This document shows, one piece after another, positions 1-64,000 of a DNA stretch of 64,000 nt. The position numbers were made by a program, and so were the translations under genes. Position 1 is the stretch's first letter. Each line of letters starts with the position of its first letter. The notes below the pieces were generated by a model that was not told the DNA's origin, made no database searches, and saw only the letters and a list, made by a program, of their open reading frames with translations. The DNA lies in the NCBI GenBank assembly GCA_003116975.1, contig BGKB01000242.1, forward strand, positions 248,001 through 312,000. The letters are read 5' to 3'. Source of the DNA: Aurantiochytrium sp. KH105 (taxonomy: Eukaryota; Sar; Bigyra; Thraustochytrida; Thraustochytriidae).

Positions 1-3000
1 GCGAAAGAGGTGCTTGGCAGCATCTGGAGCCGACTTGATGTAACTGGAAAAGGTGTCGAAGCCGACTCGATTGGGATCGCTCTCGTGCACGAGCAAGATC
101 GGTTTCTCCTCTTGTAGCGCCGTCTCGAGCTCCATGCGCACCGCGCCCTCGAAGACTGTCTTGGAGAGGAAAAGAAGGTAGCACTTTGACGCGCGAATCC
201 CACGGCGCATGGCGTCCTCTGCCAAATTGCCCTGACTCTCCTGATCAAACCAGACCTTGAGACCTCGATTTTGCAATTTTTCAGCGATGAGATTGCATGT
301 GTCGCCGGCGTCCACTTGTCGGTGGCTCAAAAAGACATGGTATGTGAGACCTGCAGGCAAATCTCGAAGTGAAGCCTGCTCGATGGTCCCGGTGTCTTTC
401 TCGTCTTCTTTCAGCGATCCGTCTCTGAAGAATGGCTCAAAATCTGCAACGTTGACAACTTTGGTGCCCACTGACTTGACAAATTCTATGCCAGATGATG
501 CAAACCCACGCGCAGCTTCATCGTAAGAAACCAGCACGGATGCATTTTTCGGCGACTGAAGAAGGAGCTCCCATGGCAGATCTTGAAAAACTGCGTCACG
601 GGCGTCTCGAAACATACTCACCAACGTCTTTAGCGTACTTGCTGGCTCTCTGGAGTCGCGCTCTACGCGAATCCAGATCTTGTCCTGGGTCTGCTCAAGC
701 GCAAAGACGGAGAGACCGAAGTGAACGATGGCCTCGTTTCCCGCCAGCTGAGGTGCACGCGAAATGGCCCCAAAGTTCCCACTGTACTGAGCGCAAAGCG
801 AGAGCAGGCGCGCAAAGACGCCGTCCGGAAGAAAGAACTCGGAAAAGTCCAGAACGCATGTCAGACCGAGGTCCATGTCTGCGATTTCGGCGTCAAGATC
901 AGCGTCGGTCGAGTTCTTGAGCAGACTGCTCACCAGATAGAGCGGCTCGCCTTGGCGGCCTTTGGGGAGAGCCTTTACGGGAAAATTCCAGTTTGACAGT
1001 AGCATGACGCCGCGCATGAACTCCACAAGATATTCGACTTCTTCATCGTCCCAGAGGAACCTCAGCAGACTGAGCGTGGCAATGCCGTGTTTGCGCAGCA
1101 CCGCAAAGTCTACTTTGAGACCAGCATTTTGAAGCTCGCGATCGTATCGCATCTGCCTGACATGGATCTTGTCCGCAATCACGCGCGAAAGCTTGTCCAG
1201 AAGCCACTGCGGTTTCAGGATGACCTTGTCGTGCAAGGTGTCTGTTGCGCGGAGATGGACGAGCATGCCAAGCTCGTGGAAAAAGCTCAAGAGCTCGTCG
1301 GTCTGATCACCGGCGTGGTACTTGATCGCGAGTTTTTGCGCCGTATCAAAAGGGACATAATCGCAGTCAAGCTTTAGCAGGTCGTCCAGCACCTTGAGCC
1401 AGCGCAGTGAAATCTTTCGCGAGACGGTCTCGAGCGACGACGCGCTTGCTTCGACAGCAGCTCTCAGCTCTGACGCATGGCCTGGCTCGCGGCTCATGTT
1501 GTCGATGGGGAAGAAGCTCAGGCTTTCTGCAGAGTTTGGAACAATGTTTTCATTTGCGTCAACCGACAGATGTTCGACGAGGATGTCCTCCACGTCGTTG
1601 ACGTCAACTGACACCTGGTCATAGTGCGTGCCCACGAGAATGATGGGTCCAGTTGGTGCATGCAGCTTGACCGAGTTGAGCCAAAAGGAAAGGTACGCCA
1701 CGGCTTGGTCTTGCTTGATGAGGAGTTCCTGCATGTCGAAGACGACCATGAAGACGCCGCCCTCGCGCGTGAGGAAAATGTGGTGCAGCGCGTAAAAGAC
1801 CTCCTGACCCGCATAGTCCCATATCGTAAAGAAGATCTTCTCGCCCGACTTCGTCTGGCCGGCCAATTCCTCGATCTCCGCATATTCGAACCGCTGCGCC
1901 ATCTCGGCCCCGGGCACCAGTTCCACTTGCTCCTCTGCGACGAAGGTCTGTGCCGCAGAAGAACGCCGGCGTCCAAAGACGACATTTGAAATGCCTTGAG
2001 AGACGCGCTTGGGCAGCGATTGCCTCTTCTTGCTTCTGGCTTGCTCCGCTTGCATGGCCATGCGCAGCGCCGCCACGCGGCACGCCTGGCGTTCGAACCC
2101 GCTGTCGAAGTCCTTGCTCTTTTTCCAGGACTCTGCATCGGTGCGCGTGAGCTCGACGCCCACCGTTGACTTGTGCGTTGGCTCGGGCTTCATGCCCAGC
2201 AGCGAGCGCACCACGGACGTCTTGCCGGCGGCGCCCTGGCCGACGACCATGAGCTTGCAGCGGCCCAGCTCCGCGGGGTCCCCGTTCGCCAGCGCCGCCT
2301 GGAGCGCCTCCTTCGCCGCCGCAGTCGTCGCGGGGCCGCCGAGCACGTCCTCGATGGGCCGCACGGCCTCCGTGCCGTCCAGCACGTGCGTCGAGGCGCC
2401 AGTCTCCGCGTCCCAGATGCGCACGCTGCTGTCCACAGATCCGCTCACGATCTCCGACCCCAAGAGAGAGACCGACTGCACATAGCTCGAGTGTCCTTGC
2501 AAGACGTGCAGCGCGTCTCCGCTGCGCGCGTCCCAGAGTCTGACCGTGTTGTCGTAGGACCCGCTCACGATGCGGTCTCCCTCGAGCGCGACAGAGAACA
2601 CCAAGTTGGTGTGTCCTTCGAGGACGCGGACGAGCTGGAAGGAAGGCACGGCGTAGACCCTCACCTTCTTGTCGTCGGACCCGCTCACCATGCGCTGCGC
2701 GTCGATCGCGACCGCTCTGACCCAGTCTGTCGCCTCCGTGAGGACGTGGCGTGGGCCGCCGCTGGCCCGGTCGAAGACGCGCACGGTCTTGTCGCTCAAC
2801 CCGGCCACGAGCAGGTTCTCGTGGGCGGCAACGCCGAAGACCGACGCCCCGGCGTCGATCCTCAAGGTCTCTCGGCCGCTCATCTTGTCCCAGACGCGGA
2901 CGGTCTGGTCCTCGGACCCAGAGATGATCTCGTTGCCGTCGAAGATGACGCTCTGGACAGCGATAGTGTGGCCCTGGAGGGCGTGCAGGACGGAGGCGGT

Positions 3001-3235
3001 GGCCAGGTCGATCAGGAAGAGGCCGCCGCAGAAAGTCCCCACGGCGGCGAGGTTGCCCTGCACGGCCGCTGATACGGCCTTTTTGTTGTTGGGCGTCTTC
3101 ATCTCCAAGACGAGGGCGCCGTCCTCCTTGCTCCATGCTCGTAAGGCGCAGTCGTCGAAGCTGGCGGCCAGCACGAGGTCGGCGGACTGCGCGACGCCGC
3201 GCACGCGGCCTTGGATGCGCGGCCCATGGCGGCAA
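1..3235 (-). CDS. WD40-Roc-COR-TIR protein (ROCO family), C-terminus beyond window
   Basis: One minus-strand frame is open from the left edge to about 3403. In order it encodes seven WD40 blades (about 3200-2380, e.g. SGSEDQTVRVWD), a Roc GTPase with Walker A GQGAAGKT (about 2225-2250), G3 DYAGQE (about 1815) and G4-like THYD, a COR-like region (about 1500-560), and a TIR domain (about 345-60) starting YHVFLSHRQVDAGD. The TIR keeps the glutamate (codon 130-132, in VRMELETAL) that aligns with the catalytic Glu of NAD-cleaving TIRs. ROCO proteins are GTP-regulated dimeric switches and TIR domains signal or cleave NAD; a sensor/effector role is inference. The first in-frame ATG (3102) would delete most of blade 1, so the true start is probably in a spliced upstream exon. 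No in-frame ATG lies between 3103 and the stop at 3403. The C-terminus runs off the window. Confidence 0.85.
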
Positions 3236-3413
3236 TGGCGGCGAGGGGAGCGAGGGCGGGCGGGCGGGCGGGCAAGCGGCGCGAAGAAGCGGCGCGAGCG
3301 AGCGAGCGGGTGCGGCGGAGAGGGGGCGAGAAAGCAGAGAGAGAGAGAGAGACTCGGGGCGAGGGTAAGGGAAAGGAAAGAAGGCGAGAAGGGATTACTT
3401 CTTCAGTGGTCAG

Positions 3414-4442
3414 TCAGCGCTTGTTCGCGCTATTTGTGGGCTTGACCTTGAAAGTGCCATTCACTGACGGAAAGAGAAGTTTGCGAAACATCATCAAGCT
3501 GCTAAACGTATTGATGAGCTCATCGCTCAATCCGCCTACGAGATCCATGTACGGGATAAACTCCGAGTTGCCCTCGTTGTACGATGTTGCTCGCGTGGTC
3601 ACCGAGAGAAGCGACATAAAGACCATGGTCGATAGAATGGGGATGGCCGAGAGCACGAGGTTTTCACGCGCAAGCTTGCGCAAGGTGTTCGACTGCTCCG
3701 AACGATGGTCGCTCTCTACGTGGCCTACTTCGCTCGACTGTCTCATGACGGGCCACACAAAGAGAAAAAGCAAAGTCAACGAGAGAGCACAGTCGGCGAT
3801 TGCCCCCAAAATGGGTAGGAGATTGTGCAGACGAACAATGCAGAACTCCTCGGCATACATGAGTTTTCCAGAAAAGGCAATGATCGTAAGAAGAGCAATC
3901 CCAAACAAAGAGTAAATGACGTACCACACGAGATTGAGTAGAGTCACATACCAGTTTGGCATGATGTTTTGAACAGCCATGGCGCGAACAGCGAGCACTC
4001 TGTAGCAGAAAAAGTGCTGCACAACGTACAAAGCAGCTCCAAAAGAACCGACAATGGCGCACCCCTGCCAGTTTCCATCGAGACTGAGGAATACCAAGCC
4101 CCATGCCCCCGTTGCGAGACTGGCGACGACTTGGCCCAGCATCTCACGTAGTGCTTCTCCCGCTTTAGCTTTCGCTTTTCGCGTCGCTCGCAATACGATT
4201 GCAATGCATACAATGAAAAGAATGGTCGATGTTATGCTCAGCGTGAATGCAAGGACACGGAGCGAGCGCACGTTCGATGGCGCGCTAAAGTTCGGAAAGA
4301 GTCGCGTACCTGCCTCGGTTCGACTCGCGACGAGACCCATGGTGCTTGCGAAATTAATTGATGGATTGCGGAGCCAATGGAAGGATCGAAGGTGCCCTTT
4401 GACTCTTTCGTTGAAGACACCCGCATTGGTCGCGGCTTGCAT
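3414..4442 (-). CDS. Multi-pass (about 6-7 TM) membrane protein, unknown function
   Basis: 342 aa from the first ATG (4442); the frame is open further only to a TTG. Hydrophobic segments include LAFTLSITSTILFIVCIAIV, GSFGAALYVVQHFFCYRVLA, VWYVIYSLFGIALLTIIAF, GAIADCALSLTLLFLFVWPV and LSAIPILSTMVFMSLLSV. The N-terminus is soluble and a polar loop (SSEVGHVESDHRSEQ) precedes the last segments. The layout resembles a seven-helix protein, but no GPCR family signature is recognisable. It lies upstream of the ROCO-TIR gene on the same strand, with only about 180-300 bp between them. Function not assigned. Confidence 0.7.
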   Translation of the reverse strand: MQAATNAGVFNERVKGHLRSFHWLRNPSINFASTMGLVASRTEAGTRLFPNFSAPSNVRSLRVLAFTLSITSTILFIVCIAIVLRATRKAKAKAGEALREMLGQVVASLATGAWGLVFLSLDGNWQGCAIVGSFGAALYVVQHFFCYRVLAVRAMAVQNIMPNWYVTLLNLVWYVIYSLFGIALLTIIAFSGKLMYAEEFCIVRLHNLLPILGAIADCALSLTLLFLFVWPVMRQSSEVGHVESDHRSEQSNTLRKLARENLVLSAIPILSTMVFMSLLSVTTRATSYNEGNSEFIPYMDLVGGLSDELINTFSSLMMFRKLLFPSVNGTFKVKPTNSANKR

Positions 4443-5597
4443 TTTTTGAGGATGGGTGCCCTTTCCTCCCTGCTTGTTGGTAATGCGCAAAAAACGTAAC
4501 CTTATCGTTCATGACGCACCAAGTAAGATGACAAAGTAAGCAAGGGTGGGAGATGTGCGTGAAAAGAGCGCTTTTTCTCTCCCATGGGCATTGAAACCTA
4601 AATTTGAGCCGTTTCTAGCGATAAAGACACCGGTTTTCAAATCTTGCCTTGACTTCCAGCTGTGTAAAAGCGGGAGGGACAATAGTTTACCCACAGGAGA
4701 GCGCGAGAGAGCGAGAGATTATTATGCTGTCCTGTCGCAGTGCTTTCGTTAGATCTAACGTCACGCAAAGTCACCACGAGGACCACCCACCCACCCACCC
4801 ACCCTTCTCTCCCTTTTCGACTCTTGGTGAACCACTCGCTGGAATCCTAAAGCTTCCTTCAACTTTGCTCACGCTTCTTGATCGAAGAAGAAGGTTTGTT
4901 TTGGTTCATGAAAATGACGTGATCAGATAGCAACGCCACAGAAGTGGCGAAGTCAACTTGGCACCCACGGGAAGTCCACTGTAGATTTGCTGTGCAAACA
5001 ATCATCCAATCTCAGCAGCCACTGGTTCGTGCGACATTGAGGTAAGTCTAACATCGCTCAGAGCACAAACTAGCACGGTCAAAAATTTGTGAAAACCAAG
5101 CTCTTCGCCACATCGAGACGACATGTAAGGGGGAAAGAAACATCGTTTTCCACCACCAGGCAAATTCGTCTCAGCAGTAGCGAAAACTTCCCAGGCATTC
5201 TTAGCGTACTTTTAGGCACACTAGCAATCCAGTTGATTCCATTTATTCCATAAGTGAGAGAATGCCAGATCGAGGTCCTCCTTACACATACCCTGCAAGT
5301 AAAATTTGCTGTTGTTCTTGCAGTGAGGACTGTTTGCGGCGCGGTTTTCAAGGTCATTTATCTTGCGCAGATGTTGACCTCGACGTGCGCAAGGGTAGCT
5401 CGGATTGGGTAGCGTCGCAACGCGCATGACTAGTAGAGGCGTGCCTACTGGTGTTGATGGCGCCAAACGTGGTAGAGGGAGTCATGGTATGGACAGTATA
5501 AGAAAGCTCGCATCAAGGATCTTGGAAACCTTGGCATGGAAACAAACAATCAATCAAAATGCTCACAAATTACAAAACGCAAGATTAACATGCGTGC
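4443..5597. other. Intergenic region, no gene seen
   Basis: Only short unsupported open frames. A (CACC)n run lies at about 4788-4805. The region holds the 5' flank of the membrane-protein gene and the 3' flank of the receptor-kinase gene. Confidence 0.6.
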
Positions 5598-8500
5598 CTA
5601 CTCTTGGTCGCGACCAGGCTGGAAAGAAGGAGACGCAGAACCACTGCTGCGCGAGCTCGGGCTCTTGAGAAATTCGGGTTTGGGAGGTAACGATGGTGGA
5701 TTCACGTCCTCCAGACTGGCTGAGGCAGCCCTCGAATTCGAAGAAGGCGGCGGCGGCAGCGGCGGCGGCAGTGGCAGACCCAGAATGGAGGAGTCGCGAG
5801 ACAAGGATCCGTGGGCACCCATGTCGCTCGCCTCTGCCTCTGCCTCCGCCTCCACGCCAGCTGTATCTTCTTCGCTTTCGTCAGCTTTCTCCTGATCAAA
5901 GATGGCGTCTTCGGAAACTTCTCGGGCCTCTGACTGCGCTTCAGCCAGACTAGCTTTAAAGTCACTGTTCGCGTCATTCTCATCCTCGCCGTCAGTACTT
6001 CGAAAGGTGAACGACGCCTCGTACTTTCGGACCTTCCACGACTTTGGAGGGAGTTCCTTGGGGGGAAGCTGGTCCTGTGGAACGTCGAGAAGCGGCGGCT
6101 GCTGTCTTGAGTCCTGGGTCAAACTGATGGGCCGCGGTGGCAGTTCTTGTGGAGGGCTTGCGGCCACTTCACGTGCCTGATTTTGCAACCACATTTCCAG
6201 TTCGGTGCCGCCGGACGTGTCTACAGCACGTCGGGTTCGAATCTCGGCCTCAGAGGCGACGTAGATGAAGGAGTTTTTCACATCCTCATCGGCCTTTCCC
6301 ATTTGCGAGGCGAGGCGCGCAATACTTGCCGAGCGCAGAACTAGACGAGTCTCGCTCGCCTTTGGGTGACGTTGAAGAAATTGGCGCGACTCCAAATTAA
6401 CAGAGACGCGCTGCAAAAGTCGGCGAATGACCTCCTCGAGAATCTCGTCAACAAAGCGCTCCTCTGAATCGAGCAGGGTCCTCTCCGTCTCTGCAAGAGA
6501 AGGCGGGACAGGAATATCTCGGCGCATCCAAGGGTGGCGCAAAAGTTCGTCAATCGTTGGCCGGTCCTCTGGCTCGAAACGCAGCCCTTGCGAGATGAAG
6601 TCAGAAAACTCGGCAGAAAACTGGCAGGACGCCTCGTACGGATAAGGAAACATTGAAGGTGCAGGGAACGGGGTCTCTTCAGGGAGATGTAGAGGTGAAT
6701 ACTTGGAAAAGGCTTTGAGCAGGTCCGGGACAATCGCATCGCGGCTGCGACCGTTGCGAACCATGTACCAGAACGGGTGGCGGCCGAGAGCAGCGGTCAG
6801 TAGGGTCATCATCAGACCCCATACGTCTGTAGCGGACGTCGTCGGAATTCCCTGCAGTTGTTCCGGCGAGGCATATGCCAACGTCACAGATGTGACACCT
6901 TCCACATCCTCGTGATCCCTCCAAGCACCATTCATTGCATAACCGCCCAACTTGATGCCGCCGCGCATGCTCAAGAGCACATTGGAAGGCTTGACCTCGC
7001 CGTGAATGCATCCTTGTTCATGCAAAAACTCGAGCGCGCGCATGACACGGCGAGCAATGGTCAAGAGTATACGCTCGTCGCACAGAGCGCACGGGCCCAC
7101 CATCATATCGGGTTGGCCTCCAAAGTGCGCCACGAGCTCATCGACCTCCTCAAATTGTTGCGATGCCTCCCGCTTGTGCCGCGCATGAGCCCCCCCGTCC
7201 AACGAAGACTCCACAGGCTCGCTCGTTTCAGCAGTCACGTCGACTCCCGAGCTCAGTGTACCGTGTTCGTTCAAGTCTTGCGCGCTCCGGAAAGAATCGC
7301 GCAACGGCGCAAGACCATCTCCACCGTCGGCGTCATCATCGTAAGGCGGCGTGTGCTCCGACAGCAGCACGTCCTGCAGGCTCCCGCCGTCCATGTACTC
7401 GACGAGGAGAGAGACTGTCTGCTCGGAAGTGTCGAAATAGCATCCGTACAGATTAGCCAGCTCCGGGCAGGCACTAAACTCACGAGCCGCGATGCGCGCC
7501 TCGCCATGAGAAAGAGCCCCGGGAGCAAATTCGGGCTGACACAATCCACACAATGATCTCCACTGCGACAGGATCTGTTCCACGGCAATCTGTGCCGTAT
7601 CCAGGTTCCCAACGGGTACCTCCTTGACGGCCACGAGGACAAAGGTCGGCAGATGCAGCGCCGCAGAGCAGCGATGGTAGCGAATAAACGGCCCAAGCTT
7701 GATGAGATCGGCAAATTTGACAACCGTCATTCTGTCATTCTCAAACATGTCCACCTCCCCGGCCTCGGAAGTGCTCTTGGGGGTCGAAGAGGTGGATGCT
7801 GGGGCCACCGCGACGCTGCTGCCTTTGCGGTCGCTTCCATCCTTGTACGCAACAAACGAGGTTTCCAGCCAGTTCTTCTGCTCAGCCGAAACTTTGAGTT
7901 CGTCCTCGAAATCCAGGGAAAGATCGGGCCCTGCGAGTCGCGGATTTGCGGCTGCCTGCGCCATCGTGTTGGCCGTCGTTCGAAAGACAGCATCGTTGTA
8001 CTGCAGCACCTGACGAAAGTGCATCGCTGCGAGTCTTGAGAGACTTTGAAATCTCGACACCCAGTCATAGGGAGTATCCGGATCGATCGAACGACAAAAG
8101 GACTGTGGGACGTCCTCTCGGCGAAGTACCCAAAGGGGAAAAGGATCAGTCTCGCCATCGCCGTGGCTCGGCGCGCCAGATTGGGGCGCCTGATCAGCCC
8201 CTTCATCTTCAAAGTCGCCGGTCTGGTCCTTATGAGCGTCTGCGTCCAAAGAATTTTCCTCATAATCATCGTCACCCTCATCCGGTCCAATGTACTCAAC
8301 GACGACTTGCTCACGCGCCTCTTCGCCGCGCATGTACTCTTTTTCGTCCATGAGCACTGTGTAGCGAAGAACCTCGAGGTCTTGGTCCGTGACGAGCGCC
8401 TCAACGATGCAAGGCACAAAGCGACGTTGGGCGTGCTCCCAAATGAGCGCCTTCTCCCCGACCTGAAGAACCCCAATGTCCTCGTTCGACATGTAGCGCG

Positions 8501-11500
8501 ATCGTCGAGGCGACGAGGTGCTTTGGGCAACGGGGCCAATAAGTCTTTCAAATTCGGCGAGAAGTGAAGAGAGGGCAGGCCTGTTGCGCGAATCGGCGTC
8601 CCAGCATCGCGTGATGATATCGACAACGCCTTCTGGGACATGTTCGTCAATGTCTGGGCGGTAGCCGCATATCATCACCTCGTGAAAGAGTTTGGCCACG
8701 CTCCAAAGCTGTGGGTGCGGTGTCTCGTCTGGGTGAAAGACTTGCCAAAGCACCATGCCAAAGGCATAAACATCGACGGCAACGCCGACCTCGTCCATCA
8801 CACCACGCAGGAGCTCGGGAGCCATGTACGGCGGTGTGCCGCCCATGGTGGACAGAGTCATGTTAATGGTCTTATTGGGGCCCGCGTAAAGCTTGGCGAT
8901 GCCAAGGTCGCAAATTTTGGCCTGGCCAACTCTGTTGATGAGAATGTTCTCCGGTTTGATGTCAAAGTGAATCAGTTGACAGGCGTGAATGTAGGCGAGG
9001 CCCGCGCAGACCTCCCTCATGAAGACGAGCTTGCGCGAGTCATCAAAGTCCGACAAAGTAAAGGGCAGATACCCAGGGGCGACCTCGTCGTTGAGAAGGT
9101 CGCGAAGACTGCAGGCCCCTAGCTCCATGATGACGAGGAAGCGCCACTCGGATGAATCGTCGCTTTTGGTCTGCGAGCAGCCGTAGAGCTGAATCACGTT
9201 GGGATGACGCAAGAGTCGCAGGTTGCGCACCTCGCGCCAAATCTGGTTGCGAGGATCCCATGCAGCATCTCCATCCGGAGCCTCCAAGTCCAACTCGGGG
9301 CCACCGGCCGTGTACTCGGGGAAAAGTTCCTTTACAGCGACCTCAGAGCCACAGTAGGTACCCCGAAAGATGCGGCCGTTCGCGCCATGACCAATAATTG
9401 TACCGAGAGTGAGCTGTGTGCCGTCGATCTCCAGGTCCTTGAACATGTCACGAACCTTTGGCATGGAGCTTTCATATTCTCCGCGACTCGAGGTCGCACG
9501 GGACAAGCCTCCATGCGGTCCGCGATTTCGCTGCTTGTTTGCACGTTTTCGCCTTCGCCGAAGCAGGGCAAAAACGATCAAAATGAAGACGGCTAAACCG
9601 CCAACTATACTTCCGATGGCGATACCGGCTCGCTCCCCTGCAGAGGTTTCGTCATTGTCTCTGGCAGCGGCCAATGCAGCACGGTAGGCTTCAGTGGTTA
9701 GCATGGGGCACTCGCCGATTGTCCATGACAGGCGCTCGTCATCTTCCGGGTCTGCAGAATAAACAACAGTAACATCGTCTGCATCATCCACCAAGATGTA
9801 GCTAGGCTCGTTTACGATATTCGACGAAGACATGTTCCAATGGCCCGTGTAAAAGAGTGAATAGAAAATGTCAAGACCGTAGCCCTCGACGGACGACTGA
9901 GCTGCAAATAAATCTTCGAGCACGAGCTGCAATGAGTAGTCGTTGTTACTGGGAGGCGAAGTTGGCGCGGGAGCCGGGGCGGGCCCGCTCGACGTCCCTG
10001 ACGGAGCCACCGTTGGAACGATTGTCTCATTTGATGTGGGTGCTGAAGAGGGCGCCAAGGTAAAGTTTGTCGTAGAGTTGGTTGAAAGCGGCGACGCTGT
10101 CGGGATTGCAGTCGGTACGAGCGTCGGCGCGAGTGTAGGAGAGGATGTCGGCTGAAGAGTAGGCGCATAAGTTGGACTGGGCTCCGTGTCAGAAGGTGCC
10201 CCTGTGACTCCAGGTCCCGAGGTCGGGGCAAGGGACGCATTCGTCGGCGCCAAAGTCGGAGCAACAGTCGGAGTAAAAGTTGGAAAGACTGTGGGCTCGG
10301 AAGTGAAGGCCTCTTTACTAAAGTCGCGCATGCCCACATCCACTGAACACTCGCGCGTGCCCGAGGTATCCAACTCTGTCATACAGGTGAAGTCATACTC
10401 TAACATTGGCATAAAGTCGAGAAGCATGGTGTCATTGCTGAGTGAGATGCCTACGTCAAAGGTCTCTCCATTTTCGACACGAGTTCCAAGGATTCGAGCG
10501 AAAAAGCAACGAATGTAAATTTCAAAGGGAATCATGTCGATGATTGCAGCCTTTTCCAGGTCCGTCTCCCGCTGCAAGCTCCTTCGTAACCTTGATCCTA
10601 CCTCTAGGGGGGAGGCGCTACCAACACGACCTTGGACACTTGCGCCCGGAAATTTCCGGGCGACGGCGAGCGATCTCCCGGATCGAAGAAATGCCGTTGA
10701 CTTACGTGCGCTGTCGACAGAGGGTGCGCGCGAGACTTCTGTGGCGACTTCAGATGGTGAGGTTGTTGGTTGCAGCGATGAAGCGATGGTCGGGCCCAGC
10801 GTGTCCGATGACGAGGTGGGTAACGATGTAGGTTGAAATGTGGGTTGGCTCGTGGGCTTGAACGTGGGCGTAGCTGTTGTTGGCCGTGCGGTCGGTTTCG
10901 CGGTGGGGTTAAGTGTCGGTTCGGGCGTCGGGTTTGGTGTAGGAGAAAAAGTGGGGTTCGAAGTGGGTGTTTCGAAATCTGCCAGAAACTCTACCATTGT
11001 CATGAAATCCACCTTGACGTTACGAAGAATGACGCCGGGGAATCTTTGGCGAGTGGGCTCTGGTGTGGGCGCCATCGAGGGGAATGGTGTTGGGCGCGTG
11101 GTCGGTGCCATGCTTATTGTGGGTTCGGGCGTGGGCGCCGCGCTGGTCGGTTTCGATGTCGGGGCATCCGTTGGAAGTGTAATGGGAGTCGGCCTGCAAA
11201 CACAGCGGCCCACGGGCACCTCTGTTGAGTTGATCATATCGCTGCTTGGTTTCACAATGCAAAACCCGTATTCGAAGTCTGAGAAGTTGAAGAAGCCGCT
11301 GATAGTTCGATTCATGCCAGTGATGTTTAAGCTTCCTGTAAAGCTCGGAATGGGTGAAGAAAAACATCGATCTCGCTTTTTTTGGAGGCCATAGGCAGTC
11401 GGGTCGATTGAAGTGTCACAAATTCCAGAGGCTCTCGTCCAGTTTCCCGGATAATAGTCTGTGAGATCAAAATTGTTGACCTCATAAAAAGCCAAATAGG

Positions 11501-11804
11501 TATCGTAGCGCGAATTTCCCGAGTCGATACTGAGGGCGGTACAATCTGCCTCCGGGGCGGCTGTGGGCTCGGGCGTTGGCGCGGCCGATGGGGCGAATGT
11601 GAAGCTAGGAGATTCTGTCGTAGCAAGCGAGGGCGAGAGCGTCGTCTCCAGCGTCGGCGCCGTCGTTTGGGCTTGCGCGGTGCCTAGAGATCCCCAACAG
11701 ATTGTGATTGCGCCGAGACATGCCAGCGCCAGAATTGTTGTGAACACCGATATTTCACGGCGCGATCCTGCCCGTTTAGACCTGGGTCGTCGTCGTCGCC
11801 ACCG

Positions 11805-11849
<45 letters not shown>

Positions 11850-11855
11850 ACACAT
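5598..11855 (-). CDS. Single-pass receptor kinase with tandem kinase and pseudokinase domains
   Basis: 2085 aa from ATG 11855. Order: polyQ tract at the extreme N-terminus; basic stretch; hydrophobic signal/anchor VFTTILALACLGAITICW (about residues 37-56); large ectodomain rich in PTPEPT/PTxxPT linkers; TM IAIGSIVGGLAVFILIVFAL (about 740-762) followed by RRRRKR; kinase 1 (about 815-1105) with GHGANGRIF, VAVK, HFDIKPENIL, DLG and APE; acidic linker; kinase-like domain 2 (about 1380-1780) with VAVK but HGEVKPSN in place of HRDxKxxN and GGY in place of DFG; Pro-rich acidic tail. Kinase 1 keeps the catalytic Asp and metal-binding Asp, with Phe for the HRD Arg. Domain 2 lacks both aspartates and should be a pseudokinase. 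Probable plasma-membrane receptor; ligand unknown. Confidence 0.87.
11806..11849. repeat. (CTG/CAG)n microsatellite coding polyglutamine
   Basis: About 14-15 CTG units on the plus strand, read as consecutive Gln codons just after the start of the receptor kinase on the minus strand. Confidence 0.9.
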
Positions 11856-12312
11856 TTCGCGTCCAGAATCTGCCTCTGCTCCAGCTCCCACTCCTCCGTG
11901 CCGACGCCGATATCGATGCAAAAGCCGAGGAGCGCGCCCCTGCGGCCCTGGCCTGCACCTTTCACGATCCTCGCGCCCTCTCGCTGTGCTGGTCCCGGGC
12001 AGCCGCCCGCTCGGAGCGCGCCTCGCGGGCCAGGGCTCCGCGCCGGGGTCGGAGGCGTCGCGCAGGGCACGCCGCGGCGCCTTGCTCGGCCTCGTTGCTG
12101 CCCTGCTGCTGCTGCTTCTTCTCCCCCTCCTCGGCCTTTGCTTTCAGCCTCGCGCCGGTCGCCGCCTCCTCCGACCGTTCGGCCGCGGCCGGGCCCGCGC
12201 AGGCGCGGGCGGCGGGCGCGCGGGCGGCCGGGCGCGGCGCGAGGCGCGCGGGCGGCGCGAGGCGCGCGCGCGGGGCGCGGGGATGAGCGAGCGCGGCGAG
12301 GAACGAAGGCGC

Positions 12313-12354
12313 GGATGGATGGATGGATGGATGGATGGATGGATGGATGGATGC
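12313..12354. repeat. (GGAT)n microsatellite
   Basis: About ten consecutive GGAT units, interrupting the GC-rich flank. Confidence 0.95.
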
Positions 12355-12997
12355 GAGTGAGCTCGATTCAAAACCGCACACCAAGGCACGCACGCGCCCT
12401 CGCGCGCACGCTCGCGCGCGCGCACTGCGCCGCGCGCGCAGAGCTCGCCGCGCGCGCGGGCGGGGAGGCGGCCGCCGCGCGCCGGCCCGGGCTCGAGGCG
12501 CGGGCGGGCGGGCGCGGGGGCGCGGGAAGGCCGGGCCACTCAGGCGCCTTCTCCTGCCTGCTTATGGTGTTATGCCGTACGTATGTTTGTTTGTTATGTT
12601 GCGCTGTGTTTGGTAGCAGCTTCGCGCTCGACTTGTCTGCGCCGCGCGCGGTCCTGTACGAGCGCCTCTGCGCTCTGCTGCAGCCTGTGAAGGTTGCACA
12701 CCTCCGTGCGGATCGCGCAAGAACCCGCGTCCTGGGGCCAGCCCCTTTCGATGCTCGGTTAAGGTGCCCAAGGAAGTTGCGTGGTTAAAGAGGGTGGTTA
12801 GGGTTATCATGGGAAAGCAGGTAAGACAGGCGGCCGCCTTAAGTGATGATCAGGCCTATCCGTTGGGCCTTTTTTTGGTTTTGTTATTTCTCTTTCTTCT
12901 CTCTCTTTTTTTTTTTGCTTTTGCCAAAACAAATGGATGATGAGGTCGATGGCGCGGCCTCTCCATTGGCTGGGACGCGGGCCTCGCTCGACCTGCG

Positions 12998-13037
<40 letters not shown>
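12998..13037. repeat. (GGCA)n microsatellite
   Basis: About ten tandem GGCA/CAGG units. Confidence 0.95.
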
Positions 13038-13551
13038 CGGGCCCGCCGCTGGCCGCGCGGACGAGCGGGCGGCAAGGCGGCCCGCGACCTTGCCGGCACG
13101 TCGTACATGCCATTTAGAGGTCATACCTTCGACGCGCGCGCGTCCTTTCGCACGCACCGACACGCACTTTATCCACTGTGGCTCGCTTTTCACGCCACGG
13201 ACCTTGCGCTGCGCCGCGACGCCGCGAAGCCGTCCATCGATGCGATCGATTTCCGGGCGCACGGCGCTCCCGCCCGCCAGCTGCAGCGACAACGACGACG
13301 GCGGCGGCGACGAGGACGCAGTGCAGCTCGCCGCCACCGGCAGGGCTCAAGGTCGCGAGCTCTGCCCCAGAACCCCAGCGCAGGCGGAAGATCGGTGAAG
13401 AGGAATGTGAATGATTGAATGGCAGAATGTGCGGCCAGGACCACCCGTCGCTCCGGCGCGCAGACCGGCATCGCTCGCAGGCGCAGGGCGTCGACCGGCA
13501 CGAGCACGAGCACGAGAGCGGGCGGGCGGGCGCCCGAGCTAGGCGCGCAGG

Positions 13552-14621
13552 ATGGGCGGCGGCGAGGCGCCGAGCGTGCCGGGGGACTTCGACTTTTACC
13601 TCTTGGCGCAGTCGTGGGCGGCCCACTTTTGCTGCCTCAAGCCGTAAGTCAGGGCGCGGGCGAGCGGGCGAGTGGGAGAGCGGGCGGGAAAGCGGGGTAA
13701 GGGCGAGGGGGGAGGAGGCCTGAGAGGGCGTACGGGCCGGCCGGAGAGCGCTGGTACACGCGCGTCACATATACCTACCTGCGCGCGAAAGATTCTCATT
13801 CGATGGCCGGTTCACCGCTTTTCTTCTTCTTCTTCTTCGACACAAAAAGACACGCTCGCGGGACCATCGCTGCTCGGGCGAGACCACCCGTCTGCTGGGA
13901 AGGATCGACCGACCGTCGGGGAAGATTCATGCGCTGACTAACGAACGAACGCGTTGCGACCGCCGCATCCTGCATCGCATTGCGCGTCGCGTACATTTTG
14001 CATCACATATCTTGTGGGGGCAATCATCGTCGTCAACATGACAGGGAACGATGTGCCACCGTGGAGGAGGCATGGTCCGGGTCAAAGCTGATGCTGCACG
14101 GCCTGTGGCCAGCGTACTTTAAGAAGCGGGCCGATGGCCGGTACCCAGCCGACTGCGAAGTGGCCATGAAGTACGACAAGGCTGTGATCCCGCCGCTCGC
14201 GCTCAAGATGGCGCCCAATTACCATGGAGGACTGGGCCGCCACGAATGGAGAAAGCACGGCACGTGCAGCGGCATGCCACCCAAACTGTATTTCGAAGAA
14301 GCACTGCGCACGATGCTCGCGATGCCCAAGACCCAGCAGGGAACGCCAGAAGTAATTTCACAGAACATTGGCGGAGAGGTCACCTCGACAGACCTTCGCC
14401 GAGCCTATGTGCGCGAAGTGGGCATCAAGGTCTCGGACAAGTGTGTGCTCGAGGAGATCACTTCGTGCTGGGACAAGTCTGAGAAGCGCCATGGCGTGGA
14501 AAAGGTTGGCCAGCAGATTGACTGCCCTGACTACATCATGCGTGGTTTCCGCAACAACTGCGACTCTGGCAAGTGCCACGGCCGAATCCGCATCCCCAAG
14601 GTGGGCCAGTGCGAGCTCTGA
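13552..14621 (+). CDS. RNase T2-family ribonuclease, two exons
   Basis: Exon 1 is 13552-13643 and exon 2 is 14045-14621, joined in frame by a 401-bp intron (GTAAGT donor, ACAG acceptor; the join gives ..CLKP-ERCATV..). The 222-aa product has the family N-terminus DFDFYLLAQSWAAHFC, CAS I LHGLWP with His49, and CAS II HEWRKHGTC with His97, Glu98 and His102. These are the catalytic residues of RNase T2 transferases, which cleave RNA through 2',3'-cyclic phosphates. The Cys pattern agrees with the family. Unlike most members there is no signal peptide before the catalytic core: only about ten residues precede DFDFY. A further 5' exon supplying one cannot be excluded, since GCGCAG lies just before the ATG, but none was found. 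Confidence 0.88.
13644..14044 (+). other. Intron of the RNase T2 gene
   Basis: Donor CC|GTAAGT; a CTGACTAAC branch-like motif at about 13934; acceptor ACAG|G. Removing it restores one continuous RNase T2 reading frame. Confidence 0.85.
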
Positions 14622-15002
14622 GCATCAGAATTTTGCTCATGCGCGAACGGCCGGTCGATCGGTCGAGAGAGCGAACGAACAAACAAACGTGCTAACAATT
14701 GAACGATTGAACAATTGATTGAAAGACTTTCCTGATGGCAATTATCTTGTTCTCACAGGTCGGCGGAATGCTCCAAGCCATTCTCAATTGTCTTCCTTTC
14801 TCCATCTCGACCTCCTTTTGTGCAGGTTAAATCTCTGTGTCTTTGCTATTTTTGCAAGAGATAAAAGAGAGAATGGAATCAACGCGTCGACAGTTCACAT
14901 TTTATGCGTCCAGCGGTGCAGACAGTAGGTTTCATCATCTGCATTTCCCGGGAGGAAGGAAGAGTACGAATCGTGAACAAAGAGTACAACTACGCTTCGA
15001 AT
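14622..15002. other. Intergenic, 3' flank of RNase T2
   Basis: AT-richer spacer with no gene seen. It separates the RNase T2 stop from the 196-bp tandem array. Confidence 0.5.
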
Positions 15003-15790
15003 TTTCAATGGGACAGTGTTACGCTTCGCGATCTCATAAAAGGCGTCAATGTTGGGCGGTCTCTGCGACGGAATCGCAACGACCTGCTCCACAGTCGCGG
15101 CCCAAAGCAGCGCCGTCGTCATCCACGCTAGGACGCGCAGACTCAGCGAGACGCAGGCGTCACGAGCACGAACTACATCTGCGCTTCAGAAAGCAACTAC
15201 AATAGGAGACAGTGTTACGCCTCGCGATCTCATAAAAGGCGTCAACGTTGGGCGGTCTCTGCGACGGAATCGCAAAGATCTGATCCACGGTCGCGGCCCA
15301 AAGCAGCGCCGTCGTCATCCACGCAAGGACGCGCAGCACTCAGCGAGACGCAGGCGTCACGAGCACGAACTAATCTGCGCTTCAGAAAGGAACTACAATA
15401 GGAGACAGTGTTACGCCTCGCGATCTCATAAAAGGCGCCAATGTTGGGCGGTCCCTGCGACAGAATCGCAAAGACTTGATCCACGGTCGCGGCCCAAAGC
15501 AGCGCCGTCGTCATCCACGCTAGGACGCGCAGCCTCAGCGAGACGCAGCGTCACGAGCACGAAATCGACTACATTTGCACTTCAGAAAGGAACTACAATG
15601 GAACATTGTTCCGTCTTGCGATCTCATAAAAGGCGCCAATGTTGGGCGGTCCCTGCGACAGAATCGCAAAGACCTGCTCCAAGCCGCGGCCTAACGCCGC
15701 TCCGTCGTCATCCACGCTAGGACGCGCAGCCTCGGCGAGACGCAGCGTCACAGACACGAGCTCGTAGTAGGCCCCAGCACCCATATCAAA
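15003..15790. repeat. Tandem array of about 196-bp units derived from the 3' end of the DIX-ELMO gene
   Basis: The anchor GTTACGC(C/T)TCGCGATCTC recurs at about 15018, 15214 and 15410, and a diverged version lies at 15608. Spacings are 196, 196 and 198 bp. The rightmost copy is the actual 3' coding end of the adjacent minus-strand gene. The other three lie downstream and still encode recognisable versions of its C-terminal peptide (e.g. SQGPPNIGAFYEIARRN) on the minus strand, with small indels. Confidence 0.88.
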
Positions 15791-17188
15791 GAGCGGCCAG
15801 TAAGGTCGCTCCGCGCCGAGAAAAGCACCGCTACGCAAACCAAACTGGTCAGCAAAGTGAGTGTTGATCTGACCCACTGACGGAGCCACGGGCAATCGCG
15901 CGTTATCGATGACGCCCCGATTGTGCTCGAGGTGATACGCGAGACAGTAGAGGCCGAGCATGCCGTTTCGGGAGAGAAATGCACGGTCGCGAGAAGGATC
16001 TTCCTTGGCAAAGCCCAAAAGGCGCCATTGCGGGCCGGCTCGTTGGAAGCGCTGCTTGGGGAAACATGATTTCCAGCTCGTCTGGAGCAAATCAATATGC
16101 TCACGGTTCTCGCTGTCAAAAGTTTCTCGGAGTTTGCGCGCGAGGTTTTCGAGAGCGCCCTTTTGCTGCGTCGTTGGCGTGCCCTCCTTGCCGCCTGACC
16201 ACGACATGGCGGCTGCCTGGGCAGACTTTTTCAAAAAGCTAAACGTACTGCTACCGAGGGCAGCGGCACTGCTGCTGCTGCTGGCAAAACCACCAAAATA
16301 GCCGCGATCGCCCGACCCAGCTCTTGCATGTGTCTGCGAATGGGCGCCTTGGTCTTGATGTTGTTCATGTTGGCGCGCTTGATGACGTTGGTGTCTATGG
16401 GCGTGATGCCGACTTGCTTGGCTGCTGGAATCCTGCCTGCGCGTATTATCGTTGTCCTCGTCGGAGGAGGATTCTGACGAGTCTCCAGATGACGATGAAC
16501 TATCATCGCCTTCGGACGATTCCCCTCCTGAGGACGCGCTAAAGGGATCTGACCCGGATGGCTGTGCAGAAGAGCTTGCCCCAGCAAAGAAAGCGTCAAA
16601 TTCGTCATCTGCGGCAGGCGCGGAAGCGTCAGCATTGCTTCCGCCGTCAAAAGATGAGGAGACATGCATTGTTACCAGTGGCGGTGCTGCTGGTGATGGT
16701 TCTTGTGGCTTTGGCGGCGGGGCGGATGATTCTAGCGCCTCTTGGCGGCTGCCGCTGTCAAGGAAGTCGTAGTCGTCGCCCGCGTGGCCAGCGCCCGTTT
16801 CCAAGGCACGGGCGTGGGCTGTTTCATAAAAGTCAAAGGTGTCTCCAGCTTCGACGACGTCTTGACCTTGAAAGAAATCAGGTTCCTGGTCATCATCAGC
16901 GTAATTAATGGGCAGCGCACGAATGTGGGGCGGTCCACCGTCCGCGCTTCGCGGTATTTCCTGGTCATCACGAACAAGATCTTGCCACGCAAAAGCGGTG
17001 CTTGCGACGCCTGGGATCCTGACCTTGGCGCGAAAGTGAAACTCGCCGCGCTCGGGGAAGCTCTTTCGAAGCGCCTTGAGCGTCAGATCGGTGCCTTCGT
17101 ATCTAAAGGCGGCGACCTCGCGTCGGCCCTGGGCAAGCTCGCCCTCGACGGGGTCAAGCGCCGAATTAACCTCGTACAGCACGATCAT
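15593..17188 (-). CDS. DIX domain-ELMO domain fusion protein
   Basis: 531 aa from ATG 17188 (the frame opens 11 codons earlier at a TTG). Residues 1 to about 95 read as a DIX domain: MIVLYEVN start, TLKALRKSFPERGEFHFRAK, then AWQDLVRDDQEIP. A long acidic, Ser-rich, disordered middle follows (SSSSGDSSESSSDEDND, then a His/Gln-rich run). From about residue 345 comes an ELMO-type core: HIDLLQTSWKSCFP, WRLLGF, DPSRD and NGMLGLYCLAYHLEHN. DIX domains polymerise head-to-tail; ELMO domains occur in CED-12/ELMO engulfment and ARF-GAP/Rac-GEF partners. A role in polarity or cytoskeletal signalling is inference. The 3' end forms the last unit of the downstream tandem array. Confidence 0.72.
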   Translation of the reverse strand: MIVLYEVNSALDPVEGELAQGRREVAAFRYEGTDLTLKALRKSFPERGEFHFRAKVRIPGVASTAFAWQDLVRDDQEIPRSADGGPPHIRALPINYADDDQEPDFFQGQDVVEAGDTFDFYETAHARALETGAGHAGDDYDFLDSGSRQEALESSAPPPKPQEPSPAAPPLVTMHVSSSFDGGSNADASAPAADDEFDAFFAGASSSAQPSGSDPFSASSGGESSEGDDSSSSSGDSSESSSDEDNDNTRRQDSSSQASRHHAHRHQRHQARQHEQHQDQGAHSQTHARAGSGDRGYFGGFASSSSSAAALGSSTFSFLKKSAQAAAMSWSGGKEGTPTTQQKGALENLARKLRETFDSENREHIDLLQTSWKSCFPKQRFQRAGPQWRLLGFAKEDPSRDRAFLSRNGMLGLYCLAYHLEHNRGVIDNARLPVAPSVGQINTHFADQFGLRSGAFLGAERPYWPLFDMGAGAYYELVSVTLRLAEAARPSVDDDGAALGRGLEQVFAILSQGPPNIGAFYEIARRNNVPL

Positions 17189-17339
17189 GGCGTTTACTCT
17201 TTCCCTTTTCACCTCGAGCAAGGCGTCCGAGACCCCTAATAGCGAGAAAAATAGCTATCGAGGAAGCGCGAGCCTACGGTCGCGCTGGCGCTGTCCACGC
17301 CCGAGCGTCGGTGCTGAGTCTTTCTAGTCTGTCTTCTCC

Positions 17340-17420
17340 TGAAGGCCAGGGCAATCGGCCGAAGGCATGAAAAAAGAAGAAGAAGAAGAAGAAGAAAAAG
17401 AGGCGGTGGCGCAGCAAGGT
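17340..17420. repeat. (GAA)n run in the divergent promoter
   Basis: AAGAAGAAGAAG run at about 17372-17403, inside the spacer (17189-17666) between the divergently transcribed DIX-ELMO and DDX49 genes. Both promoters should lie in this spacer. Confidence 0.6.
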
Positions 17421-17666
17421 TCGCTCACGTGCCATAGCGCTCGCTGACGGGCTGCTGGCGGGACTGGCTGGTGGCAGACTCGCGAGGTCCCGGTTCGCGG
17501 CGCGCGCAAAGACCGTCCGGGTGGCTGGGTGGCGCAGGGGGCGCGAGGGCGCGGAGCAGGGCGCCGGGTTTGCTCTTTGTGGAGTCTGTACTCGCTCTCC
17601 GGAAGGAGAGTACCTGCTTGAAGCAGTCGGAGGAGAGGGAGCACATTCACGTCCTCGCTCGACAAG

Positions 17667-19460
17667 ATGGTCAAGACCAAGACGAAGAACGCGGAGCGTC
17701 TGGCCACGCAGCAGGACCAAGGGGAAGGCGACACTGCCAAGATCAAGGACGAGACGTCTTCGTTGGCCTCCTCGTCGTCGTCATCTTCTTCGGATAGCGA
17801 GGATGAGGCCGAGGAGGTGATGTCAGCCTCGGTGTCGCTCTTCAGCAAGAAGACGAAGAAGAAGAAGAACGATGGCAGCAAAACGAAGGGCCAAAAGGAA
17901 AGGCGATCTCATGCAAAAGAAGCAGAAAGCGAGAGCGACAACGAGGCCGAATCAACCGTGGTCCGACTGGAGGACCTCGAAAAAGAAGGAGAGGAGGGGG
18001 TTGAAGCGTGGAGCTTTGAGAAGCTGGGCCTGAGCAAGTGGACATGTGACGCTTGCCAAAGCCTTGGCATGCTCGTTCCTACAGCTGTGCAAAGAGCGTG
18101 CATTCCCGCGACGCTGGCTGGCAAGAACATTATCGGCAGCGCCCCCACGGGCAGTGGTAAGACGGCAGCATTTGCGCTTCCTATCCTGGACCGGCTGGCG
18201 CGAGACATGTATGGCGTGTTTGCGGTGGTGGTGACTCCAACCCGAGAGCTCGCGTTTCAGATTGGCGACCAATTCAGTGCGCTAGGAGCTGCAATTCGTC
18301 TACGGTGCGCCGTGGTCGTCGGTGGCACGAGCCAGGTCGAGGAGGCGACGAAGCTTGCCCGACGTCCGCACATCATCGTGGCGACTCCGGGGCGACTGGG
18401 CTCGCATTTGCGCGGAGCGGACCCGCCAAAGCTAAACCATGTGGCCTTTCTCGTCCTGGATGAGGCGGATCGCTTGATCGACCCAGGCTTTGCCCGCGAT
18501 TTAGCATCATTATTTCGTGCGTTGCCCGAGGAGCGACAAACTTTGCTATACTCTGCCACAATTACCGAGGAGCTCAAGCAAGCGAAACGGGCAACAAAGG
18601 GCAAGCGCGGGCTCTTTGAATTTGCCATGGGCCGGCCGGAAATGACGCCCGAAGGCCTCGACGAACGATACTTGCTTGTGCCGCAGCAGATAAAATTGGC
18701 CTATTTGGCATACCTCGTGCGGCGCCTTGGGCCGGTGCAGCTCGAAGGCCCGCTGCGACCGAGTGCAGAGCTTGCGCGAAAGCGTATCAAGGGCCGATCT
18801 CGGCCGGGGGGTGCAAGCAGTAGGAAACGTCGGCACGAAGGCGGGGATGTGGAGGGGACGATTTCGGAGGAGGACAAGGCTGCAATCGCGAGCCTGGATC
18901 TCGTAACGTCTCGTTCGGAGCCAGGGTTTGAGCGTTCTCGGGCCAAGTTGCTGATTATCTTTGTATCGTCGTGCCAGTCATGTCAGTCCGTGGGGCAAAC
19001 GCTGGAGGAGCTGGGGTTGTCTTGCTCGATTTTGCATTCGGGTCTCTCTCAGAACCAGCGCATGGGCGCCCTCAACAAGTTTCGACAGCGAGTGAGCACT
19101 GTGCTGGTGGCCACAGACGTTGCTTCGCGTGGCTTGGACATTCCGCAGGTGGACCTTGTAATCAACTATGATGTGCCGCGTTCGGCGGAGGACTACATTC
19201 ACCGCGTGGGTCGCACAGCCCGTGCCGGCCGCGCGGGTCTCTCGGTGACGCTAGTCACGCAGTATGAGGTAAAGTTGGTGCTGGCGGTCGAGGAGCGCAC
19301 GGGTGTAAAAATGCGGGAGCTCCCGGACGTTGACGAGGAAAAGGATGTGCTGGTCCTTTTGACGCGCGTCACGAATGCTGCAAAGCAGGCTCGATTGCAA
19401 ATCGCGGACTCGGGCGTCGACGAGGAGATTCGGGCGCGCCGCAAGCAGCGTCGACGATAA
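17667..19460 (+). CDS. DDX49: DEAD-box RNA helicase, DDX49/Dbp8 type
   Basis: 597 aa, ATG confirmed. An N-terminal Ser/acidic and Lys-rich extension (to about 110) is followed by both RecA domains. Motifs: Q-motif region SFEKLGLSKWTCDACQSLG; Walker A APTGSGKT (159); TPTREL; ATPGRL; DEAD (265-268); YSAT; ATDVASRGLD; HRVGRTARAGR (about 512). The DMYGVFAVVVTPTREL and LDEADRL wording is characteristic of DDX49/Dbp8, a nucleolar helicase of small-subunit rRNA processing. An extra basic loop (KRIKGRSRPGGASSRKRR) sits before the second RecA domain. Confidence 0.93.
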   Translation: MVKTKTKNAERLATQQDQGEGDTAKIKDETSSLASSSSSSSSDSEDEAEEVMSASVSLFSKKTKKKKNDGSKTKGQKERRSHAKEAESESDNEAESTVVRLEDLEKEGEEGVEAWSFEKLGLSKWTCDACQSLGMLVPTAVQRACIPATLAGKNIIGSAPTGSGKTAAFALPILDRLARDMYGVFAVVVTPTRELAFQIGDQFSALGAAIRLRCAVVVGGTSQVEEATKLARRPHIIVATPGRLGSHLRGADPPKLNHVAFLVLDEADRLIDPGFARDLASLFRALPEERQTLLYSATITEELKQAKRATKGKRGLFEFAMGRPEMTPEGLDERYLLVPQQIKLAYLAYLVRRLGPVQLEGPLRPSAELARKRIKGRSRPGGASSRKRRHEGGDVEGTISEEDKAAIASLDLVTSRSEPGFERSRAKLLIIFVSSCQSCQSVGQTLEELGLSCSILHSGLSQNQRMGALNKFRQRVSTVLVATDVASRGLDIPQVDLVINYDVPRSAEDYIHRVGRTARAGRAGLSVTLVTQYEVKLVLAVEERTGVKMRELPDVDEEKDVLVLLTRVTNAAKQARLQIADSGVDEEIRARRKQRRR

Positions 19461-21608
19461 CTTTCAGGGGGCGACACGTTCCGTTGTGCGTGCGTGTACG
19501 GCGTGAAAAAACAAATTTCTCTGCTCAACCTTGGGCAACTACAAGGGAGAAAAGAACTCACGTGCGCTCACGCACACCCCCGCACACAATGGAGCACCGT
19601 ATATGTAGCAGCATTGTAAAAGAAAGAAAGAAATGAGTAACAACAATTCGCCAGGCTGATGGGTCCGGGCCGCGGCAGTGGTCGCCAGCACTTTTATACT
19701 TTGTCTAGGAAGGAAGCTGTCAGAGAATGTTGAAACTGCAGCGGCAGCTTTGGCCGGGCACGCGAAAAGAGAGAGATTGCGACAGGGTTTGCACGCCACA
19801 GCCACTGGAAGCACGTTAGCATGCCGCCCAGCACGCCAGGCTTCTTCCTCCTTCACCCAGGCCTGACAGTAAAGTGTTTGAGCTAGAGCAGTGCGGCGCT
19901 GAGGCAGGCAAAGCCCGACTTTGGGCTCGCACCGAACTTTTTCGACGATGGCGAGGTTTGGTGCAGAATGCCGAAAAGGGCTGGTCGGGGACTAGCTCTG
20001 GTCAGGTGAAGGAGTCCGGCTTGTTGTTGGCTGCAGGACGTCAAAGCTCATGTAAACGAGAGAGATGAAAGGTAGGTGGATGAAGCGGAATCGGGGTTGG
20101 AGCGAGTTGCGATGCGATTACTTCCGCACCCGCGCCGGCGTGGAAGGCCGTGGTGATTTGCGAATGAAAGGACCAACGGATGGCGACGATTGGCGCTTGC
20201 GGCAGTGACGGGCGAACGCTCTAGCGCGAGGCTATGCTCGCTTCCACTTGGCTGGTCTGCGTTCATGCATTCGCTCGTTGTGCGCTGTCGTTCTCGCTCT
20301 CGCGCGTTGAGCATGCGGAGCTCAGCGGTGCGGCAGCGCGGTGCAGGAGACCACTACCGAGACTCGGCAATTGAAGTCCCCCCGAGAAGCGGAGTCGACA
20401 GCGCCCCGCGGCCCGCACCCAGGAGGAGGTCGCCTCGGCCTCGCCGCGGACCACATTTTCATGCTCCGTAGCTGTGGTGCCCGGCCCTTTCAGGAAGCCG
20501 CCATAAATTTTCGATGAAGCGGTGTGGGAGAGCGTCGGTTTTGTAGCCATGCTGTAGGCTCCACTAAAACCGGTATTCCCGAACCCACAGCGGGGTCTGG
20601 CGAGGCCCGGACCTCAGGTGTGGGTTTCGTTTCAAAGGCTGAGCGGCTCGAATGACTGGAGTTGCCTAGAGCCACCAGAGTTGCCAGCCAGTCGTCTAGC
20701 AGCAGCCTGGCAGGTGCTCGTCACCATCCCGCCAGGGTTGGATTGGCTGGGTCCGTGCTGATTTGGCGCGTGCTCGAGCCCCGCCCACGACGCCAGCACA
20801 TTGGTCGCCGTCGGCGACAGCGACGTTGCCTCGTCGAGCCAGGCCAGGCCAGGCCAGGCTACTTTGGTGATGACACCTCTGAGGAGAGGAAAAAGACTTG
20901 GCCACTAGGCAAGTCTCATTCCAAGAAAGTCATGCAACTTTAGCAAGTTGCTCAAAAGTAGCATTATCATCGCCCTGGTGTGCTACCAGAGGCAGGCAAA
21001 AGCTTGCAGATTGCGCGCTAACGAAGCACCACATCCAGGCGTAGGCTGCAAAAGGCTGGACTATCGGAGCTGGCTTGCACTTCTTTTTGCTTTTTCCTCT
21101 GGCTGGCGTCGCGAAAAGCTCGATTGCGCGGCCGTCGCTCTTTGCAACTGTAGGAGGGACAACAGAATTTCCTGATCAAATTTGTTGTCGCGTCGCAGAA
21201 ATAATGTTGCGGGTTACCATGGCATCGCATATCGCACGGCATCGCATCGCAGCGTGGCTTCATGGCAGCTTTGGCCGCTGGACAAGATCCGAGGCCGACT
21301 CGCCGTTGGTCTTGATATTGAACGAGTGGCCGAAGAACATTCGCAGCAGCTGCAGCGGCAGCAGATGGAAGAACAAATGCAGCAGTTGCAGTCTGCCTCT
21401 GCTGCTGGCGACCGGACCGGCCGCCTTTCATAAAGGTTGCACGGGCTAAAGATCGCGAAGCCTGGCGTGGCCTCTAGCCACAGCTGGCATGGGTATCGCA
21501 TCGCATCGAAATGATCGACAATCAAGAAGATTTTGACGTCTTGCAGTTCGGATCGTGCCTAAGCGACTTGCCTCAAACCCAAACTTGAAAGCGGCAAAGT
21601 CATCGCTT

Positions 21609-21609
21609 G

Positions 21610-21635
<26 letters not shown>
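21609..21635. repeat. (GA)n microsatellite
   Basis: About 13 uninterrupted GA units. Confidence 0.95.
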
Positions 21636-21640
<5 letters not shown>

Positions 21641-23785
21641 CCTCTAATTGTCTGGGTGAAAGCGAGAGATGCCTGACAAAGGCGGCGTCGCAAGTGCGGT
21701 AGGGCCTGACGTTTGTCCCCGCTGTTTCGTCTCCTCCTTCTTCCTCGGACAGTCTGCGCGCGTCCTGTTGGGCTGGCTGGCTGGCTGCCAGGTCATGTCC
21801 CTCGCGTACCAAATCTCTCGGACAGGCAAGAGATCTGTGGCCGATTTTGCCTTGCTTTTCCGTATTTGTTTCGGGCAAGTGAGGAAACTTGACTTTTCTG
21901 CAGAGTGGGTCGGTCAAGGCGGAGCGGAGCGGAGCCGGGTGGGCGGAGGGACGGACAAACGGGCGAGGAAGCTTGCCTGGTGTTTGCCTTCGCGTTCGCC
22001 TCGCTGTCATGTGCGCGGCGCGGCGCGGCAGAGGCGCGATTGCGAACGGTGACTGGTCCGAGCCCTTTTCTGCAGGCCAGGCACTGCCAGGCATCCAGGC
22101 ATCCGGGCACCCAGGCCTGACCCAAAGATGCACCCACCCACCCACCCACTCTCGCCACCCAACAATTGGCACGCCACCCAACAATGCCACCTGGCTGGCC
22201 ATCATGGCTGACTGGCTTGCGGGCTGGCTGGCTGGCTGCCGCCCTTATCCATCGAGTAAGATTCCCTGGTCATGCTTGCTTCGCTTGCTTTCTTTTTGTC
22301 GAGGGAAAGTACTCCCTGGCGTGCGTGTGGCGTGCGTGCGTCCGTGCGTGCGTCTGCGTGCGTGAATCGGAGTCACTCAAGGCCTCTTCCTTTCCACGTG
22401 ATCGGGGCCTCGAGAAGCCAAACATCTGGCCCGCTGCCGACGCCCTGTGGCCGCTGTCCAAGCGACGCGCGGCGAAACGAAAGTGGCCGCAATTGCAGCC
22501 ACACCCCGTTCGAGGCTGCATGCGCGTCTGCACCGATGCGCTTGCCTTGCTCGCTCTCTCTGCAGCTGCAGCAGCAGCAGCGAAGAAACCGCGGGCACGG
22601 CCGCCGCCCACATTAAGATCGCGGCCCCCTCACAATCTGCGACGCCACTGGTGGCCGGCCGACGAAGAGTAGTGCAGCGCAGGGGGCAACCGTGCGACGC
22701 TGACGCTGATGCTAAATGCTGACGGGCTCAGGATCGGCCCGAGCGAGCGATAACGAGCGGCATCCTAATGATGGTCAAGTATGGTCGGTTGCTAGCCGTG
22801 ATGCCGTCCGCAATGGCCGCGGCGCGCAGAGGACGGATACGAGCGAGCCAACATGCAGGCAATGTACTTCCGGCGCAGTAGCGAAGAAACGGATGATGAA
22901 AAAGAGCGTAGGGCGGGTGCCTGGTGTCGCCCCTGCGCTGCACCCGCAGAACGTCCGGCCAGGGGAAGCGGAGTCATCCAACGGCCAGTGGACGAACACT
23001 TGCCGGCCAGCTCACGCCATGGTATGGCATGAATCTATCGTCCCTCGATCGGTTGGTTGCTCGGTCGCTGGTCCGTCCAGGTTGGCTGAGTGGAGGTTGC
23101 CTGCCAGTGTCTGCCTGGCCACGCCGGCCGACGCTGTGCTCCGGCGCGTGCACCACACCAAGTCTGTAGGCTCGCGCAGGGCCGCCTGTTCGCAGGTTGC
23201 GACGCAAGGTGAGGTATAAGCGCCTTGTGTGAATGCCGAAGGCGCCGAAGATGGCGAAGGAGTGGGGCGCCGCAGGGCTCGCTCGCCGTTGCTGGCCGGC
23301 GATGCCATATGTGCTGCATCAGCCGGCCTGCAGCGAGCCAGCCAGCGAGCGAGCGAGCTAGCTAGCTGGCAGGATGGTGCCACATTGACAGTGACAGCAG
23401 TCTCCTTCAAGTGTACGGGGTAGATGAAGCTGACTGCTCGCTTCGCGGAGCCTTTGCAACCGCTTCGACGCCGCTGGTCTTACAAGAAAAAATTTGACCG
23501 GAAGCCATTCTTGCTCGTGCGCGGCAGATGTATAGAAGAAGGAGGAGAAGGAGGAGGAGGTAGCACACAGCCAGCGATGCAGCTTGATCTGTTTGCTTTG
23601 CTTTCTTTGCATTCTCTATTTTTTATTTGGCTGCTTTACTTTTATACTTTACTTCCTTGCTGAGTGATACCAAGGAAGAAAAGAAGTCGCCACGGGCCGT
23701 GCCTGAATGATGGCCCGCGACGCAATGCATCCTAGCGAGGGTGGTTCTTTCGAGCTTGGCGCAATTCGCTCGTCGGCCGCGGCCT

Positions 23786-23834
23786 TGACTGTCTGTCTGT
23801 TGGTCTGTCTGTTGGTCTGTCTCTTTGTCTGTCT
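23786..23834. repeat. (TCTG)n imperfect microsatellite
   Basis: TCTG units interrupted by TTGG. Confidence 0.85.
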
Positions 23835-23951
23835 TCCGCAGCCGTAGCCGTAGCCGGCTCTCGCACTCGCCATCGCCCGGGCATACTTCCAGGCTTGCTC
23901 CTTTGCTTGTATTCTTCGGATCAGATTCTCACTTTCTCTCGCTCCTTTGTC

Positions 23952-23954
<3 letters not shown>

Positions 23955-23983
<29 letters not shown>
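23955..23983. repeat. (GA)n microsatellite
   Basis: About 14 AG/GA units. Confidence 0.95.
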
Positions 23984-23986
<3 letters not shown>

Positions 23987-24075
23987 ATTGGCAGTGGCAG
24001 TCGTCTGCAGCGCAGGGCAGCGGGCAGCTAGGTTACTATGCGCCACCGTTGCACCATTCGACGCGCTCCGCGCAG

Positions 24076-24217
24076 CGGGCGTCTCCTGACTATGGCGAGT
24101 GGCGCGCGGTGTGGGGTGGGGGGTTTCGTAGCGTCTCCACAGCGGTGGGGGCCTCGTTCCCGCAGCTGGCGAAACGTCCTGCGAACGCACAGCTCGCTCC
24201 GTAGCGGGAGACGCCCG
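24076..24217. repeat. 11-bp inverted repeat enclosing about 120 bp
   Basis: CGGGCGTCTCC at 24076-24086 and its reverse complement GGAGACGCCCG at 24207-24217. Confidence 0.6.
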
Positions 24218-24782
24218 TGCTGCTGGCTGGCTGGGCGCGCTGTGCTACCACCGAGATTCGAATCGTGGACTTGACGCGACTGCGACAGCGACAGCGACAT
24301 CGACAGCGGCCCATCGCCTCGCCTGTGGCAAGCGAGCGTGGCCGCCGGAAAGCTCGCGCTGCGGCCAGCCGAATCTGCGCGGCGCTGCGAACGCTAGCGT
24401 ATCGGCCTGGCTAAAGCGGCGATTTCCCCTCTTGTCTCTTGCTCGCGAGAAAGCCTCGCCGCGATTGCTGGCTGTGGCTTGCTTGCCCGGAGGCTTGCTC
24501 GCTTGCTCGCTTGCTCGCTTGCTCGCTTGTTTGGTCGCGGGAGGAGAGTTTTATATTTTCACAGAGCGGCAGAACAGGCAGAGGGATGTGAGGGTGGAAG
24601 CCCCCACCGCGCGTCCCTGGGTCTGGGGCCTTGTTTGACCGACCATGCAACCAACCAACCAACCCGACCGGCCGGCCGACCCACCGACCGACCAAATTTT
24701 CTTGATGATCCATTGGCTGCGTTGCTTGAGGATGCCACTGCGGCGTAGTCCCATCACCTTACCTGACTGCCAGCCACCAAAG

Positions 24783-24820
24783 TCAGCCAGCCAGCCAGCC
24801 AGCCAGCCAGCTAGCTGGCT
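24783..24820. repeat. (AGCC)n array ending in a 16-bp palindrome
   Basis: AGCC units run into AGCCAGCTAGCTGGCT (24805-24820), which equals its own reverse complement and could extrude a small hairpin. Confidence 0.85.
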
Positions 24821-26756
24821 TGGTGCATCGCCTCGAAAAATGAAAATGAAAAGAAATAGAAAAAGCGATGGCGAAAAAAGGGCTTCTAAAGGACTGACAG
24901 ACCGGCCGACAGATGCTCCAAGCGACATCGCTGGCCGGCCGGCCACTATGCTTCTGACTTTTCCCATCGATTCGTCTCGTTCTCTTCCAGGAATCGAGGC
25001 AACTCCGTGGCCAGCTTTTTCTCGGAAGCTGGTAGGCAGAGGCAGAGGGAAAGCATTTTTTTTTTGCAGTTTCTACCTTCTTTTTGGGAATTCCAGGGCT
25101 TTTGGAGGTGAATCGAGACTTTATATGCATCGCGGTGCGGGCTGGCAAGCAGGCTAGGAGCGGCGAGTGCTGTCATCTCGCTCTCGCCAGGAGCCACGGA
25201 GTTCTTTTCTTTATTCAGCCTTGGCGCATCGTTCGCATCGTCCGCATCGACGGACGCGCTGCGTCGCCTCCCAACAAATGTCCAGCATCGCATGCACTCT
25301 GCTCTCTGCTCTGCTTGGCTTTTCTTGTCCTCCTATTTGATTTGTTGCTTGCACAATCAAGAACCCGGCCACACTAGGGCAGGCGGCTGGGGCTGCAGCT
25401 GCCCTGGCTGCTGCAGCTGGCGGCAAAGCGCCAATCATCGTGCAAAACCTGAATTTCCAACAAAGCGGACCTGGTCCTTGGCTTGCTTCTCCTTCCCTGG
25501 CCACCGGCCGACGCCCGAAAGCAGGTGCGAGCCATCTCTCATCTGCCAGACCAACCAACAACCAGCACGCTCGGACGTTCGCGAGGCGCAAGACTTCGTT
25601 CGCTTGGGCGATCGAGCGAGCGTGCGAGCAGCGGGCAGCGTGTGCCTCCAGAGTCCAGCGAGCGACAGCGAGTCCTTGGAGTCCAAGTGAGCTCGGCCCG
25701 GACCCGCGTGCGCGAACAAGGGTGAACGGCGTCGAACCCGGCGACGCCTGCTGTCCGCTGAGCGGCCCGCTGCAGGCGTACGCCACGCACGCGCAGGCGA
25801 GCAGGGCCGGCCCCGCGGACCTCGTTGTGCACGCACGCGCGCGCGACGGCGACGGAGCAGAACGGCCAGGAGCGCCAGCGAGGCGGCACAGGCGCCGAGG
25901 AGCGAAGGAACTCGCGCGCACGGTGCAGTGGCGTGCTTGGCGAAGCGAGGCAGAGCGAAACGGAGCGCGGGCGCGAAGAGGAGTCCGCGGCCAGAAGCGG
26001 CGACGGGAGCGCGAGCGCCGTCGGCGACGGAGAGAAAGCAGCGAGGCGAGGCGAGTCGTTTCGAGCCAGAGGCAGCGGCGAGGCGAGCGGCAGCGGGCCC
26101 GCGGGCGAGGGTGAGAGGGTGTGTATACGTGCGTGCGTAGTGCGCGTGCGTGCCAATCGAAAGAAAACAAAACGAAATAAAAGTACATTCGTTTGCCCGA
26201 GCGACGGTCAGGTGTCTCGCACGCCATCGCCGGTCTGCCGCCCACTGCTGCTGTGACGGGCGCGCTCGCTGCACGCCCCGCACAACCCGCGTAGCCAAGC
26301 CGGCCGTACCGTCGATTGGACCTGGACGATCGATCAGTTTCTCGTCGTTGGCATCATCGAGTCCGCGGCCGGTGGTCGGTCAATCGACCACGATCAATCG
26401 CTCGTTCGTCTGGCACCGACCGTCCGCACCGCGCGGAGGAGGAGGAGAAGGGGCGACGTGACGTGGCCGCCCGAGAGCGGCAGCAGCGGCGGTGCGAGGG
26501 ACGAGGAGAGAGAGGCGCAAGGAAAGAAAGACCGGCGGGCGTGGCATCAAGGAAGGAAAGGAGGGAGGAACCCAGGAAAGAAAAGGGGGGGGAAAGGAGG
26601 CGCTTCCTCCGCCGCGCCCAAGCGCGACGCGCTCCGGAGCCTCCCGGGCGCGCTGGGAGGAAGGACGCGCGCGGAGTTCTGGGCCCACCCTCCCGCCGTG
26701 CCGCCGCGCGCGCCTCACCTGCCGCTTTGCGGCCGAAACCAGCGAGGCGGCGGAGC

Positions 26757-26795
26757 GGATTTGATCTGATCTGATCTGATTTGATTTGATTTGAA
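26757..26795. repeat. (TGAT C/T)n pentamer microsatellite
   Basis: Tandem CTGAT then TTGAT units. Confidence 0.9.
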
Positions 26796-26817
26796 GACCC
26801 GCGGCGCGGCACGAGGG

Positions 26818-26888
26818 ATTTGAATTCGAATTCAAATTCAAATTCAACTTCAACTTCGAATTCAAATTCAAATTCAAATTTGAATTCA
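26818..26888. repeat. (ATTCAA)n hexamer array with palindromic character
   Basis: ATTCAA/TTCGAA-type hexamers over about 70 bp, including several GAATTC sites. Strongly AT-rich against a GC-rich background. Confidence 0.9.
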
Positions 26889-27394
26889 CAGTCAGACCCG
26901 CGGCAGAGCGGCCAAAGCAGAGAGCAGACCAGCAACTGCGAGCAAAGCGTCTGTCTTCCCCGCGACGCGACCTCGACCTGGACCTCGACCTGGACTCGGC
27001 GCGGGTGAACGAGCGAGCGAGCGAGCGCGCGCGCGGCGGGGTTGATCCCGGGGAGCGCGAGCGGCGGGAGTGCGCGCAAGTGTAGCGGAGCAGGAAGCCG
27101 GCGGGGCCGCAGCCAAGTAGAGGAGGAGGTCGCTTGGCTCCGCTTCGCCGCGCAGCCAAACCTTCTTTCTTTCTCTCTCTGCCTGGGAGACCAGCCAGAC
27201 CAGACCAGACCAGACCGGATCGATCGATCGGCCCGTCGAAGGAGCCCAAGTCGCCCTCCATCCCGCTTTCCCGCGTCGCTTGCCTCGCCTCGCGGGTCGG
27301 GTCGCCGTCAACGTCAACGTCAACGCCGCGCGCGAGGAAGCGGAGCCCCCGCCCGGTGGAGGCGGAGGTTCAAAGCCAAAAAAGAAGGCCAAGC

Positions 27395-27440
27395 GAAAGA
27401 AAGAAAAGAAAAGAAAAGAAAAGAAAAGAAAAGAAAAGAA

Positions 27441-27512
<72 letters not shown>

Positions 27513-27517
27513 AAAAG
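27395..27517. repeat. (AAAAG)n-(AAAG)n compound microsatellite
   Basis: About 120 bp of pure purine, starting as AAAAG units and changing to AAAG units. It is a candidate triplex-forming polypurine tract, about 480 bp upstream of the F-box/LRR start codon. Confidence 0.95.
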
Positions 27518-27904
27518 GGAGCGACAGCGACGACTACGCGGCCGCAGGAGGAGGCCGAGGCGACGCTCGCGGGCGCGCGCAGCGCAGCGGAGCAGAGCGA
27601 GCGGAGCAGCGGCGCGCGTACGTACTGCGCGGCGACCGTCCGCGCGCGCAGGCTCGCAGCCGATCGAGCGAGCGGGCGGGCGAGCGAGACGCGGAGCGGA
27701 GCGCAGCAGAGCTCCAAAGCGCGAGCGAGGCGTGGACCCGTGAGGAACGGTGCGGCAGGCAGGGCGGCTCCGTCCCCCGGCGCAGCAGGAAGGCGGGCGC
27801 AGACGTGAGCAGCTCGCAGAGAGAGGGGGGAAGGAGGCGGGCGACCGGCAGACTCGGATCAGATTCGATTCGCTCGCGACGATCCGTCCCAGCCAGCGAC
27901 CAAC

Positions 27905-27940
27905 TGCAAGCAAGCAAGCAAGCAAGCAAGCAAGCGAGCA
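27905..27940. repeat. (AAGC)n microsatellite
   Basis: About eight AAGC units, 60-90 bp before the F-box/LRR start codon and probably in its 5'UTR. Confidence 0.9.
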
Positions 27941-27997
27941 GGGAAGCCAGGCAGCCCGAGGCAGGCAAGTAGCTGCAGACTACAAACAGGTTGTCCA

Positions 27998-29716
27998 ATG
28001 ACCCAAGTCCTCATCAAGATGAAGGTCAAGGCGAAGATGCGCTCGGACAAGATTCGCGAGGAGGAGGAGCAGCAGCAGCAGCAGCAGCAGCAGCGACTGA
28101 GGAGGAGACGCCAGCAGAGGAGCTCGAACGGGACCAAAGAGCCCGGGCCGCAGCGCCAGCGCGGTGGACAAGAAAACGCCATGGAGGCCAGCGCGAAAAG
28201 GACCGCCGACAGAACGGCGGCCGCACCCGCCCCCCATCGCAAGAGGCAGAGACTCGAGTCCGCTGGCGCAGAGCGCGCGCGCGACCTAGACAGGCCTCAG
28301 AGCATCTCCGGCCGCCTCCCGTCCTCCGTACTCAGCACCATCCTTGGGGACTTTATTGGCGATGCCCAGATCCTCCCCCTTCGCGCCGCAGACCGCGCAG
28401 ACAAGGAAGCCTGCACCCAGTTCCTTGTCAAGCGCTCTCTGCTCCGCGCAAAGACACCAAACGCCTCAGAGAAAAGTAACAACAACAACGACAAACAAAT
28501 CGAAAGCTGGGCCAAGACACTCGACCACATTGTAATTGATCAAGACACCGAGGTTTCCGATGCCGACCTTTGCCGTATCGCCAGCAAGTGCCCCCAACTT
28601 CGCAGCTTCACCGCTCTCCGCTGCGCCAAGGTGTCCGCACACGGACTCAAAATGTTCTTTGGCCTCTCGCGCAAACTGGAATCCGTCCACCTCGAGCATT
28701 GCACACACCTCGACGCACCCACGCTTGCCCGCCTTGCGGAAAAGTGCTCAGACCTGCGCAGTCTCCACGTTTCTCACTGCCCCAAGCTTGACCCCTCGTG
28801 CATTCGGGTCCTTGTGCAGCAATGCAACCTCGAGAAACTCGTCATCCGCCACTGCCAGGACGTAAGCTCCGACGCCGTCGCTGATCTCCAGAAAACATCC
28901 ATGCGTCTCGGCCTGCGCGAACTCAACCTCGAGGGCTGCACTGCCCTCGATGATAACGCCCTGCGCTCGATCGCGCTCGCCTGCCCAGAGCTCGAGATCC
29001 TCACACTCTCGGGCATCAAATCGATCTCGGACAGAGCATTTGCGGCTCTTGCCAAGAATTGCCCGCGCCTCCGTCGCCTCGAAGCTCGCGACTGCTCAGG
29101 TGTCGGCTCCGTGGGCATCGCCCTTGTACTTCAGCTCTGCAAGACACTCGAGCACCTCGAGGTCGCCGGAACAAACATCGCCGACATTTGCTTCTTGTCC
29201 TTGGGCCCGCAGCGCGCTCGCCCGCTCTCGTACCTCGGTCTCGAGCGCTGCCGCGCCCTTTCCGCCTCTGGACTACGCGCAGCCCTCGAAAGATTCCCTC
29301 TTGCCACCGTTCGGTCGTCGCCGCATCACGGCGACTTGAAAAACGCAGAGGATTCCCAAGGCGATCACTCCCCCAACTCTGAAACGAGTTCCATGTCTAC
29401 AAGCACTGACGCGTGGGCTTCGGCACAAGAGTCCTCGCTCGCAGCCTCGGTCTTGGCTTCTCTCAAGACTAATGTACCTTCGTGCGGCCCCACTTCCGAA
29501 AAGGTGGCCTCACCTGTCAAGCATACTCCTTCGAGGCCCTTGGCTAGCCTTGCGCGGCCTCCTCTGCTGTCCAAGCTGCATTGGCGCGGCCAGGTTCGCC
29601 GCCACAAGGACCATTCGCGTCGCCTCAGCACTCGCGCCATGATCATGCAACAGCTCATCGCCAGCACGCATCTCAGCATGCAAAGTGACAGCGAGGCCTC
29701 GGAGGCCTTCGTATAA
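27998..29716 (+). CDS. F-box-like / leucine-rich-repeat protein (FBXL/AMN1 type)
   Basis: 572 aa, ATG confirmed. The N-terminus is basic with a polyQ run and an NLS-like RKRQRLE. A likely F-box follows at about residues 105-150 (GRLPSSVLSTILGDFIGD...). Then come at least ten cysteine-containing LRRs with the periodicity CPQLRSF.ALRC.KVS, e.g. LESVHLEHCTHLDAPTL, LRELNLEGCTALDDNAL and LRRLEARDCSGVG. The C-terminal tail is Ser/Thr-rich and disordered. The fold suggests the substrate receptor of an SCF ubiquitin ligase; the F-box is degenerate, so that assignment is moderate. It converges on the LDAH gene. Confidence 0.82.
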   Translation: MTQVLIKMKVKAKMRSDKIREEEEQQQQQQQQRLRRRRQQRSSNGTKEPGPQRQRGGQENAMEASAKRTADRTAAAPAPHRKRQRLESAGAERARDLDRPQSISGRLPSSVLSTILGDFIGDAQILPLRAADRADKEACTQFLVKRSLLRAKTPNASEKSNNNNDKQIESWAKTLDHIVIDQDTEVSDADLCRIASKCPQLRSFTALRCAKVSAHGLKMFFGLSRKLESVHLEHCTHLDAPTLARLAEKCSDLRSLHVSHCPKLDPSCIRVLVQQCNLEKLVIRHCQDVSSDAVADLQKTSMRLGLRELNLEGCTALDDNALRSIALACPELEILTLSGIKSISDRAFAALAKNCPRLRRLEARDCSGVGSVGIALVLQLCKTLEHLEVAGTNIADICFLSLGPQRARPLSYLGLERCRALSASGLRAALERFPLATVRSSPHHGDLKNAEDSQGDHSPNSETSSMSTSTDAWASAQESSLAASVLASLKTNVPSCGPTSEKVASPVKHTPSRPLASLARPPLLSKLHWRGQVRRHKDHSRRLSTRAMIMQQLIASTHLSMQSDSEASEAFV

Positions 29717-29955
29717 AAAGAAGAAAAGACACAAGAACAAAAAAAAACTGAAAACAACCTTGCATTTTTATTTTATTTCAATGACCTCAGAGAACATTGT
29801 GCATCATCTTTCCTTTACTGCGTCATCTGCAGCTGAGAACTCCCTCGTTGCCGCTTCGCTGAAGAGAAACAAAAAGAAACGATAGAGAACATACGTACAT
29901 TGCACTCAAGAAATCTCTCTTTCTTTTGATTCTTCTTTTTCTTCTTCTTCCTTTG

Positions 29956-31089
29956 TTACGAACTCGATGGAGACGCGCCATCGTCCCTGCCAAGCGCCAT
30001 CTGCACAGCATCAACAACTAGATTAATGTTCTCGTGCGAAAGGCAAAAAGCATGCGTCACCGAGTCCGGCAACACGTGAAAGTGCGCGCCCACAAATGCC
30101 TTGCGCATGCGTTCCACAATCTCATGGTGGCACCAACGATCGATCGGCGACAATACAAAGGTCATCTTAGACATGTGCGGGTCCAGGATTGTATCCTGAA
30201 AATGTGTCACGTCCAAAATCTCCTGCATCTCGTCGTTCGCCATATGCAAGACATTCTGCACCACCGTAGGATGCACGAGTTTCAGACCGTATCCCACGAA
30301 ATGGTCGTCTACTCCTGGGCAGTCCTTGCGCATGATTGACTTGACAACCGCGTGCTTGACGCCAAATGGCAAGAGCATCACGAGAGCCGACACAGGGTGC
30401 AATACGAGGTAGGCAAGTGTGCGAAACCACGAATTCGCAAGCAGCGGCGACAGCTTCGTCCCGTTGGGAGACTGTCCAATGTACATGACCGTGGGGCAAA
30501 TGCCAATGTATCGGACCCACTTGACTGCTGGTAGCGCGTGCATCACTTCAAGTCCAACGCGTGCTCCAACCGAGTGCCCCGCAATCATTACCTGAGCATC
30601 TGCATCTTCAAACCACGAAATCTCCTGTCGCAGCACCTGCACCTTGTGCTGGATCTGCGCCTGGTACCCAATGGGCTGGTGGTCTCCAGGCGTCCAGGCG
30701 CTGTGGCCGGCGTGCCCAATGGCCACCACATGCACAGATCCTTTGTTGCGTCGAAAGATTTCGCGCAACATTGTCAGGTAAAAATCGACCAGACCTGGGT
30801 TGCCTGGGAAGAAAATAAAGACTTTGCGCGATGCCACGCCCGCGTCCAGGTGCACCATGTCGGCCTCGAGCACGCGGCCGTCAACCTTGGCCGGCACGCC
30901 GCGTCGCACGGCCGCTTCATCCTCGATTGCGCGCTGCTCCGTGTCAGCAAACCGCGTCGCCGACTTGGCTTGCGGCACGGGCCCGAGACGCAGACGCTGG
31001 CGCACTGCAGCAAGCAAAGCCGCCAGCGCCGCGACGACCGTCGCCGCAAAGGTCTGCGTCAGGCGCACGGCATCGTCCGCGACGCCCAT
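29956..31089 (-). CDS. LDAH: Lipid droplet-associated hydrolase (LDAH family)
   Basis: 377 aa, ATG confirmed. Alpha/beta hydrolase with the family-typical FFPGNPGLVDFY (oxyanion region), nucleophile motif GHSVGAR (Ser173), Asp317 in LSPIDRW and His346 in SVTHAFCLS, so the catalytic triad is complete. A hydrophobic N-terminal helix (FAATVVAALAALLAAV) and central hydrophobic stretch (LVLHPVSALVMLLPFG) fit lipid-droplet or ER association. LDAH proteins are linked to sterol-ester and triacylglycerol turnover, which would suit an oil-storing protist (inference). Tail-to-tail with the F-box/LRR gene, about 240 bp apart. Confidence 0.9.
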   Translation of the reverse strand: MGVADDAVRLTQTFAATVVAALAALLAAVRQRLRLGPVPQAKSATRFADTEQRAIEDEAAVRRGVPAKVDGRVLEADMVHLDAGVASRKVFIFFPGNPGLVDFYLTMLREIFRRNKGSVHVVAIGHAGHSAWTPGDHQPIGYQAQIQHKVQVLRQEISWFEDADAQVMIAGHSVGARVGLEVMHALPAVKWVRYIGICPTVMYIGQSPNGTKLSPLLANSWFRTLAYLVLHPVSALVMLLPFGVKHAVVKSIMRKDCPGVDDHFVGYGLKLVHPTVVQNVLHMANDEMQEILDVTHFQDTILDPHMSKMTFVLSPIDRWCHHEIVERMRKAFVGAHFHVLPDSVTHAFCLSHENINLVVDAVQMALGRDDGASPSSS

Positions 31090-31969
31090 GTTCTTCTTCT
31101 TCTTCTACTTCTTCGCTTCGAGACGCGTAAACGACGAGGACGACCCTCGTGATCCAAACGCGTCGCGCCAAGGCCGTCGCGCTCGACCCTGGTGGCTCAA
31201 CGCTCTTGCGCCTGGCGGAAACTTTGGCTAGCTTTACTCGACTGAAGTACGAGTCGTCACCACCTTCTCGCAGCAGCGTCATTTGCAGGAGACCTCTCGG
31301 AAATACCGAGGACGTCGCCCGCCCGCCGACCAGAGACGAACGCACGAGCTTGGCATCATGATGGCTGGGAGAGAATGAATGAAGTCATGCCCCTCCCGCT
31401 TCTGACCGGCCGGCCGGCCAGTCCTCGCTGCGCATCGCACGGCCATTGCCAGTCTCATGCGGTTCTTGCGGATCACGGTGATGTGATGAAGATGATCGTC
31501 GTCTTATACCAACTCATCAAGCCTGACGGTGAGCCGAAGAACCGCAGCCGACTGCGAGCATGCAGCTAGCTGGAGCGCAGGGTTCACCACGTGGTTCTCG
31601 TTTCATCTGAAAGAAGACAGAGAAGCGACGGTCACGACGGACGAGACGTCAGCCTCGCTCGGAGGCTAGTTTCCGCCAGCATCACGCTTGCTTCATCACT
31701 GACACGACACGATATCGTCGTGCATGCCTTCTTTCAGCCTATTCCTTGCCATTGCTCGATCGATCGAGACACTTTACTTTACAACAAATCCAGAACGCAG
31801 AAAAGCCGCCGACCCGAACGCAGACGTACGCACGCTCAGACACAGCCGTCCGCTCGCGCTCGCGCTCGCGCTCGCGCACACGCTTGCGCGCGTAGGCTCG
31901 CAGGCAGGCAGGCACGCACGCACGCTCGCACGCACGCTCGCTCGCACGCACGCACGCACGTACGCGAGG
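31090..31969. other. Divergent intergenic region LDAH / NFU1
   Basis: Holds both promoters. Near the NFU1 start it carries (CGCTCG)n and (CGCA)n arrays at about 31853-31962. No other gene is seen. Confidence 0.55.
31853..31962. repeat. (GCTCGC)n / (GGCA)n / (CGCA)n compound repeat before NFU1
   Basis: Successive short arrays ending about 10 bp before the chosen ATG. If translation began at the upstream ATG (31724) they would encode a Leu/Ala/Arg/Thr-rich low-complexity leader, which is why the later ATG is preferred. Confidence 0.8.
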
Positions 31970-32793
31970 ATGTTGAAGCTGATGATGGCGAGGTCGGCGG
32001 CGGCAGTGGCCCTCGGAGGCGCCGCTCGCGCCGGCAGCCTGCGCGCGGCGCAGACCAGCAGGGGCGTGGCAAGCACGGCCGGAACGCGCGGACGCGAGCT
32101 GCTCAGGCCGCAGTCGATGGTGCGCGCGACCGGCGCCCAGTGGAGGCTGGGCGGCGTCCGCTCGCTCTTTATCCAGACCGAGGAGACCCCGAACCCGGCG
32201 TCGCTCAAATTCCTCCCGGGCAAGGAGGTCCTCCCCGAGGAGTATGGAAGCGCAATGGAGTTCCGCGGAGACACGCCCACCAACAACTCGCCGCTTGCGC
32301 GCCTGCTTATGCGCGTGAACGGCGTCTCGGGCGTCTTTCTCAGCAATGACTTTGTCACCATCAGCAAGTCTGACCAGGTCGAGTGGGCTCAGCTCAAGCC
32401 GGAAGTCTTTGCCACGATTATGGACTTTTACGCGGCCGACAAGCCTGCCGTCACCGGTCCTCTCGAGGGCGCTCAGGGAGATGAATACCCCGAGGAGGAA
32501 AGCGAAATTGTCGAGCTCATCAAGGAGCTCCTCGAGCAGCGCATTCGCCCCATGGTCCAGGAGGACGGCGGTGACATCTTCTTCAAGGGTTTTGATGAGG
32601 AGACTGGAATCGTTAGCGTTCAGCTTGCCGGCTCCTGCGCGGGCTGCCCCAGCTCGACTGTTACTCTCAAGAATGGCGTCGAGAACATGCTCATGCACTA
32701 CATTCCCGAGGTCACCGGTGTGCACTCCATTGGTGAGCTTGACGAGAGCCCTGACGTTCGCGTTCTCCAGTACAGGCAGGACGACATTATCTA

Positions 32794-32794
<1 letters not shown>
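31970..32794 (+). CDS. NFU1: NFU1 mitochondrial iron-sulfur cluster scaffold
   Basis: 274 aa from ATG 31970. The in-frame ATG at 31724 would add 82 low-complexity residues. The N-terminus is Arg/Ala-rich without acids (KLMMARSAAAVALGGAARAG), as for a mitochondrial presequence. It is followed by the Nfu N-domain (FIQTEETPNPASLKFLPG) and the NifU-like C-domain with CAGCPSS, the CxxC pair that binds the bridging [4Fe-4S] cluster between two subunits. NFU1 delivers clusters to lipoyl synthase and respiratory enzymes. Confidence 0.93.
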
Positions 32795-32824
<30 letters not shown>

Positions 32825-32834
32825 AAAAAAAAAA
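32795..32834. repeat. (GA)n then poly-A run in the NFU1 3'UTR
   Basis: About 13 GA units right after the stop codon, then a run of 12 A. Confidence 0.9.
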
Positions 32835-32995
32835 ACAAGAGTGAGAAAAGAAAAGAAATGCTCCATCACACAATGCAATAGGCTTACTATACTATGATAC
32901 GATTCTATTCCTAACATTCTGTCACGTCGTCTTCGAGTTTCTTTCTTGCGTGCGTCCATGCGTGCATGCATACAAGCTGAATGCGCATGCAGATC

Positions 32996-35065
32996 TCAGT
33001 CCCTGAAATCAATGCCGATGCCAAGTCCAATCATCAAAAGAGCCACAACTTGCGTCATTGCAAACTCTCCTGCACGTGCTCGAACTGCTAATGATGGCGC
33101 CAGTGTCTGATCGCCCCCGTTTGATTCCGACGCCTCAGGTGATTCCGTCGGTCCTCCCGTTGGGAAGGGCGTGGGCGGTGTTGGCGATTGCGAAGGAAAT
33201 GGCGTTGGCGATCCTGTTGGCGACATTGAGGGAAATGGTGTTGGCGATGTCGATGGCACCCCCGTCGGAAACGAGGTTGGCGCCAGCGTGTACCCCTCGC
33301 ACGTGTCTCCAGACCATGCGCATAGAAAGTGCTCTTGCGACAAGCATTCTGAGCTGCTCGCGTAGAAATTACATGGATCATCCAAACACCGGGGCTCATA
33401 CGAGGCCTCGGCCGTGCAGGACGGCGTGCGAACGTTCCACAACATCGATTGTAGCCGTTCATATGCCTCCGTCTCGCTCGTGGCAAGATCTGTCTCCTCG
33501 AAAGGATCCGAAACGATATCAAAGAGCTCTAATGACCCTTCACGCGGCTTGTTCTGGACCAGCTTGAGCACCTTTTCTGGCCACTGTGAGAGATCATAGA
33601 GACCGAAGCCACATCCTGCGTACGTGTTCCACATCACTGGGCATACCTGATCATCGTCCTTTTCCTTGCCATCTTCCACAAAGCACATCTCCGTATATAC
33701 ATAGTCACGCGAGCTGGCATTTAACCCAGAAGCGGTGTCATTTTCGCTGCGCAAGAGCGCTTCGAGGCTCATACCTCCGCCTGCAACTTTGAGTGCATCA
33801 AGGGAGGCATCGTCCGGGGCGATACCTGCTACTGCTGCAAATGTCAGCGGTAAATCATACAGGGCAATCGGATACATTGACGTGGTCCCTGCTGGGATGG
33901 CCTCCGGCCACCACGCCAAAAAGGGGACACGGACACCACCCTCGTAGAGGCGGCGCTTGATACCACGAAGACCTCCGGTTCCGTAAAAGTCCGTGCGTGG
34001 ATCGTAGTCTGGATCTGCATAGGCCGCCTTGTGAGCGCCATTATCGCTCGTGAACATCACCAGTGTCGAGTTCTCCATCTCATGCTCTTTGAGCTTGGCA
34101 AGCAAGAGTCGCATGTCCTCGTCAATGGTGTACTCCATCATGCTCATCAGTCCACGGATCGCAGCTGAGACGCGACCCGTGCCTTCGAGATTGCTCTCTG
34201 TGTATCGCCCATATGAAGGGACGGGATTTGTCTTTGTCTCGCATGTGCCCGAGGAAAGACGATCTTCCACGTACTCCCAGCTCGTAGCATGACCGCTTGT
34301 GGTGGCCCAGTACAGAAAAAAGGGCGTTGCGTCAGCCGCTGCTTCGTCGATGACCGAGAGTGCCGTGTCGCGGATGGCAAAGTCAAAGTACGTGCATGCG
34401 TCCGTCTCCGAGCACTTCGATTCACTCGCGTCGGAATTCTCGCTGTACGTGGTTGATACGGGAGAATTAGCAGCACTTGCTGTGCATGACTCGATCGTGC
34501 GCGGAAAAGCCTGCCCAAGCGACTTGTGCGTAAACTTGCCAAAGAACTTGTCAAATCCTTGCTTGCACGGACTTCCCGATGAGGTCTCGCTCGTGGCAAC
34601 ACCCCACTTGCCCACAGCATACGTCGCATATCCCTGCTTTGAAAGAATCTTGGCCATGGTCGTTCGATCCGTCTCAATATCTACGTCGGCCGATTCCGGT
34701 CCATACCCATTGCCACGAACATACTGGTTGCCAGCGGAGACACCCGTAAGGAGCGAATGGCGGGCAGGCGAGCAAATGGGTGAGCTGGAAAAGGCGCGCA
34801 AAAAGCGCTTGCCCTCGCGGGCCATGCGCTCGAGTGTGGGTGTCTGGATACGTCTTGCCTCCGGAATGGCTTCTAGTGCTGATGTGTCGTCAACAAAGGA
34901 CCACTCGGGCGCATGTTGGAGCACGGAGCCGCTGCCAACATCGTCAGCCAAGTACAGCACAATGTTCGGCTTTGTTCCCGAACAGGAGTGTGATGTCAAG
35001 GCAAGTGTGAGCAAGATGATGACCTTGGTCGCGGCATGTCTGCGTGCCCTCGTTCGCCGTAGCAT
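32996..35065 (-). CDS. Secreted sulfatase A
   Basis: 689 aa from ATG 35065. The longer frame to 35329 only adds an Arg/Gly-rich leader; from 35065 a signal peptide appears (KVIILLTLALTSHSC). The type I sulfatase fold is indicated by NIVLYLADDVG (metal-binding Asp pair), CSPARHSLLTG (CxPxR, whose Cys becomes formylglycine), GKWGVAT and FTSDNGAH. The C-terminal third has a Cys-rich segment, then SPTPFPS linkers and a short hydrophobic tail that might be a GPI signal. It should hydrolyse sulfate esters outside the cell or in the wall; substrate unknown. It is the closest relative of sulfatase B across the mobile element. Confidence 0.9.
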   Translation of the reverse strand: MLRRTRARRHAATKVIILLTLALTSHSCSGTKPNIVLYLADDVGSGSVLQHAPEWSFVDDTSALEAIPEARRIQTPTLERMAREGKRFLRAFSSSPICSPARHSLLTGVSAGNQYVRGNGYGPESADVDIETDRTTMAKILSKQGYATYAVGKWGVATSETSSGSPCKQGFDKFFGKFTHKSLGQAFPRTIESCTASAANSPVSTTYSENSDASESKCSETDACTYFDFAIRDTALSVIDEAAADATPFFLYWATTSGHATSWEYVEDRLSSGTCETKTNPVPSYGRYTESNLEGTGRVSAAIRGLMSMMEYTIDEDMRLLLAKLKEHEMENSTLVMFTSDNGAHKAAYADPDYDPRTDFYGTGGLRGIKRRLYEGGVRVPFLAWWPEAIPAGTTSMYPIALYDLPLTFAAVAGIAPDDASLDALKVAGGGMSLEALLRSENDTASGLNASSRDYVYTEMCFVEDGKEKDDDQVCPVMWNTYAGCGFGLYDLSQWPEKVLKLVQNKPREGSLELFDIVSDPFEETDLATSETEAYERLQSMLWNVRTPSCTAEASYEPRCLDDPCNFYASSSECLSQEHFLCAWSGDTCEGYTLAPTSFPTGVPSTSPTPFPSMSPTGSPTPFPSQSPTPPTPFPTGGPTESPEASESNGGDQTLAPSLAVRARAGEFAMTQVVALLMIGLGIGIDFRD

Positions 35066-35370
35066 TTCCAGTCCTCGCTCAGGCTCTGTCGTTGGAGAAG
35101 AAGCGCGCGCCGTCTTCACGATTGAAGGTGACGCAATGGTTCGAAAGTCCGCCCGCTCGCCGCGCGTCGCAAAGGCCACACACGTAGCGCGAGCTCCAAT
35201 GCTGACCCACGCGCCGGCATCAAGTGTCCCTGCCGTCGCGCCGCGCGTCCTCCCTCCTCGCTGCCAAGCAGCGATTCTCGTCTGGCCGCGGCGTGCACGC
35301 CCTGACTGACGCCCTGCTCGACCGAGCAACGATAGGCGGTCAACGCCGAGAGGTTAGAAAATAGTTTTGT

Positions 35371-35423
35371 TAACGTTAGCTTTGCAAACCTATTCACTAA
35401 CGACGGTCGTTAGGTCGTTAGGG
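35371..35423. repeat. Left-end cluster of CTAACG/CGTTAG motifs with perfect 8-bp inverted repeat
   Basis: TAACGTTA palindrome (35371-35378); CTAACGAC (35397-35404), one base, GTCGTTAG (35406-35413); then TCGTTAGGG (35415-35423). Candidate recombinase-binding or crossover region. Confidence 0.6.
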
Positions 35424-35482
35424 TAGGAACGAATATACTAATCAAACGATCATTGGTGAACAATATTAGCGCGGATTGTATT

Positions 35483-35513
35483 GATCCGAGTATTCCTTCT
35501 AGAAGCTCGGATC
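35483..35513. repeat. 8-bp inverted repeat before tnpA
   Basis: GATCCGAG (35483-35490) and CTCGGATC (35506-35513) flank a spacer containing TTCTAGAA. Possible operator or hairpin about 75 bp upstream of the tnpA ATG. Confidence 0.6.
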
Positions 35514-35585
35514 GTCTACGCTGTTTGGTGATCCAGCAAACCCGAAAGGTCGGGCAGCAAAACCGAAACGAGACCTCACCCACGC

Positions 35586-36269
35586 ATGTCTGACGTGAGT
35601 GGGGGTCGGGCAGAACCCGTCTTCAGGTCCGGTAAATACTTCGTGGAACGTCTGGGTGTGTCGCAAGACTTTTTACGTAAAAGCGCCGACAGCAAACGTA
35701 TCCGCTTGATTCGTCTCCCTGGTGGAATGCGATGCTATTGCGTCTCTGATGTCTTCGAGCTCGTCGGGCTTCCGCGTGCCGACGCCGGAGACGGACAGTG
35801 CGTCATATACGCACGGGTCTCTTCCGCGAAGCAGCGTGGCGACCTCGAACGACAGGTCGCTGAGCTCAGTCGAGCATACCCCGATCACCGCGTCATCTGG
35901 GATACCGGACCTGCCGCCAATTTCCGTCGGAAAGGCCTGCAAGCCCTTTTGGACCTCGCTTTCAACCGAAGTCTCAAGGAAGTTGTCGTCTTGCACAAGG
36001 ACAGGCTTGCGCGTGTTGGATACCCCATCCTGGAGCAGATCTTTGCGAAATTTGGGGCTCGGGTCGTGGTTCACAGCCAGTGCAGCGACATGTGCACAGC
36101 CGACACTGAACTCGCCGACGACCTGCTCGCTATCACGACGCTCCTTGTGGCAAGTCATAACGGACGTAGAGCAGCTGCGAATCGCAAGAGACGCCGCGAA
36201 GAGGCAGAGGAAGCTAGAGGAGAAGGTGAAGAAGACGCTGGAAGAGCTGGACGCACTCGCCGCTTCTGA
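35586..36269 (+). CDS. tnpA: IS607-family serine recombinase (TnpA)
   Basis: 227 aa, ATG confirmed. A MerR-like helix-turn-helix comes first (residues about 15-62: LGVSQDFLRKSADSKRIRLI, PGGMRCYCVSDVFELVGL), then the small serine-recombinase domain with YARVSSAKQ (catalytic Ser79, Arg77), DLERQVAEL, LHKDRLAR and ELADDLLAITTLL, ending in GRRAAANRKRRR. HTH first and catalytic domain second is the reversed order peculiar to IS607. It catalyses excision and integration through a 5'-phosphoserine intermediate. No motif is lost. Its last ~100 nt overlap the extended frame of the nuclease in another frame. Confidence 0.92.
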   Translation: MSDVSGGRAEPVFRSGKYFVERLGVSQDFLRKSADSKRIRLIRLPGGMRCYCVSDVFELVGLPRADAGDGQCVIYARVSSAKQRGDLERQVAELSRAYPDHRVIWDTGPAANFRRKGLQALLDLAFNRSLKEVVVLHKDRLARVGYPILEQIFAKFGARVVVHSQCSDMCTADTELADDLLAITTLLVASHNGRRAAANRKRRREEAEEARGEGEEDAGRAGRTRRF

Positions 36270-36369
36270 TGATGCAGAAGCTACGCGAGAGAAGCTGGAG
36301 AAGAAGGTAACCCGGGCGCAAGGGGAGCTGCAGGCGATCGCCGCGTATCGACAGCAGTATGAGTGGTCC
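36150..36369 (+). other. Upstream in-frame coiled-coil extension of the nuclease
   Basis: Same frame as the nuclease and without stops. It reads QLRIARDAAKRQRKLEEKVK then KKTLEELDAL, REKLEKKVTRAQGELQAIAA and so on, with heptad spacing, but has no ATG. It could be reached by non-ATG initiation, reinitiation after TnpA, a +1 frameshift from tnpA, or splicing. Confidence 0.55.
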
Positions 36370-37653
36370 ATGATGTCCCGGGAAGACAAGGTCCCGTCGG
36401 GAGAGAACGAATTAAACAAGAACAAGCGGAAGGCGTCAACTCTCGACGACGATGAGATCGAGATCGACGAGTCCAAGACTATTAGGGCCCGCAAAATTCG
36501 CGTTTATCCGACAAAGGAGCAAGAACAAAAGCTGCTCAGATGGTTTGGAACTATGAGATTCGCCTACAACAAACTGGTGGAGAAGTTCAGGCATGTCGAA
36601 CATGAAGTGAGCAAGACGACAATGCGCCACGAGCTATCCCAATACGCGAAGGCGCATGATTGGTTCCAAGAGGTTCCCCACGAGGTGAGGGACTCCGCCG
36701 TGCGAGACATGGATAAGGCACGGCAAGCTCATTTCGCGAAGAAGAAGAAGGGCGAAACGGAAGTGAGCGAAAAAGCAAAGTTCAAGTTCAGGACGAAGAA
36801 AGCCAGACAGCAGAGCTTTGAAGTGCGTGCACGTGACTGGAATCGCAAATCTGGGAAATATGCTGGTCTATTTGGACCAGCTTTACGCGCGGCAGAGGGC
36901 ATATTGCCGACCGAGGTGGAAGCGACGGTTCGTATTGTCAGAGACTTTCACGGCTGTTTCTATGTGTGCATCCCAATGAGTGTTGAGATCAAGGGCGATG
37001 ACCAGGCCCCTGAGACCGGCTTTCACTCGACGGTGGCCATGGACCCGGGCGTGAGGTGCTTCATGACGACATTTGATGCGGATGGTCTCGTCACGGAATG
37101 GGGCAAGTCTGATATACAGCGCATTTATCGCTTATGTCGGCATGCGGATCGTCTTCAAACAAAGATTGAGAACGCCAGCAACAAGCAGCAACGTCGTCGA
37201 CGCCATAGAGCATGGCGCAAGATTTTCGTGCGCATTCGACGTCTCGTCAAGGAGATGCACAGGAAGTTGGCCTCTTGGCTATGCAACAACTATCGTGTTG
37301 TTATTCTCCCCACCTTCGACACCAATCAAATGGTCCTTCGTGGCTCGCGGAAGATTACATCCGCTACGGCGCGAAAGTTGTTGACGTGGAGTCACTACTC
37401 ATTCAGGCAACACCTTCTCGAGCACGCGGAACTTAACTCATGGACCAAGGTGTTCATCACGGGCGAGGCCTACACTACCAAGACATGCGGCCAATGTGGT
37501 CGTCTCCATACAGGCATTGGTCGTGACAAGACCTTTCGCTGCCCACACGCGAACTGTTCCTACGTCGCCGACCGCGATATTAATGGTGCGCGCAATATTC
37601 TTATCCGATTCATGACTACCTACATGGGTCGGTATGCGGCCTCTGTCTTTTGA
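36370..37653 (+). CDS. TnpB/Fanzor-type RNA-guided nuclease
   Basis: 427 aa from the first in-frame ATG (36370). The frame is open upstream and a convincing coiled coil begins about 36160, so the natural start may be earlier. An NLS-like KNKRK lies at residues 17-21, then KIRVYPTKEQEQKLLRWFG, the conserved TnpB N-terminus. RuvC-I is AMDPGVR (Asp225). The usual RuvC-II Glu site reads VVILPTFDTN (Pro314). An alternative Glu366 sits in GEAYTTKTCGQCG. Zinc ribbon Cys are 373, 376, 391 and 396. RuvC-III is DRDINGARNI (Asp403). This arrangement matches eukaryotic Fanzor and related TnpB nucleases, which cut DNA under guidance of an RNA from the element's right end. Partner gene: tnpA. Confidence 0.9.
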   Translation: MMSREDKVPSGENELNKNKRKASTLDDDEIEIDESKTIRARKIRVYPTKEQEQKLLRWFGTMRFAYNKLVEKFRHVEHEVSKTTMRHELSQYAKAHDWFQEVPHEVRDSAVRDMDKARQAHFAKKKKGETEVSEKAKFKFRTKKARQQSFEVRARDWNRKSGKYAGLFGPALRAAEGILPTEVEATVRIVRDFHGCFYVCIPMSVEIKGDDQAPETGFHSTVAMDPGVRCFMTTFDADGLVTEWGKSDIQRIYRLCRHADRLQTKIENASNKQQRRRRHRAWRKIFVRIRRLVKEMHRKLASWLCNNYRVVILPTFDTNQMVLRGSRKITSATARKLLTWSHYSFRQHLLEHAELNSWTKVFITGEAYTTKTCGQCGRLHTGIGRDKTFRCPHANCSYVADRDINGARNILIRFMTTYMGRYAASVF

Positions 37654-37760
37654 CAAGCCTTTGCCTCTACGGCCTGTGATGGGCAAGCGTAGTCCTCTTA
37701 CGATCCCATCATTGCAGAAATCTATACCAAGGATGCTCCCAGTCTCCCAAGAGGAAAACG
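37654..37760 (+). ncRNA. Candidate guide-RNA (omega/fRNA) scaffold of the Fanzor element
   Basis: Right after the nuclease stop: TGATGGG (37677-37683) pairs with CCCATCA (37705-37711). Inside it CGTA (37688-37691) pairs with TACG (37699-37702) around a GTCCTCT loop. The loop bases TCCTCT (37693-37698) can pair with AGAGGA (37750-37755), giving a pseudoknot. Position and topology fit the guide RNAs of TnpB/Fanzor elements, which overlap the 3' end of the nuclease gene and reach the right end of the element. Structure was drawn by eye, not folded by program. Confidence 0.55.
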
Positions 37761-38555
37761 AGGTTTTCAGCTGAGTTATAGGTTTTAATAGTAGCGAGAT
37801 GACCGGCTCTCTTTCATTTAGGAGACAGCGAGATCCGTGACTGACAGTGAGTTGAGACAACCTGCACTTTTTGGTGTGCGCGCATGATGGACCCCGAGCC
37901 TTGCTTGAGCTAGGCGTATCGCATGGCGATGCGCTCGCTCGCATTTCGAGTTCAGTCGTTAAGCTTGAGCGAGGACAGTTTGCGTACATGATTCAGACTT
38001 GTTTGATACATTGATGTGTTTTCCAATCTCATCGACCCATTTTGCAGGCTAAAAGGAGCACAAAGTGCGAAAGGAGTCTGCGCAGGTGAGCAGAGGGTAA
38101 ACTCGACAGCAAACAGATTTGCCCATGACAAAATCCAATACATTTTTATGACGTTACCATGTCTGTTTGAGAGCAAGAATAAAGAAGATGACTCTTGTAA
38201 ACGTAAATGCAATTCCCCTCCGCGCGCAGCGCGATGGGAGAAAAGAAAATTGGTGTCTCTCGCAGCTACGGGGAGGCTTCGTTGATGTTTTCTGGTGTGC
38301 AAGGGAGTCGAATGGTCAGTGGGAGCCCGCGTGCAAAGGCTGCACAGCAACATGATAGGTTTGGAACACCTGTTCTGGGTTAAATATGATGTGTCACAAA
38401 GTCGCCTTTTTGTGGTCTGATATAATGAGGCAAGGGCCAAATGGAGAACAGGCACTAAAAGGCTGCCAGCTGCTGGCGAGAGACTCGCCGCCAAGGATTG
38501 CGCAGCTCGCCAGTGAGAACTCACTTTAGCAATGTTCAATAAATTATACATGTTA
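37761..38555. other. Right end of element and spacer to sulfatase B
   Basis: No gene. It contains GTCGTTAAG (37955-37963) and a decayed copy of the sulfatase B 3' end at about 38435-38515. Confidence 0.5.
38435..38515 (-). pseudogene. Decayed duplicate of the 3' end of sulfatase B
   Basis: GGCTGCCAGCTGCTGGCGAG at 38461 onward and AGACTCGCCG match, with substitutions and small gaps, GGCTGACACCTGTCGGCGAG at 38591 onward and AAACTCGACG. The offset is about 130 bp. The original encodes the C-terminal hydrophobic tail. Confidence 0.6.
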
Positions 38556-40775
38556 TCAGGCCAAAGCCCAATGAAGGGAAAGCGCCAAAAGGCTGACACC
38601 TGTCGGCGAGAAACTCGACGCTGAAGATGGCGCAGATCCAGCACCTGCCTGGTCTTCACTGGCTGCATCGCTGTAGTCGTCAATGGCCTCACTCTCTGTT
38701 GGGGAAGGCGTTGACATGGTCGGTGCAAAGGTTGATTTCCATTCAAGAGTAGGGCTCGGCGTCACGATTCGTGTGGGGTAAGACGTAGGAGCAAATGAAG
38801 GAGAAGTAGTAGTCATTGTTGTCTCACGTGATGTAGGATAGGACGTGGGAGCAAGTGAAGGCGAAGAAGAAGAACCCATGGTTGGCTCACGCGATGTTGG
38901 GAAGGGCGTGGGAAGCGGAGTGGGCGCCACTGTTGGGAAAGGCGTCGGAAATGACGTTGGAGCCGTTGTCGGGGAATTTGAAGGAGCCAGTGTGTATCCT
39001 TGGCAAGAGTCCTCTGTCCAAGCACACAAAAATCCCGTTTGCGAAGCGCACGCCGTTTCGTTGGTGTAAAAATTGCACGGGTCGTCAAGACATCTAGGCT
39101 CATACGAGGACTCAGCGAGACACGAGGGCGTGCGGGCCTCTGCCACCATGGCCAGGAGTCTTTCAACCTCGTCCGGACTGTCTTCGGCAAGATCATTTTC
39201 CTCAAAAGGGTCCGCGAGAATATCGTACAGTTCAAGCGAGCCTTCACGAGGTCTGTCTTGAACGAGCTTGAGCACCTTTTTCGGCCACTGAGACAAGTCG
39301 TAAAGACCAAAGCCGCACCCGGCATACGTGTTCCATGTCACGGGGCACACCTGATCCTCTGAACGCTCCTTGCCATCCTCCACAAAGCACATTTCCGTGT
39401 ACACGTAGTCACGCGAGCTGGCGTCAAGGCCAGATGCGTCATCATCCTCGCTGCGCAGGAGCGCTTCGAGGCTCATACCGCCACCTGCAACATTAAGTGC
39501 ATCCAGCGAGGCGTCGTCAGGGTCGACACCTGCCACTGCTGCAAAGGTCAGGGGCAAATCATACAGAGCGACCGGATACGATGTCGTGGTTCCGGCCGGG
39601 ATCGCGTCGGGCCACCACATCGAAAGCGGCACACGAACGCCGCCCTCGTGCAGCCGCCGCTTGATGCCACGAAGTCCACCCGTTCCGTAAAAGTCGGTGT
39701 GCGGATTGTAATCGGCGTCCGCATACGCCTCTTGATGAGCACCATGATCGCTCGTAAAGACTACGAGAGTCGAGTTTCCGAGCTCGTGCTCTTTGAGCTT
39801 TGCGAGCAAAAGTCGCATGTCCTCGTCGACCGTATTTTCAATCATGCTCATGAGCCCGCGAATCTCGGGTGTCACGCGACCCGTGCCTTCAAGATTGCTC
39901 TCTGTATACCGTCCGTACGAGGGGACGGGGTGGGTTTTCAGTTCACAGTTCTTCTTTCCGAGACGGTTCGTCACGTACTCCCAGTTAGTAGAGTGTCCCG
40001 AGGTCGTGGCCCAGTACAGAAAAAAGGGCGCGGTGTTGGTGGCTGCTTCGTCTATGAAAGTGAGCGCCTGGTCGCGGATGGCAAAGTCAAAGTACGTGCA
40101 CGCATTTGTTTCAAAGCATTGAGCTTCACTTGCATCTGCATTCTCGCTGTACGTGGTTGACACGGGCGTGTCCGCGGCGCTTGCTGTGCACGACTCGATC
40201 GTTTGCGGGAAAGCCTGCCCAAGCGACTTGTGCGTAAACTTGCCAAAGAACTTGTCAAATCCTTGCTTGCACGGACTTCCCGATGAGGTCTCGCTCGTGG
40301 CAACACCCCACTTGCCCACAGCATACGTCGCATATCCCTGCTTTGATAGAATTTTGGCCATGGTCGTTCGATCCGTCTCGATATCTACGTCGGCCGATTC
40401 CGGTCCATACCCATTACCACGAACATACTGGTTGCCAGCGGAGACACCCGTAAGGAGCGAATGGCGGGCAGGCGAGCAAATGGGTGAGCTTGAAAAGGCG
40501 CGCAAAAAGCGCTTGCCCTCGCGGGCCATGCGCTCGAGTGTGGGTGTCTGGATACGTCTTGCCTCTGGGATTGCTTCTAATGCCGATGTGTCGTCGGCAA
40601 AGGACCACTCGGGTGCGTGTTGGAGCACGGAGCCGCTGCCAACATCGTCCGCCAAATAGAGGACAATATTGGGACGAGTTGCAGCTGCTGCGGCAGTGCT
40701 TTTTTCTGGTGTTGTAAATACTGCAAGAAGAGCAACTATGAGAAGCCTGCAAAGGCCCGTTTGCTCGAGGAGCAT
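38556..40775 (-). CDS. Secreted sulfatase B
   Basis: 739 aa, ATG confirmed; signal peptide RLLIVALLAVFTTPEKSTA. Same core as sulfatase A, with very similar stretches: NIVLYLADDVG, CSPARHSLLTG (formylglycine Cys), GKWGVATSE, FTSDHGAH. The C-terminus has a Cys-rich piece, a longer set of PTSFPTPFPT-type linkers than A, and a hydrophobic end (GVSLLALSLHWALA) that could direct a GPI anchor. Long identical nucleotide blocks with A (around 34.5-34.9 and 40.2-40.6 kb) show recent duplication. Substrate unknown; marine sulfated polysaccharide is plausible (inference). Confidence 0.9.
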   Translation of the reverse strand: MLLEQTGLCRLLIVALLAVFTTPEKSTAAAAATRPNIVLYLADDVGSGSVLQHAPEWSFADDTSALEAIPEARRIQTPTLERMAREGKRFLRAFSSSPICSPARHSLLTGVSAGNQYVRGNGYGPESADVDIETDRTTMAKILSKQGYATYAVGKWGVATSETSSGSPCKQGFDKFFGKFTHKSLGQAFPQTIESCTASAADTPVSTTYSENADASEAQCFETNACTYFDFAIRDQALTFIDEAATNTAPFFLYWATTSGHSTNWEYVTNRLGKKNCELKTHPVPSYGRYTESNLEGTGRVTPEIRGLMSMIENTVDEDMRLLLAKLKEHELGNSTLVVFTSDHGAHQEAYADADYNPHTDFYGTGGLRGIKRRLHEGGVRVPLSMWWPDAIPAGTTTSYPVALYDLPLTFAAVAGVDPDDASLDALNVAGGGMSLEALLRSEDDDASGLDASSRDYVYTEMCFVEDGKERSEDQVCPVTWNTYAGCGFGLYDLSQWPKKVLKLVQDRPREGSLELYDILADPFEENDLAEDSPDEVERLLAMVAEARTPSCLAESSYEPRCLDDPCNFYTNETACASQTGFLCAWTEDSCQGYTLAPSNSPTTAPTSFPTPFPTVAPTPLPTPFPTSREPTMGSSSSPSLAPTSYPTSRETTMTTTSPSFAPTSYPTRIVTPSPTLEWKSTFAPTMSTPSPTESEAIDDYSDAASEDQAGAGSAPSSASSFSPTGVSLLALSLHWALA

Positions 40776-41631
40776 CGTCTTCGACTTCGTCCCGTCCCGC
40801 CCTGTCTAGTTTCACGCCAGGCGCCCTTGTCCTCGCAGCGTGCGTGGCGTTTCGTGTACGCCTCAGCTCACTCGCTCGCCGTCTTGGTGATCAACAGCCT
40901 CTTACTCGCTCGCTCGCTCAGTTTCGAGGTCTGCGGTTCTTTGCGTCTTTGGAGAGTTTGGCGCGGTCGAGAGCGCTCGGCCCCTTGCGGACGCGCGTTG
41001 TGCGTGCTGTCTTTGGGGAGCAGAGCGGGTCGCGCTGGCTTGTCTCGGTCGTCTTCACTTTCCCAACAATGTCCGGACTCTCAGGCCGTGCACGCCGCGG
41101 CTCTGCGCTGCGTCCGGTACAAGGATTCCAGCTGTTTTATATGATGTGTAAGGATACAAGACTCGAAGACTCGAAAAATACAGCATTGGCTGGCGAGGCC
41201 GCCACATTGCTACTTCGTTTCTCGCCGTGTTCCTGAGAATGGACTCGCGTGCGATGCAAGATGGCATCCCGGTGCAAGTGCGACGCAACGCGACGCGACG
41301 CGACGCGACGCGAGGTGAGCTTGCGAGGGTGTTGAAGAGCCGGAGAGGAACGACAGCTCGAGGCCGGCACTGCGCAACGCCTGCTAAGCTGCTCGCTGTT
41401 GGCACGATTCATCCGTTGCTGCGAGAATGGTACTAGCAGAGAGGTCAGTCGGCACTGGGACCGGTTCTGCGGCACCTTCTGCACGTCCCAGGCGCGCACG
41501 CGCTCTAGCGCATCATTGTCGCGGGCGCTGACTGCGACACTCTAACAGGGAAGGATGGAAGGAGGGAGAGAGTATAATCAGGTGCGAAAAAGGGAGTCGG
41601 CCTCGGCCGGTCACAAGCACCACAAATGAAT

Positions 41632-41735
41632 AAGCTGGACGCTGGTGGGTGATTGTAAGCTAGCTTATGTCTATCAAGGTTATCAAGCTGGACGACGGGC
41701 GATTGTAAGTTAGCTCGCGTTTATCAAGGTCATCG
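41632..41735. repeat. Two-copy tandem duplication of about 52 bp
   Basis: AAGCTGGACG...GATTGTAAG(C/T)TAGCT...TATCAAGGT(T/C)ATC occurs at 41632-41684 and again at 41685-41735 with several substitutions. Confidence 0.8.
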
Positions 41736-42727
41736 TCATTGTGCGGCATCACCATGACCATCGCCATTGTCGTGATTATTATCATGCGTGAGTGAGTGGA
41801 TAAAAATAATAAAAATGCACAGAAAGCTTACAACCTGGTTGCTGGCCGATGGGCATTTCTTGCATTCGGGCAAGTGTGGACGTGCTTCGTTCTTACCATT
41901 GCGTGCGCCACGCCGAAAAAAACAAGCAAATGCATTCGCCGTCTCCGTGGATTAGTGGAGTTTCCTATTCCATCCAAGTTGGCCGCCATTGCGAGTCGCC
42001 TCTTGATTCAGAGGCGCCCTCGCGTCGACCCACCTCGACCTTGCCACGACCTCGCCGCGACCTCGCCTCGACCCGCCCGTCGCAGCGAGGCGGCGAGGCG
42101 GCTCGCCGGTCAGCCTCCGAGTCGCCCCTCCGGTCGGAGAGGCGCGCCTCCTCGCTGTTTTCAGAGATGGTCACGGGCTAAACGTATCATCATCGGCGGC
42201 GCGGCGGCATGGCCTGCCTACCTGCACGCCGCGGCGCCCCTCCTATTGCTGCTAGTCAGGGCAGCCGGCCAAGATGGCGCGTAAGTATCAGCGATGCAGG
42301 TCCTCGAGAGGCTCTGAGGCCTCGATGAGCGGCATGAATGAACGATTGATTGCCGATTGATTGATTGATGCAGGAGCAAGCACGAATGAAGGCAAGGCCA
42401 GAGGATGTGTGCGGTTCAGGCGCATAAAGTCGGTCCGCCGCGCCTACTCCATCAATCGATCGATCAACCAGTCGATCGATCGATCGACCAGTCTATCAAG
42501 CTGCTTGCTACAAGCCAACCTGGCTGCGGCCAAGTCGCTGCGAGCCGCGTGGCGCCGTGATCGCGGTCGCGGTCGTGGAGTGGCGCGCGGTGGACGCCTG
42601 ACAGTGAGTCAGAGTCTAGAGCGGATTCACGTTTGACCGGTGACGGCTTGGCGCAGGTTGGGTTTGGTGAAGGGAGAGAAACAACAACAGAAAGCAAAGA
42701 GGAAGGGGGAGAAAGCAAGGAGAGGAA

Positions 42728-42778
42728 GGGAAGAAAGAAAGAATGAAAGAAAGAAAGAAAGAAAGAATGAAAGAAAGG
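42728..42778. repeat. (AAAG)n imperfect microsatellite
   Basis: AAAG units with AATG interruptions, on a purine-rich strand. Confidence 0.9.
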
Positions 42779-43069
42779 CGGTGAGGCGCACTCCACTCCA
42801 CTCCACTCCTCTTGCGCGACGGCACCGAGGTGGAGACCGCCGGCTGGCCAGACAGGCAAAACCCGATCGACCGGTCGACCTTGCGCCGCTCGCAGGCGCG
42901 AGGGTCAAGAACAGGCCAGAGCAGGCCACGCCAGGCCAGGCTAGGCTAGGTCAGACCGGAAGGCAAGCCAAGTCAAGGCGAGAGCGGCGAAACGGTGGTG
43001 ATTCTGTCGCGCGCTTGCGATAAATAAATTCTGAAACGAGCGCGCGCCTCGCGTCTCGTGCCTTGCGCA

Positions 43070-45157
43070 ATGAGACAAAACCTTGCGGCCGCGCTGGGAT
43101 GCGTGCTCGCAGTTGTGGCGAGCGGACCTCGAGGCGCGGAGGCGAACAAGCCTAAGAATGTCGTATTCTACCTCACCGACGACCTCGGCGTGGGCATGAT
43201 TAACCAGCACGCACCGGACTGGACTGTCTTCGAAAACACTACGTCCTTTGAGAATTATGCAGAATCCCGCAGAATTCGGACGCCAACACTCGAAAAATTG
43301 GCGCGCGAAGGCAAACGCATGCTTCATTCGTACGTGTCCAGCTCCGTATGCGCGCCATCACGGCACTCGCTCATTACCGGCGTGCAGACCGGTGTCGCAG
43401 AGATCCGAGGCAACGGCTTCGGACCCGATGGAAACACCGACGCCGACCTCGACCCAAACCGCACAACGATCGGCGAAGTACTCTCTGCGGCTGGCTTCCG
43501 CACTGGCGCCGTGGGCAAGTGGGGTGTCGCCACCAACGAGACTTCCTCCGGGTCCCCGTGCAAGCGCGGCTTCGACAGCTTCTACGGCAAGTTCACGCAC
43601 AAGTCCATGGGCGCCGCCTTTCCTACCACCATGCTCTCATGCTCCTCTGACGACCCGGACAACGTCACGACGCACGAGTTTCCGGAGAATGAGGACTCCT
43701 CAGCAAGTCTGTGCGTCGTTGATAACGAAACCGAAACGCCCTCTTCGTGCTCGCACTTCGACGTGCTCACGCGTGAAGCCGCGCTGTCCTTTGTGCGCGA
43801 GTATGAGAACGACTCGACACCTTTTTTCCTGTACTGGGCGACCTATGCGGGACACTCTGCGCTGTACAGCTCGGAGAACAAGTTCGAAAACTGCGAGGAC
43901 AAGACCTACCCAGTAACCTCGTATGGAAGGTTCACGAAAAGCGCTGTCGCCGAGACTGGTCGGGCAACTAGCACGATTCGTGGTCTCATGGCCACCACAG
44001 AGTACCTCCTGGATGAGGATCTCCGCCAGCTTCTCGCGACGCTTGAAGACGTGGGCGCGGACGAAAACACCATGATCATTTTCGCGACGGATAATGGACC
44101 TGGCAATGGCGCCTTCATGGATCCGGACATCGATGTTAACCGCGACTTCAACGGCGCGGGTGGACTTGTCGGCATCAAGCGTCGCATGCGCGAAGGCGGT
44201 ATTCGCAGTCCTACCATTGTGTGGTACCCAAACAAGGTTCCCGCAGGCACCACGTCGCACTATCCGATCATGCACTACGACTGGGCGCTCACCATCGCTG
44301 GCGCCGTGGGCATCCCGAGCAGCAGCCCGACTCTCGACCTGCTCAAGTCGGACGGCGCAGGAGGAGTGGACCTCTCTGATCTGCTGTGGGCCAGCAAAGA
44401 CAGCAACGCTGTCAGCAAATCGACCCGATCCTGGGCTTACAGCGAAATTTGCTTTATGCGTTCAGGAACAACAAAGAAGAACAAGGTGTGCCCCGTCTTT
44501 TGGGTGAGCGATATCGGCTGCGCATTCGCGTACTTTGATCTTTCCCAATGGCCCAACAAGGTTTACAAGCTGGTGCAGAACGAGCCCCTTCAAGACCTTG
44601 AGCTTTACGATATTCTCGACGATCCCTATGAGACCAAGGACCTCGCGTCGAGCAAGACCAACAAAGTTACAACGCTGCTTGCAGAGCGCAACTCTATTCG
44701 GACACCCTATTGCGATGTGGAATCGGATTATGATACTGATTGCTACCCAGACCCTTGCATGATCAACGACAAAAAGAAAACGTGCCAGCAAGATGCCAAC
44801 TGCACTTGGAGCAACAAAGAATGCCTCACGGCAAACTGCACCGACCTTTCGCGGCGTCACTCGGACTGCAAGAGCCGAAGCGACTGTTATTGGCAACCTT
44901 GGCAACGTCTCAACTCCGATCGCTGCATCGAAGATCAGGGAAGCACAGAGGCCAACTATGAATATGGCTGCTCCGACGAGCGTGCCTCTGCGCGCGCTTG
45001 TAAGCGGAACAAAGTGTGCGAGTACAACTCGGGCTCGTGCTCGCTCAAGACATGCGCCGAGCTTTCCTACAAGAAGGGTATTTGCAAGGGACGCGCTGAC
45101 TGCTCGTGGAACGCGAACGCAGCTCAGAAGAGCGCCAGGTGTCAAGATGCTTCCTGA
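43070..45157 (+). CDS. Secreted sulfatase C with Cys-rich C-terminus
   Basis: 695 aa from ATG 43070 (the frame opens at a GTG four codons earlier). Signal peptide LAAALGCVLAVVASG...AEA. Core motifs: NVVFYLTDDLG, CAPSRHSLITG (CxPSR, formylglycine Cys), GKWGVATNE and FATDNGPG. It shares the KFTHKS(M/L)G segment with A and B but is clearly more diverged and lies on the opposite strand. Instead of Pro/Thr linkers it ends in repeated Cys modules (e.g. CQQDANCTWSNKEC, CKSRSDCYW, CKGRADCSW), with no hydrophobic tail, so it is probably a soluble secreted enzyme. Confidence 0.9.
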   Translation: MRQNLAAALGCVLAVVASGPRGAEANKPKNVVFYLTDDLGVGMINQHAPDWTVFENTTSFENYAESRRIRTPTLEKLAREGKRMLHSYVSSSVCAPSRHSLITGVQTGVAEIRGNGFGPDGNTDADLDPNRTTIGEVLSAAGFRTGAVGKWGVATNETSSGSPCKRGFDSFYGKFTHKSMGAAFPTTMLSCSSDDPDNVTTHEFPENEDSSASLCVVDNETETPSSCSHFDVLTREAALSFVREYENDSTPFFLYWATYAGHSALYSSENKFENCEDKTYPVTSYGRFTKSAVAETGRATSTIRGLMATTEYLLDEDLRQLLATLEDVGADENTMIIFATDNGPGNGAFMDPDIDVNRDFNGAGGLVGIKRRMREGGIRSPTIVWYPNKVPAGTTSHYPIMHYDWALTIAGAVGIPSSSPTLDLLKSDGAGGVDLSDLLWASKDSNAVSKSTRSWAYSEICFMRSGTTKKNKVCPVFWVSDIGCAFAYFDLSQWPNKVYKLVQNEPLQDLELYDILDDPYETKDLASSKTNKVTTLLAERNSIRTPYCDVESDYDTDCYPDPCMINDKKKTCQQDANCTWSNKECLTANCTDLSRRHSDCKSRSDCYWQPWQRLNSDRCIEDQGSTEANYEYGCSDERASARACKRNKVCEYNSGSCSLKTCAELSYKKGICKGRADCSWNANAAQKSARCQDAS

Positions 45158-46849
45158 TCAGGACGTTTCATTCATCTGTGCTGCACGCACGCGACGCCGC
45201 TTCCGGTCTCTAGCGACCGCCTCGCGCCTCGCGTGAATGCGACCTCCACGTGTTAGTACCTGGATCATTATGTTGCTAGTTTACGTGTATACAACCATTT
45301 TCTTTCCTTTCCTGACGACATTCTGCTTTTTGCCTTTGCCGCAACTGCCGCGGCAAAGCGCTTGATAATGCTCCACCCCAACATGTAAGCATGGTCATTG
45401 ATTGTTCGTGGCAGGTTCCCAGATTCCGAGCACGGGTGGGTCGGTTCTTGCAGGCGAAGTGTCACAGTCATAGAGACTACGCACGCGCGTGGGGAGTGAG
45501 TGACAGTGAGCGACAGTGCTGTTCGTGAGTGGGCCGTCGCGCGCACGTGCTGCGCTGCGTCCACCGCAGTGTCTGTCGTCCGTTTGTGAGGCCAACGAGC
45601 CCGGCACTTGTCACGTCAAAAACACGGCGGTGTGACCGGAGACAGCGTCCGCGCGTCTCCCCCACTCGGCGTCCCACTGCGCAGCTCTGCTCTGCTCCAG
45701 GTCAGCCGCTGCCGCGCGGACCGATCCAGCAACGTTGCCGAGCCGAGGCCAGCCTGCCGGCCGCTGCAGCCAGCCCAAGTCCCCTCCGCCCACCCCAGGT
45801 CCTCCTGGCCGCGCAAGCTCTCCTCCCTCGCCGTCGACGACACGCCATGCCACACCATGACCAGACTCGACTCGACTCGACTCGATGCAAGACCCGGCAA
45901 GCCTCGACCAGCCTGGGCACCAGACTCGACGCGACACGCCCCGCCAGCGAGCGTGCAACCGCCCGCCGCCTCTCCCCGCCAGCCACCCCGCCACAGCAGA
46001 AGTGGCGCTCTTCTCGGCGGCGCCGAGCTCGCCTCCGCCGTGCGTGCAGCCGCGCTAGCGCGCGCAGCAACAGCTCCAGACAGACAGCCAGATAGACAGA
46101 CAGACAGACAGATAGTTAGATAGACCGCGTGCGCACGGCGGCGCACCGTGCGCAAGGGAGGGCGAGAGAGCGCACGGGCGCCGGTTTTTTGCAACGGGCG
46201 GAGGAGCGCAGCAGGGAGGGAGGAGGGCGGCGGGCGGGAGACGGTTATGCGCGGCGAGCCCAGGCAGCCCGCGCCGAGACGGGATCCCCGCGGTTCTGGG
46301 CAGGCGGAGCAGCAGCAAGCTGCAGGCTGGAGGTCGCGCGGAGCGGCAGGCGGTGGCGGAGGTGCCGTGCTGAGCAGTGCTGTGCTGCTGGCCAGCGTCC
46401 GAGGCCTCGCGCGCGCGCCGAGGACGCCGGCGGGAAGGAGAGAGAGAGCAGATCACAGGCCCTCCCTCCCTCCCGCGGATGCCGTTGCCGGGGGCCCCCC
46501 TCCTCGGACGGCGTGCCTGGCGGCGCCTTGGCAGGGGACGGAGAAAGGTGCGCGGGACCCCCCCTCCTCGGCGCGCTCGCCCCGCGTGCAACCGCCGGCC
46601 CCCTCTCCGCGCCACTGGGCGTCGAGGCCCTGCTTGTGAAGGCGGATAGAGCTTTCAAAGAAAGAGACTTATCGGGGCGTCCTCCGAGCGCCACTGGCGA
46701 AGAGACCGTGCTTGCGGCGCCTTTGAAATCTTTTTTGCGGGCCAACTTTCCCGCGCCGGTTTTTGCCTGGGCAAACCTCGAGCCCGATCAGCAAAACCGC
46801 AAACCAAACCAAGCCGTGCCAGCCGTCCACTCGCACAGGCCTTCTTGAC
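45158..46849. other. 5' flank of beta-tubulin 1, no gene supported
   Basis: GC-rich. It has short (GACTC)n at about 45866-45888 and an (AGAC/GATA)n run at about 46078-46122. It should carry the tubulin promoter and the first, non-coding exon. Confidence 0.5.
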
Positions 46850-48586
<1,737 letters not shown>

Positions 48587-49150
48587 GCATGCATGCGCAC
48601 GGGGGCGCAAACCATGCACGGACCGACAAATACATATGTAGTAAAGAGTTATGGGACCCATCGCGTTGATTTGATTTGTTTTGATTGCCACATTGATTGA
48701 TTGATCAAACAATCGATACTTCTTGTATCCTTTCTGTGCTCGCTATCATTGAGCTGAAGCTTGATTTAGGCCAAGGTAGCGGTCACAACCTTACCCTACG
48801 TTGGACTCCAGCGCCAAGACACGGACAACTGCTATTTTCGATTTCGCTAGTATAGCCGTAAACTACCATCTGCATGGGCCGATCTATCTTTGGCAGACTT
48901 TGAAAGAGAAGGCGGGGAGTAGTATACGTATAGTATCCAGATCGGAGACGGTGCATTTCCACATCGGCGCGAACTTCAGCGGAATCGTATCGTGGTCCGT
49001 CGCGTACGCCATCCGCTGGCCGGCCGTGCGCGCTGCGCTCCGCCTGACGACAAACTAGAATCGGAGGCTTGCTCTACGATCCGCCCGTGAGAGACAGACT
49101 TCTTTGCGCGAAGTTTCGAGTGCGAGAAGAAATAAATTAGCGAGGTCGAG
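48587..49150. other. Intergenic, tubulin 1 terminator and promoter of small secreted protein
   Basis: AT-richer 3' flank with TTGATTGATTGATC-type short repeats. No gene seen. Confidence 0.5.
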
Positions 49151-49642
49151 ATGACGAAGACATGGTTTTCGCGCGCGGTGGTGCTCGCCTTGGTTGTGCT
49201 CGTGATGGGAAGGCAGGCTGAGGCGGTCTCTCACGCAGCCCTGAGCGGCTCGGCCTCCATGCTCGACATTCAAGAAGAGCTTTTGAATACATTGAGCGAA
49301 GTGAACAGGGCTCTGCGACGCTGCAAACGACGCTGCAACCGCAACTTCCCTTTCGAGGAAACAAACAGCGAACAGTTTATCAAGAATGCAAAGAAGAACC
49401 GGCGCAAATGCAAAAAAGGCTGCGAAGCTGATTTTGGGACGCCTCAACCGGAACCTCTCCCTCCGGGTCCTATCTTTGACAAGGTCAAGAGGCCTCAACC
49501 TTCCAAGCCCAAGGACCCGCAGCAACCAGGTGCCCCTACAAATGGAAAGGTCAAGATCCCGCAACCGAAACCTTTGCCGCAACCTGTATTTCCTATTTTC
49601 GGAAAGATTAAGAACCCTCCCATGCCGCAACCGCTACCGTAA
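49151..49642 (+). CDS. Small secreted twin-CX3C, proline-rich protein
   Basis: 163 aa, ATG confirmed. Signal peptide AVVLALVVLVMG..QAEA. The mature part is a predicted helical region with two CX3C motifs (CKRRC and CKKGC) 24 residues apart, which could form a disulfide-locked helical hairpin, followed by a Pro-rich tail with repeats of the form F(D/G)K(V/I)K.PQP. The four Cys are the only ones after the signal. No family recognised. The motif spacing is longer than in small Tims or alpha-hairpinins. It could be a structural or antimicrobial secreted peptide (speculative). Confidence 0.75.
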   Translation: MTKTWFSRAVVLALVVLVMGRQAEAVSHAALSGSASMLDIQEELLNTLSEVNRALRRCKRRCNRNFPFEETNSEQFIKNAKKNRRKCKKGCEADFGTPQPEPLPPGPIFDKVKRPQPSKPKDPQQPGAPTNGKVKIPQPKPLPQPVFPIFGKIKNPPMPQPLP

Positions 49643-50068
49643 TTCGAAATGACGCTCTTGCAAGAGGATGGCAAGTCGTAAAACCGATTTCTACATTCAT
49701 TGCTTGTTTTACGTGCGATTTTAGGCAAGAAGAAAGTTCAATATAGTTTTCAAAAGCAAAATGGAAAGGTACAGATCATATTCTGTCGGGTGGCCACATG
49801 CGGAAGTGTATCGGCTTTGTCTGGAGTTTCGTCTTTGGAAAAGAAATGAGGTCACTGTAATGCTTGTCCCGCGCAAGGAACCTCGACATGAACCACCCCT
49901 ACGAGAGAGCAGCTTTTGCTCTCTGGTCCTCTTGAGTACAATGGCAAGCCGCAATTTGGTGGTCGCCGATCATGTATTCGAATGCAGAATCTGAAGTTGG
50001 TGACCAATTTTACTTCTCATGAAATATCTTAGCCCATGTCCATTGATCAAGTGGCCGATGTCTCGTAA
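49643..50068. other. Intergenic, convergent 3' flanks
   Basis: Spacer between the secreted-protein gene and the giant WD40/LysM gene; nothing recognised. Confidence 0.5.
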
Positions 50069-53000
50069 TTATTTGGAGGAGGAGGATTCTGCCAGAGGCT
50101 TTCTTCGCAACGTTGCCTCCTCGCGAGGAGCTTGTGCAAAGCTTCCTGTCGACGTAGCGCCCGCCTTTTGCACAATTAGACGCATACCCACATAGAGCGT
50201 GCGCCCAACATCCTTGAGATTGTTCCATAGCATGAGCTTCTTCGTCGGGATGCCGTATAACTTTTCTAGACTCGCGAGCGTTTCGCCCTTTTGCAAAACA
50301 TGAAGCTTGTCCTGCGTCGGCAACACCTCGTTTTTGTCACCCGACCAGAACCAATAACGCATGGTGCCGTCTGTACTCGCAGAGAGAATTCGCCATGAGT
50401 CGAATTGCATGGCCAGGATCTTGTCTTCATGCCCGCGCAGCGTCAGCAGTCGATTCCCGGACGAAACATCAAAGACGCAGATCGTGGCATCAAGAGATGC
50501 GCTCACAAGCTTGGTGGCATCAGCTTGTAAGCTGCGAATAGGAGCATTGTGACCCACACAAATGTGCAATCGAGTCACGCTTGCAACATCCCAGATAAAA
50601 ATGCGGCCGTCCTCGCCTCCGCTAATGAGTTCAGTTGCAGACAGAATAACGCAGCTGATGGGGCAATCATGCCCAATGAATCTCTTTCCGTTCGCCTTGG
50701 GGTCAGATCCCGCGCCAGGGTCCAAGGCATACGGCCAGACGCGTACTTCAAGATCGGGGCCAGCCGTCGCCATCGCGTAGTGGTCGACCGCGATGCATGT
50801 CACGGCGCGGTTGTGGAGCGCTGGAATGATGCGCACGCAAATTCCATTCTGCTTGAGGGACCACACACGAACACAGTGCGCTGCATCGCCGGAAACAAGT
50901 TTGACAGCATCGGCCCACAGGCTCCAAATCGTGGCCTCATGACCACTGAGCAAGAGCTCGCACTTGAACGGACGGCGGTCTTGCCACACTCGAATCATGC
51001 GATCGACTCCACCACTAATAATTCGACGTTCTGCGTACGCGAGAGCCGTGATTGAGCCGTGATGGCCTGGAATCTCCAGTGAGGGGTCCTTTTTTCGCTT
51101 TGCTTCAAATCGCAGCGGCAACGGAATCTTCGACCCGTAATGGACACCGAGAAGTGCACCGTCTCGCAAATCAAAAATGTAAATGGAATTGCGGATACAA
51201 GCAGCGAGGCGCTCCACGCCCCCCGTCGCCATGCCCGAGACGTTGCGACTGCGCACATTTGCGGTGTTCAGCGCAACATAGCGAAATTGCTGTCGTTCAC
51301 GCATCGTCTTGCGCATCAGAGTGCCGAGCTCAATCGCAAGATCTTGTTCGAGGCCCTGCATATCGTCTTGAGCGTTGCTCGCTCGCGTCTCGGCGCGGCG
51401 GCTCGCCTCTTGACATCGCTCCATTTCTCTCTCGAGCCGATCAGCCTCATTTTCTAGATTGTTCTTGAGTTGCTGCACCTTGAATCGCTGGAGGATACCG
51501 TGCACGAGGTCAGAGTCGAGTTCTTCTTCCTTGCACTCGTCCACGACTTGCAGCTGCGCACGAATATCCTTGAGTCTCTTCATATCACTGTTGTAGAGCC
51601 GCGAAATTTTCTTGGCTTCCGCGAGAATGGTCTCTACCTTGTTGCGATTCTCTTCAATCTTGAGGCGCAAGTCAGGTACCATGGCGGATACAACTTCGAG
51701 CTCAATGACTTGACTGCGCTCCGCTGTCACAGACACAAGCTTTCGTTCGGCCTCTGCGATTTTAGCAAAGGTGTTGGTCACTTTGGACTCGAGCTCAAGC
51801 TCCAAGGTGTCTGCACGCTCCTCAAAGGCCTTGCTGTTCTCCTCATCGTACATGTCAGTGTAGGCGCGCTGCAGCTGTCGGCAGGCGAGCGCCTGATGCG
51901 GGCGATCATTGAGGTCTTCGAAGATGAAAAGTGCGCGATCTGCATAGTCGATTGCGGCCTTGTGCGCAGACCGAACCATGTTGCACTGCGAAATGCCAAG
52001 GAGCGCAAGACCTTCGAGTCGATGCGATTTCGCTTCGCAGGCCAGCGAGCGCATCCGATCGAAATTGACCATCGCTCGGTCCACCTTGTGGAGCGCTTGC
52101 ATGCATTGGGCGATTCCATAGTAGCACTCACAGTGCGCGAGGAGGTCGCCCCTTCGCTTTTCGAGGCGCTGTTCGACCTCTTGGCGTGTCTCCTTGAAGT
52201 CATCCCATGCCGTTCGAACCGAAGAAATGCGCGCACTTTGCTCGTGAACGAAACGCGTGAAACACGCAAGCGCCTCGTGGTGATGTCCCATATCAAGATG
52301 CGCTTGACCTTGCTTGAGCGCGACGAGGTGTTGCGCATATTCCTCGGGATGATCATGAATGTGCTGGCGGAACTCGGATTCCTTTGCGTTAAAGAATGCG
52401 CTTTTTGCTTGATCTTTCCGCTGCGCCTCTGTTCTTTTCACATCTGCAAGGTCCTCGGCCGTGCCACGAAGTTTGAGCAGAACCTCGGCAGCTCCTCCTT
52501 GAAGGTCTGCGCGGTCAACGCGAGCCTGCTCGAGTAGTGCTGATCCGGTTCCAGAGACCTCGCGCAGCCTGGCCTCTTTCAACACCTCGTGTTGGACAAA
52601 AGCTGTCCAAGTAAACCACGCACGATAAAGATCTCGGTGTTGCATGCGCATCAAAAAGCGAGAAGACCGTCCACGCTGCTGTCGTGCCGCGCGCGCGACC
52701 CTGGACCAGTGCTGGAATAGATCGTAAAGAATGCGGTCGCGCCAGCTGCGGACTCGCTCAAGGGCCTTCTCGCGTTTGGCCATTTCTCTTTCAAAGAGAG
52801 CCATGCGGGCTCTGCGATCCTTGAGCGCGTCAGTGACGACATCCATTCGAGTTCGCAGCTCCTGAAGCTTGCGTTCGATGCCAATCTGTTCGCGTTTACC
52901 CTCGGAAAGGTGCACATTGTTGCTGCGAATCTCTTCCTCGAGGGCTTCTCGAAAAGACACAGTGTGGAAACGCTGCATGCGCCCGTGCATGGCAGAGCTG

Positions 53001-55420
53001 TCAATGAACTTGCCTTTGTGCGCTGTGGCGCGGTCCAGCTCGGCGTGAAGAAGAGACACCCTGCGTTCCTCCACGTCAAGCGCCCGCGAGAGCACAGATC
53101 TTCGAAGAATGCATTCGCTGCGTTCGTGCTCAAGAGACTTGAGTTCGTCCTCATGCTTTTGAATGCGAAAGAGGAACTGACGTCTTCGCCGTAGCGCCTC
53201 GGGCATGCCCAAGACCTCTTTGGCCTCTTTGATGGAGCGGCGTGCGCCATCACGATGCAGCTTGTTTCTGCGCACGGCTGTTCGCACGGACTCGCGCCGT
53301 AAATTAAGGTTGAAACCTTTGTACAAGAGGTCCGTGGGGAACGCTGTCCAAATTTTACGCGACGGTCTCGCTCGGCGGGCCTGGGCAGTTTGCATGGTCA
53401 GTAAATCCGCGTTGAGCTTTGCGATCAAATCTTCGCGCTCATAGCGCTGCATAACACCAGAATATGCCGCCGAATCCACTTGGCGGGATTGGGCGAGTGT
53501 GACGCGACGGATTTCCGTGCGCAGCGCCTCGTCGCGCTCTGGCTCGAGCGTCGTAACCTCCTTAAGAACGTTTGATGGCTTGCTTCGCAATTCAACGAGC
53601 TCGCCACTGTGGTTCACGGCCTCGGCTACTGCGTGTACCTTGACGCCCCAGACCTTTGTGAGCCCGCTGAGACCGTCGAGCACGAAACAGAGACAAGGAT
53701 AGTTGACAACACTCTTCATCCGGGTAAGCTCTGCATCGGCTTTGCCCGACGATTTTGCTCGCATTTCATATTCGACCTCGTAGCGCAGAATCCCACCGGG
53801 GGCGCCTCCGTCGCTCTCAGGTTCGCTCCAAACGAACGTGAGGGCTTCTGCCGTTACTCTAGCGACCATGAAATGCAATGGCGGCGATGGCTGCACAGCA
53901 TAGTCGGTGGCGACGGGTCCAACCTCGTTAGAGGGCGCGCTCAAGCCGACCTTGTTCTTTGCACGAACGCGGATTCGAGCGTACGTCGTAGAAGCTCGAA
54001 GACCCTTTAAAATATAGTGACCCGAGTTCACGGGAACCAGTGCGCAAAATCGCGAGGTCGAGACAGGTGTCTGTTCTGTCTCCTGCACGATAGAGCGCTT
54101 ATCTTTGAAGATGGTCTTTTGCACCGCATACTCAATCATGTAGTCGTAAATATTGACGTTGTGCCCGCCGGAAAAGATGGGCGGTTCCCAGCGCAGCTCG
54201 ATCGTATTTGAGGTCAGTGTCACGATTGAGAGATTTTGCGGCGGGAGTGGGACCATGGCGCCGAGTTCATCCGCTTGTTCCTGCAGCTTGCGCTTTTGTG
54301 GATCCTGCATCTTTGAGGCCTCACGCTGCTTGCTCATAAAGAGCTGTATTCGCTGTTGTTCTCGGCAGCGTCGGAGATGGCTCTGCATATGGGAAGCTAG
54401 GACTCCCTTGCCACATTCGGGACAAATGACGACTGTGGCCAGGAACGATTTTCGCTTGCCCTGGTCAACCGCTTCGAGTCTCTCGCGAGCCCTTTCCTGA
54501 GCGCGTAGCTCTAGTTCTCTGTACTTGGAAACTGCTAGATTAACCTGGCCTTTGGCGCCTTGACCTTGGCCATGCGAGTTTGCGAGGTGATCCTGCTGTT
54601 GCTGCTGCCGACTGCGCTGACGTTCCTTTTCGAGCTTGCATGCTTGCACATGCTTTTCAATAAAATCCTTGAGCTTGATTCGACCGCAATGAGGGCACAG
54701 CGCTGTGTTGGCCTCACCGACCTCGAGCATGGCTACTTCAGCATCCACTTCAGCGTCAGCAATAATTCGTTTGCGTTCTTGGCCTCGGCGGATATGAGCC
54801 ATGGCCATTTCCTGCAGTTCCTTGTGTGCGGTCTCATCATCGGATTTGCCCTCTTTCGATGAATCTTCGGCGTCCCCCTTAGTGTTAATGACCTCTTTTA
54901 GATCGTAGAGGCGTTGTTCGAGGTTGGCGAGCGTCCCGAGGGATTCCTTTCGTCCTTCGGCGGCCCTTCGCACGGTTGTTTCCATCGTTCGCAGCTGTTT
55001 TGCAATATCCCATGTTTGTTCACTGCGGCGAATGAGAACACTCTGCACTTGGTTTTGATTTGCAAGACAAAGCTTTGTCACGCCATCGTAAGCACGCACG
55101 GCATCGTTAAGCTGCTCTTGAGCGCGTTTCTTTCTCTGTCGTGCGCGTAGTTGCCGCTTGCCCGCCTCGAGAAGTATTTTGTGCGGCTCATTTCGCTGGC
55201 GTCGACGCGCGAGGACACGGGCTTGCAGTGCGCGCAGACGGAATTCTTTGCGCGAGAGGGGTTTGCCGTCCGCATCTTCGATGGCTTGATTTTGTCCGTC
55301 GAGCCCGTCTTGTCGATTATCATCGAGCTCGTCGTCGGTATTGGAGCCTTCATCGTCAACAGCATAATCGATCTCGTCCTGGCCGGGCGCGCTGCCCTCT
55401 TCGACCAGATAAGCGTCCAT
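50069..55420 (-). CDS. Giant C2HC zinc finger-FN3-coiled coil-TPR-WD40-LysM protein
   Basis: 1783 aa from ATG 55420. Order: acidic start and basic coiled coil; two C2HC fingers, CPHCGRIKLKDFIEKHVQAC (about 240) and CPECGKGVLASHMQSHLRRC (about 332); two FN3 domains (about 387-617, e.g. NTIELRWEPPIFSGG, TYARIRVRAKNKVG); a long coiled coil; TPR-like helices (about 1040-1215, GQAHLDMGHHHEALACF); coiled coil; at least seven WD40 blades (about 1377-1697, SGGVDRMIRVW, SGGEDGRIFIWD); and a C-terminal LysM (HVLQKGETLASLEKLYGI). There is no signal peptide, so it is intracellular and scaffold-like. Intracellular eukaryotic LysMs are known in TLDc and LYSMD proteins, but this combination is new to me. 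A flagellar or cytoskeletal role is possible, not shown. Confidence 0.85.
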   Translation of the reverse strand: MDAYLVEEGSAPGQDEIDYAVDDEGSNTDDELDDNRQDGLDGQNQAIEDADGKPLSRKEFRLRALQARVLARRRQRNEPHKILLEAGKRQLRARQRKKRAQEQLNDAVRAYDGVTKLCLANQNQVQSVLIRRSEQTWDIAKQLRTMETTVRRAAEGRKESLGTLANLEQRLYDLKEVINTKGDAEDSSKEGKSDDETAHKELQEMAMAHIRRGQERKRIIADAEVDAEVAMLEVGEANTALCPHCGRIKLKDFIEKHVQACKLEKERQRSRQQQQQDHLANSHGQGQGAKGQVNLAVSKYRELELRAQERARERLEAVDQGKRKSFLATVVICPECGKGVLASHMQSHLRRCREQQRIQLFMSKQREASKMQDPQKRKLQEQADELGAMVPLPPQNLSIVTLTSNTIELRWEPPIFSGGHNVNIYDYMIEYAVQKTIFKDKRSIVQETEQTPVSTSRFCALVPVNSGHYILKGLRASTTYARIRVRAKNKVGLSAPSNEVGPVATDYAVQPSPPLHFMVARVTAEALTFVWSEPESDGGAPGGILRYEVEYEMRAKSSGKADAELTRMKSVVNYPCLCFVLDGLSGLTKVWGVKVHAVAEAVNHSGELVELRSKPSNVLKEVTTLEPERDEALRTEIRRVTLAQSRQVDSAAYSGVMQRYEREDLIAKLNADLLTMQTAQARRARPSRKIWTAFPTDLLYKGFNLNLRRESVRTAVRRNKLHRDGARRSIKEAKEVLGMPEALRRRRQFLFRIQKHEDELKSLEHERSECILRRSVLSRALDVEERRVSLLHAELDRATAHKGKFIDSSAMHGRMQRFHTVSFREALEEEIRSNNVHLSEGKREQIGIERKLQELRTRMDVVTDALKDRRARMALFEREMAKREKALERVRSWRDRILYDLFQHWSRVARAARQQRGRSSRFLMRMQHRDLYRAWFTWTAFVQHEVLKEARLREVSGTGSALLEQARVDRADLQGGAAEVLLKLRGTAEDLADVKRTEAQRKDQAKSAFFNAKESEFRQHIHDHPEEYAQHLVALKQGQAHLDMGHHHEALACFTRFVHEQSARISSVRTAWDDFKETRQEVEQRLEKRRGDLLAHCECYYGIAQCMQALHKVDRAMVNFDRMRSLACEAKSHRLEGLALLGISQCNMVRSAHKAAIDYADRALFIFEDLNDRPHQALACRQLQRAYTDMYDEENSKAFEERADTLELELESKVTNTFAKIAEAERKLVSVTAERSQVIELEVVSAMVPDLRLKIEENRNKVETILAEAKKISRLYNSDMKRLKDIRAQLQVVDECKEEELDSDLVHGILQRFKVQQLKNNLENEADRLEREMERCQEASRRAETRASNAQDDMQGLEQDLAIELGTLMRKTMRERQQFRYVALNTANVRSRNVSGMATGGVERLAACIRNSIYIFDLRDGALLGVHYGSKIPLPLRFEAKRKKDPSLEIPGHHGSITALAYAERRIISGGVDRMIRVWQDRRPFKCELLLSGHEATIWSLWADAVKLVSGDAAHCVRVWSLKQNGICVRIIPALHNRAVTCIAVDHYAMATAGPDLEVRVWPYALDPGAGSDPKANGKRFIGHDCPISCVILSATELISGGEDGRIFIWDVASVTRLHICVGHNAPIRSLQADATKLVSASLDATICVFDVSSGNRLLTLRGHEDKILAMQFDSWRILSASTDGTMRYWFWSGDKNEVLPTQDKLHVLQKGETLASLEKLYGIPTKKLMLWNNLKDVGRTLYVGMRLIVQKAGATSTGSFAQAPREEATLRRKPLAESSSSK

Positions 55421-55488
55421 GTGCGCAGCTCGTTGCCCGCACGAGCGGCTCTGCTCGAAGACCACTAACGTTCGTCACGCGAAAGATG

Positions 55489-55492
<4 letters not shown>

Positions 55493-55526
<34 letters not shown>

Positions 55527-55527
55527 A
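55493..55527. repeat. (CAG)n microsatellite upstream of the giant gene
   Basis: About ten AGC/CAG units, 75-105 bp upstream of the start codon of the minus-strand gene and probably in its 5'UTR as CTG/GCT repeats. Confidence 0.9.
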
Positions 55528-56889
55528 GCAGCCGGAGCAGCAGCAAAGTGGCCCTTGTCGGCCGCAGTGTCATGTGCCTCTTTGGCCCCTTTTGCAGAAG
55601 AACCCTTTTTTGCGAAGTCTCGCACTCGTCTTATCAAACACGAGCGATCCGTTGTTGGCTTCTGAACAGTCGATACTAGACTCAAACTCACTGTCACAAA
55701 CTCAAACTACGAAACCCGGCGAGTCCACTCCGTTGCAGCAGCAGCAGCAGCAGGAGCAGTCTGCGTTCTCCCCATCCACCACGACCAAGCCACCACTTGG
55801 GTGCGACCATGCCATCCATTCAGTCACCCGTTCCGCGTAGGCCCAATCCATCCATGTCATCCATCATCAAAGAGAGCCTTTGCGTGCACAGCCACGTTCA
55901 CGAGCAACGAACCGCGTAAAAGGAAAGAAGCGAGCGAGCGAGCGAGCGATGTCGTCGTCGTGGTCTCCATGCAAAATCCACGCCGGCCAGCCAGGAACAG
56001 TGCGGAGTCGGCCTGGCAAGCCGACCGAGCGGCAGCGCTTCGACTTTTTTTCAGGTTAACTTTTTTTTTTACATTCGTAACGGTCATGTCATGCCCTCCG
56101 AGCCCCACTGTGTCCAGCCATTTCTTTTTTCCAGGCGAGTCGCAGAGGCAGAGGACGCGTGAGGGAGGCGGTTGGCGTTTGGCTGGCTGGACTTTTTCTT
56201 TCGTTTTTTCCCTGGCTGGCTGCCTGCCGAGACGCACACGCTCGACAACCGATCGAGTGCTCCTTTCAAGTCCGAGCTGGTTGGCATCGGTCTCTCACGG
56301 GCGAGTCCGAGTCGGAGTTCGAGTCGAGTCCGAGTACGAAGCAAACTCAACGGTAAAATTACTTTCAGCTTTTCCCTCCTTACTACTACTAGTGTAAAAG
56401 AGCGGAGACGCTCATTGATGCCGCCGGCACTGCCGCTTTCGCATGGTCTTCTCTCGACCCGGGCAAGAGTTTCCCTTCCCAACGGCGAAAGCGGGGCAGA
56501 AAATCATCTATCCACTCACCACTCCCTCTCACACGCACGCACGCACGCACGCCTCCACTCCACTTCTCCTCTGGGAGCGAGCGTGCGTTGACTCGCGTCA
56601 CCCCTCGTTGTTCATTGTTTTCGTTTTTTGTTTTTGTTTTTCCTTTCTCCACCCTCCCTCTCTGTCTCTCTGTCTCTGTCTCTCCGGGAGTTTCCAACCG
56701 TCGGCTCCGATAGTTCACTTGCAAGAGTTTTGCGCAACAGTGGCGAGCGGCTCCGCACACTTCGGGCGGGCGAATAGCCCATTGTAGCGCGCGACAAGAG
56801 AAAAGCAGAAAGAAAAAAGAAATCGAAAATGAAATTCCGAAATCGTCAAACCGCCAACCGACCCAAGCCAGCAACACCAGCAGCTTCAG
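55528..56889. other. Divergent intergenic region, giant gene / beta-tubulin 2
   Basis: Promoters of both genes and the non-coding first exon of tubulin 2. It includes a second short (CAG)n (about 55735-55753) and (ACGC)n (about 56535-56550). No gene supported. Confidence 0.5.
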
Positions 56890-58661
<1,772 letters not shown>

Positions 58662-58934
58662 ATCAAGTCACATTAGCCAAACAACAATCAGCCCGTCTCG
58701 TTCACTCGAGACTGCATTCACAACCCAATTGATGTTGAACTTCTTCACCACACGTTGGATCTTACCTTCTGCTTCGTTTTGCTCTTGTCTTGTCTTGTCC
58801 TGCAGCTTTGTTTTGTTTTGCTCTGTGGATGACGATTTTTGGCAGTTGGTTGAAATATGCAAACACGAAACGCACCACCTTCAGACGAACAAAGACAGAC
58901 ACCTCTCTTGCTCGTGCGTACGAAGACAGGCACC

Positions 58935-59426
58935 ATGGGCCATCAGGAGACCGTCGACAAGGTACGTTCAAGGCGTCGAGCGCGCGCCCCTGAGGGCACG
59001 GCAGTCAGTACCTGTGCGTTTTCTAGCTTAGCTTCTGTGTGCGCACGTGCGCATCTAGCAAACACCGACCTACTTGTCTGACAACTACAACGCCCTCTCT
59101 GGCGAGTGAGCAGGCGGGCGGGCGGGTGGCCGTCTGAGCGAGGAAGCGAAGCAAGGTAAACTGACTGACGATCACAACAGGAGTGTGAAGAGTTGAAAAA
59201 GGATATCAAGAGACTTGGCACCCAGAATGAGGACGGCAAGTACGTCGTCAAATTTGGTGTACTTTTCGACGATGACAAAACGCAACAATTCTATGAGGCC
59301 ATTGTTGGAACGCTCAAGGCTGCGCGTACCAAGGGCTTCATCGACTGGAAGGGAATGATCCTTCTCAAGGGCGCTCACGATGACGTTGACATCACTTTGC
59401 TCGTGGAACCCGAGGATGATGAATAA
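58935..59426 (+). CDS. ABRACL: Costars family protein (ABRACL-like), two exons
   Basis: Exon 1 is 58935-58961 (MGHQETVDK) and exon 2 is 59181-59426, joined in frame across a 219-bp GTACGT...CAACAG intron. The 90-aa product has the costars signature: ELKKDIKRLGTQNEDGKYVV, KFGVLFDDDKTQQFYEAIVG, TLKAARTKGFIDW, and KGAHDDVDITLL. Costars/ABRACL proteins are small winged-helix-like factors that influence actin dynamics and cell motility. Length is normal for the family. The first exon encodes only the variable N-terminus. Confidence 0.92.
58962..59180 (+). other. Intron of the costars gene
   Basis: AAG|GTACGT donor, CTGACTGAC branch-like motif about 15 bp before the acceptor CAACAG|GAG. Confidence 0.88.
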
Positions 59427-59636
59427 TTCTCCCTTTGCCACGCACAAACAATGCTGCACTGTCCTATGACATCGAAAGAAATACTCCCACCAAACACGAG
59501 GCAAATAATTAAAGCTGCTGGCGTCTACCACTGGGGTAGGGCCCATGTCTATGCGTACAATGAAGATCGTTGATATTAAAAAAAAATGCGACAACTACTT
59601 TTTTGTTGACTTGTTCGGTCGTCCAGATCGAAAAGA

Positions 59637-62135
59637 TCAATGTCCTGCAATAGCAAGCAGGCATGTTCCGAGGAGTAGCGCAACCGCTCCAAAGGCGTAA
59701 TTTAGTACGGCCGAGGGATCAAAGACGGTTTCGCGGAGCGCTATTCCCAACAGTGTGTACGCCGCAACCTCGCCACAGTAACGCGAGGCTTCGACGGCGA
59801 GCAGAGGGCCGAGAAGGCCATACTGCGGCAACGGGGCCTCATCGGCGCCTCGTTCTGCTAGGCGGCACATTCCATAATTTGAAACAGAGCGCAAGGCCAC
59901 GAGAAAGATTTGCAGGGCGATGCTCAAACTCAGAAACCGCGCAAAGGTGTATGTGGTTCCGATACCGTCGAGAGGCAAGAGAAAGCACGCGAGGAAGACA
60001 CTGACAACCAGAGACATCCGCAAGACCAGCCAAGCTCCTGCAAATCGGATGGCAAGCGTTGTAGCGTATAGCGACGGGAAAACAACTGCAGACCACGCAA
60101 GAGAAACGAGGGATACAACGGGCCATGCCGCCGAAAAGACCATTTGCAAGTTCACAATCGTCACACCAAAGACGATCGCCTGGGCAAATGCACTGCACCC
60201 TTGAAGTGCAAGGCCAAAGGTCCAATCCGGGACTGGCACGCTTGCCTTCGCCGTGGCACCTCCGTACACGCTCGCGACGTCGAGGCGTTTCAGGTAATTC
60301 GCCGAAAGGATGGACGAAATGCCCGCGTAAAGCGGATGTACTTCATCTTCTTCTGTGCTTGTAAGAGGCGCTCTGGCTGGCACGCAGCATGCGCGGTAAA
60401 GTTCGCGCAAGAGCCATGGCACCACCAAAGACGCGAGGACGGCAAGCCACAGTCCACTTAGCACCAATGCTGGTAGCGAAAGCCCGTTGATAAGGAGCGA
60501 GTGAAAGCGCGTCTCTTTGCCAAAATCCCACGAGGTTGTACATGCGGAGACTGCACGGCCAATCAGTTCACCCAGCACGGCCGTGGCAAAAGCAGTTGCA
60601 GCCAATTTCTCAACACAGCGCGAGAGCACAATTGTGGGCCGCCCACAGGCTAGTGCGGGCAGCACGTTGATGAGAAAACCTCCCGTACCGATCATAAAGA
60701 ACCCAGCCAAAAGCATGACATCTGTATGCGCCGCGCGATCCTCAATGATTTGCGGGTCACCCGGCTGTCCTGCGACGCCCTCGGGGCCGTATTCAAAATA
60801 CGTGGAAAACACGCTCGCGTAAAGTAAATTGCCAAGCGTCAGCGCGACCGCGCTCGCGATCACCACGCTAAAGAATCCGCGGCGCGAGAGGCTTGCCACA
60901 GCAAATGCGCAAACCCAGGAACAAAGCCGGATTGCTGCAAAGCTAAAGGCACTCGAGCCAATGGGCGTGGCGGTCACTTCGGCGTAAAAGAGATTGTACG
61001 GCGCGAGGGATCCCAAATTCATACTGTACAAAAGGGCAAGCATAAGGACACCGACAATGAGCGCTGTTTGGTTCCGCCGATCTTGCCTCATTGCCCGCGT
61101 CTTGGCGGCTCCCTCGGCGGTCCCGCTTTCTTGATTTTTTCCTTGCGTGAAGGCTTGTGTCAGGTTGTGAAAGTACTCGTGCCGCGGCTTGCGATTCACG
61201 CGGGCTCGCGACAGCTCGAGCTCTGCAGCGAGGCGCTTGTGCGTTGCGTTACTGATGAGAAGTTGCGATGCGAGGAAGCGCCGGAATCTGAGACTCGACT
61301 GGTCATCGTTGCTGTTGCTTGCATCGGATGCATTGCTGCTGTGTCGCCGTAGCATTGGATTGCTTTCCTCGAGGCCGTGAACGGCGCCAAGCTTGATCTT
61401 GTCAGGAATCTCAGCACCATCGCTGTCGCTGTCGAGCGCCTCCTCGTTGATGACGCCTTCGACACCACCAGGGGACGCGTATCCCCTTCGCGGTACGGTA
61501 CCATACCCTGACGCGCCCTTGGAGGTGGCGTCTGCTCCGGCATACGGCGACTGGCGCACGGAGCGGCGCGCTTCACGACGTCCGCGCAGCGCGCTGCGGA
61601 GTACTCGAGAGCGTTCCAGTCCGGCCTGAACAGCAATGACGATCTCGGTGAGCTCATAAGGGTCTGAAAGGCGCTCGAACTCGAGAGCTCCGGCGCCAGA
61701 GAGCAGAGAAGGCCCGGCATGGTGGCCGGTCACGTGAGAGTATTTTTTCACAATCTTTCGGGTTGCCGTGACGTTAAGCTCCAGGTAGTGGAGGAGCTTT
61801 GCCACAACAAGACCCAGATCAGTGAACCCTTGTACGATGCCCTCGAGGTGATCATCGGTGTCCGGGTAGTTGCTCTCGACCCATCCTTCGCAGACGTAGA
61901 GATCGTTTTGAAGGCGCTCCAGCTCGCGGCGGGCCTCTGCCTGTTTCTCGATGAAAAAGGCTTCGACCGCCTTGAGTTCCTCGGCAAGCTGTTGCGCGAA
62001 CGAGTTGACCTGCCGCGGCTTGCGTGCGGCGGCGCCCTTGTCCACGATCGACTTGAGCAGCTGCTTGAGCCCAATGTAGTCCACGTATCGCCACCCGAGC
62101 ACGGCCTCCTCTTGCAGGTGCTTGCCGAACTTCAT
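59637..62135 (-). CDS. SPX-MFS membrane transporter (phosphate-type)
   Basis: 832 aa, ATG confirmed. The N-terminal SPX domain (1 to about 165) shows MKFGKHLQEEAVLGWRYVDY, YIGLKQLLK, EAFFIEKQAEARRELERLQ and NVTATRKIVKKYSHVTG; the KxxxK(K/H) basic helices bind inositol pyrophosphates. A polar linker follows, then about 12 hydrophobic segments from about residue 345 (TALIVGVLMLALLYSMNLG ... FGAVALLLGTCLLAIAG). SPX-MFS proteins (PHT5/VPT type) move phosphate across vacuolar membranes under control of cellular phosphate status. The linker is longer than usual and rich in Ser and Asp. Transport direction cannot be read from sequence. Confidence 0.88.
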   Translation of the reverse strand: MKFGKHLQEEAVLGWRYVDYIGLKQLLKSIVDKGAAARKPRQVNSFAQQLAEELKAVEAFFIEKQAEARRELERLQNDLYVCEGWVESNYPDTDDHLEGIVQGFTDLGLVVAKLLHYLELNVTATRKIVKKYSHVTGHHAGPSLLSGAGALEFERLSDPYELTEIVIAVQAGLERSRVLRSALRGRREARRSVRQSPYAGADATSKGASGYGTVPRRGYASPGGVEGVINEEALDSDSDGAEIPDKIKLGAVHGLEESNPMLRRHSSNASDASNSNDDQSSLRFRRFLASQLLISNATHKRLAAELELSRARVNRKPRHEYFHNLTQAFTQGKNQESGTAEGAAKTRAMRQDRRNQTALIVGVLMLALLYSMNLGSLAPYNLFYAEVTATPIGSSAFSFAAIRLCSWVCAFAVASLSRRGFFSVVIASAVALTLGNLLYASVFSTYFEYGPEGVAGQPGDPQIIEDRAAHTDVMLLAGFFMIGTGGFLINVLPALACGRPTIVLSRCVEKLAATAFATAVLGELIGRAVSACTTSWDFGKETRFHSLLINGLSLPALVLSGLWLAVLASLVVPWLLRELYRACCVPARAPLTSTEEDEVHPLYAGISSILSANYLKRLDVASVYGGATAKASVPVPDWTFGLALQGCSAFAQAIVFGVTIVNLQMVFSAAWPVVSLVSLAWSAVVFPSLYATTLAIRFAGAWLVLRMSLVVSVFLACFLLPLDGIGTTYTFARFLSLSIALQIFLVALRSVSNYGMCRLAERGADEAPLPQYGLLGPLLAVEASRYCGEVAAYTLLGIALRETVFDPSAVLNYAFGAVALLLGTCLLAIAGH

Positions 62136-62831
62136 CGCGGCGTCGCGAGGCGCTTCCAGTGAGTCTTAGCCCGCGCCGCCGCCACGCCTCGCCTCGCCTC
62201 GCCTCGCCGCGTCCGCCTCGCCTCGCCGCGCCTCGCCGCGGATCCTGCTTTGCGCGACCGTCTGCGGCTCGGCCGTTTAGGATTTAGGACGTCCAGAGCG
62301 AGTTTCGGACACGCGAATCTTGCTTTCGGACGGCGGCAGTTTTAGACGCCGCGGCGACTTCCGGACAGACCCGGCGACTTTCGGACGGCGGCTTCTTTCG
62401 CTCATTCCATTCCCCTCCTCGCTGCTCTCGCGCGACCTGCACCTCCACGGCGATGGCGTCGCGCCGGCGATGGCGTCGCGTCGGCGGTGGACGCGAACCT
62501 CGTCGGAGCCAGAGCCCTCGAGGCCAAGGCGGGCCGGCCGACGGCGCGAGGGCTCGCTCGAAGCTCCTTTCGTGTGTCTTGGTCGAGGTCTTGGAGGTGG
62601 AAAGCACCGAGTTGAAGAAGACTACGACTGTGGCGACGGCGAGCGCGAGCCCGGCCTGGAGCGCGGCCACCTGGAGCAGAACTTCTCGAGGAGCGCGGAG
62701 GAGAGCGCGGAGGAGAGCGCGGAGACGCGCCGTGCCGGTCTGCGCAGAGTCTCCTGCCGGCGCGCGAGCGCGGCAACTATCTTTCCGGGCGTCGGGCTCC
62801 GTGAACGGACAGGGCCTGGGGGAGTGAAGCC
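62136..62831. other. Divergent intergenic region with (GCCTC)n repeat
   Basis: GCCTC/GCCGC pentamers at about 62182-62240, then sequence with repeated TTTCGGAC(G) motifs at about 62291-62396. It should hold the promoters of the SPX-MFS gene and the next membrane-protein gene. Confidence 0.55.
62182..62240. repeat. (GCCTC)n pentamer repeat
   Basis: Tandem GCCTC units with GCCGC variants just upstream of the SPX-MFS start. Confidence 0.85.
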
Positions 62832-63785
62832 ATGGCGGTCGGGCGGCGGAGCCCCTCGCGAGGCAAGGGCGGCGCGAGGGAGACGACGCAGACGCGGCGG
62901 ACGGAGGTCGCGGAGATGGAGGGCGAGGCGAACCCCTCGAGCGAGATGGCCGTGGGCGTGCAGCTGCTGCGAGGAACCGTGAGCCCGTCGTGGCCGCGGA
63001 TCCGAATGGCACACGTGTGCGTGGTGACGCTCATGCTTTTCATCATGATTCTGGGCAGCGTCGTGATGCCGACGATCAACGAGGTGACGCTGAAGCCAAG
63101 CGAGCGTTTTCCGCCGCTCGCCAAGGCAATTTCGTTTTACTCGAACATTCCCATCAAACTTGGCTTGGTGCATGTTTTCCTGTATGGCTGCGAGTTGTAC
63201 TACGATCCGGCGAACGCAGAGCGCCATATTGGGCAGCGTCTCACGACGCTGTGGCTGCAGTTCTTTGAGAATCCGCGGTGGGGACAGCACTTTCACATGC
63301 AGCTCGAGACGTTTTTGCAGGTGATTGATATCCTCAGCCGCGAGGTCGAGGGTAAGCTTCCGAAACGATCTCGCTACCCTGATTTCGTGCACGCTGGGCT
63401 TGCCATTGTTGTTGCACTTATGATGATCACCAATCTCGTCACGTCAAGTGCCTATCACACATTTTACGAGCAGACTATTGGCGCGGCAGCAGCCATTGTC
63501 AAACTCCTCTTCGATTATTATGTTGAAGTGGAGTTCATCAATCCGGCCATTGGCGCTTCCTACACCAAGCCCAAGGCTCTTGCGGGCGGCGCTCTTTGCA
63601 CAGCAGTCTTTGTGTGGTGTGGTCGGCACTTGCTGAGTGCCAGTCTGCCGGTCTACCTGGCGCTCCTGGTGCACCCGACGACCTTGGCGACGGTTTGCTT
63701 TGTTGGCGCATGGCTAACGAACTATTTGTTGTTACCTCCGCAATCGCTGGCGACTGCAAGGGCAACTCCGCGGACTTCTGTTTGA
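62832..63785 (+). CDS. Membrane protein of unknown function
   Basis: 317 aa, ATG confirmed. A basic soluble N-terminus (about 58 aa) is followed by TM1 HVCVVTLMLFIMILGSVVM, hydrophobic stretches around LGLVHVFLYGCELYY, TM AGLAIVVALMMITNLVTSSA, and two C-terminal segments (AGGALCTAVFVWCG and YLALLVHPTTLATVCFVGAW). The region between TM1 and TM2 is long and amphipathic (ERHIGQRLTTLWLQFFENPR). No family recognised. It is divergent from the SPX-MFS gene with about 700 bp between starts. Confidence 0.65.
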   Translation: MAVGRRSPSRGKGGARETTQTRRTEVAEMEGEANPSSEMAVGVQLLRGTVSPSWPRIRMAHVCVVTLMLFIMILGSVVMPTINEVTLKPSERFPPLAKAISFYSNIPIKLGLVHVFLYGCELYYDPANAERHIGQRLTTLWLQFFENPRWGQHFHMQLETFLQVIDILSREVEGKLPKRSRYPDFVHAGLAIVVALMMITNLVTSSAYHTFYEQTIGAAAAIVKLLFDYYVEVEFINPAIGASYTKPKALAGGALCTAVFVWCGRHLLSASLPVYLALLVHPTTLATVCFVGAWLTNYLLLPPQSLATARATPRTSV

Positions 63786-64000
63786 GCAGTTCGTCTCTGA
63801 GCTCTTTGCAAGTGAACCAGGAGAAGGAAAAGGTTAACGTGGCAACGTGCTTTAAACCAAGTCTCAGGTGCTGTGGAGGTTCGCATCATCAGTGCTCAAC
63901 TCAAGACAACGAGGAGCATTTTCTTTGCAGTAAACTAGCCGAGATCACTGGTTCGAACAAATTGAAAGGGTTACCATCACAACGATAGAAGAGAAGGCGG
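63786..64000. other. 3' flank of last gene, nothing recognised
   Basis: Short AT-richer sequence up to the window edge; no supported gene. Confidence 0.4.

Follow-up and report, generated by a model that had tools for sequence, protein, structure and literature searches.

A probably recently mobile, low-copy IS607-type transposon with a putative Fanzor2 gene, heterozygous in Aurantiochytrium sp. KH105

IS607 elements have been reported to carry short repeated motifs at their ends (consulted part of PMC6188088), and the signature of Fanzors has been described as a DPG in RuvC-I together with a relocated glutamate in RuvC-II (consulted part of PMC10711439). The consulted part of the latter source also places cyanobacterial "pro-Fanzors" (its own term) in an IS607 context, and a table in PMC3627910, as far as its consulted part goes, appears to give Fanzor2 for three Phytophthora species. 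The young family described here could help to show what benefit a Fanzor brings to its own transposon in a eukaryotic nucleus. The window, i.e., the whole stretch of 64,000 nucleotides analysed, contains a well-preserved further example of the eukaryotic IS607–Fanzor2 elements already published. The features of the locus are as follows.

35345..37796, + strand: complete IS607-type transposon of family 1, 2.45 kb, without terminal inverted repeats
35345..35440, + strand: left end with five GTTAG/CTAAC motifs
35586..36269, + strand: tnpA, IS607 serine recombinase of 227 aa, with the DNA-binding part N-terminal and the catalytic domain after it
36370..37653, + strand: fanzor2/tnpB, putative RNA-guided nuclease, 427 aa from the ATG at 36370 or 426 aa from that at 36373
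37651..37796, + strand: right-end candidate for the reRNA (omega-RNA) scaffold, a hairpin with compensatory changes
37797..37817, + strand: expected guide, predicted as the first ~20 nt of the right flank
32996..35329, − strand: sulfatase-like gene, an open frame that adjoins the insertion

The search of the assembly for further copies and empty sites that the initial annotation had proposed yielded three complete copies, one broken copy and three element-free partners. The complete copies of family 1 (in the window and on contigs C165 and C266) were 98.3%–99.4% identical and lay at unrelated sites, and the tnpA and fanzor frames were open in all three. Nested inserts as well as an N gap break up the fourth copy (C27). 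A second family, represented by two copies, encodes proteins 62%–69% identical to those of family 1, and a third, distant family comprises 12 loci with TnpA matches. Element-free partner contigs were found at three of the four family-1 sites. C48 is the syntenic second haplotype of the window contig (C242) without the element, collinear with the window out to 50000–52000 at 98%; C297, opposite C27, is free of the element and keeps both flanks; and C9, opposite C165, is likewise element-free. For C266, no partner contig was found for either flank. The element is heterozygous here, being present on one of the two chromosome copies in a diploid genome, and the element-free contigs are compatible with either never-filled or vacated sites. 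The right flanks of the family-2 copies on C201 and C200 also have partner contigs (C54 and C97), which were left out as empty sites because the stretch adjoining the left end finds no match in them. Overall, recent mobility of family 1 is well supported.

The boundaries of the element were taken as the two points where similarity to the C165 and C266 copies breaks off. They replace the extent of 35350–37970 given in the initial annotation; since the right end lies at 37796, positions 37797–37970 are host DNA, and the interval proposed there for a transcript (37.6–37.97 kb) overshoots the true right end by 174 bp. None of the 11 inverted-repeat pairs in the search connected the two ends of the element. 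The left-end motifs (four GTTAG and one CTAAC) span 35353–35417, and five such motifs were reached in a single 96-nt bin among the 666 in the window, which is, by arithmetic, the bin holding the left end. When the joined flanks were compared with C48 and C297, no target-site duplication was found beyond the core. The right junction was GCG at all four family-1 sites and the left junction was variable, a pattern with which either CG or GC is compatible as the core dinucleotide; the C54 contig at a family-2 site favours CG.

The tnpA product scored 124.4 bits against NF033518, the NCBI model for IS607 (cut-off 110), over residues 19–199 (profile positions 3–186 of 187). It also matched Pfam Resolvase and the solved chains 6dgc, 6dgb and 3ilx. 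The YARVSS motif begins at residue 75, and R77, S79, D86, R89 and R143 were present in 121/121 aligned relatives, with D139 and R140 in 120/121. With the model score above the cut-off and the catalytic residues kept, the proposed serine recombinase with an N-terminal DNA-binding domain and a YARVSS motif is confirmed.

The second gene scored 146.7 against NF040570, the model for RNA-guided TnpB (cut-off 100), and its closest solved relative was 9b0l, the TnpB-like protein L79 (E 1.3e-22). Across 20 aligned rows, D225, P226 and E366 were invariant and G227 nearly so, giving the window protein the DPG and relocated glutamate of the Fanzor signature; the C4 zinc finger (C373, C376, C391 and C396) and the final R402 and D403 were invariant in the same rows. 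The RuvC and zinc-ribbon motifs noticed previously therefore hold. The overlap of this gene with tnpA stands in part. The open frames do overlap, that of Fanzor being open upstream from 35722 across most of tnpA, but the coding start is likely the ATG at 36370 or 36373, 100 bp beyond the tnpA stop, and family 2 also has an ATG at the corresponding position. A TnpA–TnpB fusion or protected overlapping frame was rejected, as synonymous shuffling of tnpA (5,000 replicates, scored for the length of the +1 open run) gave an equally long run in 6.4% of cases. Comparable long upstream frames occurred in several of 12 relatives compared, and the ITDV-like stretch common to these frames can come from TnpA conservation. 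Nevertheless, Fanzor may have a longer N-terminus, because between families 1 and 2 a stretch of 34 codons around the tnpA stop and the ATG at 36370, partly overlapping tnpA, shows some apparent conservation in the Fanzor frame.

As a guide-RNA scaffold, the right end has modest and mixed support. Families 1 and 2 differ by compensatory changes in two base pairs of the predicted hairpin, both in helix 3. The fold energies were ordinary (z −0.84 and −1.19), and of five covariation measures, computed from four distinct right ends, two did not exceed the shuffled controls (340 and 450 of the 500 shuffles scoring equally high). An Rfam search of the candidate returned no match. The guide is expected at the start of the right flank because the TnpB/Fanzor layout in the consulted part of PMC10711439 has it so.

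Taken together, we consider it very likely that the element is an IS607 transposon of low copy number that encodes Fanzor2, has moved recently and is heterozygous in this diploid genome. It most likely works in the following way. TnpA would bind the repeated end motifs, synapse both ends and, judging from relatives, excise it in the form of a double-stranded circle; this circle would insert at a short CG or GC(G) target without target duplication. Fanzor would bind an RNA transcribed from the right end, and the 3′ part of that RNA would be copied from the right flank, so that the complex would target its own site where this is empty and, by analogy with relatives, recognise and cut it. Repair from a filled sister or homologous chromosome might then restore or copy the element, as relatives suggest. 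As this diploid genome carries filled as well as element-free alleles, the guide, matching site and repair template would lie within one cell; thus, excision, guided cutting and homing could be tested in the native host, with no need to transplant the enzyme.

It is also conceivable, although we rather doubt it, that the family spread recently and has since died, every copy now being impaired in tnpA and the Fanzors drifting as passengers. In each of the complete copies, tnpA is changed at a conserved position: C165 and C266 have the same three-codon loss, which includes a leucine that 116 of 121 relatives retain, whereas methionine stands at residue 48, in the DNA-binding part, of the window copy, where 88 of 110 relatives have lysine or arginine. 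Between families 1 and 2, both genes look constrained at the codon level (Fanzor: pS 0.79, which is saturated, and pN 0.20 over 422 codons; TnpA: dN/dS 0.22 over 164 codons). Among the family-1 copies, the Fanzor codon changes gave no signal of purifying selection, non-synonymous differences outnumbering synonymous ones (C165–C266: 6 vs. 1; window–C266: 8.5 vs. 3.5; window–C165: 4.5 vs. 2.5), and the fourth copy is broken. However, these changes are too few for a test of drift, M48 may be tolerated because it recurs in 3 of the 110 relatives, the two frames are open in every complete copy and three of the four sites have an element-free partner. The intact frames previously read in the window copy were thus upheld, and no inactivating change was common to the three complete copies; the further suggestion of autonomy is weakened by the tnpA changes at conserved places and the missing purifying signal. 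The state of the element's own tnpA would be irrelevant if TnpA of family 2 or 3 mobilised it in trans. The family-2 right end, ATATAGCG, is similar to that of family 1, TAGTAGCG, and the 12 family-3 loci offer further potential sources; however, both family-2 copies lack the first ~27 TnpA residues, and family-3 TnpA is only 36%–39% identical, with the right end AGTAACGG, making this explanation unlikely.

Contamination by bacterial or viral DNA, or a recent acquisition from cyanobacteria, would fit the finding that the first 40 of 80 bacterial loci listed were all cyanobacterial, yet these were only 32%–38% identical, and metagenome proteins of unknown host reached 50% identity. A viral scan with the single protein as query found no relative, and one with an alignment as query found 36 loci. 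In a quick, midpoint-rooted tree, Fanzor fell within a group of 60 rows (SH-aLRT 92) that contained the six named eukaryotic rows used and none of the 22 bacterial or 14 viral rows used; together with the family-model scores above cut-off, this upholds the assignment to a eukaryotic IS607 element pairing TnpA with Fanzor. The ten neighbouring frames scanned (two tubulins, two sulfatases, a DEAD helicase, a protein kinase, ELMO, SPX, a lipid-droplet hydrolase and leucine-rich repeats) agree with the setting among nuclear genes, including tubulins, described earlier. The element occurs in four contigs, with element-free partners, and the host is a eukaryote closely related to Hondaea. Because nuclear genes surround it on a 423-kb contig and the syntenic haplotype C48 is without it, contamination, named at the outset as a possible refutation, is excluded, and this whole class of explanation is extremely improbable. 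The insertion falls between two similar sulfatase genes; the second (38556–40775) matches Pfam Sulfatase, and the C48 copies of both cross-match at 75%–83% DNA identity.

A natural homing drive in the diploid nucleus, in which Fanzor would cut the empty allele and leave either conversion or a small end-joining scar that blocks recutting, appears very unlikely. The empty alleles facing complete copies differ at the junction, C48 by 1–3 nt, depending on the core assumed, and C9 by a gap cluster; in C297, opposite the broken copy, the predicted target is preserved at the right junction. Up to 60 nt from the site, the partners differ by three gaps for C48, six for C9 and two for C297, vs. gap densities of 0.25, 0.38 and 0.11 per 100 bp elsewhere in the flanks. 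The scar hypothesis is not relied on because the gaps concentrate in stretches around the site without long open frames and because, with CG rather than GC as the core, only 1 nt of the 3-nt gap in C48 is left.

Among known systems, the TnpB-like protein L79 (PDB 9b0l), a mimivirus Fanzor2, aligns with Fanzor residues 38–411 and has the same active-site motifs, whereas its sequence is distant and its host differs. Cyanobacterial pro-Fanzors share the protein family with the window Fanzor but lie on the opposite side of the tree, at 32%–38% identity in the first 40 loci listed. The bacterial and archaeal IS607 elements in the consulted part of PMC6188088 resemble the window element in the domain order and catalytic residues of TnpA, the short repeated end motifs and the lack of target duplication; the core is CG or GC here, in contrast to the GG used by IS607 itself. 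The eukaryotic IS607–Fanzor2 elements in the consulted parts of PMC3627910 and PMC10711439 likewise combine a TnpA serine recombinase with Fanzor2, lack terminal inverted repeats and show DPG in RuvC-I, the relocated glutamate and the C4 zinc finger. Compared with these parts of the published record, the window element differs in its host group, which was not found in the literature searched, and in having several young copies together with element-free partners in one genome.

Two intact frames were found between two sulfatase-like genes of the window, which spans positions 248001–312000 of contig C242 in a genome of 76 Mb in 367 contigs. The first passed the NCBI IS607 model and matched the catalytic domains of solved IS607 TnpA structures, and the second passed the RNA-guided TnpB model, its best solved relative being 9b0l, the TnpB-like protein L79 (E 1.3e-22). 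Positions in the window are as follows.

32996–35329: sulfatase-like gene (by similarity)
35586–36269: tnpA, IS607 transposase, 227 aa
36370 (ATG) to 37653: second frame (Fanzor/TnpB), 427 aa
38556–40775: sulfatase (Pfam)
43058–45157: sulfatase (Pfam)

Sulfatase genes cluster across 32996–45157, with the element between two of them. The ten neighbouring frames scanned comprised two tubulins, two sulfatases, a DEAD helicase, a kinase, ELMO, SPX, a lipid-droplet hydrolase and leucine-rich repeats. The only organism-named match among 11 was that of a neighbouring sulfatase to an arylsulfatase of Hondaea fermentalgiana, a thraustochytrid (82% identity, 85% of the query covered), which makes a thraustochytrid host probable.

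DNA searches of the same assembly revealed further copies of this element (family 1).

C165:100721–103175: complete copy
C266:35804–38256: complete copy
C27:514737–519613: fourth copy, in pieces

The sequence common to the three complete copies ends at window positions 35345 and 37796. Identity was 99.4% between the C165 and C266 copies, and the window copy was 98.7% and 98.3% identical to them, respectively; the flanks of C165 and C266 (ca. 1.5 kb each) matched neither each other nor the window, except for short low-complexity matches. The complete copies represent separate, recent insertions. No inverted repeat pairing the two ends of the element was found; the left end carries five GTTAG/CTAAC motifs within 96 nt, and short repeated motifs are described for IS607 ends in PMC6188088. 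The C27 copy, which also contains an N gap, is interrupted by two nested insertions, each bearing terminal inverted repeats of its own: one has CCTGGCTA and a 5-bp CTAAC duplication, and the other GGGTAAAG and a TA-like duplication.

Element-free partners were present in this genome for three of the four family-1 sites. Contig C48 lacks the element but follows the window collinearly to either side of it, and it matches window 50000–52000 at 98% with the expected distance and orientation. Because C48 is taken as the other haplotype, the window insertion is considered heterozygous. Similarly, the C165 site has its element-free partner in C9, which matches for ca. 1.5 kb to either side and shows several gaps where the flanks meet, and C27 has its own in C297 over similar lengths; no partner contig for C266 was found in this genome. 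Each element-free partner may never have been filled or may have been vacated.

The window TnpA retains the catalytic residues that were checked. Its residue 48 is M, whereas the 110 relatives with a letter at this position included 76 with K, 12 with R and three with M. The C165 and C266 genes lack residues 174–176, and L176 was retained in 116 of 121 aligned rows (family 2 plus 120 listed of 578 matches). No inactivating change common to all three complete copies was found.

Protein searches identified at least 19 TnpA and at least 24 TnpB matches in this genome, including those of the window. Two other IS607–Fanzor families were recognised. Family 2 (C200 and C201; 62%–63% identical to the window Fanzor and 67%–69% to its TnpA by tblastn) has two copies at different sites that are 98% alike, both missing the first ca. 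27 residues of TnpA. At both sites, the partner contig matches the right flank but not at least 400 nt adjoining the left end, and the true left end may lie elsewhere. Family 3 comprises at least 12 loci and 13 of the 19 TnpA matches (36%–39% identical to that of the window); the terminus GTAACGG occurred in 16 of the 20 rows listed, and some loci lack internal stretches of the element. Additionally, C11 and C18 contain TnpB-like stretches 84%–86% alike across ca. 3 kb, with no TnpA match beside them in the DNA examined around them; they perhaps represent a TnpA-free Fanzor element or the two haplotypes of one such element.

Between families 1 and 2, dN/dS was 0.22 for TnpA (164 codons), and for the Fanzor pN was 0.20 and pS 0.79, which is saturated (422 codons). 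In the long term, both proteins were apparently kept. Differences among the family-1 copies were few and mostly non-synonymous, and therefore nothing in these sequences shows selection acting at present.

A quick Fanzor tree of 104 rows included five from this genome, 63 protein matches (from 120 listed of 228, among them six of the seven named as eukaryotic), 22 of 80 bacterial loci and 14 of 36 viral loci. A 60-row group (SH-aLRT 92) united the window and family 2 with 52 metagenome rows and six named eukaryotic rows (Lipomyces, Diversispora, Gigaspora and Ectocarpus). Outside it were every bacterial and viral row used, five metagenome rows and family 3, whose Fanzor formed its own, very long branch. 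The nearest sequences beyond this genome were metagenomic (48%–50% identical).

A candidate guide RNA scaffold at the right end was assessed by transferring three helices of the folded right end of the window copy to an alignment of five right ends (four distinct). Paired cells amounted to 95%, 75% and 93.8% in helices 1, 2 and 3, respectively, and two pairs of helix 3 were altered on both sides between families 1 and 2. Of 500 shuffles, 10 reached the observed percentage paired, count of cells with both sides changed, and covariation score; for pairs altered on both sides the count was reached in 340, and for further pair types in 450. More cells were paired in the true register than in any of the six slid registers, a result in part to be expected, since one of the aligned rows supplied the structure. 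The folding energy was ordinary, and no Rfam match was found for the right end. Support for the candidate guide RNA is modest and mixed.

By analogy, the most likely mechanism would combine TnpA-driven transposition as a circle into CG/GCG-like sites, as in IS607 work, with Fanzor-guided retention of the element, as in Fanzor work; the steps beyond the anatomy are inferred from these studies. Among the open-licence papers searched, none was found on IS607 or Fanzor in thraustochytrids or on Fanzor in Aurantiochytrium. IS607-like elements with Fanzor2 and a serine recombinase are described from eukaryotes and eukaryotic viruses (PMC3627910), other Fanzor2 proteins are shown to be RNA-guided nucleases with expressed guide RNAs (PMC10432273), and PMC11870625 reports the guided drive of IS200/605 insertion sequences carried by bacterial plasmids. 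In a 20-row alignment, D225, P226, E366, four cysteines, R402 and D403 of the window Fanzor were invariant and G227 was nearly invariant. PMC10711439 describes a DPG and relocated-glutamate signature for Fanzors, which the window protein thus shares.
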